Positions 1-31,675 of a stretch of DNA of 31,675 bases are shown piece by piece (positions within the stretch are counted from its first letter, which is position 1; each line of letters starts with the position of its first letter). The notes beneath the pieces are model-generated. The model was not told where the DNA came from and made no database searches. It saw only the letters and a list, made by a program, of their open reading frames with translations. This DNA comes from a virus. The stretch spans positions 1 through 31,675 of IMG/VR virus record IMGVR_UViG_3300020420_000043; one strand, written 5' to 3'. The translations under genes and the position numbers were made by a program.

Positions 1-693
1 ATAACTGAATACAAATTTGCCAGGGCCCAGGCCCTGGTAGATCTGTATCATAAACATAACATCAAACCACAGGGCCATAAGTTTACCCTGGCTGCCTTCC
101 GGAACAGGGAGTTAGATGAGTTTGATTTTGGTGGAGCTGAAGATCTTAGATCCTGTTTCGCTATCAAAGATATCCTGGATAATGATATTGACCTGGAGAG
201 TATGATCCAGGAACCAGGTATGCATAATGTATTTTATGATATTGAGAATGACAGATACATCTACTCCGGATCTGAAGGTAACCTGGAGATAGAGATCAAA
301 CCTCAGAAAATTTTAAATGGTGTAGCCATTGTAGGTAGGCCTGTGTCCAGGTTCCTTGATGATGGAGAAACATTAGAGATAACCAGGATCTGTTTTGTAA
401 ATGAGGCTGATGCTGATGAGTTTGATGTGCAGCTCCATACAAAGAACAGTAACCACAGCTCCCCTATCCCATCAATGCTAGTAGCTGAGATCTGCAAGAG
501 AGCTAAAGCTATGGGATATAAAAAGATAATTACTTACACCAGGACAGATGAGTGTGGATCCTATTTGAAGGCAACAGGTTTCCAGGTAGAACACACTCAG
601 CCTAGAGTTTACAAGTGGAGATCCAAGAATGGACATAAGGTAAATACTAAGAGCACACCTTGTCCTAAAAATAGATGGATTAAATACTTGTAA
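1..693 (+). CDS. XF1762-family GNAT-like protein, 5' end at window edge
   Basis: The frame is open from the first base, giving 230 residues before the stop; the first internal ATG (202) is too far in. From memory of the XF1762 family, the residues near 18-28 (HKHN..PQGHKF), 108-117 (VAIVGRPVSR), 124-130 (TLEITRI), the helix plus GYKKIITYT at 172-180 and ATGF at 191-194 match the family core, which has a GNAT acyltransferase-like fold. The family usually starts only a few residues before the ITEYKF stretch, so nearly the whole protein is present. About 70 acidic residues (34-105) separate the HKF and GRP motifs, much more than in typical members. Acceptor and function are unknown; a role in DNA or protein modification is only a guess. 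The true start probably lies at the other end of the window if the genome is circular. Confidence 0.75.
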   Translation: MTEYKFARAQALVDLYHKHNIKPQGHKFTLAAFRNRELDEFDFGGAEDLRSCFAIKDILDNDIDLESMIQEPGMHNVFYDIENDRYIYSGSEGNLEIEIKPQKILNGVAIVGRPVSRFLDDGETLEITRICFVNEADADEFDVQLHTKNSNHSSPIPSMLVAEICKRAKAMGYKKIITYTRTDECGSYLKATGFQVEHTQPRVYKWRSKNGHKVNTKSTPCPKNRWIKYL

Positions 694-716
694 TATGAAC
701 AAGATAAGAATATATT
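688..716 (+). promoter_or_regulatory. sigma70-type promoter for the recombinase operon
   Basis: A -35-like TTGTAA (688-693) and a -10-like TATATT (711-716) are separated by exactly 17 bases. They sit in the only gap of the plus-strand operon and are followed by AAAGGAG (724-730) and the ATG at 739. The -35 overlaps the stop codon of the preceding gene. Assignment is by consensus match only. Confidence 0.55.
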
Positions 717-738
717 ATATACAAAGGAGAAACATAAT

Positions 739-1428
739 ATGAATAAAGCTAATGCACTAATCAGAGTATCAACTGATAAACAGGATAGCGACAATCAAAA
801 GTTTGCTATCACAAGAGCTCATCCGGACACAGAATTTACTTGGTTTGTTGAGGATGATGTATCCGGTGGATTGTCCTGGGAGAAAAGACCTGTACTCCTG
901 GATGCAATCAGATCTTCCAGGAAAAATAAAATACCATTGGTAGTTTACTCATTGTCCAGGTTGGGAAGAACATCTGAGATTGCTACCTTTTGGGAACAGA
1001 ATGTAGCTAATAAAAAGATCCAGGTATCTGTAGTAGATATGCCACAGCTTGATGACAAGATGGTAGGTGGTATTGCCTGGATAAATTCAATGGAGAGAAA
1101 GGTTATCTCTGAGAGAACAAAGGTAGCTATGTCCAGGATCAAAGAAGAGATAGCTCTTAATGGATCATACAAGACCAAGGAAGGCAATGTAATTACTAGC
1201 CTTGGTGGAACATCCAATAAGAAGGCAAGTGCTGTAGGCAATGCTCAGATCCAGGCTAACGCAGATAAGTTTGCAGCTAATGTATTACCTTTAATCCAAT
1301 CATTGAAGGACCAGGGATTATCTCTGAAGGCAATAGCTGAAGAGTTAAATGAAAGACAGATTAAAACCAGGAGAGATACTGAGTGGTATGCCTCTTCTGT
1401 TTCCAACATATTAAGGAGGGCAGCATAA
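739..1428 (+). CDS. small serine recombinase (resolvase/invertase family)
   Basis: The 229-residue protein has the N-terminal catalytic domain of serine recombinases: ALIRVST with nucleophile Ser11, SLSRLGR with the conserved arginines Arg74 and Arg77, and the ERKVISERT helix around 119-127 that leads into the long E helix. A C-terminal helix-turn-helix (about 190-229) resembles the resolvase DNA-binding domain. It is far shorter than large serine integrases (about 450 residues or more), so it should act as a resolvase or invertase, or on a simple target site. The RBS AAAGGAG lies 8 bases upstream and a promoter precedes it. No tyrosine integrase is present. The substrate sites are not evident to me. 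Confidence 0.88.
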   Translation: MNKANALIRVSTDKQDSDNQKFAITRAHPDTEFTWFVEDDVSGGLSWEKRPVLLDAIRSSRKNKIPLVVYSLSRLGRTSEIATFWEQNVANKKIQVSVVDMPQLDDKMVGGIAWINSMERKVISERTKVAMSRIKEEIALNGSYKTKEGNVITSLGGTSNKKASAVGNAQIQANADKFAANVLPLIQSLKDQGLSLKAIAEELNERQIKTRRDTEWYASSVSNILRRAA

Positions 1429-1583
1429 TGAAATGGACTATAAAAGATATCCTAATAGGGATAGTTGAAATGGTTGCGATGCTAGGATTGTTCGCAGCCA
1501 TTTATTTATTTGCAGTAATGATGTGTGCAATTAGTGATAAGTGTGCAGCATATTATGGGATGATCCCAGGAGGAGGAATATAA
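1428..1583 (+). CDS. small single-span membrane protein
   Basis: Translation probably starts at the ATG at 1428, which overlaps the recombinase stop (TAATG) and follows AAGGAGG; a longer in-frame version would begin inside the recombinase gene. The 51-residue product starts MKWTIKDILIGIVEMVAM and is dominated by one hydrophobic helix (about residues 6-32), followed by a short Cys-containing tail. I do not recognise the family. It is co-transcribed with the recombination genes and ends directly before the nuclease ATG. Function unknown. Confidence 0.6.
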   Translation: MKWTIKDILIGIVEMVAMLGLFAAIYLFAVMMCAISDKCAAYYGMIPGGGI

Positions 1584-2564
1584 ATGATAACAAGTAAGCA
1601 TACAATACTAGGACAGGATCTCAGCTCATCTGAGATCTCTGATATTGTCCTTGGAGAAACAGCATTTAGTAGCTGTCATAAAGTTTATGATGCACATCTT
1701 ATGGCAGTTAAGAATGTAGAGGTTATGTCTGAAAGAAGAATGACCAATGCTATGATCAGAGGATTATTCCTGGAAAGATCTGTAGCTGATTGGTTTTATT
1801 ATCTGCTGTGTGAGGAGATCAAGGATACTCCTATCGTCATTGAGATGTTGGATCCACAGGATGCATCCAGGCCACAGGATTATAATCCGGACCTGGCTAA
1901 GTATGGACTAGGTGCTAGTGTAGATAGGATCCTGGTATGTAGTGGGGATGTTACATTGTCTGTTGCCGGATTTACTTTCCATCTAAAGAAAGGAAAAAAT
2001 ATCCTGGAGATCAAGACAGACTACTACCACACCGGCAAGTGTAAACCGGAATGGCAGATCCAGGTACAGCATCAGATGATCTGCACCGGTACTCAATGTG
2101 GGATCATTGTGTGTAAGGATCAGACCGGCAAGTTAAACATCTATCAATGCACCATCAATGAGAAGATGTGCAAGTTGATAATGGATAAGGCAGAGGACTT
2201 TTGGAAAAGGATAGATGAGGAGGATCCATATCCACCTATCATTAAACAGGAGCACCAGGGCCTCAGATCTAAAACCTTGGATGAAACTATACTAAAGAAA
2301 ACTAATCAAGATGTAGTGCAGCTCACAGAGGATTACCTGGTAGCCTCTGTTGAGGAGAGGAAGTGGAAGAAAACTAAGGACAAGTTAAAGGAAGATCTAT
2401 CAGATGTTCTTGATAGCTTGGACCTGGATGTCCTTACAGTACCAGGACAATACCAAATAAAATCTCATTACTCTGAGGTAGAAAAATATACTATTGAAAA
2501 GAAACCTACCGGAGTGATGAGGGAACAACATTCATTTACAGTAAAGGAGATAAGAGATGAATAA
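1584..2564 (+). CDS. YqaJ-like (lambda Exo-type) recombination exonuclease
   Basis: The 326-residue protein has the PD-(D/E)XK nuclease arrangement of the YqaJ viral recombinase family: an N-terminal helix with RGLFLERSVADWFY (59-72), GASVDRIL with Asp114, LEIKT with Glu142 and Lys144, and the EWQIQVQHQM helix (156-165) that normally carries the conserved glutamines. Such enzymes resect double-stranded ends 5' to 3' and hand the 3' strand to an annealing protein. The next gene is exactly that partner (RecT) and overlaps by 8 bases, so the pair forms a two-component recombination system like Exo/Beta or RecE/RecT. The start follows AGGAGG. Confidence 0.87.
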   Translation: MITSKHTILGQDLSSSEISDIVLGETAFSSCHKVYDAHLMAVKNVEVMSERRMTNAMIRGLFLERSVADWFYYLLCEEIKDTPIVIEMLDPQDASRPQDYNPDLAKYGLGASVDRILVCSGDVTLSVAGFTFHLKKGKNILEIKTDYYHTGKCKPEWQIQVQHQMICTGTQCGIIVCKDQTGKLNIYQCTINEKMCKLIMDKAEDFWKRIDEEDPYPPIIKQEHQGLRSKTLDETILKKTNQDVVQLTEDYLVASVEERKWKKTKDKLKEDLSDVLDSLDLDVLTVPGQYQIKSHYSEVEKYTIEKKPTGVMREQHSFTVKEIRDE

Positions 2565-3510
2565 TAAATTGATCACAACATCAGCTCAATCCTTGGATAC
2601 TTATATGCAGTTAGCAGATAAACTATCCAAGGCAGAGCTCGTGCCTCAACAATACAGAGGTAAACCTAATAACATATTGGTAGCTATCCAATGGGGAATG
2701 GAGCTAGGCCTCACACCAATGAGAGCTCTGCAATCTATCGCTATCATAAATGGTAAGGCATCTATCTATGGAGATGAATTGCTAGGCCTGGTTAAATCTC
2801 ATCCGGCCTTCAGAGGATGTGAAGAAAAGGTAGAAGATAATGTAGCTACCTGTACTATCAAGAGAGATGTAGCCGGAGAGATAGAAGTAACTACCAGGAC
2901 TTTCAGTAAACAGGATGCAGTTACAGGTAAGCTATGGAATAAACCTGGACCCTGGCAGCAGTATCCTCAAGTAATGTTAAAGCATAGAGCAAGAGGCTTT
3001 GCAATTCGTGATGCATTTCCGGATGCCATCAAGGGGATAATCACATATGAGGAACTAAGAGATTATCCCCAAGAGGCACAGGGAGGAAATATTAAAGTAG
3101 CTGTAACACCTAGTGATGCAGAGGATCTAGATGCATTGGCTAACAAACTTGAGGCTCCTGTTCTTGAGGACCAATCCTCAGAGAAACTCACACAGCAATT
3201 ATTCATACCAGGAAAGGAAAGCAAAACCTTTGATAGTGAACACTCCTGGTGTGATGAGTTTGCTCAAATCCTAATTAGTGTAACACAGGTATCTCGTTGG
3301 ACCTATGAAACAAAGAAGGAAAAAGTAGACACATTTATAAAAGCAAATAGCAATGTTCTTGCAAACTTACAGGATCAAGATCTAAAAAAAGAAATGACAG
3401 ATAAGATCCATAAGTTTTATGAGTACATAGAAGAAGAGGATGTGCACACACAGGAGAGCCTCAATGCTATGGCTGATGAGATGGATAGTAGAGGAGAGCC
3501 GGATGTCTAA
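2557..3510 (+). CDS. recT: RecT-family single-strand annealing protein
   Basis: The 317 residues match the RecT family over the first 180 positions: an N-terminal helical segment, the region LVAIQWGMELGLTPMRALQS (about 41-60), INGKASIYGD, and a basic WQQYPQVMLKHRARGFAIRD segment (134-153) typical of the DNA-binding core. The C-terminal third (about 185-317) is acidic and poorly conserved, as usual for a host- or SSB-contacting tail. It overlaps the exonuclease gene by 8 bases, pointing to translational coupling and joint action in recombination-dependent replication or concatemer formation. Confidence 0.9.
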   Translation: MNNKLITTSAQSLDTYMQLADKLSKAELVPQQYRGKPNNILVAIQWGMELGLTPMRALQSIAIINGKASIYGDELLGLVKSHPAFRGCEEKVEDNVATCTIKRDVAGEIEVTTRTFSKQDAVTGKLWNKPGPWQQYPQVMLKHRARGFAIRDAFPDAIKGIITYEELRDYPQEAQGGNIKVAVTPSDAEDLDALANKLEAPVLEDQSSEKLTQQLFIPGKESKTFDSEHSWCDEFAQILISVTQVSRWTYETKKEKVDTFIKANSNVLANLQDQDLKKEMTDKIHKFYEYIEEEDVHTQESLNAMADEMDSRGEPDV

Positions 3511-3742
3511 GCAAGGCCTTACACCACAGCAGCACCAGGTATTTATGTTTATCAGATCTTACTATTCTGAGTATGGTTATTTTCCTACACAGAAAGAGAT
3601 ATCTATAGGTAAGTTAGATGGAGAACAAGTAATACCTCACAGAAGATCTCCGGCTAGTATACATAGGATAGTCAATGTCCTGGTGGAGAAAGGATGGTTA
3701 CATAAAACACCAGGCAATGCCAGGGCCCTAGAGTTTGTTTAG
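3503..3742 (+). CDS. LexA-type winged-helix DNA-binding protein without protease domain
   Basis: The ATG at 3503 overlaps the recT stop by 8 bases and has GGAG just upstream; a longer in-frame reading would lie inside recT. The 79 residues follow the LexA N-terminal domain: LTPQQHQVFMFIRSYY (6-21), YFPTQKEIS (26-34), a recognition helix around SPASIHRIVNVLVEKGWL (49-66) and the wing-end motif GNARALEFV. There is no Ala-Gly cleavage site and no Ser/Lys protease. It is therefore probably a small regulator that may bind SOS-type or phage operators. Its 3' end overlaps the convergent amidase gene by 4 bases. Confidence 0.75.
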   Translation: MSKQGLTPQQHQVFMFIRSYYSEYGYFPTQKEISIGKLDGEQVIPHRRSPASIHRIVNVLVEKGWLHKTPGNARALEFV

Positions 3743-4167
3743 ACCGGAGCTACTATTGGTTCATTGTATTCTGATCTTGCATCAAAGGATGGACAATCTT
3801 TCTTTGCAAAATCTCTATGACCATAGACCATAATGTTAGGATACTCTTCTCTGATATCCTCAATAAGATCTTCCAGGGCAATGCGTTGTGCATCTGTCCT
3901 GGTATCTTTTGATGATTGCATATCCTTATCCATACCACCTACATAACAGATCCCTATGTTGTGGTTCTCTCCAACTGTGTGAGCTCCACTTGTACCAACA
4001 GCTCTACCTTTATGGATAGATCCATCTAGCTCTATTACAAAGTGATATCCAATATCCCTCCATCCATTGTCCTCTGTATGCCACCTCTTGATCTCAGATG
4101 TTTTAACATCTCTACCTTCCGGTGTAGCTGAACAATGGATAATGATCTTATCAATATCCCTAGCCAT
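3739..4167 (-). CDS. N-acetylmuramoyl-L-alanine amidase, T7-lysozyme type endolysin
   Basis: The 142-residue Amidase_2 domain cleaves the MurNAc-L-Ala bond of peptidoglycan. Zinc ligands align with T7 lysozyme: His11 (IIIHCSAT), His117 and Cys125 (YGHRDFAKKDCPSFD). The catalytic Tyr41 (DIGYHF) and Lys123 have the same spacing to the ligands as in T7. No signal peptide is seen, so release should need a holin, and holin-like genes lie upstream in the same operon. The start codon directly abuts the preceding stop. T7 lysozyme also inhibits its own RNA polymerase; no such polymerase is encoded here, so only the lytic role is inferred. Confidence 0.93.
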   Translation of the reverse strand: MARDIDKIIIHCSATPEGRDVKTSEIKRWHTEDNGWRDIGYHFVIELDGSIHKGRAVGTSGAHTVGENHNIGICYVGGMDKDMQSSKDTRTDAQRIALEDLIEDIREEYPNIMVYGHRDFAKKDCPSFDARSEYNEPIVAPV

Positions 4168-4545
4168 TTAATTACCTGTCGCTGACTTACTCTTCTCTTT
4201 CTTTGTTCCGGATAGATCTGTTTGTCCTGGTGTAGTATCCGGTTGAGATCCTACTGATGACATCAATGGTCTATCACTAGCCGGTTGTGTTCCTTTGTCC
4301 GGCTTGTATCTAACAATACCTCTTGAGGATTTACCTACCCTATTCTTTTTAACAATAACTTTACTAATGGACTTACCAACTATGGATCCAATAACATCAG
4401 CCTCCAGGCCTTTACCTGTTCCGGCCTTGGCTAGATCTTTGGAGATCTGCCTGGCTAGTTCTTCTCCTGTTGTACCTTTAGGTATTGTAGTCTTTTTAGG
4501 TTTCTTTGGTGGAGGACTAGGATCCTTCATCATTTCTTCAGCCAT
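4168..4545 (-). CDS. hypothetical lysine/proline-rich protein
   Basis: This 125-residue protein starts MAEEMMKDPSPPPKKPKK and is low in complexity at both ends. A central segment (about 25-75), GEELARQISKDLAKAG then a Gly/Ile/Val-rich stretch, may be helical. The C-terminal 45 residues are rich in Ser, Thr, Gly and Lys. No membrane span or enzyme motif is evident and I do not recognise a family. It sits between the small structural-like proteins and the amidase, with its stop abutting the amidase start, which suggests a late or lysis-time role at most. Confidence 0.7.
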   Translation of the reverse strand: MAEEMMKDPSPPPKKPKKTTIPKGTTGEELARQISKDLAKAGTGKGLEADVIGSIVGKSISKVIVKKNRVGKSSRGIVRYKPDKGTQPASDRPLMSSVGSQPDTTPGQTDLSGTKKEKSKSATGN

Positions 4546-4548
4546 AAC

Positions 4549-4761
4549 TTATCCTTTCTTTTTTGTTTTAACTAAATCTGCATCAGCTTTTCTAACTGTT
4601 GCCTTACCTTTTGCGTGAGCTTTTAATCTTGCCACTCCCCAACTGTAAGCTGTTTGTCCAGGCCTACTGCCTCCGGAAAAAAATGCACCCATCCCTCGTT
4701 TCATTATCTTGTCTGCCTTCTCTTTGCCAAACATCTTTCTATATTTTTCCGGTGCTGCCAT
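4549..4761 (-). CDS. small basic phage protein with GGSRPGQTAYSWG motif
   Basis: The 70-residue product starts MAAPEKYRKMFGKEKADKIM. The central motif GGSRPGQTAYSWGVARLKAH (31-50) recurs in small basic proteins of marine phages, from memory resembling a DUF5824-like segment, although I cannot verify the family name. It is very rich in Lys and Gly, without membrane segments. The start overlaps the stop of the upstream gene by one base (TAATG), so it is translationally coupled. It may be a minor virion or DNA-binding protein; function unknown. Confidence 0.72.
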   Translation of the reverse strand: MAAPEKYRKMFGKEKADKIMKRGMGAFFSGGSRPGQTAYSWGVARLKAHAKGKATVRKADADLVKTKKKG

Positions 4762-4952
4762 TATGCTTTATCCTTTCCCCTGGCTTTTGAGATCCTATCC
4801 ATCTCTGCCTTTGTTAATGTTCCCTCCTTATATTTCTTAGCTGTTGCCACGAGCTCTGACATTCTCAACCTTTTATTCTTGGATCCGGCTACATATTTCT
4901 TTGGCACTTTCGTACCTGGTACTTTTGGTACAGGTTTAAATCTCCTAGTCAC
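4761..4952 (-). CDS. small basic phage protein (KVPKKYVAGSKNK type)
   Basis: A 63-residue, strongly basic protein. The order KVPKKYVAGSKNKRLRMSEL (15-34) followed by a helix and LTKAEMDRISKARGKDK matches a recurrent type of small marine-phage protein with no assigned function. It overlaps the 3-TM holin gene by 4 bases (ATGA) upstream and the next gene by 1 base downstream, so the three are a tightly coupled block. No catalytic motif is visible. Confidence 0.72.
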   Translation of the reverse strand: MTRRFKPVPKVPGTKVPKKYVAGSKNKRLRMSELVATAKKYKEGTLTKAEMDRISKARGKDKA

Positions 4953-5353
4953 TTCTTCATATTCTCCCTGGCTACACCTTTACTCTTCTCCCAGGATCTC
5001 ATTCCGGACAATCCAAGTAATGCCATAGTTAAACTTATCAATCCTTCTGTGTTTATATCCGGCATAGGAACATCTGATCCTGTAAGAAGAAGGATCCAAT
5101 GTAACAATGGTTGTAGGAAGAAGGACCACCCTAGACCAAGAGCACAGATCCACATTATAGAGGGCCTTGCACCGGCTACAAATAAGGAAGGATGCTTTGC
5201 CTGTTCAAGGTTTACCTGGATCTGTCCTTTGTCCAGGGCAATCATTTCTTTTTTTAATTCGTGATTTAGTTTTCGCTTGAGATCTTTATCCTCAACAAAT
5301 TTGTCCAGGAGTTTTTCCCCTATCCCAAGAGCTGATGTAATAACCGGTAGCAT
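4949..5353 (-). CDS. 3-TM holin family protein (GTA holin type)
   Basis: The 134 residues have an N-terminal amphipathic part with basic/acidic helices (LLDKFVEDKDLKRKLNHELK), then QAKHPSLFVAGARPSIMWIC, which is the signature segment of 3-TM holins of gene-transfer agents and related phages. Hydrophobic segments at about 60-78, 80-92 and 101-117 follow. The protein would oligomerise in the inner membrane and let the downstream amidase reach the cell wall. Its position three genes upstream of the endolysin supports this. Assignment rests on topology and the ARPSIMW motif. Confidence 0.75.
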   Translation of the reverse strand: MLPVITSALGIGEKLLDKFVEDKDLKRKLNHELKKEMIALDKGQIQVNLEQAKHPSLFVAGARPSIMWICALGLGWSFFLQPLLHWILLLTGSDVPMPDINTEGLISLTMALLGLSGMRSWEKSKGVARENMKK

Positions 5354-5362
5354 ATATCCCCC

Positions 5363-5689
5363 TTACTTTCCGTTCCTACTCATATAAGCAGAGCTCCCCA
5401 TATAGAAACCTACAATGGAAGATCCACTAATGAATAGAAGATCGCTGACAGAACTGAGCTCCTTCAATCTCTCAAGATCTATTATTGGTGTTAGTAATAT
5501 CGTTGCGTATAATCCCATAAATATTAATGTGTATGTAGCCATTCTTCTTTGAGCTAATAGTTTCCTGGCTTTATCTTCATACTCCTTTATCTCTTTTGCT
5601 AATTTGATCTCCTGGTCCGTGATCTCTCCATCTTGATTGAGATCAAAATTTTCGTACCTGGATCCCTTCTGTAATTTCTTCTGTGCCAT
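5363..5689 (-). CDS. EF-hand-containing small membrane protein, holin-like
   Basis: The 108-residue protein begins MAQKKLQKGSRYENFD and carries one canonical EF-hand loop at residues 16-27: Asp16, Asn18, Asp20, Glu22, Thr24 and Glu27 occupy the calcium-coordinating positions. A charged helix (28-48) leads into two hydrophobic segments (about 51-67 and 84-98). Proteins with this exact plan occur in marine phages near holins and endolysins. It could be a second holin, an antiholin or a calcium-sensing partner. The ATG overlaps the upstream stop by one base. Confidence 0.72.
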   Translation of the reverse strand: MAQKKLQKGSRYENFDLNQDGEITDQEIKLAKEIKEYEDKARKLLAQRRMATYTLIFMGLYATILLTPIIDLERLKELSSVSDLLFISGSSIVGFYMGSSAYMSRNGK

Positions 5690-6150
5690 CAGAGTATTTT
5701 CATCCCTTTAAAAACTACTAATAAAACAATAACGAATATTGTACAGCCTCCAACAACTGCACCTAATATTGTTAGTGTGTTCATAAACTCTTCTTTTGCT
5801 ACCTCTCTTTCCTTTTCTGCCTGTTGTCTTTTCTTTCTTGCCTCAACCTGGAACCGGACCCAATCACTATGAAGGCCTGGCCTCCCCAGGTAAATCATCA
5901 TTCTCTTGAGCTCTTCCTCTTTCTCTTTGATTTCTTCCAGGGCAAAGAACTCATCAAGATCTGTTTCATCCTTGCCGGTAAACTTACTGAATATAGAATT
6001 TTTCTTTTTATCTTTTTGTTTACGCAGATCATCTGCTGCGTGTGTAAACTGAGTAATACTTTTTGCAACTGAACTGAGCTCCCTACCATTTTCAATTGCC
6101 TTCTTTATTGTTTGGTAGGCCCCGTTGCATATAGCTATATATTCTAACAA
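5689..6150 (-). CDS. coiled-coil protein with C-terminal membrane anchor
   Basis: The 153 residues start MLEYIAICNGAYQTIKKAIE. A long charged helical region (about 75-125), with EEIKEKEEELKRMM and a basic/acidic run, suggests a coiled coil. One hydrophobic span (about 127-148, LTILGAVVGGCTIFVIVLLV) lies near the C-terminus. The segment YLGRPGLHSDWVRFQ at 87-101 recurs in hypothetical proteins of marine phages. The topology could suit a spanin-like or lysis accessory role, but no lipobox is present and the anchor is C-terminal, so function is unknown. Confidence 0.7.
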   Translation of the reverse strand: MLEYIAICNGAYQTIKKAIENGRELSSVAKSITQFTHAADDLRKQKDKKKNSIFSKFTGKDETDLDEFFALEEIKEKEEELKRMMIYLGRPGLHSDWVRFQVEARKKRQQAEKEREVAKEEFMNTLTILGAVVGGCTIFVIVLLVVFKGMKIL

Positions 6151-6163
6151 TCATAACTCCAGG

Positions 6164-6343
6164 TTATCCTAAACCTTTAAGCAGAAGATTACCTAACATA
6201 ACGATAATCGTACCGGCAGATCCCAGGATTATTAATTCTAATCTTTTTACTCTTCCTAATATCTCTGCCCAACGAATGGCACAGATCTCCTCGTGCTTAT
6301 CAATCCTTGCTTGTAACTCTGCATTAGTCATTTTCTTAGTCAT
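6164..6343 (-). CDS. small coiled-coil plus one-TM protein (XhlA-like topology)
   Basis: Starting at the ATG at 6343, which overlaps the upstream small gene by 8 bases, the product is 59 residues. It has a charged helix (ELQARIDKHEEICAIRWAEI) followed by one hydrophobic helix (about 34-55, LIILGSAGTIIVMLGNLLL). This helix-then-TM layout resembles XhlA/holin-associated proteins, without a specific sequence signature. An ATG at 6331 is an equally possible start. A membrane-lysis accessory role is inferred from position and topology only. Confidence 0.6.
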   Translation of the reverse strand: MTKKMTNAELQARIDKHEEICAIRWAEILGRVKRLELIILGSAGTIIVMLGNLLLKGLG

Positions 6344-6497
6344 CCTTCTTTGGTCTACCTCTCTTTTTGCCTGGGGCATTTGAGCTTTCCTCGTGCTCTA
6401 CCCCAGGCTCTCTGTCCTTGCCGGACTTCTTTGGAGCTGCTTTACTCTTCCAATCTTTGGGAGCTAAGTGTGGATTTAAATCATATAAGTGTGGCAT
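6336..6497 (-). CDS. small protein with C-terminal AT-hook
   Basis: A 53-residue reading frame starts at ATG 6497 behind a strong RBS (AGGAGG then AACA). It begins MPHLYDLNPHLAPKDW and ends in KKRGRPKKDD. The core RGRP flanked by lysines is the classic AT-hook that binds the minor groove of AT-rich DNA. The middle is charged and probably disordered. The 3' end overlaps the next gene by 8 bases. The strong RBS, tight packing and compositional bias argue that it is real. Its role is unknown: DNA-binding, or simply a basic peptide in the late operon. Confidence 0.6.
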   Translation of the reverse strand: MPHLYDLNPHLAPKDWKSKAAPKKSGKDREPGVEHEESSNAPGKKRGRPKKDD

Positions 6498-6505
6498 TGT
6501 TCCTC

Positions 6506-6892
6506 CTAGCCAATGTTAAACTCTGCATCCCACCAATCATCAACCTCCTTAACCATAGCTGCTATATCAGTAGCCATAGCTTTTGATGTGTCGCTGTCCG
6601 GTGTTCTTGCCATTTTTAATTCTTGCTCTACAGAATATTTATCTCTGATCGCTTTAGTTTTTTCTCCATCCATCTTTTCTTTTATATCAGCTCTAGCTAA
6701 CAATTCTGTTTTCTGTGTGGATGTTCCTTTAGTAAGAGTAAGACTAAGATCTTTATTAAGATCCAGGTATACTGTTCTGTCTGCTGTTTCCATAACAACA
6801 TAATCTGTATACCACTTGATACTGCCTGTAGTTTCTACAGGATGATTGATCACTCTCAGATCAATATTCAGTTTATATAATGTTCTTGCCAT
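6506..6892 (-). CDS. hypothetical protein downstream of receptor-binding protein
   Basis: This 128-residue soluble-looking protein starts MARTLYKLNIDLRVINHPVE. The first 55 residues look beta-rich (KWYTDYVVMETADRTVYLDL), and the rest forms charged helices ending in EVDDWWDAEFNIG. It follows the RCC1-like protein by 13 bases in the same operon. A tail-fibre chaperone or small fibre-associated subunit would fit that position, but no family is recognised and this is only inference from context. Confidence 0.68.
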   Translation of the reverse strand: MARTLYKLNIDLRVINHPVETTGSIKWYTDYVVMETADRTVYLDLNKDLSLTLTKGTSTQKTELLARADIKEKMDGEKTKAIRDKYSVEQELKMARTPDSDTSKAMATDIAAMVKEVDDWWDAEFNIG

Positions 6893-6905
6893 ATACCTTT
6901 CCTCC

Positions 6906-8918
6906 TTAACCTGGTGTTAGCTTTACCCATTGGGCAGATCCATTTGCGTGATTGTTACTAAAGATACCATAGTTGTTATCGTATCCCATTGCCCATAAAC
7001 TACCGGCACTATCTCTAATTATTGATACATAATATCCGGAGTAGTGATGACCAAAACAGAACATATCCTCTACAGTAGTATCAGTTAATCCTACATACTG
7101 ACCTGTGCCACTAGCATTTTGATGTGACCAGGGCGAAGGATAAGGAACTGCACTAGTATAAGTAGCAGCAGTATGATTGTTTAATACACCTCTTGCCTCA
7201 TAACCAAAGTACCAATGCCTACCATTTGTATCTATCATATAAACAGCCGGAGCTTGATATCCGGAGGTCATCTTAGGATACATCTTAGCTATAGCTGTTC
7301 TTGGGAATTGCAGCTCAGTAGTTGATATAGATCCGTCAGTAGAGCTGTTGATAGTATTGTAAACATTAGATCCAAATACATCTGTTATAGGCTGATCCCA
7401 GGATGTTTGTCCTGTTGTATTTCCTCTACCTAATGTTCCGTATCCATTGTATCCGGCATTATATATGGTGTTGTTTGGATTACCTGGTGTACCACCAAAT
7501 GCGTGAACAGATGATGTTCCCCCATATCCTGTAACCATTACAGAACTAAAGGTTAGAGATCCACCAATGTCTGTCCAAGCTGATCTGTTAGTGGTTGATC
7601 CATCGCCTAGCTGTCCATTTCCGTTGTAGCCTATACCATATAGATCTCCATCTGATTGCAATGCATAGACAGGCCCATTGACATTACCATTATAGTAATA
7701 AGTAGTTTGATTTAAAATTTGTACTACATTTTGTACACCGGTAATTATAGAGAATGTTGTTTTAGCAGATCCACCTTGGTTGCCTCCGTCATTTGCTCCT
7801 GTGCTATGTACTGCACCATTAGTATCAATCAAATGACAAGATCTATAACCGGCAGAAATAGAAAGAACAGATCCTACTGTAGATATAAGTTGAGGTTTAG
7901 TAACATTAGATGTAGATCCGGATCCAAGAGCTCCATTCAATCCGGCCCCCATAACAAACAATCTATTGTTCTCATCAATTAGATACCATCTCTGAGCTCC
8001 ACCCATACCCTGGTATCCACCAATGTTAGGCATAGCCACACCAATGATGCGAGATTGTAAACTATTCCAGGTAGCACCTACACCAACATAAGGATTTTTA
8101 ACCCATTGATGTCTGTCTACAGTAGAGTTTATTCCTAATGCACCTTCATTGTTCTGACCATTAACAAAGATGTTACCTTTGTTTGTAAGAAACAATCCGG
8201 TGTTATACATATACCAAATTCTTACAGGATGCTCATCTGCTGCCATACCACCAAATTCAGTATTGATGGACATAACAACTCTACGACTATGGTTATTGTA
8301 TCCGGCCCCACTATATGATCCACCTAATCCACTTTCTCCAATAGAGTATCCGGTGTGAACAATTTCATAATTGGTATTGATGTACATAAACATTGGAGCT
8401 GATGTTGTTGGTAGTGTTCTATCCCTTTTAACAGGACCACAGGCTCCATTGGGCATACCATCATAAGGTATATATCCTGTGCTATAGTTAGCTAACCAGG
8501 GATACTTGCCATCACTAGCATATGTACTTGAGCTGTCCATATCTGCTACCGGTGGTATGTTAGATCCCAGGATCTTATAACCTTCATATCCACTTTGAGC
8601 TGCAAAACTTAATCCGGATGTTGATGCAGTTAATACTTCTCCGGCATTACCTTTAGCTAATCTGATTTGACTAGATCCATCGTGAGTTAAAACATCTCCG
8701 GCTGTTGTCAGTACAGTTGAACCTTCAGCCATTATGCCCCAATGCGTAGTATTTGTTGTAGATGGATTACCGGCATTGGTTCCGGTCTTACTTGTTGCAT
8801 TTACATATATCCAAGAGCTGCCACCAAAAGAAACAACATCATCTTTCTCGTATGTTGTTGAGGTTGCAAAGGCCCCCTTAAATGTAAACTTTAATTTTCC
8901 TATGTCTAATGTTGCCAC
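6906..8918 (-). CDS. RCC1-like beta-propeller tail/receptor-binding protein
   Basis: The 670-residue protein has a short N-terminal part (about 1-65) with TYEKDDVVSFGGSSWIYVNA and a closing W60, reminiscent of small carbohydrate-binding modules used as attachment domains. From about 242 to 667 I can align seven RCC1-type repeats with the hallmark pattern (small residue) x G x N x x G x LG: near 248-262, 319-332, 367-381, 424-438, 487-498, 567-579 and 640-652. Seven repeats are the number that closes an RCC1 propeller. It is encoded just after the T7-type fibre gene, so it most likely forms the distal, host-recognising part of the tail. Confidence 0.82.
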   Translation of the reverse strand: MATLDIGKLKFTFKGAFATSTTYEKDDVVSFGGSSWIYVNATSKTGTNAGNPSTTNTTHWGIMAEGSTVLTTAGDVLTHDGSSQIRLAKGNAGEVLTASTSGLSFAAQSGYEGYKILGSNIPPVADMDSSSTYASDGKYPWLANYSTGYIPYDGMPNGACGPVKRDRTLPTTSAPMFMYINTNYEIVHTGYSIGESGLGGSYSGAGYNNHSRRVVMSINTEFGGMAADEHPVRIWYMYNTGLFLTNKGNIFVNGQNNEGALGINSTVDRHQWVKNPYVGVGATWNSLQSRIIGVAMPNIGGYQGMGGAQRWYLIDENNRLFVMGAGLNGALGSGSTSNVTKPQLISTVGSVLSISAGYRSCHLIDTNGAVHSTGANDGGNQGGSAKTTFSIITGVQNVVQILNQTTYYYNGNVNGPVYALQSDGDLYGIGYNGNGQLGDGSTTNRSAWTDIGGSLTFSSVMVTGYGGTSSVHAFGGTPGNPNNTIYNAGYNGYGTLGRGNTTGQTSWDQPITDVFGSNVYNTINSSTDGSISTTELQFPRTAIAKMYPKMTSGYQAPAVYMIDTNGRHWYFGYEARGVLNNHTAATYTSAVPYPSPWSHQNASGTGQYVGLTDTTVEDMFCFGHHYSGYYVSIIRDSAGSLWAMGYDNNYGIFSNNHANGSAQWVKLTPG

Positions 8919-8930
8919 CTGGTCCTCCTT

Positions 8931-9881
8931 CTATGGTAATGTGACTTGCAAGTGTCCATTATTATCTATGGCAAAGGTTACATTACCACTCGCAATTAAA
9001 TAGTTATCGTCATAATCTGAGATCGTTAATGCCTCAGATCCTCCGGATGTAGTGCTATCTACTTTTAAAACTCCTGTTGCACTATCCTTATACAAACCAA
9101 AAAATCTAGATCCTGTAGCAGCTCCTACTTGTGTAGTAATAGCTTGAGATACTCTTAAAGGTGTCATACCTTTAACATTGTTTGTGCCTGTTTGTGCCTC
9201 AACCTGGGATGCTATATCTGAAAATACACCATCATTACCGGCAGCTCCTTGAGATCCCTGGGGAATAGTAAATGTAAAATCTACATTACCTGTGCCGGTG
9301 TTAAAATTAGCTGTTGCTGATGCTGATGATCCGGCAGCTCCTGTATTAGTAGCAGACACAGATGCTGAATTAATTGATGAACTAACTGCCTCCGGATTAC
9401 CTGTAGAAGAATTAAATCCTAATACTTTGCCGGACCTGGTAGTTTTATTTGGTAAAGTAAAATCACTAGAGCTTGGTTCATCAACAGGAGCTTTTATAGA
9501 TCTAATGATCCTCTCCTCTTGATCTCCAATCTGCATAGTGATTGTATCAAAATCTCCCTCCAGGGCAGATGCTGTTACATTGCCTCCGGATGAATAAATA
9601 CTAGCTCTAGATATAGGAACATCAGAAAGTATAACTACTGTATCGCTGCTAGATGGAGCTCCAACAAAACGAACAGTACCTGTTCCGTCTGCGTTTAGTC
9701 CGGCAGCTCCTGTAGATGTAACAATAGAATAGTCAGTAGTTTCTTGTTTAAGTGTACTACCCAGGTATACCTTAATATCAGAGGTATTATTTACCTGGAA
9801 TGAAAAATTAAAATCTAATAGGCTGTTGTTACCTACAGCAGTAACTCTTCTAACCTGGTCATTAACACTAAATGTTGCCAT
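8931..9881 (-). CDS. tail fibre protein with T7 gp17-type N-terminal domain
   Basis: The 316-residue protein opens with the T7 tail-fibre N-terminal module (about 1-130): VRRVTAVGNNSLLDFNFSF, DIKVYLG, an extended beta region with GTVRFVGAP, then ALEGDFDTITMQIGDQEERI, which normally attaches the trimer to the tail. Low-complexity Ser/Ala/Thr repeats follow (about 165-205), then one short collagen-like GSQGAAGNDG and a beta-rich C-terminal part. It is much shorter than T7 gp17 (553 residues), implying that receptor recognition is passed to the following RCC1-like protein. Confidence 0.85.
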   Translation of the reverse strand: MATFSVNDQVRRVTAVGNNSLLDFNFSFQVNNTSDIKVYLGSTLKQETTDYSIVTSTGAAGLNADGTGTVRFVGAPSSSDTVVILSDVPISRASIYSSGGNVTASALEGDFDTITMQIGDQEERIIRSIKAPVDEPSSSDFTLPNKTTRSGKVLGFNSSTGNPEAVSSSINSASVSATNTGAAGSSASATANFNTGTGNVDFTFTIPQGSQGAAGNDGVFSDIASQVEAQTGTNNVKGMTPLRVSQAITTQVGAATGSRFFGLYKDSATGVLKVDSTTSGGSEALTISDYDDNYLIASGNVTFAIDNNGHLQVTLP

Positions 9882-9903
9882 ATCTATACCTTTTGTTATT
9901 CCA

Positions 9904-9934
9904 AATATACCATACCTAGATACCTAATCCACAA
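9904..9934 (-). promoter_or_regulatory. possible promoter upstream of tail-fibre genes
   Basis: On the minus strand the 86-base gap contains TGGTATATT (extended -10 TGnTATATT, 9912-9904) and a -35-like TTGTGG (9934-9929) with a 19-base spacer. This is longer than ideal, so the extended -10 would have to carry recognition. It would serve the tail fibre, RCC1-like and lysis genes. Evidence is consensus matching only. Confidence 0.3.
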
Positions 9935-9967
9935 CAGTTAACAGCAATCCCCAATATTCACAGGTAA

Positions 9968-12900
9968 TTAGTTATTACCACCAAACAATTCATTCATATT
10001 TTTGATGTTTGCGTTTTTAACCTCCTCCGGATTTGGATTTGTTACTGTAGTTGGTTCTTTTAAATTGTTTTCTTTGTATGTATCTATTTGCAATTCTATT
10101 GCTGTGAGCTCCGGATATTCATAGAATAATAATTTTTTTGCATATTTAAGATATTCAGAGTGCACACTATCTAACATCCTAGCTTTATGGCCTCTTGTTG
10201 CAGCTATTCTATTAGAAGGATTAGTAGGATCCGGCATTGTCAAATACTCATCACTCTTAATAAGTAAATTAAATTTATTGATGATAGGCATAGGTATGCC
10301 ACCGGCCCCTGGTAGAGCTCCTTTAATAAATGCATCCTTACTAAAAGTAGATCTTTCCGGATAGTTATACAGCTCTAAGAATTTATCTAGTTGCTCATTG
10401 TTAAGTAAAATACCTTTACCTAAAACTCTGTGAGATAATCTAGGAAAACCATAACCAATAACTTCTAACTCTTTATTGAGTTCTGTTTTACCAGGTAGAT
10501 TTATAATCTTGATTGGTGACCAATAATTCCAACCGGATCCCTCTGTTTGTTTTATCTCTTCATACCATCTGTTTTTTAATGTGGGCAAAGTAGATGAACA
10601 ACCAACCTGTCTAGAACAATGTTTGTTAAGAGCTCCATACCAGGCTCTTTCTATACCTTGTCCTACCATATAATTAGATGTGTATTGATCTCCTGGTAAT
10701 GTGTTTGATGCAAGAGGATGTTGCACTCTTTCTATGTTACCTTGTATGGCCGGTGGTGTATAAACACCAAATGCCTTGATGTGTTCTGTTACAGTAAGAC
10801 CGGCAGAGGCTACCTGTTTAGTTAGCAGCTCTCCTATTCTTGCTATCAACTGATCATTACTTTCATATGGAGCTTGGATAACATCTCCTAGATCTCCTAA
10901 AAATTGCATCATAGGTAGAGCTGTACCTACATATTTCATTGAGGCAAACGCACCACCAATCATTATATCTAATATATCATCCGGACTATCCATATACTTA
11001 ACAACATCTTTGGCATCAGCCATCATACCAAGAACACCGGATATAGGATCATACCTGGCATAGCTAATCCAATCCCAGGATCCATCTTCTTTTTGTACAC
11101 CAATAGAATAAGGTTTATGATGTTGTAACCAGGTTTCTCTTTTCTTAGGATCCGTAGGTCCATAGCCTGTTATTGTTACATCATCATTATTTACACCGGC
11201 TGATATTCCCATACCAATAGCAAATATACTTGTTAATCCTGTAGCTTTTGTTATCGCCTCTTTTCTTTCTCTAGGATTTCCATTAAGTATTTTATCTCTT
11301 ACACTAGGCATAATAAAAGCAAATGGTCCGGATCTTTCTACAATTCGTCTGACGATCTGCGTAGGAGTTTTGTAAAATGGTATCCATATCTTAGCTATAG
11401 GATGATTGATAAATTTACCTATCTGTGAAAATGCCTCCGGTAATTCATCCTGGAAAGTTATCATCCTGGCAAAATCACTAGCCTCATTATAAGTATCTGC
11501 TGAATTTAAAGTATGAACAAATGATGCCTGGCCTTCAGTTTTTGCATAGTCCATTGCCTCTTCTCTATTAGCAAATGTTTTTGTATTTCCATCCTTATCC
11601 TGGTAACTAAACTTTTTTGGATCTGCATCATATCCATCCATAATACTAGTAATCGTATCTCGTTTACTTCTAAATGCCAGGGCCTCCATTTCCATACCTC
11701 TAGAGGTAGCCTTGAAAAATTCATCTATAGCTAACATTGGCCTATATCCGGCCATCCTCATCATTACACCAAAGAAATCTAATGCATAGGCAGTACCTGT
11801 TTCTGCACCGGATTTAAGATCTGCAAAACCTTTTTTCTGTAAACCAAATCCTGTACCGGATATGGATCTAGAATTTACATCTAGTTTAGATACACTATCA
11901 GACATTGATTTTTCATTAATCAATGCGTAGGTCATACCTTTAATAGCCTGGGGAAAGTATTTAGCCATAGCCTTATACATTATAAGACCTTCCCTAACCT
12001 CTCCGGATAACATTCTTTCAAATGGTACAAGGCTCATAAAGGCCATTTGACCGGCTGCGTTAAATGAGTGTGTAGTTATAGAAGATAATAGTGATGTTTG
12101 ATAGAGCTCTACTAATGCATTAGATCCCATACCTAGCTTACCCCTTAACCATCCCTGGGCAAACTTACTCCTGGCTCCGTTTCTAGGTAGCTTTAAAAAT
12201 CTATCAACTAATAATTTTACATTAGCCTCTCCACCATTAGCCTCTATGTATTTATGAACATTGGCATCATTAATATTAAATGTACCTTTGCCACCTATCA
12301 TAGTTGCAACAACATCTTCTCCTGGTTTAATACCGGATGCGTGTTGATCTACAACATTACCAAGACTATTGATATGTGAATTACTAGGAGCTGCTACTAT
12401 CTTTTGTGATACCATAGCTCTACCTAGATCTGCTGTGTTACCGGCAAGATTTAAAGTAGCATATGCATAAAGACCAATTGATTGTTGTAGCTTGGCAAGA
12501 TCTACTATTGATCCACTTTTCTCATATTTTTTAATTTGACGATATATAAGGATCTCAAAAGATAGAGCTGTCTTTCTAGCTGCTATGAGCTCTGCATAAC
12601 TAAATGGTCTATCTCCAGGTTTCCTGGTTAACATATTTACTATAGATTGTGTGGCATTTATTTTGTTAGCCTCGTTGAGCATTTCCTCAAAGGTAACTCC
12701 ACCTTTTCTTATAAATTTCTTTTGACCATTTACCTCTTCTACACCAACTAATTTACTAGGCTCTACTCTGATCTTCTTACCATCAACAGTAGCATCCTTA
12801 TACTCATCATAGATCTTTTTCATTAACCTTTTTAAGGTTAGATCTAGATCTCCTGTTTCTTTATATCCTGTTTCAAAGTTACCCAGGTTGAGTAAACTTA

Positions 12901-13345
12901 AATCTATATCTTTAAAATCCGGATCTTCTTTAACAACAAAGTTAACTAGATCCTCTACCTCTTCTGCTTTAAGAGGCCTAATAAATATTGCACCACTTTC
13001 ATCACTAACAGCTAAATCTTCTGTTTGGATCTGTCCGGCCTTTTCGCCTTTTGGTTTGTTTACATTAGCTGTTGTGTCTTTTGTACTTTCTTTACTTAAA
13101 AATTCATTAACACCACCAACAGCATCAGATACTACTTTGGATCCTTTTCTATATAAATTATTAAGTGAGGCTAGTTGTACCTCGCCACCAGGATGTTCCT
13201 CTGTTGGCCTGTACTCAGTACCATCATCTTGCAGCTCTGAACTATCTTGAATATTGGAAGGAGTTATCTTGGGATCTGTTGGTGCAATAACAGAATTATC
13301 AATTGTTTCTTCTTCAATAAATGAGGGATCCTTTGGTATAGACAT
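9968..13345 (-). CDS. large internal virion protein (T7 gp16-position)
   Basis: At 1125 residues this is the largest protein and sits where T7 places gp16, the largest ejection protein. The N-terminal 110 residues are acidic and disordered-looking. The body is predominantly helical. A segment with MAGYRPMLAIDEFFKATSRG (531-550) and another with FYKTPTQIVRRIVERSGPFA (657-676) resemble large polyvalent virion proteins of other podoviruses. A hydrophobic helix lies at about 702-718, followed by TGYGPTDPKKRETWLQHHKP (726-745). I see no clear transglycosylase motif. Likely role: part of the trans-envelope ejection conduit. The start shares a base with the upstream stop (TAATG). Confidence 0.7.
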   Translation of the reverse strand: MSIPKDPSFIEEETIDNSVIAPTDPKITPSNIQDSSELQDDGTEYRPTEEHPGGEVQLASLNNLYRKGSKVVSDAVGGVNEFLSKESTKDTTANVNKPKGEKAGQIQTEDLAVSDESGAIFIRPLKAEEVEDLVNFVVKEDPDFKDIDLSLLNLGNFETGYKETGDLDLTLKRLMKKIYDEYKDATVDGKKIRVEPSKLVGVEEVNGQKKFIRKGGVTFEEMLNEANKINATQSIVNMLTRKPGDRPFSYAELIAARKTALSFEILIYRQIKKYEKSGSIVDLAKLQQSIGLYAYATLNLAGNTADLGRAMVSQKIVAAPSNSHINSLGNVVDQHASGIKPGEDVVATMIGGKGTFNINDANVHKYIEANGGEANVKLLVDRFLKLPRNGARSKFAQGWLRGKLGMGSNALVELYQTSLLSSITTHSFNAAGQMAFMSLVPFERMLSGEVREGLIMYKAMAKYFPQAIKGMTYALINEKSMSDSVSKLDVNSRSISGTGFGLQKKGFADLKSGAETGTAYALDFFGVMMRMAGYRPMLAIDEFFKATSRGMEMEALAFRSKRDTITSIMDGYDADPKKFSYQDKDGNTKTFANREEAMDYAKTEGQASFVHTLNSADTYNEASDFARMITFQDELPEAFSQIGKFINHPIAKIWIPFYKTPTQIVRRIVERSGPFAFIMPSVRDKILNGNPRERKEAITKATGLTSIFAIGMGISAGVNNDDVTITGYGPTDPKKRETWLQHHKPYSIGVQKEDGSWDWISYARYDPISGVLGMMADAKDVVKYMDSPDDILDIMIGGAFASMKYVGTALPMMQFLGDLGDVIQAPYESNDQLIARIGELLTKQVASAGLTVTEHIKAFGVYTPPAIQGNIERVQHPLASNTLPGDQYTSNYMVGQGIERAWYGALNKHCSRQVGCSSTLPTLKNRWYEEIKQTEGSGWNYWSPIKIINLPGKTELNKELEVIGYGFPRLSHRVLGKGILLNNEQLDKFLELYNYPERSTFSKDAFIKGALPGAGGIPMPIINKFNLLIKSDEYLTMPDPTNPSNRIAATRGHKARMLDSVHSEYLKYAKKLLFYEYPELTAIELQIDTYKENNLKEPTTVTNPNPEEVKNANIKNMNELFGGNN

Positions 13346-16008
13346 TAGCTACCTCCCTCTGTTGTAGTGTTTACTCCTCCGGCTGTTCCTCCGGATCCGG
13401 ATCGCTGTTCATTGGTGTTTGTTCCTTCTCCAGGCCTCGTAGTGCCTGTAGAAATGTTTCCCTTGTCTTGTTGTTCTCTTGCGAGTTGGTCAAGTTTTTG
13501 TCTGTCAATTCCTGGTTGCTCATACCATAGCCCTTTCTCTTTAGGTTTACTAACCATAAAGTCTTTAGGTATTATACCACTTTTTGGTTTTCTTACAATG
13601 TCTAAGAAATTCTTAAAACCTGTAGGAGTAAAGGTTGCTTTAGATCCATCAGATAATGGGAAATCTATAACAGTTTCTCCATCTCCAACTTTCCTATAAG
13701 TAGCTCCACCTTCTGTTATGGTTCTTTTCATTTCTTTTACTTCAAGATTTTTAGTAGATCCCTCTGTAAAGTATTTTAGTGTGCTATGATCAACAACTTG
13801 ATCGCCTTCTATAACCCAATTCTCCCAATGCCATCTACCTATAGTGCCATCCTCCGGCCTACCAAGTTTTGTGTACACCTCTTTAATTTTATCTCTAAGA
13901 CCATTCTCTAATGCCTCAGTATATAAAAGACCTCTTGGTCCTCTTAGCACACCAACGATACCACTATCTATTTTAGTGCCTTCTTTTCTATATCCATCAT
14001 AAATATTAAAACCATCAAATCTACCATCATCCCATAAGTGTCTACCCTGGATACGATCTAGCACCAGGACATCATCCTTACCACCTACCAATAATGTAAA
14101 GCTAACTACCTTGTTATCTATACCGGCTCTATCAGTAAGGTTCATAAACTCTCTTCTTACTTTGGCAGCCGGAATATTAGGATCTGACATTAGTTTATGT
14201 AGATATTGTATAGTTGTAAGATTTGTTCCTGGTACTTTGTTAGATAATCTTAATAACATTTTACCGGCAGCATTTACATTATTTGTAGATCGTCTGCCTG
14301 GAGATCCCATTGGTATAGCAGAACTTATAGTTTTTTCCCAGGTTACTAAATCAGCATCAGTAAATTTACCATCTACTGCTTTCTGTATTAGAGGACCGGC
14401 CTTATCTATAATATCAATAAAGGCTCCCTCTTGTTGATATGGTCCTTGTCCTCTTGATAATATTCCCCAAACAAAAAGATCTGCTGTCATTTTGGGATCA
14501 GCTTTACCACTATCGTATAAGCCTTTTATGTCTTTAACAAACTTATATCCTCTATCTACACCTTCTTTAAGATCCGGTGTTAGACCTGTCCGGATCTTCT
14601 CAACCATCTTGTCCGGATTGTTAAAATACTCTAATGCCTTCATTGGAGGATATGGTAAATACTCTCCACCTACAGCCTCGTTTTGGAATTTGTTCCAGGC
14701 AACCGGAGAGCTCATAGCATCTTTATTATTCTCCAATGCTAAATCCATATTAGTAAAATTCTTTTCTTTGTTGGTAGGTATAAAACCTTGCGTTACCGGA
14801 AACATAGGTTTCTTTTCTTTTGCATCATTTTTAATTGATAGCTCCGGTGGTAGTTGGTTGTAATACTTACCTCCCTTTGGAGCTGTCTTATAATCAATAT
14901 CTAGATAATTTTCTACAACTTCACTTGTTGTTGGTGTTGTGTTCGTAGTAGGTTCAACCTTTGTTGTTGTTTCCTGTGGAACATTCTCCGGAACAAAATC
15001 TATTTCAGTTTGTGATTGTGTGTCTATGTCCGGTCTTTTTAATGCATTGCCTAATTTATCAAAACCTTTTTTAACTACCGGAGCTGCAACCTCTAATCCT
15101 TTAGTTAATGTATTTCCAAATATTGTGCCTGTTGCAAATGCTCCGGAGTTTTGTAAATAGTTAAACTCATCCTGTAGATCTGCATCCATTTTAACTTTCT
15201 GTCTGATACCATCTTCCAGGGCAAAGTATGATCCACTTTCTACACCTACCAGGGCAGCCATTTTAGATGTACTACCGGCAACAATCTTTTTAAATAAAGT
15301 TTGTTTAATAAGTTTCTTGGTTGCTTGTTTACCTACAAACTTAGGTATTAGTGCTAATCCTAATGTTGTTAGGCCAACATAGTTACTTACATCTTGAGCT
15401 GTGTAGTATAATCCATTTTTGAAATTTCTTAGTAGCACACCATCTCTATCTGCTGTTTCAAGCAAATAGTACATAGCTTTAGATACATCTATTGGTGCAT
15501 CACTCATCTTAGCTGCATCAATACTCATATAGGATATGTTGTTAAGGAAACTGCCCATCCAATCTCTACCCCACTCTGCATATTCTTTATCTGATTTTGG
15601 GCCCTGGCCTCCCTCTGTTTCCGGATCCTGGTTACCTATCATATTCTTAGCAAGTGTTATGTCTGATGTTTCCAGGTAGTGATACATAATCTTTGATGCA
15701 GTTATCCAAGCCGGATCTGTAATCTGTGATCCCTCCTTCATTTTATTTACTTGCTCTAAATGTTGTGCATCAAGATAGTTCTGTGGAAATCCGTGTATCC
15801 TTATCCTACGAATATCATAAGTAATAGCCTCCGGAGATCCTACTTCTATGCCTTCCGGATAGCCTGTTTCTAATGGTAGAAAACCAGGCTCTGCAATTGA
15901 TTTACCTGTTAGTTTATCAACATAGATAACTTGTTCTCCACTACTATCAGCAATGTGGTTCTCTTGATATATTTTAGAAAACTCATCATCTAAATTACTA
16001 TTAGTCAT
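13345..16008 (-). CDS. internal virion protein with DNA-glycosylase-like (HhH-GPD) segment
   Basis: An 887-residue protein in the ejection-protein block. Residues 1-320 are mixed helical with hydrophobic stretches (210-225, 250-262). Residues 320-400 are a Thr/Pro-rich linker. About 500-670 is a compact helical region ending in GIDNKVVSFTLLVGGKDDVL then VLDRIQGRHLW. Lys633 and Asp651 are 18 residues apart, close to the 19 between catalytic Lys249 and Asp268 of human OGG1, and the surrounding hydrophobic pattern is similar. The C-terminal 70 residues are Gly/Thr-rich and disordered. Virion position is inferred from gene order; the glycosylase resemblance is by eye and could reflect an inactive relative. 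Confidence 0.62.
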   Translation of the reverse strand: MTNSNLDDEFSKIYQENHIADSSGEQVIYVDKLTGKSIAEPGFLPLETGYPEGIEVGSPEAITYDIRRIRIHGFPQNYLDAQHLEQVNKMKEGSQITDPAWITASKIMYHYLETSDITLAKNMIGNQDPETEGGQGPKSDKEYAEWGRDWMGSFLNNISYMSIDAAKMSDAPIDVSKAMYYLLETADRDGVLLRNFKNGLYYTAQDVSNYVGLTTLGLALIPKFVGKQATKKLIKQTLFKKIVAGSTSKMAALVGVESGSYFALEDGIRQKVKMDADLQDEFNYLQNSGAFATGTIFGNTLTKGLEVAAPVVKKGFDKLGNALKRPDIDTQSQTEIDFVPENVPQETTTKVEPTTNTTPTTSEVVENYLDIDYKTAPKGGKYYNQLPPELSIKNDAKEKKPMFPVTQGFIPTNKEKNFTNMDLALENNKDAMSSPVAWNKFQNEAVGGEYLPYPPMKALEYFNNPDKMVEKIRTGLTPDLKEGVDRGYKFVKDIKGLYDSGKADPKMTADLFVWGILSRGQGPYQQEGAFIDIIDKAGPLIQKAVDGKFTDADLVTWEKTISSAIPMGSPGRRSTNNVNAAGKMLLRLSNKVPGTNLTTIQYLHKLMSDPNIPAAKVRREFMNLTDRAGIDNKVVSFTLLVGGKDDVLVLDRIQGRHLWDDGRFDGFNIYDGYRKEGTKIDSGIVGVLRGPRGLLYTEALENGLRDKIKEVYTKLGRPEDGTIGRWHWENWVIEGDQVVDHSTLKYFTEGSTKNLEVKEMKRTITEGGATYRKVGDGETVIDFPLSDGSKATFTPTGFKNFLDIVRKPKSGIIPKDFMVSKPKEKGLWYEQPGIDRQKLDQLAREQQDKGNISTGTTRPGEGTNTNEQRSGSGGTAGGVNTTTEGGS

Positions 16009-16016
16009 AACATTCC

Positions 16017-18026
16017 TTATCTAAATAATTCTTCATATCCGGTAACCGGTTTTTCTACTCCCTCCGGAGATTTGTTGTAATCTATTATCTTCTCTTTAAA
16101 ATCAATGAGCTCTTCACACCTATCAGCAAACTCCGGTTTGCCACTACATTGTTCAATAAGTCTTAGTAGTTGTGATCCGTTAGCTGCGAACTTACCACTA
16201 TTCTGCATAATAATTAAATCAGCATATTTACTATTAACAGCTCCTGTTAACTCCTCTCTTATAAAATCGTTTAGATTTGTTTCATTATATTTGTAAGGAT
16301 CAAAAGGTTTATCAGCAGTAGCATTTAACTTTGCATCAATCATTAATCCTTTATATACAGTAAACATTTTGTAGTTTGTTTCTTTTAGATTACTGCCATT
16401 AAACAAAGTAACATCCGGTATGTTCATTTTTGTTTTAGCATAATCTAACGCAGCTTTTAGATCTTGATCCTGGATTGTTCCATAGATTTTAGTAAATTTT
16501 TGTAAATCATCAAAACTTAACATCCCATTAGCAAAATCTTTTGCTACATCATATGTAGTATATTTAGGATTGTCTGCGTTACTGTCGTTGTGATATTTTA
16601 CAGAAAAATCTATCATCTCCTTTGTAACTCTAAAGTTAACACCGGCACGAATTTTTTCTATGATATCCAGGTTTTTAAAGTATTGGCTATCCGGACTACT
16701 ATCTAGCTGAAGGATCTCTGCGTTTAATGATGTAAGTAATGCAACAACAATATCTTTATTATCACTATTAGGTAACAGTTGTGACATAGTTAAACCAAAT
16801 TGCATTTGTGTTCTGTCTATATCTATATTTCTCATCTTTACAGCTTGTTCATCTCTCTCAATAATGTACTTGTCATTATCAATATTAAATTCTCTCATTT
16901 TTCCCAGGGCATTTAGCATCTGAGTTTCATCCATAGTAATTAATGCGTTCATTACTTTTTTAGGTAACCTGTTTAATATTTCTCTGTCAGCCTCACTACT
17001 AGCACTATATGTACCTTTGTCCTTATCTTTGAGTTTGATAAGAACACCAACAGCAGCTTGTGTATTCTTGTACAGATCATCCGGTTTTTTATTTGTAAGT
17101 AATGCTGAATTAAGGACAGTTAAACTTGAGCTATATATATTCTCATTAAACTCTTTACGCAGACCATCTATATTAGATACATCTACCTCGTTCTGTATTG
17201 CTAACTCTAAAAACTCTTGAAAGACAAGATCATAATATTTCTTAGATCTAAAATGTTTGGCTGCAACCTCTCCATTTGATTTAATCTCCGGTGGAATATT
17301 TGGATCTTGTAGTATATCTCCACCACCTTCATACATAATATTTTTATCTAGATTGCTAAAAAATATTTCTTTAGATGCTGCAAACAAAAGTTTTTTTTGT
17401 TTTTTTGTATTGGCAATCTCAGTATCCATAAAGGCATTGAGCTGCGTGTAACCAAACAAACCTAGATCTGCATTTAAAGATTTAGCTAACCTTACATCTT
17501 GTTCTGAGATACTATCTGTAAGGCCTTCAACTATAGCCTCTACCTGTGGTTTTACTTCTGCATACTTTTTACCATTAACCTCTGCTGTTTGTAGCAGCTC
17601 CAGGATCTTCTTTTTACCAAAGACCTTCATAGTATCTAGTGATTGTGCTAAGAAATATTCATTAGCTGTTGTGCCAAATATACTGTAGCTATCCCCAGGA
17701 CCACTTAGTGTTTTCTTTTTTCGTTCAGCTACTGCCTGGTTATCATCTGTTCTTTGATCCTCCGGTATAGCTCTAGCTTTATCAATCTCTTTATTCCAAT
17801 TGTAGATTGTTTCTAGCTGTTCCATATCCGGAGCTTGTTCTACTCCATATACTTTAGCTCTTTCTTTTGCCACTCCCTGGAGGCTCTCAAAAACAAACTT
17901 GTTCATTGAGGCTAGATCTGATGCGATCTGCTGTTGATATCTGACTATGCTTTTTTCAGCAGCAAAACTAGGTGTAGGTATTTCTAACCTGGTAATCCTT
18001 CGTCTATATCGTGGGAGCTCTGCCAT
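16017..18026 (-). CDS. internal virion protein (T7 gp15-position)
   Basis: The 669-residue protein starts MAELPRYRRRITRLEIPTPS, with a basic N-terminus, and is almost entirely predicted helical, with charged repeats and no membrane span. In T7 the order is gp14, gp15, gp16 after the tail genes, and this protein is second in the equivalent series here. It is similar in size to T7 gp15 (747 residues). Such proteins form the tubular ejectosome together with the large internal protein. No catalytic motif is seen. The assignment rests on order, size and composition. Confidence 0.65.
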   Translation of the reverse strand: MAELPRYRRRITRLEIPTPSFAAEKSIVRYQQQIASDLASMNKFVFESLQGVAKERAKVYGVEQAPDMEQLETIYNWNKEIDKARAIPEDQRTDDNQAVAERKKKTLSGPGDSYSIFGTTANEYFLAQSLDTMKVFGKKKILELLQTAEVNGKKYAEVKPQVEAIVEGLTDSISEQDVRLAKSLNADLGLFGYTQLNAFMDTEIANTKKQKKLLFAASKEIFFSNLDKNIMYEGGGDILQDPNIPPEIKSNGEVAAKHFRSKKYYDLVFQEFLELAIQNEVDVSNIDGLRKEFNENIYSSSLTVLNSALLTNKKPDDLYKNTQAAVGVLIKLKDKDKGTYSASSEADREILNRLPKKVMNALITMDETQMLNALGKMREFNIDNDKYIIERDEQAVKMRNIDIDRTQMQFGLTMSQLLPNSDNKDIVVALLTSLNAEILQLDSSPDSQYFKNLDIIEKIRAGVNFRVTKEMIDFSVKYHNDSNADNPKYTTYDVAKDFANGMLSFDDLQKFTKIYGTIQDQDLKAALDYAKTKMNIPDVTLFNGSNLKETNYKMFTVYKGLMIDAKLNATADKPFDPYKYNETNLNDFIREELTGAVNSKYADLIIMQNSGKFAANGSQLLRLIEQCSGKPEFADRCEELIDFKEKIIDYNKSPEGVEKPVTGYEELFR

Positions 18027-18032
18027 AAACTC

Positions 18033-18755
18033 TTACACCTTTTTAAATTCTATGTTGAGTTTGTCGTAAAAGACTTTCATTAGATCTTCAGATTTATCTA
18101 CTGCATCCGGAAATCTTCGTTCTACCTCTTGAGCTATAACTCCCTGGTAACGATCCGGATCTCCTTTGTAATTAAACTCATAGATGTTTAATCCTGTTTC
18201 CGGATCTATCTTTACAAACTCTATGTTTTCTTTAGCTGCAATATCACTTGTTTTGCTAAATGTAGGAAATGCTTTAGGAAATGCACTTGGTCCATATGTC
18301 ATACCGGCAGTAGCTACCTTGGTAAGAACACCGGCAGTAGCTCTTTTGTTAGCTGCCTTAATAGTATTCTCTGCTGCCACATTATAACTTGCCTGTTCAT
18401 ATCTACCCATTTGCTCTGCAATGGTTGAGTTATCCCTGGCTATAGTAAAATCATTAACACCTTCTCTAAGATTATATCCCATAAGAATATCTCCGGTATC
18501 TCCGGTAGATAATGGATCAAAGTTTCCGGCCCCACCTTTTGCATTAATCAATGCCATATTCATATTTATTTGTTTTAAAACTTGGATACCTTCTTCTTTA
18601 AAATTTAATGCATCCTTTCTTCCTTGCACAACAGCAGCCTGGCCTTGAGCTCTAAGCAAATCAGCTTGAGCCTTGCCCTCATCTTTGATTGCTTGGTATT
18701 CTAAAAATGTACCACCAATTGCTGCACCAATTAATGCTATCTCTACTCCACTCAT
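18033..18755 (-). CDS. internal virion protein (gp14-position) with C-terminal S74-like domain
   Basis: The 240-residue protein has an N-terminal hydrophobic segment (IALIGAAIGGTFLEYQAI) and Ala-rich helices (25-150), as in T7 gp14-type ejection proteins. Residues 170-240 match the Peptidase_S74 intramolecular chaperone: SDIAAKENI with Ser170 and Lys175 (family pattern SDxxLKxxI), then YEFNYK, YQGVIAQEVERRFPDAV (203-219) and a closing KVFYDKL. In fibres this domain drives trimer folding and cuts itself off before the Ser. Here it sits on an ejection protein. The gene lies between the tail tube B gene and the gp15-like gene. Confidence 0.75.
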   Translation of the reverse strand: MSGVEIALIGAAIGGTFLEYQAIKDEGKAQADLLRAQGQAAVVQGRKDALNFKEEGIQVLKQINMNMALINAKGGAGNFDPLSTGDTGDILMGYNLREGVNDFTIARDNSTIAEQMGRYEQASYNVAAENTIKAANKRATAGVLTKVATAGMTYGPSAFPKAFPTFSKTSDIAAKENIEFVKIDPETGLNIYEFNYKGDPDRYQGVIAQEVERRFPDAVDKSEDLMKVFYDKLNIEFKKV

Positions 18756-18763
18756 ACTACCTC

Positions 18764-20827
18764 CTACTGACCTACAGACACTTTGTAATCCAAACTAAGT
18801 ACAGTTAAGAATACAGGTTGGTCCTGGCTAATTGTTATCTTTGCCTCTCGTTCAAAACCAAGAAAGCCTGGTGTTTTCTTTACTCCGGTAAATGCAGTAA
18901 CACCTCCAACTCCGGATACCGGTAATGTCTTTAGAGGGATCTGCCTTCCATTAATAGTTATGTTTTGAGTTTTATATAGAACAGGAGATACCTCTAAAAT
19001 TCTTTTCTTTTGTCCTTGCACTATTCCGGATGGTAATCTTGTTTCAACAGGATTGGTTGTTACATTTATAGTAAATGGTAAACCGGCCTCAACATAATTG
19101 GTTGGAACATCTCCTACTGTAATGTTACCACCGGCTACTGATACCTGGGGATCTATAATATCATCTCTGATTATATCTACTGTCTTGCCATTTAAATGTG
19201 AGTATCCGGAATATGTTGTACCGGAAAAGCCGGATACTATTTGAGATCCACTATCTGTAGTAAAATCATCATCAAACACCTCTACAAAATATTTATCAGA
19301 TCCACCTATGTTTCTTTTAACAACAACGAATATGTCATCTAGATCTACTGATACATCAGTAAAGATACCATCCGTAACCAATAAAGATGGTGCTACAATG
19401 TTCTGTCCTTTGTTTAGCATATAGGCAGCTATACCACCTACAGAGCTCGTAGAGGCAGCTCTATAGCCGGAGCTGTCTGTTCCATTAAGGACCATAAGTA
19501 AATCGCCCTCAGTAGTATCTGTGGCCCTTCTAAGAGCTAATCTCTTTGGATCTACAATTAGATGTGATGCCAGGAGAGATATGTTGTTTGCCACATAAGA
19601 TAATTCAACATCAGAGAACAGCAGCTCTCTAATACTTTTACCTTGTCGCTGAATAAATAGTGTTCCACCTTCAGCAGCCTGGGGCCTTATGTTTGGTTTA
19701 GCTCCTCTTTTGGTTGCTGATTTAATAACAATGTTACTTGGTGTAATAGGATCTAGATCTCCCTGGGGCACAAAAAACTCTGAGCCGGTGGTAAACACCT
19801 GGAGATCTCTTCCGGATCTGAGAGCTGTAATTGAGTTAACTTGGTCAGTAGCCAAAGTAACTTTCAATGCATCATCATCTAAACCTTCTGATGCTTTGAA
19901 ATTAAAAAAATCATTTACCTTAGATCCAAATAGAGTTGATGGAAGGGATGCAGATCCACCAAAATATAATCTACCTTCGTGGAATGTAGCTGTCTTAGTC
20001 CAACCTCTACTATCACTCCAGGCATCCTCATAACCTCTTTCAATAATATATGTATTACTTGCTACTGCTGATGTATCAAAAAATGGAACCTCAGTTATTC
20101 CTTTAACCTCAGTACCGGATATAAACTGAGTTATTCTTAATCTACCAAATCCGTCATCTACCTCAATGAATTGATCTATATCTGCACTTGTAAAGATACT
20201 AGATCCGGCTGTTATTGTTACTGTACCATCTACTTTATCCGGTGTAATTGTTGTAGCCGGTCTAGTTGTTACAATAGTAAATGCGTGTTTAGGTATTGTT
20301 AAGGATCCGGCTAGGGATGTAGCTGACCAATCTTGATCTGTTGCACCACGCACCAAACTAAATGGTCTAAAATTTTCGTGTGTACAAATAACTGTATCTG
20401 CACTTTGCGTATAGTATAATTTATTAATATCAAAATCTGTTGTGTTGTATAATGTGCCTACACCATAATCTAGATAATCAACTCCTTGTCCATTAATGTT
20501 GGTAATTAGTTGTTGGTTTTTGTAGATCCTAAATCTAATTTTTGCATTAGGCTGATTGGTTATAGTAGCTGATGCAACCACCATAAAATTAGATGATGTA
20601 CTAAATTCAAATGGTATCAGCATATGTCCATTCTGTGGATTGTCTGCTGTAATATCCTGGATAAACTTTAGTCCTGGTCTACGACTAAAACCACCTTGTG
20701 GCTCAAAGATAACATTAGTAGCCTCTGATACACTTGAGTAGTATTGCTGTAGATCTACTCTACCTCTAAGTAAAGGATCTATCTCTCCAACAGTAAATGA
20801 TGCCTGGTATTGTTGTACTCTACTCAT
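18764..20827 (-). CDS. tail tubular protein B (T7 gp12-like nozzle)
   Basis: The 687-residue protein begins with the family signature of T7-like nozzle proteins: QYQASFTVGEIDPLLRGRVD, then YYSSVSEATNVIFEPQGGFSRRPG (about 30-53), followed by a large beta-rich body with a TTRP.TTIT strand region and a segment EDAWSDSRGWTKTATFHEGR near 270 that is conserved in gp12 relatives. It forms the tail tip below the gp11-like ring. Size is close to T7 gp12 (794 residues). It overlaps the tail tubular A gene by 4 bases. Confidence 0.88.
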   Translation of the reverse strand: MSRVQQYQASFTVGEIDPLLRGRVDLQQYYSSVSEATNVIFEPQGGFSRRPGLKFIQDITADNPQNGHMLIPFEFSTSSNFMVVASATITNQPNAKIRFRIYKNQQLITNINGQGVDYLDYGVGTLYNTTDFDINKLYYTQSADTVICTHENFRPFSLVRGATDQDWSATSLAGSLTIPKHAFTIVTTRPATTITPDKVDGTVTITAGSSIFTSADIDQFIEVDDGFGRLRITQFISGTEVKGITEVPFFDTSAVASNTYIIERGYEDAWSDSRGWTKTATFHEGRLYFGGSASLPSTLFGSKVNDFFNFKASEGLDDDALKVTLATDQVNSITALRSGRDLQVFTTGSEFFVPQGDLDPITPSNIVIKSATKRGAKPNIRPQAAEGGTLFIQRQGKSIRELLFSDVELSYVANNISLLASHLIVDPKRLALRRATDTTEGDLLMVLNGTDSSGYRAASTSSVGGIAAYMLNKGQNIVAPSLLVTDGIFTDVSVDLDDIFVVVKRNIGGSDKYFVEVFDDDFTTDSGSQIVSGFSGTTYSGYSHLNGKTVDIIRDDIIDPQVSVAGGNITVGDVPTNYVEAGLPFTINVTTNPVETRLPSGIVQGQKKRILEVSPVLYKTQNITINGRQIPLKTLPVSGVGGVTAFTGVKKTPGFLGFEREAKITISQDQPVFLTVLSLDYKVSVGQ

Positions 20828-21453
20828 CTCACATCAGTAAGCAGATAATCCCCAATAACACCAGGTGTCTGCCCCCCACTATCAATCGCACAAGCCTGTC
20901 TAAAAAATCCACCACGCAAATTTTCTGTAGCTGTACCTAATGCAACTGTTCGCCAATATTCAGCTTTGGTTGTTTGATCTGTGATTGCCTCTGCCATATG
21001 CCAGGCTAATTGATATGCTAGTAAAGTAACAAAATATGTAGGCATTGATCCTTCACTAATTACTTTTTGATAATCTATATGGATCTCTGTGCTCTCTGTC
21101 ATTAAGACAGCTCCACCTGTTGAGCTCTGATTTATTTCCCAATTTTGTAGAAGAGCTCCTCCTGGAGTAGCTGTAGTTCTAACAGCCTCCGGCACACCGG
21201 TTACCATATCGTTAGGTAACAAGTATTGGTAGGTCCATTCAGAATTTGGTGTAACTGTATCTCTAGCTAATTGTTGTTTAGCTATAGTAAAACTCCAACG
21301 ATACATACCTAATGTGGATAGCTTTACCTCTTTGTATAACTGTTTAGATATTGAGGCCTGTGGAGTACCATCAGCAAAAGAGGTTATTGTTTCTGCACCC
21401 AGGAACAAAAGAGCTTTATTAGTTATGCTTACATCTGTATCTCCGGCTGCCAT
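20824..21453 (-). CDS. tail tubular protein A (T7 gp11-like adaptor)
   Basis: The 209-residue product starts MAAGDTDVSITNKALLFLGA and has the gp11 pattern: N-terminal helices with ALLFLGAETITSF, SKQLYKEVKLSTLGMYRWSF (about 36-55), KQQLARD, YQYLLPNDMV near 74-83, and a helical C-terminal bundle with LAYQLAWHMAEAITD. It forms the dodecameric ring that joins portal and nozzle. T7 gp11 has 196 residues, so the length is typical. It follows the capsid-block hairpin and overlaps the nozzle gene by 4 bases. Confidence 0.9.
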   Translation of the reverse strand: MAAGDTDVSITNKALLFLGAETITSFADGTPQASISKQLYKEVKLSTLGMYRWSFTIAKQQLARDTVTPNSEWTYQYLLPNDMVTGVPEAVRTTATPGGALLQNWEINQSSTGGAVLMTESTEIHIDYQKVISEGSMPTYFVTLLAYQLAWHMAEAITDQTTKAEYWRTVALGTATENLRGGFFRQACAIDSGGQTPGVIGDYLLTDVR

Positions 21454-21477
21454 ACAATTCCTTTCTTTTAAATCTTA

Positions 21478-21509
21478 GATGGCGAGGAGAGAAACAAACC
21501 CTCGCCATC
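21478..21509 (-). terminator. hairpin downstream of capsid genes, probable terminator or attenuator
   Basis: The arms GATGGCGAGG (21478-21487) and CCTCGCCATC (21500-21509) are a perfect 10-bp inverted repeat with a 12-base loop. On the minus-strand transcript the stem is followed by CTAAGATTTAAAAG, only a weak U-tract. The position, right after the capsid block and before the tail genes, equals that of T7 T-phi, which partially terminates late transcription and raises capsid relative to tail expression. An RNA-processing hairpin is an alternative. Confidence 0.62.
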
Positions 21510-21526
21510 CAAGTTGTTATCATAGC

Positions 21527-21808
21527 TTAGTCAGTATCTGTCTGAGCTATTGTTGTTCCATCACTTAGGTCAACCACATTACTAGCATTGCTCACAACTG
21601 TGTGAATTGATGCAGTAAGTGTTCCACCTGTAGATGCATTTACGAATATGATATCGCCCACAGAAACATCCTGTGCAACATCATTCATATAGCCGGAGGC
21701 TCGTACTGTTGCCTGGCTATCTGTCGTAGTGTAGGAGAACATCTGAGGAGCTGTACCCTTCTTTGATTGTCCACCTATTGGATTCCATTGTTTACGATCA
21801 AAAGCCAT
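21527..21808 (-). CDS. small capsid-associated protein, possible head decoration
   Basis: The 93-residue product starts MAFDRKQWNPIGGQSKKGTA and contains YMNDVAQDVSVGDIIFVNAS (40-59), a beta-rich motif seen in small proteins encoded next to capsid genes of many tailed phages. It lies 2 bases after the capsid stop and before the hairpin, so it should be made at high level with the capsid. A head-decoration or stabilising role is inferred from position; no biochemical motif is present. Confidence 0.72.
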   Translation of the reverse strand: MAFDRKQWNPIGGQSKKGTAPQMFSYTTTDSQATVRASGYMNDVAQDVSVGDIIFVNASTGGTLTASIHTVVSNASNVVDLSDGTTIAQTDTD

Positions 21809-21810
21809 AA

Positions 21811-22671
21811 TTAAGCCTCCCTACAAATTACATCTACAAGACCATCAGTATCAATAACTACTGATCCCATAGAAAGTTTACTCGTTACAAGGAACGAGGT
21901 TTTTTCAGCAATGTAATTTACCTCCGTTGAAGGAGCTATTCCTACTGCCACACCTAGAGCTGATTGGTGGAAAGCGAAACAAGTACGATCATTAGATCCA
22001 TCAATACTTAATCCTCCTTCATCCCTATCGCCTAGAATATGGAAGGTAAATCCCATCATTTGGTTTACACTTCCCTGGACTAAGGCTTGTATCGTCTGAA
22101 AATCACTTGATACTGCCCTCTCATCTGAGAGTAGTCCGGCTAAAGTATTTGCGTGAATAATCATATGTCTGCCTTGAGCCGGTACATTTTTCTTGTCCAA
22201 TAGCTTTTTGGCCTCAATGATTTTTCCAACATTTAAATTTGATGCTGTCGCATTGCCTGTCGTGACAACTGTGTTGGCCACAGAGGATCCGGCACTAGCT
22301 GTAGACAATGCATCTAACATTATTTGGTCTTGCCTTCTACCTATGGCATTACCAACTACAGCAGCTAATTCTCTGCGTTCATCAAAGTTTATTTTTTGCT
22401 GCAAAAAGATATCTGAATATTCTGCTGCTACATAATCAGTAAGCGAACAGGACACAGAACTAAATGCAGTATTTAAAGGAACCACATCCGTAGCCGGTGT
22501 TCTCACACTAGCTTGTCCTTTTCCCACCTTGGGAAAGTTTACTGTAGATCCAACTACACCGGTTCTTGTTCTCGCTGCTCCTTGCAAAACTGCACTAGAC
22601 TGATATGCCTGGTGTACTTCTGCATCAAACAGTTGAACAAATGCCGGAGATAGATTTGCTTGAGTGGTCAT
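21811..22671 (-). CDS. major capsid protein
   Basis: I take the ATG at 22671 (MTTQANLSPAFVQLFD, 286 residues), because AGGAGG lies 6 bases upstream; a TTG at 22692 would put the RBS inside the gene. The sequence has the HK97-fold pattern: N-arm with EVHQAYQSSAVLQGAA, a beta-hinge GSTVNFPKVGKGQASVR, a long spine helix DERRELAAVVGNAIGRRQDQ (about 98-117), a P-loop domain with MIIHANTLAGLLSD, and a beta C-terminus. The neighbours (scaffold, portal, decoration-like gene) support the call. It is preceded by a roughly 300-base leader and a hairpin that covers its Shine-Dalgarno. Confidence 0.88.
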   Translation of the reverse strand: MTTQANLSPAFVQLFDAEVHQAYQSSAVLQGAARTRTGVVGSTVNFPKVGKGQASVRTPATDVVPLNTAFSSVSCSLTDYVAAEYSDIFLQQKINFDERRELAAVVGNAIGRRQDQIMLDALSTASAGSSVANTVVTTGNATASNLNVGKIIEAKKLLDKKNVPAQGRHMIIHANTLAGLLSDERAVSSDFQTIQALVQGSVNQMMGFTFHILGDRDEGGLSIDGSNDRTCFAFHQSALGVAVGIAPSTEVNYIAEKTSFLVTSKLSMGSVVIDTDGLVDVICREA

Positions 22672-22715
22672 AACTAACCTCCTATTACTCAATTGTTTTT
22701 TAAGCGAGGTTAGTT
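22672..22715 (-). promoter_or_regulatory. perfect hairpin sequestering the capsid Shine-Dalgarno
   Basis: On the minus-strand mRNA, AACTAACCTC (22715-22706) pairs perfectly over 10 bp with GAGGTTAGTT (22681-22672), which ends immediately before the capsid ATG. The loop is 24 bases. The stem contains the GAGG of the AGGAGG ribosome site, so an intact stem would block initiation. It may be a translational switch, a protein-binding operator, or a processing site. Confidence 0.6.
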
Positions 22716-22991
22716 GTCCTGGTATCCAGGGCTGCCTCTACATAATCCTATATGCATTGACAGATTTGATCTGTAACAGAATGGCAGTTTAAAAGCCTGT
22801 TATCATTCAATGTAATAAATATCATACAATCTGTGCCTTGTATACTAAAAAAATACAATATGTAGTATTGTAACATTTTGTAACAATTAGAGATTGGTGG
22901 GCCGTTTTACATCCGGCCCTAGATGGACACTAAACAGGTAATGCTACAGGTCCGTCAGACCGGCTCTCTGTTTGTGAATTATGTTTAGCAA
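22716..22991 (-). other. non-coding leader between scaffold and capsid genes
   Basis: No convincing gene lies in this gap of about 300 bases, the longest in the window. It contains a palindrome ACAGAT-TTG-ATCTGT (22760-22774), an inverted repeat ACAAT...ATTGT around 22856-22872, tandem TTGTAACA words (22869-22885), and a stem GGGCCG/CGGCCC with a 9-base loop (22899-22919). A minus-strand TATGAT (around 22830) could be a -10 box but lacks a clear -35. The arrangement suggests a long structured 5' leader and perhaps an extra late promoter for the capsid. Confidence 0.5.
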
Positions 22992-23813
22992 TCAAGATTT
23001 GTTATATCTTTTAACATACTCCTGTTCAACCCCCCTGGTATAGTTTGCATCTACACCATAACGAGGATCTGCCATTGCCTTAGACATTTTCTCTTTAAAT
23101 TCAATTTCGCTTTCAGCTCCTTCCGGAGATGATACTGTTGGGATAGGGGCCATATCTCCTTGCATTGTTCTTAACTTTACAAGGATCCTTTGTGCCTCCG
23201 GAGTACCTCCCATAACATCTAGTTCTTCTCTTTCACTTTCTGAAAGTATACCTTTGCGTACTAAACCATCTGCCCATTGAATATTAGATCTAATAATATT
23301 ATCAGCATCCGGTCCAAGATCTGCTTTCATATCTGCTACTAATTCATCCTGGTTCTCAACATTAGCTTGAGTAATATCCATAACCTTAGATGCTAGATCG
23401 TCAAATGCACCCTGGGAGATCTGATGATCCTTTGCCCAGGATAAAAATGTTTGAGCTATAGGCTCTTCTAGATTTACACCTTTTTCTTCAAGGATGATCG
23501 TTTCGTACTCGCCATCTTCCGGTGCTTTGTGTTTACCTTGGGAGATGAGTTTCCTCTGATGATTATAGCTTTCAGCGAACTTTTCCAGGTCCGGACCATC
23601 TTTATCCCAAAAGTTTTGAGGGAACCAATCCGGTCTTTCAAACTCTTCATCATCCTCTGTATTGCTATCTTCATCTTCTGCAAGATGTGGGATACTTTTT
23701 TCTTCATTTTCCTCAACATTACTTACTCCTTTGTTATCTGTTAGAGGAGATGTAATACTAGGATCTTCACTTACTGTTTCCTCTACAGCAGCATTATTAT
23801 TTACTTGGTTCAT
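22992..23813 (-). CDS. scaffolding (capsid assembly) protein, T7 gp9-like
   Basis: The 273-residue protein is strongly acidic at the N-terminus (ENEEKS, EDEDSNTEDDEEFE, about 35-57), followed by the conserved RPDWFPQNFWDKDGPDLEKF segment (about 60-79), coiled helical middle parts and a basic C-terminal tail ending in EQEYVKRYNKS. This is the usual plan of podoviral scaffolds, in which the basic tail contacts the capsid. It lies between portal and capsid genes as in T7 and overlaps the upstream small gene by 17 bases. Confidence 0.85.
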   Translation of the reverse strand: MNQVNNNAAVEETVSEDPSITSPLTDNKGVSNVEENEEKSIPHLAEDEDSNTEDDEEFERPDWFPQNFWDKDGPDLEKFAESYNHQRKLISQGKHKAPEDGEYETIILEEKGVNLEEPIAQTFLSWAKDHQISQGAFDDLASKVMDITQANVENQDELVADMKADLGPDADNIIRSNIQWADGLVRKGILSESEREELDVMGGTPEAQRILVKLRTMQGDMAPIPTVSSPEGAESEIEFKEKMSKAMADPRYGVDANYTRGVEQEYVKRYNKS

Positions 23814-24102
23814 TTGCTCTCCTTATGCGTTGCTCTATTTCACGAACAATTGAGTTTTGTCCTTCTCTAGAATAACCTATAGATGCCTCTGCACCAGGTA
23901 TCCAGGATGGTTGTTCTATAGTGACCTTTCTCAAATACTCTAATACCTTTTTACCATCTTTTGTTTCAAATGTCTTTTTAAAAGAAATATCTAATCCTAG
24001 CTCTTGCTCTCTGTTAGATACTCTTAATGTTTCTACATTTGAGTTAACTCCATCCCATCCAGGAGAGTTAATATCTCTGATCTTATCTGCCTGGTTCCTC
24101 AT
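23797..24102 (-). CDS. Bbp19-like small phage protein
   Basis: The 101-residue protein has a disordered N-terminal half and a C-terminal segment, FETKDGKKVLEYLRKVTIEQ then EGQNSIVREIEQRIRR, that resembles the Bbp19 family found between portal and scaffold genes: first helix GxxVLxxL, an aromatic-rich loop PSWIPG, then EGxxxIVxxI. Function in the family is not known; virion morphogenesis is likely from its position. It overlaps the portal gene by 4 bases. Confidence 0.68.
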   Translation of the reverse strand: MRNQADKIRDINSPGWDGVNSNVETLRVSNREQELGLDISFKKTFETKDGKKVLEYLRKVTIEQPSWIPGAEASIGYSREGQNSIVREIEQRIRRANEPSK

Positions 24103-25673
24103 CCTTGTACCTCGCCTTCAACCGGTGGAGCTGCTCCTTCTTCCTGGTTCATCTGAGCTCCTTGCATCTGCCCCATAGCCTGGGCCTGTTGCTGCATCTG
24201 TTCCATCAATACTTGTTTCTCTTCCGGTGTGTTTCTTAACCTAGCATCAACTCCCATCTGATCCAGGATATAATCAGCAATAGCATCTGTCTTTAGTGCC
24301 ATCATTCCACTAGCTCCTAGTCCTTGTGCTATTTGCATATATTGAAATAATGGTTGTAGTTTACTCATATTACTTGCCATAGCTAATTCTGATACAGGCT
24401 GTATAGTAACCTGTAGTCCATCAATCTTTAATGGGAGCTCTATCATTCCCATTTCATCCATTAGCTGTAGTGTTCTCCTAACGATTGGAAACATTGTTTC
24501 ATTGATCAATCTTCCAAAAGCAGATCCCAGGTTCTGAGATAGGTCACTCATCCTGGCCTGTATTTCTAGTGCTGTTCTTGGATTACCTGTTTCCGGTGGT
24601 AGTCCTTCATCTAACAATGCTTTTTTAACTGCCACCCTAAGTTGTTGAGCATTAATCTCTGAGAGCTGTGGATCTCCGGATCTAGGTAGTGGTGCAAGAC
24701 TAGGGCCCCTACCTCCTCCATTAGATGACACACCTATGATAGCACCTGGTTGGATCTTAATTGTTTGTGGATTGAGCACACCATCATCTACTGCTGTGAA
24801 TACACCACCAATACTTAGTGATGCATTTTTAAGAGTGAGCTCCATAACTTTATTTAATGATTTGATATCCGGTAATGCATACAGACAAGGCCCTCTTCCA
24901 TAAACCTCTCCGGCTACTGTCATATACCTAGACACAACAAAAGGCATAGATTTAAGTTTTCTGCTGACAACCTTGTGATCTCCTTCCATAGTTTGAAGGC
25001 AGTAATAAACCTGGTTGTCTTTTTTGTATGATACCTCTAGCAGCTCTACATTTGATTGTGGTTTTTCTTTATACTTGTCTGCTACTTCTTTTGGAATTGT
25101 AGCATCCGGATACTCTTGAGCTATAACCTCAAAAGGTCTTTTAAATTTTCTATAGACATAACCAACACCACCATCCGGTCCTTCATCAAAAGATATCTGA
25201 TAAAGTGGTATTGATGTATATTTGATTGGAACATCTCCTGTTCCTGGTTGTATTAGCATACAGGCTGTGCCTACTGCTAGATCTAAAAGAAACTCCCCCA
25301 GGGCAAGATCAAATCCGGATTGCCTCATAACAGAAAACATTTTATCTGCATAAAGATCTAAAACTTGTTGTGCCTCCACTTTATTGTCCGGTGGCACATC
25401 TTCCCCTGGCATCAACCTACACCAATTTTGTTGGGGAGGAAAAAGGGCAGATTGAATTTTATTAGCAAATCTTGATGTAGAGTGCATAGCTGTACTATCA
25501 AACACTCTCTTCATTTTATCCTGGCCTGGTGTACTATCCATCTCGTAGTACCCATCGTAGAGGTTTCTCATTGGCAAACAAAATTCATATGCCTCTTCGT
25601 ATATGGTCCTCCATTGCTCTTTTCTAGCTTGAGCTATCTTATATCTTTTTTTAATTTCTTTTGGATTTAACAC
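24099..25673 (-). CDS. portal (head-tail connector) protein, T7 gp8-like
   Basis: The 524-residue protein starts at a GTG (25673) whose first base is the last base of the upstream TAG stop. It matches podoviral head-tail connectors: EQWRTIYEEAYEFCLPMRNL near the N-terminus, FDSTAMHSTSRFANKIQSAL (61-80), the wing and stem segments with ISFDEGPDGGVGYVYRKFKR, YGRGPCLYALPDIKSLNKVM (about 255-274), and a Gln/Met-rich C-terminal barrel/crown with MEQMQQQAQAMGQMQG. Length equals T7 gp8 (536). It forms the dodecameric DNA channel and motor dock. Confidence 0.92.
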   Translation of the reverse strand: MLNPKEIKKRYKIAQARKEQWRTIYEEAYEFCLPMRNLYDGYYEMDSTPGQDKMKRVFDSTAMHSTSRFANKIQSALFPPQQNWCRLMPGEDVPPDNKVEAQQVLDLYADKMFSVMRQSGFDLALGEFLLDLAVGTACMLIQPGTGDVPIKYTSIPLYQISFDEGPDGGVGYVYRKFKRPFEVIAQEYPDATIPKEVADKYKEKPQSNVELLEVSYKKDNQVYYCLQTMEGDHKVVSRKLKSMPFVVSRYMTVAGEVYGRGPCLYALPDIKSLNKVMELTLKNASLSIGGVFTAVDDGVLNPQTIKIQPGAIIGVSSNGGGRGPSLAPLPRSGDPQLSEINAQQLRVAVKKALLDEGLPPETGNPRTALEIQARMSDLSQNLGSAFGRLINETMFPIVRRTLQLMDEMGMIELPLKIDGLQVTIQPVSELAMASNMSKLQPLFQYMQIAQGLGASGMMALKTDAIADYILDQMGVDARLRNTPEEKQVLMEQMQQQAQAMGQMQGAQMNQEEGAAPPVEGEVQG

Positions 25674-25822
25674 TACTTCCCTACTTTCTTCATTGCATTA
25701 GTATGAGCTCTGCCAAAACTCAAACCTTTCTTCATTAGGGATCTCATTGATCTTAAATGTTTTTTACTATGATGAGGCTTGTGTTTCTTTAATTTTTTTT
25801 CCTCTGATTTACTAATGCTCAT
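25673..25822 (-). CDS. small His/Lys-rich protein upstream of portal
   Basis: A 49-residue frame begins at ATG 25822 and ends in TAG at 25675-25673, whose last base starts the portal GTG. The product starts MSISKSEEKKLKKHKPHHSK and ends in a helix with MKKGLSFGRAHTNAMKKVGK. It is strongly basic. It fills the gap between two clear genes and is coupled to the portal by the one-base overlap, which supports reality. It may be a DNA-associated minor virion or packaging peptide; the family is not recognised. Confidence 0.6.
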   Translation of the reverse strand: MSISKSEEKKLKKHKPHHSKKHLRSMRSLMKKGLSFGRAHTNAMKKVGK

Positions 25823-25824
25823 AA

Positions 25825-26115
25825 CTATGCTGCCTTATGTCTTTCTGCAAAGGCCCTTGCCTGTGCCGGACTATTAAATCCCCAGGCCTTTAAACTCAAT
25901 GCATACCTGGTTGGCCTACCTTTATCATCCTTCATTGGATGGTTCATTGCACCAAAACGAGCTGCAAACTTAATCTTCCGGTTAAATTCAGCAGTACCTT
26001 TCTTGGGAGTTTTTTTAACAGGAGGTTTTAAATTAGATCCTTCTGTTTTTTTAAAATGCTTTCTTCCGGCTGCATTTAATCCTCCACTAGGATTTTGGTG
26101 TTTCTTAGCCACCAT
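25825..26115 (-). CDS. DUF6321-like small protein (NPSGGLNAAGRK motif)
   Basis: The 96-residue protein contains QNPSGGLNAAGRKHFKKTEG (7-26), SNLKPPVKK, a middle basic helix with KFAARFGAMNHPMKDDKGRP (49-68) and TRYALSLKAWGF. This order matches the small phage family I know as DUF6321 (GGLNxxGR ... NLKPP ... MKGPMKDxKGRPTRKALALRKW). The C-terminal PAQARAFAERHKAA is an extra helix. The function of the family is unknown. The gene lies in the packaging/portal block. Confidence 0.8.
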   Translation of the reverse strand: MVAKKHQNPSGGLNAAGRKHFKKTEGSNLKPPVKKTPKKGTAEFNRKIKFAARFGAMNHPMKDDKGRPTRYALSLKAWGFNSPAQARAFAERHKAA

Positions 26116-26236
26116 AGGACTTAGCCTTGCTCTGATCCTTTTTCTTGGTTCCGTATTTCTTCCCCATCTTTTTCTTCAGAGCTTTTTTCTTGCTGTTGCT
26201 GTCCTTCATCCCCTTCATTGTTTTGCTGTGATACAT
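26105..26236 (-). CDS. 43-residue lysine-rich phage peptide
   Basis: Starting at ATG 26236, with GGAG five bases upstream, the frame reads MYHSKTMKGMKDSNSKKKAL and stays lysine-rich to its stop at 26105, overlapping the next gene by 11 bases. Small MYHSK-type basic peptides recur beside portal and terminase genes of marine phages. It may neutralise packaged DNA, but that is inference. A second overlapping frame at 26121-26279 begins MVTRQWLRNPKWRED and has a poorer RBS; I prefer this one. Confidence 0.55.
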   Translation of the reverse strand: MYHSKTMKGMKDSNSKKKALKKKMGKKYGTKKKDQSKAKSYGG

Positions 26237-26284
26237 CTTCTCTCCATTTTGGATTGCGTAACCATTGCCTGGTAACCATTAATA

Positions 26285-26548
26285 TTATCCCACATCTCTT
26301 GGATTTCTATCTGCACCAAGAGTTTTCTGTGTGCCAACTTGATTTTGATCGCCACCCATATTTTCAAACCTTGCTGCTGTCATAAGTAATCTTTTACCAC
26401 CACCTCTACGAGCTTTTCTCCTGGAGGCAATTTGCCTTCTTTCACTTCTTTCTCGTTCTTCAGCAGCTTTTTCTCGTCTGCTTAAACTCTCATCCACTAC
26501 CGGTGGTGGTGGTGGTGGAGGACTAGGTCTACTAAAAATTCCACCCAT
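26285..26548 (-). CDS. T7 gp7.3-like small virion/tail assembly protein
   Basis: The 87-residue protein starts MGGIFSRPSPPPPPPPVVDE: a Gly-rich start, a polyproline run, then a highly charged helix and the C-terminal segment SRRKARRGGGKRLLMTAARF. The final R-K-A-R-x-G-G-K-x-L pattern resembles the tail of T7 gp7.3, a small virion protein needed for tail assembly or adsorption, and a wider group of short head-associated phage proteins. Position just upstream of the portal agrees with T7 order (7.3 precedes 8). Similarity is short, so the assignment is moderate. Confidence 0.6.
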   Translation of the reverse strand: MGGIFSRPSPPPPPPPVVDESLSRREKAAEERERSERRQIASRRKARRGGGKRLLMTAARFENMGGDQNQVGTQKTLGADRNPRDVG

Positions 26549-27055
26549 CTATTTCTCCTTATCATAATATTTTGCAAACATAATATAATCATCTCCAAGG
26601 ATACCATATTTGCGTAAAATACCCTCTTCTATGAATTTACACGATTTCGCCCATTTCACAGCACGAATATTTCTTGAACAAACTGTGAACTGTAGCCGGT
26701 TTAGTTGCATTATGTTCGCAACATATTCAAAAAACTTTAACGATACCTTATGAAATACCATAGCTTTTTTATTGATATGTTTACTTGGGATCAGAAAAAA
26801 TTCTGCATTACCTCTCCACAACTGATAAAATCCAAAGATTGCGTAGATTGTTCCCTCAGATAATCCTGTATATGCTAAACCTTTTTGAGTATAACCGGTT
26901 AGGTAATGTGAATAATCCGGAAAGTGTTTTTTGTATTCTTCATCAAATGAATTAAGATCTAACATATGATAATGCACAGGATCAAAAGTAACTATCTTGT
27001 CCGGTTCTTTTAAAAATGGGCAGTAGTCTTTTTTAAAATTATCAAGTGAAAACAT
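26549..27055 (-). CDS. GNAT-family protein near terminase (T7 gp13-like)
   Basis: The ATG at 27055 gives 168 residues (MFSLDNFKKDYCPF). The fold pattern is GNAT-like: GLAYTGLSEGTIYAIFGFYQ as the first strands, NAEFFLIPS, HKVSLKFFEYVANIM as the helix before strand 5, then LQFTVCSRNIRAVKWAKSCK and FIEEGILRKYG. The phrase Asn-Ile-Arg-Ala-x-x-Trp-Ala is typical of acyltransferases and of the T7 gp13 virion-associated family. The usual acetyl-CoA loop is weak, so catalytic activity is uncertain. It overlaps the terminase 3' end by 14 bases. Confidence 0.75.
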   Translation of the reverse strand: MFSLDNFKKDYCPFLKEPDKIVTFDPVHYHMLDLNSFDEEYKKHFPDYSHYLTGYTQKGLAYTGLSEGTIYAIFGFYQLWRGNAEFFLIPSKHINKKAMVFHKVSLKFFEYVANIMQLNRLQFTVCSRNIRAVKWAKSCKFIEEGILRKYGILGDDYIMFAKYYDKEK

Positions 27056-28583
27056 CAAAATCTAAAACCTTTGTATTTGTTTGTGAACGAAATTGGCCAC
27101 CTCTTCTTACCATAGCTGTATGTTCGCCACCTCCCAGGAGAGCATAACCAAATGCATCCCCAATATGAGAATGATTATTTTTTACAGGACTATCCTTATA
27201 GACCTCTGTGCCGGATCCTTTCATCACTCGTTGAAAATGATATCCACCATTAAGAGCTTTGATTAATTGTTTGCAGCTCTTGTTAACTAACAAACCTGGT
27301 TTACCATTGATTAACCTGGTCATAGGAATAGCACCGGCCTCTCTCCTGGTCTTAAATTCATTAGTGATTGTTGGCCTTGCCAGGATCCCATTTGCATTAA
27401 GATGTTGAAAGGCAGTTGTTTCATAAATCTGATCTCTTTGATTACCGGCCGGATCTCCCCATACATTAAACTTGTAACCAGGAAAAAACATTTCCATTTC
27501 AGATTTAAGCATTGATACAAATCTATTTAAACCAATATCAAAAGTTACGAGCTCGTGTAAAATATGCCATCTTCCATCTTTTACTTTTTGACAGAACACA
27601 GCAGCCGGAGTTAATCCAAAATCTAATCCCACATTAACAGGATACTTTGGATCCGGTTCTAATTCTGCAATCATACTCTGTGGTTCAAATTCGTGCCAAA
27701 CTGATTTACCTTCCCTAACAAATGTATAATCTGCCTGGGCATAGCACTTGATCCAATCCAACTGCTTACCGGCTGTGAGCTGTTCGTAATATCCATCCGG
27801 CAAGTTTTTTAAATTTTCTGCTTTAGGATTTGTCTTATACCATCTACCGGCAGCAAAGTAATATCCCTGGGCCTCCGGCATATCTTGAGGCACTTGTGAA
27901 TGTGGGATCTCTAATATGCCAGGTGGTTGTCTAAAAAATTTCCAGGAGAATTTACCTTTTGGTTTTTCTTTCTCTGCATACCTGTAGTACCAATGATCAT
28001 CATCCATACTATTCGTATCAAGTATTATTCCATACTGACTAGGCCCTCCATCACTCTGCGTAGGATATCTACCTACACGATGCGATAGGCCTTCTATAAT
28101 TTGGACCGGCAGCTCCCTCGCCTCGTTGATCCAGGCTCCGGTTAATTCAAGAGATAAAAGTTTTCTAGTATCTTTAGGATCATCTAATGCCAGGAAGATA
28201 ACCTCCATATCTACACCGGCAGCTCCTTCTCTTGCCGGTAACTTGATGTGGTGTGTGATAGGAGGAGAATATTTCACATTACCCCAATAGTGTTCCGGCA
28301 AGAGTTCCAACCAGGTTTTCAATGTAGTTGTCCTCAACATAGGATGAGTGTTTCTGACAATTGCAAACCTGGAATATTTTATCCCATCTCTTGGACTAGG
28401 TTTCTGTGCCAGGGCCATTCTAAAAATTTCTGCACAGCATCCATAACTCTTTCCGGATCCAACAGGCCCCATCACTCCCCTTATAAATGCTTTATCATTT
28501 ATGAATGAGGCTATTGTTGGTGCACTACTAAAATCAAATTTAAGAGTGGATGGAGTGTTTAAAATTTTTTTTTCCTGGTCCAT
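27042..28583 (-). CDS. terL: terminase large subunit
   Basis: The 513-residue packaging motor has an N-terminal ATPase with Walker A GPVGSGKS (39-46), a C motif near LDTNSM (188-193) and a Walker B/catalytic Glu in AWINEARE (150-157). The C-terminal RNase H-fold nuclease shows the acidic triad in VGLDFGLTP (Asp321), WGDPAGNQ (Asp377) and SHIGDAFGYALLG (Asp476). It docks on the portal and cuts concatemers. It is encoded after the small subunit and two small genes. Which end-generating mode it uses cannot be decided from the sequence by eye. Confidence 0.95.
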   Translation of the reverse strand: MDQEKKILNTPSTLKFDFSSAPTIASFINDKAFIRGVMGPVGSGKSYGCCAEIFRMALAQKPSPRDGIKYSRFAIVRNTHPMLRTTTLKTWLELLPEHYWGNVKYSPPITHHIKLPAREGAAGVDMEVIFLALDDPKDTRKLLSLELTGAWINEARELPVQIIEGLSHRVGRYPTQSDGGPSQYGIILDTNSMDDDHWYYRYAEKEKPKGKFSWKFFRQPPGILEIPHSQVPQDMPEAQGYYFAAGRWYKTNPKAENLKNLPDGYYEQLTAGKQLDWIKCYAQADYTFVREGKSVWHEFEPQSMIAELEPDPKYPVNVGLDFGLTPAAVFCQKVKDGRWHILHELVTFDIGLNRFVSMLKSEMEMFFPGYKFNVWGDPAGNQRDQIYETTAFQHLNANGILARPTITNEFKTRREAGAIPMTRLINGKPGLLVNKSCKQLIKALNGGYHFQRVMKGSGTEVYKDSPVKNNHSHIGDAFGYALLGGGEHTAMVRRGGQFRSQTNTKVLDFDVFT

Positions 28584-28586
28584 TAC

Positions 28587-28739
28587 CTATACTCCAAAGA
28601 AATGAGCCGGATATCTTAGATACTCTAACCATTCAACTATCAAGATACCGGCCAATAAAATTACTATAACTGTGTGGTACAAATTCCAAAGAACTTCATA
28701 CCTGTTTGCCTTTATGGATTTAATTATTTTTTTTTTCAT
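28587..28739 (-). CDS. 50-residue membrane protein between terminase genes
   Basis: This frame starts at ATG 28739, overlapping the upstream stop as ATGA, and ends 3 bases before the terminase start. The product begins MKKKIIKSIKANRYEVLWNL, followed by one hydrophobic helix (about 23-38, HTVIVILLAGILIVEW) and a short aromatic tail ending AHFFGV. The positive N-terminus predicts N-in topology. Its exact tiling between two genes supports reality. A pinholin or envelope-interaction role is possible but unproven. Confidence 0.65.
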   Translation of the reverse strand: MKKKIIKSIKANRYEVLWNLYHTVIVILLAGILIVEWLEYLRYPAHFFGV

Positions 28740-28987
28740 AACAAACTCTTCTGTCTAGGATCTACAGGATCCCACGCAAAGTAGTAGAGCTCGTTTGTGG
28801 ATCCGGTAAACTTATCCGGAATATTGGCAATTCTTACAGGCTTATCTAATCTACTATTAGCGACAATCATATGCCGGTCTTGGTAGACTATTTTAAGATC
28901 TTTGTTTTGATCTTTTGCCTTTGCTATGTACTTTCCCTGGATTGGAGCCAAGTTGTTCCATAGTGTTTTTATTTTCTTCTGTATCAT
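28736..28987 (-). CDS. hypothetical protein of packaging block
   Basis: I take ATG 28987 (MIQKKIKTLWNNLAPIQGKY, 83 residues), because AAAGGA lies about 6 bases upstream; a start at 29020 is possible but lies deeper in the terminase small gene. The product has a helical basic start, a beta-looking middle (LKIVYQDRHMIVANSRLDKP) and ends TNELYYFAWDPVDPRQKSLL. No family is recognised. It overlaps the small terminase gene by 95 bases and couples by ATGA to the small membrane gene. Confidence 0.65.
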   Translation of the reverse strand: MIQKKIKTLWNNLAPIQGKYIAKAKDQNKDLKIVYQDRHMIVANSRLDKPVRIANIPDKFTGSTNELYYFAWDPVDPRQKSLL

Positions 28988-29387
28988 TTGCTTTCCTTTC
29001 TTCCGGCATAACCATTTCAATGCTGACTACAGCCGGTTTTTCTCCATCCTTCTCCTGGTCCAATAATCCGGAAGATTTAGCCAGGAGCTGCATAATCCTA
29101 ACTTTATCTACCATATCAATTTCAATTATATCGCCATTCTTAGTAGGAGTGATTTTTACCTTCTTAATGGAGTTTAGAGCACCCTCAGAGATGTCTTTAA
29201 CATCTTTGAGGTGTGTTGTACCATTTTCCCAGGTAACGATATCTGTGATCTTCGCAGAGGCAATTTGGAGCATAACCTTGGCAAGGTCATCCCTATTATC
29301 ATAGATGATCTGAGATCCTCTTAATCTCTTTTGAAGATCTCCTATCCCTCCAAATCTACCCACAGGTGGTATTACTCTATTTGTCAT
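28893..29387 (-). CDS. terS: terminase small subunit
   Basis: The 164-residue protein matches the second half of phage small terminases: a helix DDLAKVMLQIASAKITDIVT (33-52), then LKDVKDISEGALNSIKKVKI (60-79) with a charged beta turn, and the oligomerisation helix MVDKVRIMQLLAKSSGLLDQ (about 92-111). The N-terminal 30 residues lack an obvious helix-turn-helix. The C-terminal 50 residues are charged and end in KGKRSKQRS. The protein would recognise the phage DNA and recruit the large subunit. The gene lies just upstream of the large subunit block. Confidence 0.78.
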   Translation of the reverse strand: MTNRVIPPVGRFGGIGDLQKRLRGSQIIYDNRDDLAKVMLQIASAKITDIVTWENGTTHLKDVKDISEGALNSIKKVKITPTKNGDIIEIDMVDKVRIMQLLAKSSGLLDQEKDGEKPAVVSIEMVMPEERKANDTEENKNTMEQLGSNPGKVHSKGKRSKQRS

Positions 29388-29401
29388 ACCTTACACTACC
29401 A

Positions 29402-29602
29402 CTATAGAGGATCGTTGTCTTTTGGTTTTTTAGGAAACAAGGTTAGCCATACCTCGCCTTTGTTATCCGGCAATGGCATTACCTCTAACTTGATCCTGGT
29501 TTTCTTACCTTCCTCTACAAAGGCAACACCACAATTCAACCACTTTGGTTTTTCCTGGCCTTCAATGTCTTTGGCCTGGGATACATCATATACTTTTTTC
29601 AT
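29402..29602 (-). CDS. small conserved-type phage/plasmid protein
   Basis: The 66-residue protein has a start behind AAGGAG that is embedded in the end of the upstream gene. The pattern KPKWLNCGVAFVEEGKKTRI then KLEVMPLPDNKGEVWLTLFP resembles the small W..xGxAF...G..I.L..LPxxG.I.L proteins common in phages and conjugative plasmids, whose function is unknown. It appears to be a compact beta-sheet protein. It precedes the small terminase gene by 14 bases. Confidence 0.72.
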   Translation of the reverse strand: MKKVYDVSQAKDIEGQEKPKWLNCGVAFVEEGKKTRIKLEVMPLPDNKGEVWLTLFPKKPKDNDPL

Positions 29603-29603
29603 A

Positions 29604-29789
29604 TTAACTCCTTGTTTTTCGTTCTGATGAATATGGGAAAAAATTTTTGTGCTTTACCCACAATATACACAGAGGCCCAAAGGGGGGATCGTGGCCTAAC
29701 CTAAATAAATAATTATTCTGTGTGTAGCCTACAGATACAAATCCCATAGGTTCCTTTGAGTTTTGTATAAATCTTATTCTCTCTTCCAT
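29604..29789 (-). CDS. possible small protein downstream of replication gene
   Basis: A 61-residue frame starts at ATG 29789, sharing a base with the replication-gene stop (TAATG), and ends 1 base before the next gene. It reads MEERIRFIQNSKEPMGFVSV and later LGHDPPFGPLCILWVKHKNF. No family is recognised. The DNA here includes a run of six G's and an AGGCC/GGCCT inverted repeat (29673-29697), unusual for the genome, so the frame could be coding, or could cover a non-coding site such as a packaging signal. Confidence 0.5.
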   Translation of the reverse strand: MEERIRFIQNSKEPMGFVSVGYTQNNYLFRLGHDPPFGPLCILWVKHKNFFPYSSERKTRS

Positions 29790-30724
29790 TATTTTAACCT
29801 CATCCTGTTTGCCATATGACTAATGATCTGCTGTGCATCCTTTGGTTTCTCCTGGTTCTTCCTCCTGGATACAAAGTATTGCAGCGATTGTATTGGTGGA
29901 GAGCTCTTATTCCTTTTCCATTGCAGCATCTTCTTTGCATCAGCCAGGAATGTTTCCTTTGTATAACCTATCTTTAGTAGATCCTCTGCAATTGCTAACT
30001 GTCTGAGATCGTATTGCCAATCAGATCCCCATAACTCGTAGATCAATTGCTTGTATGAATTACATATACTTCTACATTCATTTTTATCTATAGTATTATT
30101 ATTAGTTATATCATTGGAGTTATTCACTAGCTGTGCCTTGTATTCCTTTTTAAGGTCCACCTTGTTAATACTCTCATTACTAGCTGTAGCTTGTACAACC
30201 TCCACCTTGTTTACATCAGAGTTATCCACAGGATCCTTGGCCTTCTTCCTTTTAGATTTATATGTATCTTGATGTACCATTGCCATAGTATTCTCTGCTA
30301 TCTCACTCTCTAACTTGGGATCCCTATCCTTTGCCGGTTGTTTAACAATGGCATCCTGGTAGCTCATCCTTGGATCGTAGATCACTCTCCACAGAGCTCC
30401 CTTCCTTCCATACTTTCTTCTGATATCTGCATTGCGTAGTTTCTCCAGGTAACCATATTTCTTTAACCTGGTCATATGCTGAGAGATAGCTTGTTGGCTG
30501 CTGCCTAGTATTCTAGATATGGTAGCCTGGTTTACAAAGAACACTCCGGTCCAGGAGTTTGCGTGAGCACAACAAATAGCAAAACATCTAAAGGTCATAG
30601 GATACTGATTGAACCTGGTATCTCCATATGCCCTGGCCGGTAATATCATATGGCCTCCTGGACATTGGTATTTACCTACCGGTGGATCTCTTACAGGATC
30701 CGGAGTTAAATCACTTTTTTCCAT
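29789..30724 (-). CDS. winged-helix replication initiation protein, candidate
   Basis: The 311-residue protein has an N-terminal winged helix-turn-helix (about 60-97: VFFVNQATISRILGSSQQAI then MTRLKKYGYLEKL), as in phage replication proteins of the lambda-O or helix-turn-helix primosomal kind. A low-complexity Asn/Lys-rich linker (about 155-215) joins a helical C-terminal part (220-290, with LWGSDWQYDL and LQYFVSRRK) that could recruit the host helicase. The linker DNA contains repeats and a perfect DnaA box, as expected if the origin lies inside the gene. It overlaps the DnaA-like gene by 14 bases. Confidence 0.68.
   Translation of the reverse strand: MEKSDLTPDPVRDPPVGKYQCPGGHMILPARAYGDTRFNQYPMTFRCFAICCAHANSWTGVFFVNQATISRILGSSQQAISQHMTRLKKYGYLEKLRNADIRRKYGRKGALWRVIYDPRMSYQDAIVKQPAKDRDPKLESEIAENTMAMVHQDTYKSKRKKAKDPVDNSDVNKVEVVQATASNESINKVDLKKEYKAQLVNNSNDITNNNTIDKNECRSICNSYKQLIYELWGSDWQYDLRQLAIAEDLLKIGYTKETFLADAKKMLQWKRNKSSPPIQSLQYFVSRRKNQEKPKDAQQIISHMANRMRLK
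30081..30230. other. candidate origin of replication inside the initiator gene
   Basis: The segment combines an AT-rich tract with TATTATTATTAG (30081-30115), a near-consensus DnaA box TTATTCACT (30120-30128), two direct repeats of ACTAGCTGT (30126-30134, 30179-30187) each followed by CTTGTA (30137-30142, 30190-30195), two of TCCACCTTGTT (30156-30166, 30201-30211) and a perfect DnaA box TTATCCACA (30222-30230). This matches the plan of lambda ori within gene O. No replication data exist in the window. Confidence 0.5.
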
Positions 30725-31178
30725 TAAGATAATCTACTATTCTTCCAACAAGATCTCTGAGCTCCGGATCTGTTTTAATTTTTTCTTGTATCTTTTTATT
30801 ACCATAAATAATTGTAGTGTGATCCCTGGACAGGATGTGCCCTATCTTTGGATATGAATAACCTGTTAGCTGCACAGATAAGAAACAAACAATATGCCTA
30901 GCCTCTACCCAGGTAGGTTCTCTGCGTTCAGACAAGATCTGATCCGGTGTTATTCCTGTAAACTGTCCGGTGGTAACAACGATATCTCTGACCTTAACTC
31001 CTTGCTTGAGATCACTAAGATTTTCAATGCCGGATGCAGAGCTGCGACTAGTTTTATTTTTAGCCTGTAAGTTTCTGTCTTGTATCCCTTCACTTCCACC
31101 AGGACATAACAGCCTTTCTGATTTAGTGGTCCTTCCTGGTTTAGATCTAGGTAACGAAAGTCTGCGTTGTAATAACAT
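30711..31178 (-). CDS. DnaA domain IV-like DNA-binding protein
   Basis: Residues about 60-140 match the DnaA C-terminal domain: VRDIVVTTGQFTGITPDQIL, then REPTWVEARHIVCFLSVQLT, YSYPKIGHILSRDHTTIIYG (cf. GRDHTTV signature) and KIQEKI. No ATPase is present. It may bind DnaA boxes, either directing initiation at the phage origin or competing with host DnaA. The ATG at 31178 has GGGAGG five bases upstream and gives 155 residues, but the first 75 lie in another frame of the upstream DUF1064 gene. No ATG occurs nearer; a TTG at 30935 would give 74 residues but trims the domain. Confidence 0.75.
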   Translation of the reverse strand: MLLQRRLSLPRSKPGRTTKSERLLCPGGSEGIQDRNLQAKNKTSRSSASGIENLSDLKQGVKVRDIVVTTGQFTGITPDQILSERREPTWVEARHIVCFLSVQLTGYSYPKIGHILSRDHTTIIYGNKKIQEKIKTDPELRDLVGRIVDYLNGKK

Positions 31179-31348
31179 ATGTGCCTCCCATTAATTTCGC
31201 ATTTGATTTTAGGATGGAACTCTAGCTGCGAGATCTCGCCCTGTTCCAACCTTGGTTTTAGATGTGACCAATAATAGGCAGCCTCAGATTTGCTATCAAA
31301 GATAACTCCATCTAACTTTACTTTCTTATTGTTGTATTTACTTTTCAT
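30950..31348 (-). CDS. DUF1064 family nuclease-like protein
   Basis: The 132-residue protein fits DUF1064 of phages: KYNNKKVKLDGVIFDSKSEA (4-23), a helix, GEISQLEFHPKI, then YYNADFRYLD (Asp63) and YVLVEVKGYKTETYRLKIKL (81-100) with Glu85 and Lys87. Glu22, Asp63, Glu85 and Lys87 form a PD-(D/E)XK active site, so it should be a DNA endonuclease, plausibly acting on branched or Holliday-type intermediates of phage recombination. It overlaps the repressor gene by 11 bases and the DnaA-like gene by 229 bases. Confidence 0.85.
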   Translation of the reverse strand: MKSKYNNKKVKLDGVIFDSKSEAAYYWSHLKPRLEQGEISQLEFHPKIKCEINGRHICYYNADFRYLDLNQEGPLNQKGCYVLVEVKGYKTETYRLKIKLVAALHPALKILVISSKELRSEISLLPPDSLQE

Positions 31349-31565
31349 TGATCCTCACAGATCGTAAGGCCTGGTCCAGGTTAGTTGTTGCCGGTGGATC
31401 CAATGCTTTGTTGTATCCATCAACAAAATTTTCCAACAGCTCCTGGATCATACTTGCCTGGGATCTGCGTTTACTTTTACAGATCTTGTTGAATTCATCC
31501 CTCAATGGGATAGGTATCCTCACAAAAAGTGATACCAATTCTTCCTGGTTTTCTGCCACTTTCAT
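31338..31565 (-). CDS. ribbon-helix-helix (CopG/Arc-type) regulator
   Basis: The 75-residue protein shows the ribbon-helix-helix order: a strand SLFVRIPIP (12-20), helix A LRDEFNKICKSKRR, turn RSQAS and helix B MIQELLENFVDGYNKAL. Such dimers use the strand in the major groove and bind tandem operators. It is the first gene of the leftward operon and directly borders the control region, which carries direct repeats 22 bases apart, so autoregulation and control of the divergent promoters are likely. The RBS AGGAG is only two bases from the ATG, so initiation may be weak. Confidence 0.75.
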   Translation of the reverse strand: MKVAENQEELVSLFVRIPIPLRDEFNKICKSKRRSQASMIQELLENFVDGYNKALDPPATTNLDQALRSVRINEK

Positions 31566-31581
31566 ATCTCCTGTATAGATT

Positions 31582-31621
31582 TATATCATTTAGCTATTGT
31601 AAATATATCATTAGGATATAT
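31582..31621. promoter_or_regulatory. operator-like repeats in the control region
   Basis: TATATCATTTAG (31582-31593) and TATATCATTAG (31604-31614) are direct repeats 22 bases apart, two helical turns. The second is half of an inverted repeat ATATATC-ATTAG-GATATAT (31603-31621). They lie immediately upstream of the ribbon-helix-helix gene, whose product is the natural candidate to bind them. Confidence 0.45.
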
Positions 31622-31645
31622 ATTAGATAGTGAAAATAGTGCGAA

Positions 31646-31670
31646 TATAATACGAACAATTAACAAGGAG
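31646..31670 (+). promoter_or_regulatory. plus-strand -10 box and Shine-Dalgarno at right edge
   Basis: A perfect TATAAT (31646-31651) is followed by AAGGAG (31665-31670), and the window ends five bases later. The -35 region (around 31623-31628, TTAGAT) is poor. These signals point off the right edge and would serve the gene at the left edge if the sequence is circular. Confidence 0.5.
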
Positions 31671-31675
31671 AAACA

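Follow-up and report, generated by a model that had tools for sequence, protein, structure and literature searches.

An OGG2-like HhH-GPD domain predicted in a putative DNA-ejection protein of a podovirus

We examined the 31,675 nucleotides of IMG/VR virus record IMGVR_UViG_3300020420_000043 (positions 1 to 31,675; the window hereafter) and infer that its 887-aa product P0001 is, with a probability of roughly 0.6, one half of a split gp16-like ejection protein, with an OGG2-like HhH-GPD glycosylase as its cargo. The predicted fold of this domain, the conservation of its catalytic pair, and its genomic and fusion context were established computationally.

The window is a podovirus fragment, from a marine phage, with genes for TerL, portal, capsid and tail tubular proteins A and B; gp14-like, gp15-like, P0001, P0002 and fibre genes follow the tail genes, in an order that relatives keep (Table 1). 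The first-pass annotation had given positions 13345-16008 for an ejected virion protein without naming a strand. The frame is confined to the minus strand, where an ATG lies at 16008 and the stop ends at 13345, the plus strand of this interval being full of stops. Residues 101-283 of P0001 matched the N-terminus (residues 65-222) of LUZ100 gp47, annotated as 'internal virion D, similar to T7 gp16' (blastp E 9e-19), and the family HMM of P0002 matched residues 792-1008 of the same protein (E 6.6e-11). Because they match both ends of gp47, P0001 and P0002 look like a split T7-gp16-like protein to which a glycosylase-like domain has been added; several relatives share the gp16-like N-terminus. 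Gene order, the gp16-like halves and the large-polyvalent-protein contexts of relatives thus agree with the earlier description of P0001 as an ejected protein, which is probably carried in the virion and injected with the phage DNA. This context supports packaging and delivery, short of proof.

The nearest cultured relative by TerL (57.5%) is the OM43 phage MEP301, which contains a 161-aa protein in the P0001 slot, without the glycosylase-like domain. The lack of the domain in the same slot fits an accessory cargo. Between MEP301 gp25 and the N-termini of the P0001 family, blastp gave no significant match (E 0.16).

Other parts of the window were also assigned. The 240-aa protein in the gp14 position ends in a segment like the C-termini of DNA-ejection proteins and tail fibres, unlike typical gp14. 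The gene at 6906-8918 on the minus strand is predicted to encode a tail fibre whose beta-propeller repeats are of the RCC1 type, and serine recombinase, RecE-like exonuclease and RecT-like genes occupy 739-1428 and 1584-3510 on the plus strand, in a layout like that of MEP301.

Table 1. Features of P0001 and neighbouring genes, in positions of the window.
Feature	Position	Strand	Evidence
P0001, 887 aa: gp16-like N-terminal segment and OGG2-like domain	13345..16008	-	Open reading frame; IMG/VR relatives
P0001 residues 101-283, like the LUZ100 gp47 N-terminus	15160..15708	-	tblastn E 7e-13; blastp E 9e-19
P0001 residues 376-845, conserved phage domain common to all relatives	13474..14883	-	AlphaFold2 pLDDT 91.2
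P0001 residues 455-741, HhH-GPD/OGG2-like core	13786..14646	-	AlphaFold2 pLDDT 93.4; VIA Z 18.0 (3n0u), 17.9 (3knt)
Lys633, predicted Schiff-base/recognition lysine (OGG1 Lys249, MjOgg Lys129)	14110..14112	-	Invariant, 43/43; hmmsearch and hhalign alignment
Asp651, predicted catalytic aspartate (OGG1 Asp268, MjOgg Asp147)	14056..14058	-	Invariant, 43/43; in register with OGG2
His727, putatively at the MjOgg Asp194 / OGG1 Gln315 position (motif spacing)	13828..13830	-	Invariant, 43/43
Trp731, putatively at the base-stacking MjOgg Trp198 / OGG1 Phe319 position (motif spacing)	13816..13818	-	Invariant, 43/43
His741, opposite OGG2 residue 207 (C-terminal lysine)	13786..13788	-	End of VIA range; conserved in 42/43
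P0002, 1125 aa, C-terminal half of gp16-like internal virion protein	9968..13345	-	PHROG internal virion protein E 7.5e-12
669-aa gp15-like protein	16017..18026	-	Gene position; weak match to MEP301 gp26
240-aa protein, gp14 position	18033..18755	-	Gene order
Tail nozzle / tail tubular protein B	18764..20827	-	PHROG tail protein E 2.9e-109

Pfam searches of P0001 matched no domain, and single-protein searches of Pfam, PHROGs, PADLOC and PDB sequences returned nothing relevant to the glycosylase-like domain. Relatives were recovered at 18 IMG/VR loci by a close search and at 71 by an alignment search, the domain being present in at least 60 IMG/VR contigs; among GTDB genomes, a single contig contained it. 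BFVD held two uncharacterised homologues from uncultured phages. When four family members were compared by tblastn with 50,697 phage records, no homologue of the domain appeared and the sole match was the N-terminus of LUZ100; no cultured phage record in this collection encodes the domain. Similarity among relatives is mostly limited to residues ~376-845, with N-termini that differ in length and sequence. The conserved domain, which spans 376-845, is larger than the 500-680 of the first-pass annotation. In L005, L007 and L010, a further conserved domain (GGGFAIKPDGDIVGVFNP...) forms the C-terminal ~190 aa past the glycosylase domain; no Pfam model matches that of L005.

Residues 629-659 of P0001 read GIDNKVVSFTLLVGGKDDVLVLDRIQGRHLW, and K633 and D651 lie exactly 18 apart, as had been claimed. 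We rejected this spacing alone as an argument for a glycosylase: it is at chance level, with six K-x17-D occurrences in P0001 and 24 in the 4,133 aa of virion proteins of the window. Since the spacing is common by chance, the evidence must come from conservation and fold. An alignment of 43 phage sequences, 30-88% identical to P0001, contains D631, N632, K633, V634, S636, F637, G643, D651 and R652 in all members, as well as E701, R725, H727, W728, W731 and Q737. The GIDNK hairpin is nearly invariant. Conservation of the motif in this alignment, unlike its spacing, exceeds chance. The dN/dS ratio in the HhH region was 0.16 between P0001 and its 89% relative L001, and the region evolves under constraint. 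Both residues that characterise the HhH-GPD superfamily, the catalytic Asp after the hairpin and the Lys of bifunctional members, have their counterparts in D651 and K633 (43/43).

Profile comparisons placed the same two residues opposite those of known enzymes, with low scores. The best match of the family HMM among 177,635 PDB sequences was MjOgg (E 0.54), with K and D in register, and hhalign to an OGG2 alignment also brought the catalytic residues into register (E 0.003, probability 10.6%). The reverse search with an OGG2 HMM was not significant (active-site matches had E values of about 0.6-3), none of the 43 family members matched a glycosylase Pfam model, and a search of the virus record with PF22175 (Ogg-HhH) was empty. 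In these searches, sequence similarity to known glycosylases falls below the usual limits of significance.

Structure prediction gave two confident models. With the family alignment, AlphaFold2 produced a 468-residue model (pLDDT 91.2, pTM 0.91), and VIA-align against the PDB ranked OGG2 entries first (3n0u Z 16.4, 3knt 16.1, 3fhg 15.9), with OGG1 at about 11. When the core only was modelled (455-746; pLDDT 93.4), the four OGG2 entries listed by VIA scored Z 18.0, 17.9, 17.5 and 16.8 over 205-209 residues. OGG1 did not exceed 11.7 and trailed by about 5 Z; helical folds inflate Z, and the OGG2 values exceed the level at which VIA warns of a common helical arrangement. With 3n0u and 3knt, 205-206 residues of the core (455-741) were aligned, MjOgg being covered over 205 of its 207. 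Foldseek returned only weak EndoIII/AGOG matches for the 468-residue model, with AGOG at rank 17, which was resolved by folding the core alone: OGG2 then filled the first three ranks (E 5-6e-3, probability 1.00). The helix-hairpin-helix glycosylase fold anticipated from the sequence was thus present in both models, the top VIA matches being HhH-GPD glycosylases. Its kinship, previously sought in OGG1 and archaeal glycosylases of the AGOG type, shifts to OGG2 as best structural match. Overall, the predicted fold of the domain resembles that of the OGG2-type 8-oxoguanine DNA glycosylases of archaea and bacteria.

In the AlphaFold2 model, K633 is residue 2 of the helix that follows the hairpin and D651 stands directly before the next helix, N-terminal to model helix 284-291; this predicted placement matches what is expected of an HhH-GPD active site. 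According to the chain alignments, the 18-residue spacing is that of K129 and D147 in MjOgg, versus 19 in OGG1; the 3knt chain has Gln at the Lys position. The proposed likeness to glycosylase active sites holds for the Lys/Asp pair, with OGG2, not OGG1 or AGOG, as the nearest family.

The predicted base pocket differs in part from that of OGG2. In the known enzymes, MjOgg Asp194 / OGG1 Gln315 and Trp198 / Phe319 take part in base reading and stacking, and the strictly conserved C-terminal lysine of OGG2 reads N7-H of 8-oxoG through its carboxylate (PMC3397491). This carboxylate is absent in P0001: the alignments with all four OGG2 entries end at model residue 287 and chain residue 207, where the P0001 chain goes on, so that position 207 is aligned with the internal His741. 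By motif spacing, E701 would be the OGG2 Glu of Y-x3-E. The conserved OGG2 His at D+2 is replaced by Ile/Val in the phage family. The catalytic pair and the stacking Trp thus appear to be kept, with two OGG2 base-reading features altered. Given the apparent changes from Asp194 to His727 and from Lys207 to an internal His741, the target base is uncertain. The main-chain carbonyl of H741 could play the role of Gly42 in OGG1, and 8-oxoG is therefore neither shown nor excluded as substrate.

The altered base-reading residues would also suit an active N-glycosylase that acts on something other than a DNA lesion, be it a modified nucleoside or nucleotide, a tRNA base, a nucleobase conjugate (as does DUF2419/QNG1 in queuine salvage) or a component of 7-deazaguanine-based immunity that it would counteract. 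We consider this unlikely. The alignment with QNG1/DUF2419 structures covers more of the model, its N-terminal helices included (248 residues), and OGG2-like genes adjoin or lie near homologues of QueC (7-cyano-7-deazaguanine synthase) on bacterial plasmids; the Z of the QNG1/DUF2419 match, however, is 9.8 versus 16-18 for OGG2, and the nearly invariant GIDNK hairpin is not something that a nucleotide hydrolase should require. Similarly improbable is a catalytically dead HhH module that binds DNA and aids genome packaging, guidance or anchoring during ejection. Its location in a structural/ejection protein and the weak sequence link to active enzymes are consistent with such a role, but binding alone would not require that K633, D651, H727, W728 and W731 be invariant in 43 diverse sequences. 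Invariance of the whole active site also disfavours an unrelated all-helical phage structural domain with a chance likeness to HhH-GPD, which we regard as very improbable: the Foldseek E of 5e-3 is modest and helical folds inflate Z, yet all four OGG2 entries listed rank first, about 5 Z above OGG1 and with full-length alignment, and independent sequence methods bring the two catalytic residues into register.

In most contexts examined, the domain is fused to, or lies beside, ejection or structural genes. Distant phages contain it within giant proteins of ~2,600-3,300 aa, which in two cases are encoded downstream of a transglycosylase or peptidase gene. LPD38 was found at the C-terminal end of the two scanned giants whose scans reached an LPD38 match, and LPD23 is present in one family member. 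The association of disparate domains with LPD or InPase domains, typical of polyvalent proteins, is thus seen in relatives, P0001 itself being without a Pfam domain. The only GTDB contig, from an Opitutae MAG (L086), encodes at 5649-10253 a protein of ~1,530 aa that combines the glycosylase-like domain with InPase and a methyltransferase; the contig is probably viral, because this gene lies between those for TerL and a portal-like protein.

Compared with OGG2 (MjOgg 3KNT/3FHF, SsOgg 3FHG, Tm1821 3N0U; PF22175), the phage domain has the same predicted fold over the whole OGG2 length and shares the 18-residue Lys/Asp spacing and, as inferred from motif spacing, the stacking Trp and the Glu of the following helix (E701). 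Unlike OGG2, it forms part of predicted virion proteins that range from about 690 to 3,300 aa, contains a longer loop after the Asp helix, extra N-terminal helices and a C-terminal beta segment, has His727 at the presumed position of Asp194 and the internal His741 at that of the C-terminal Lys207, and is missed by PF22175 and other Pfam models. OGG1 and AGOG share the HhH-GPD fold; OGG1 scores lower in the structural comparison, has a Lys/Asp spacing of 19 and carries an additional beta domain at its N-terminus. The N-glycosylase/DNA lyase of phiCbK-type Caulobacter phages (AFO71701) is likewise phage-encoded and OGG2-like but, unlike P0001, is the product of a small stand-alone gene (about 190 aa) outside the virion proteins. 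The N-terminal part of P0001 and the C-terminal part of P0002 correspond to the ends of LUZ100 gp47, a T7 gp16-like protein; unlike gp16 and gp47, the protein is here divided between two genes, with the glycosylase-like domain ending the first. Relatives of P0001 share LPD38, LPD23 and InPase with the polyvalent proteins, which are giant, multidomain and predicted to be injected; the main text of the paper describing them makes no mention of a glycosylase (Iyer et al. 2017, PMC5512222). Brig1, a host-encoded antiviral DNA glycosylase that defends against modified phage DNA (PMC11078745), shares the use of a glycosylase in phage-host conflict, although here the enzyme is encoded by the phage. 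Stand-alone phage OGG2-like genes (phiCbK) and host glycosylases in defence (PMC11078745) are thus already known. Our literature search for virion-borne DNA glycosylases found none described; matches to HhH-GPD, phage and virion were set aside as plant work or the listing of an ordinary phage gene.

OGG2-like genes were also observed on plasmids of Agrobacterium/Rhizobium, between TIR-domain and QueC genes (L090 385-1080, L091 520-1224 and L093 520-1224), followed in two cases by a second TIR gene. This cluster looks like an unlisted defence operon; PADLOC gave no match for the OGG2-like proteins of L090 and L091. On a Citrobacter plasmid (L094 415-1260), the OGG2-like gene adjoins a DNA adenine methylase gene, with a QueC gene nearby.

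Catalysis, substrate, ejection and biological purpose are what we infer for an OGG2-like cargo. Since both catalytic residues are intact, the phage may equip the infected cell with a base-excision enzyme of phage origin. P0001 and its partner P0002 would be packaged together and leave the particle through the tail; DNA would be bound by the domain via the HhH hairpin, and a modified purine would be flipped into the pocket and stacked by Trp731. Asp651 would then cleave the N-glycosidic bond, with Lys633 as recognition or Schiff-base residue and a possible AP-lyase step. As infection begins, the enzyme would most likely serve to excise an oxidised or otherwise modified purine, either from the incoming phage genome or from host or competitor DNA. 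Rather doubtful, in our view, is the bolder proposal that such OGG2-derived, virion-delivered enzymes are widespread in marine phages and attack a specific modified purine on entry, not serving 8-oxoG repair; their targets would be marks on host DNA, deazaguanine marks linked to defence or the genomes of competitors, mirroring Brig1-type defence.

The OGG2-like reading gives a domain that otherwise lacks annotation a function that can be tested, and MEP301-like phages without it offer a natural contrast between protection of incoming DNA and action on the host. If it is correct, the particles of some marine phages contain a base-excision enzyme, and DNA glycosylases would join the types of enzyme found among ejected and polyvalent proteins.
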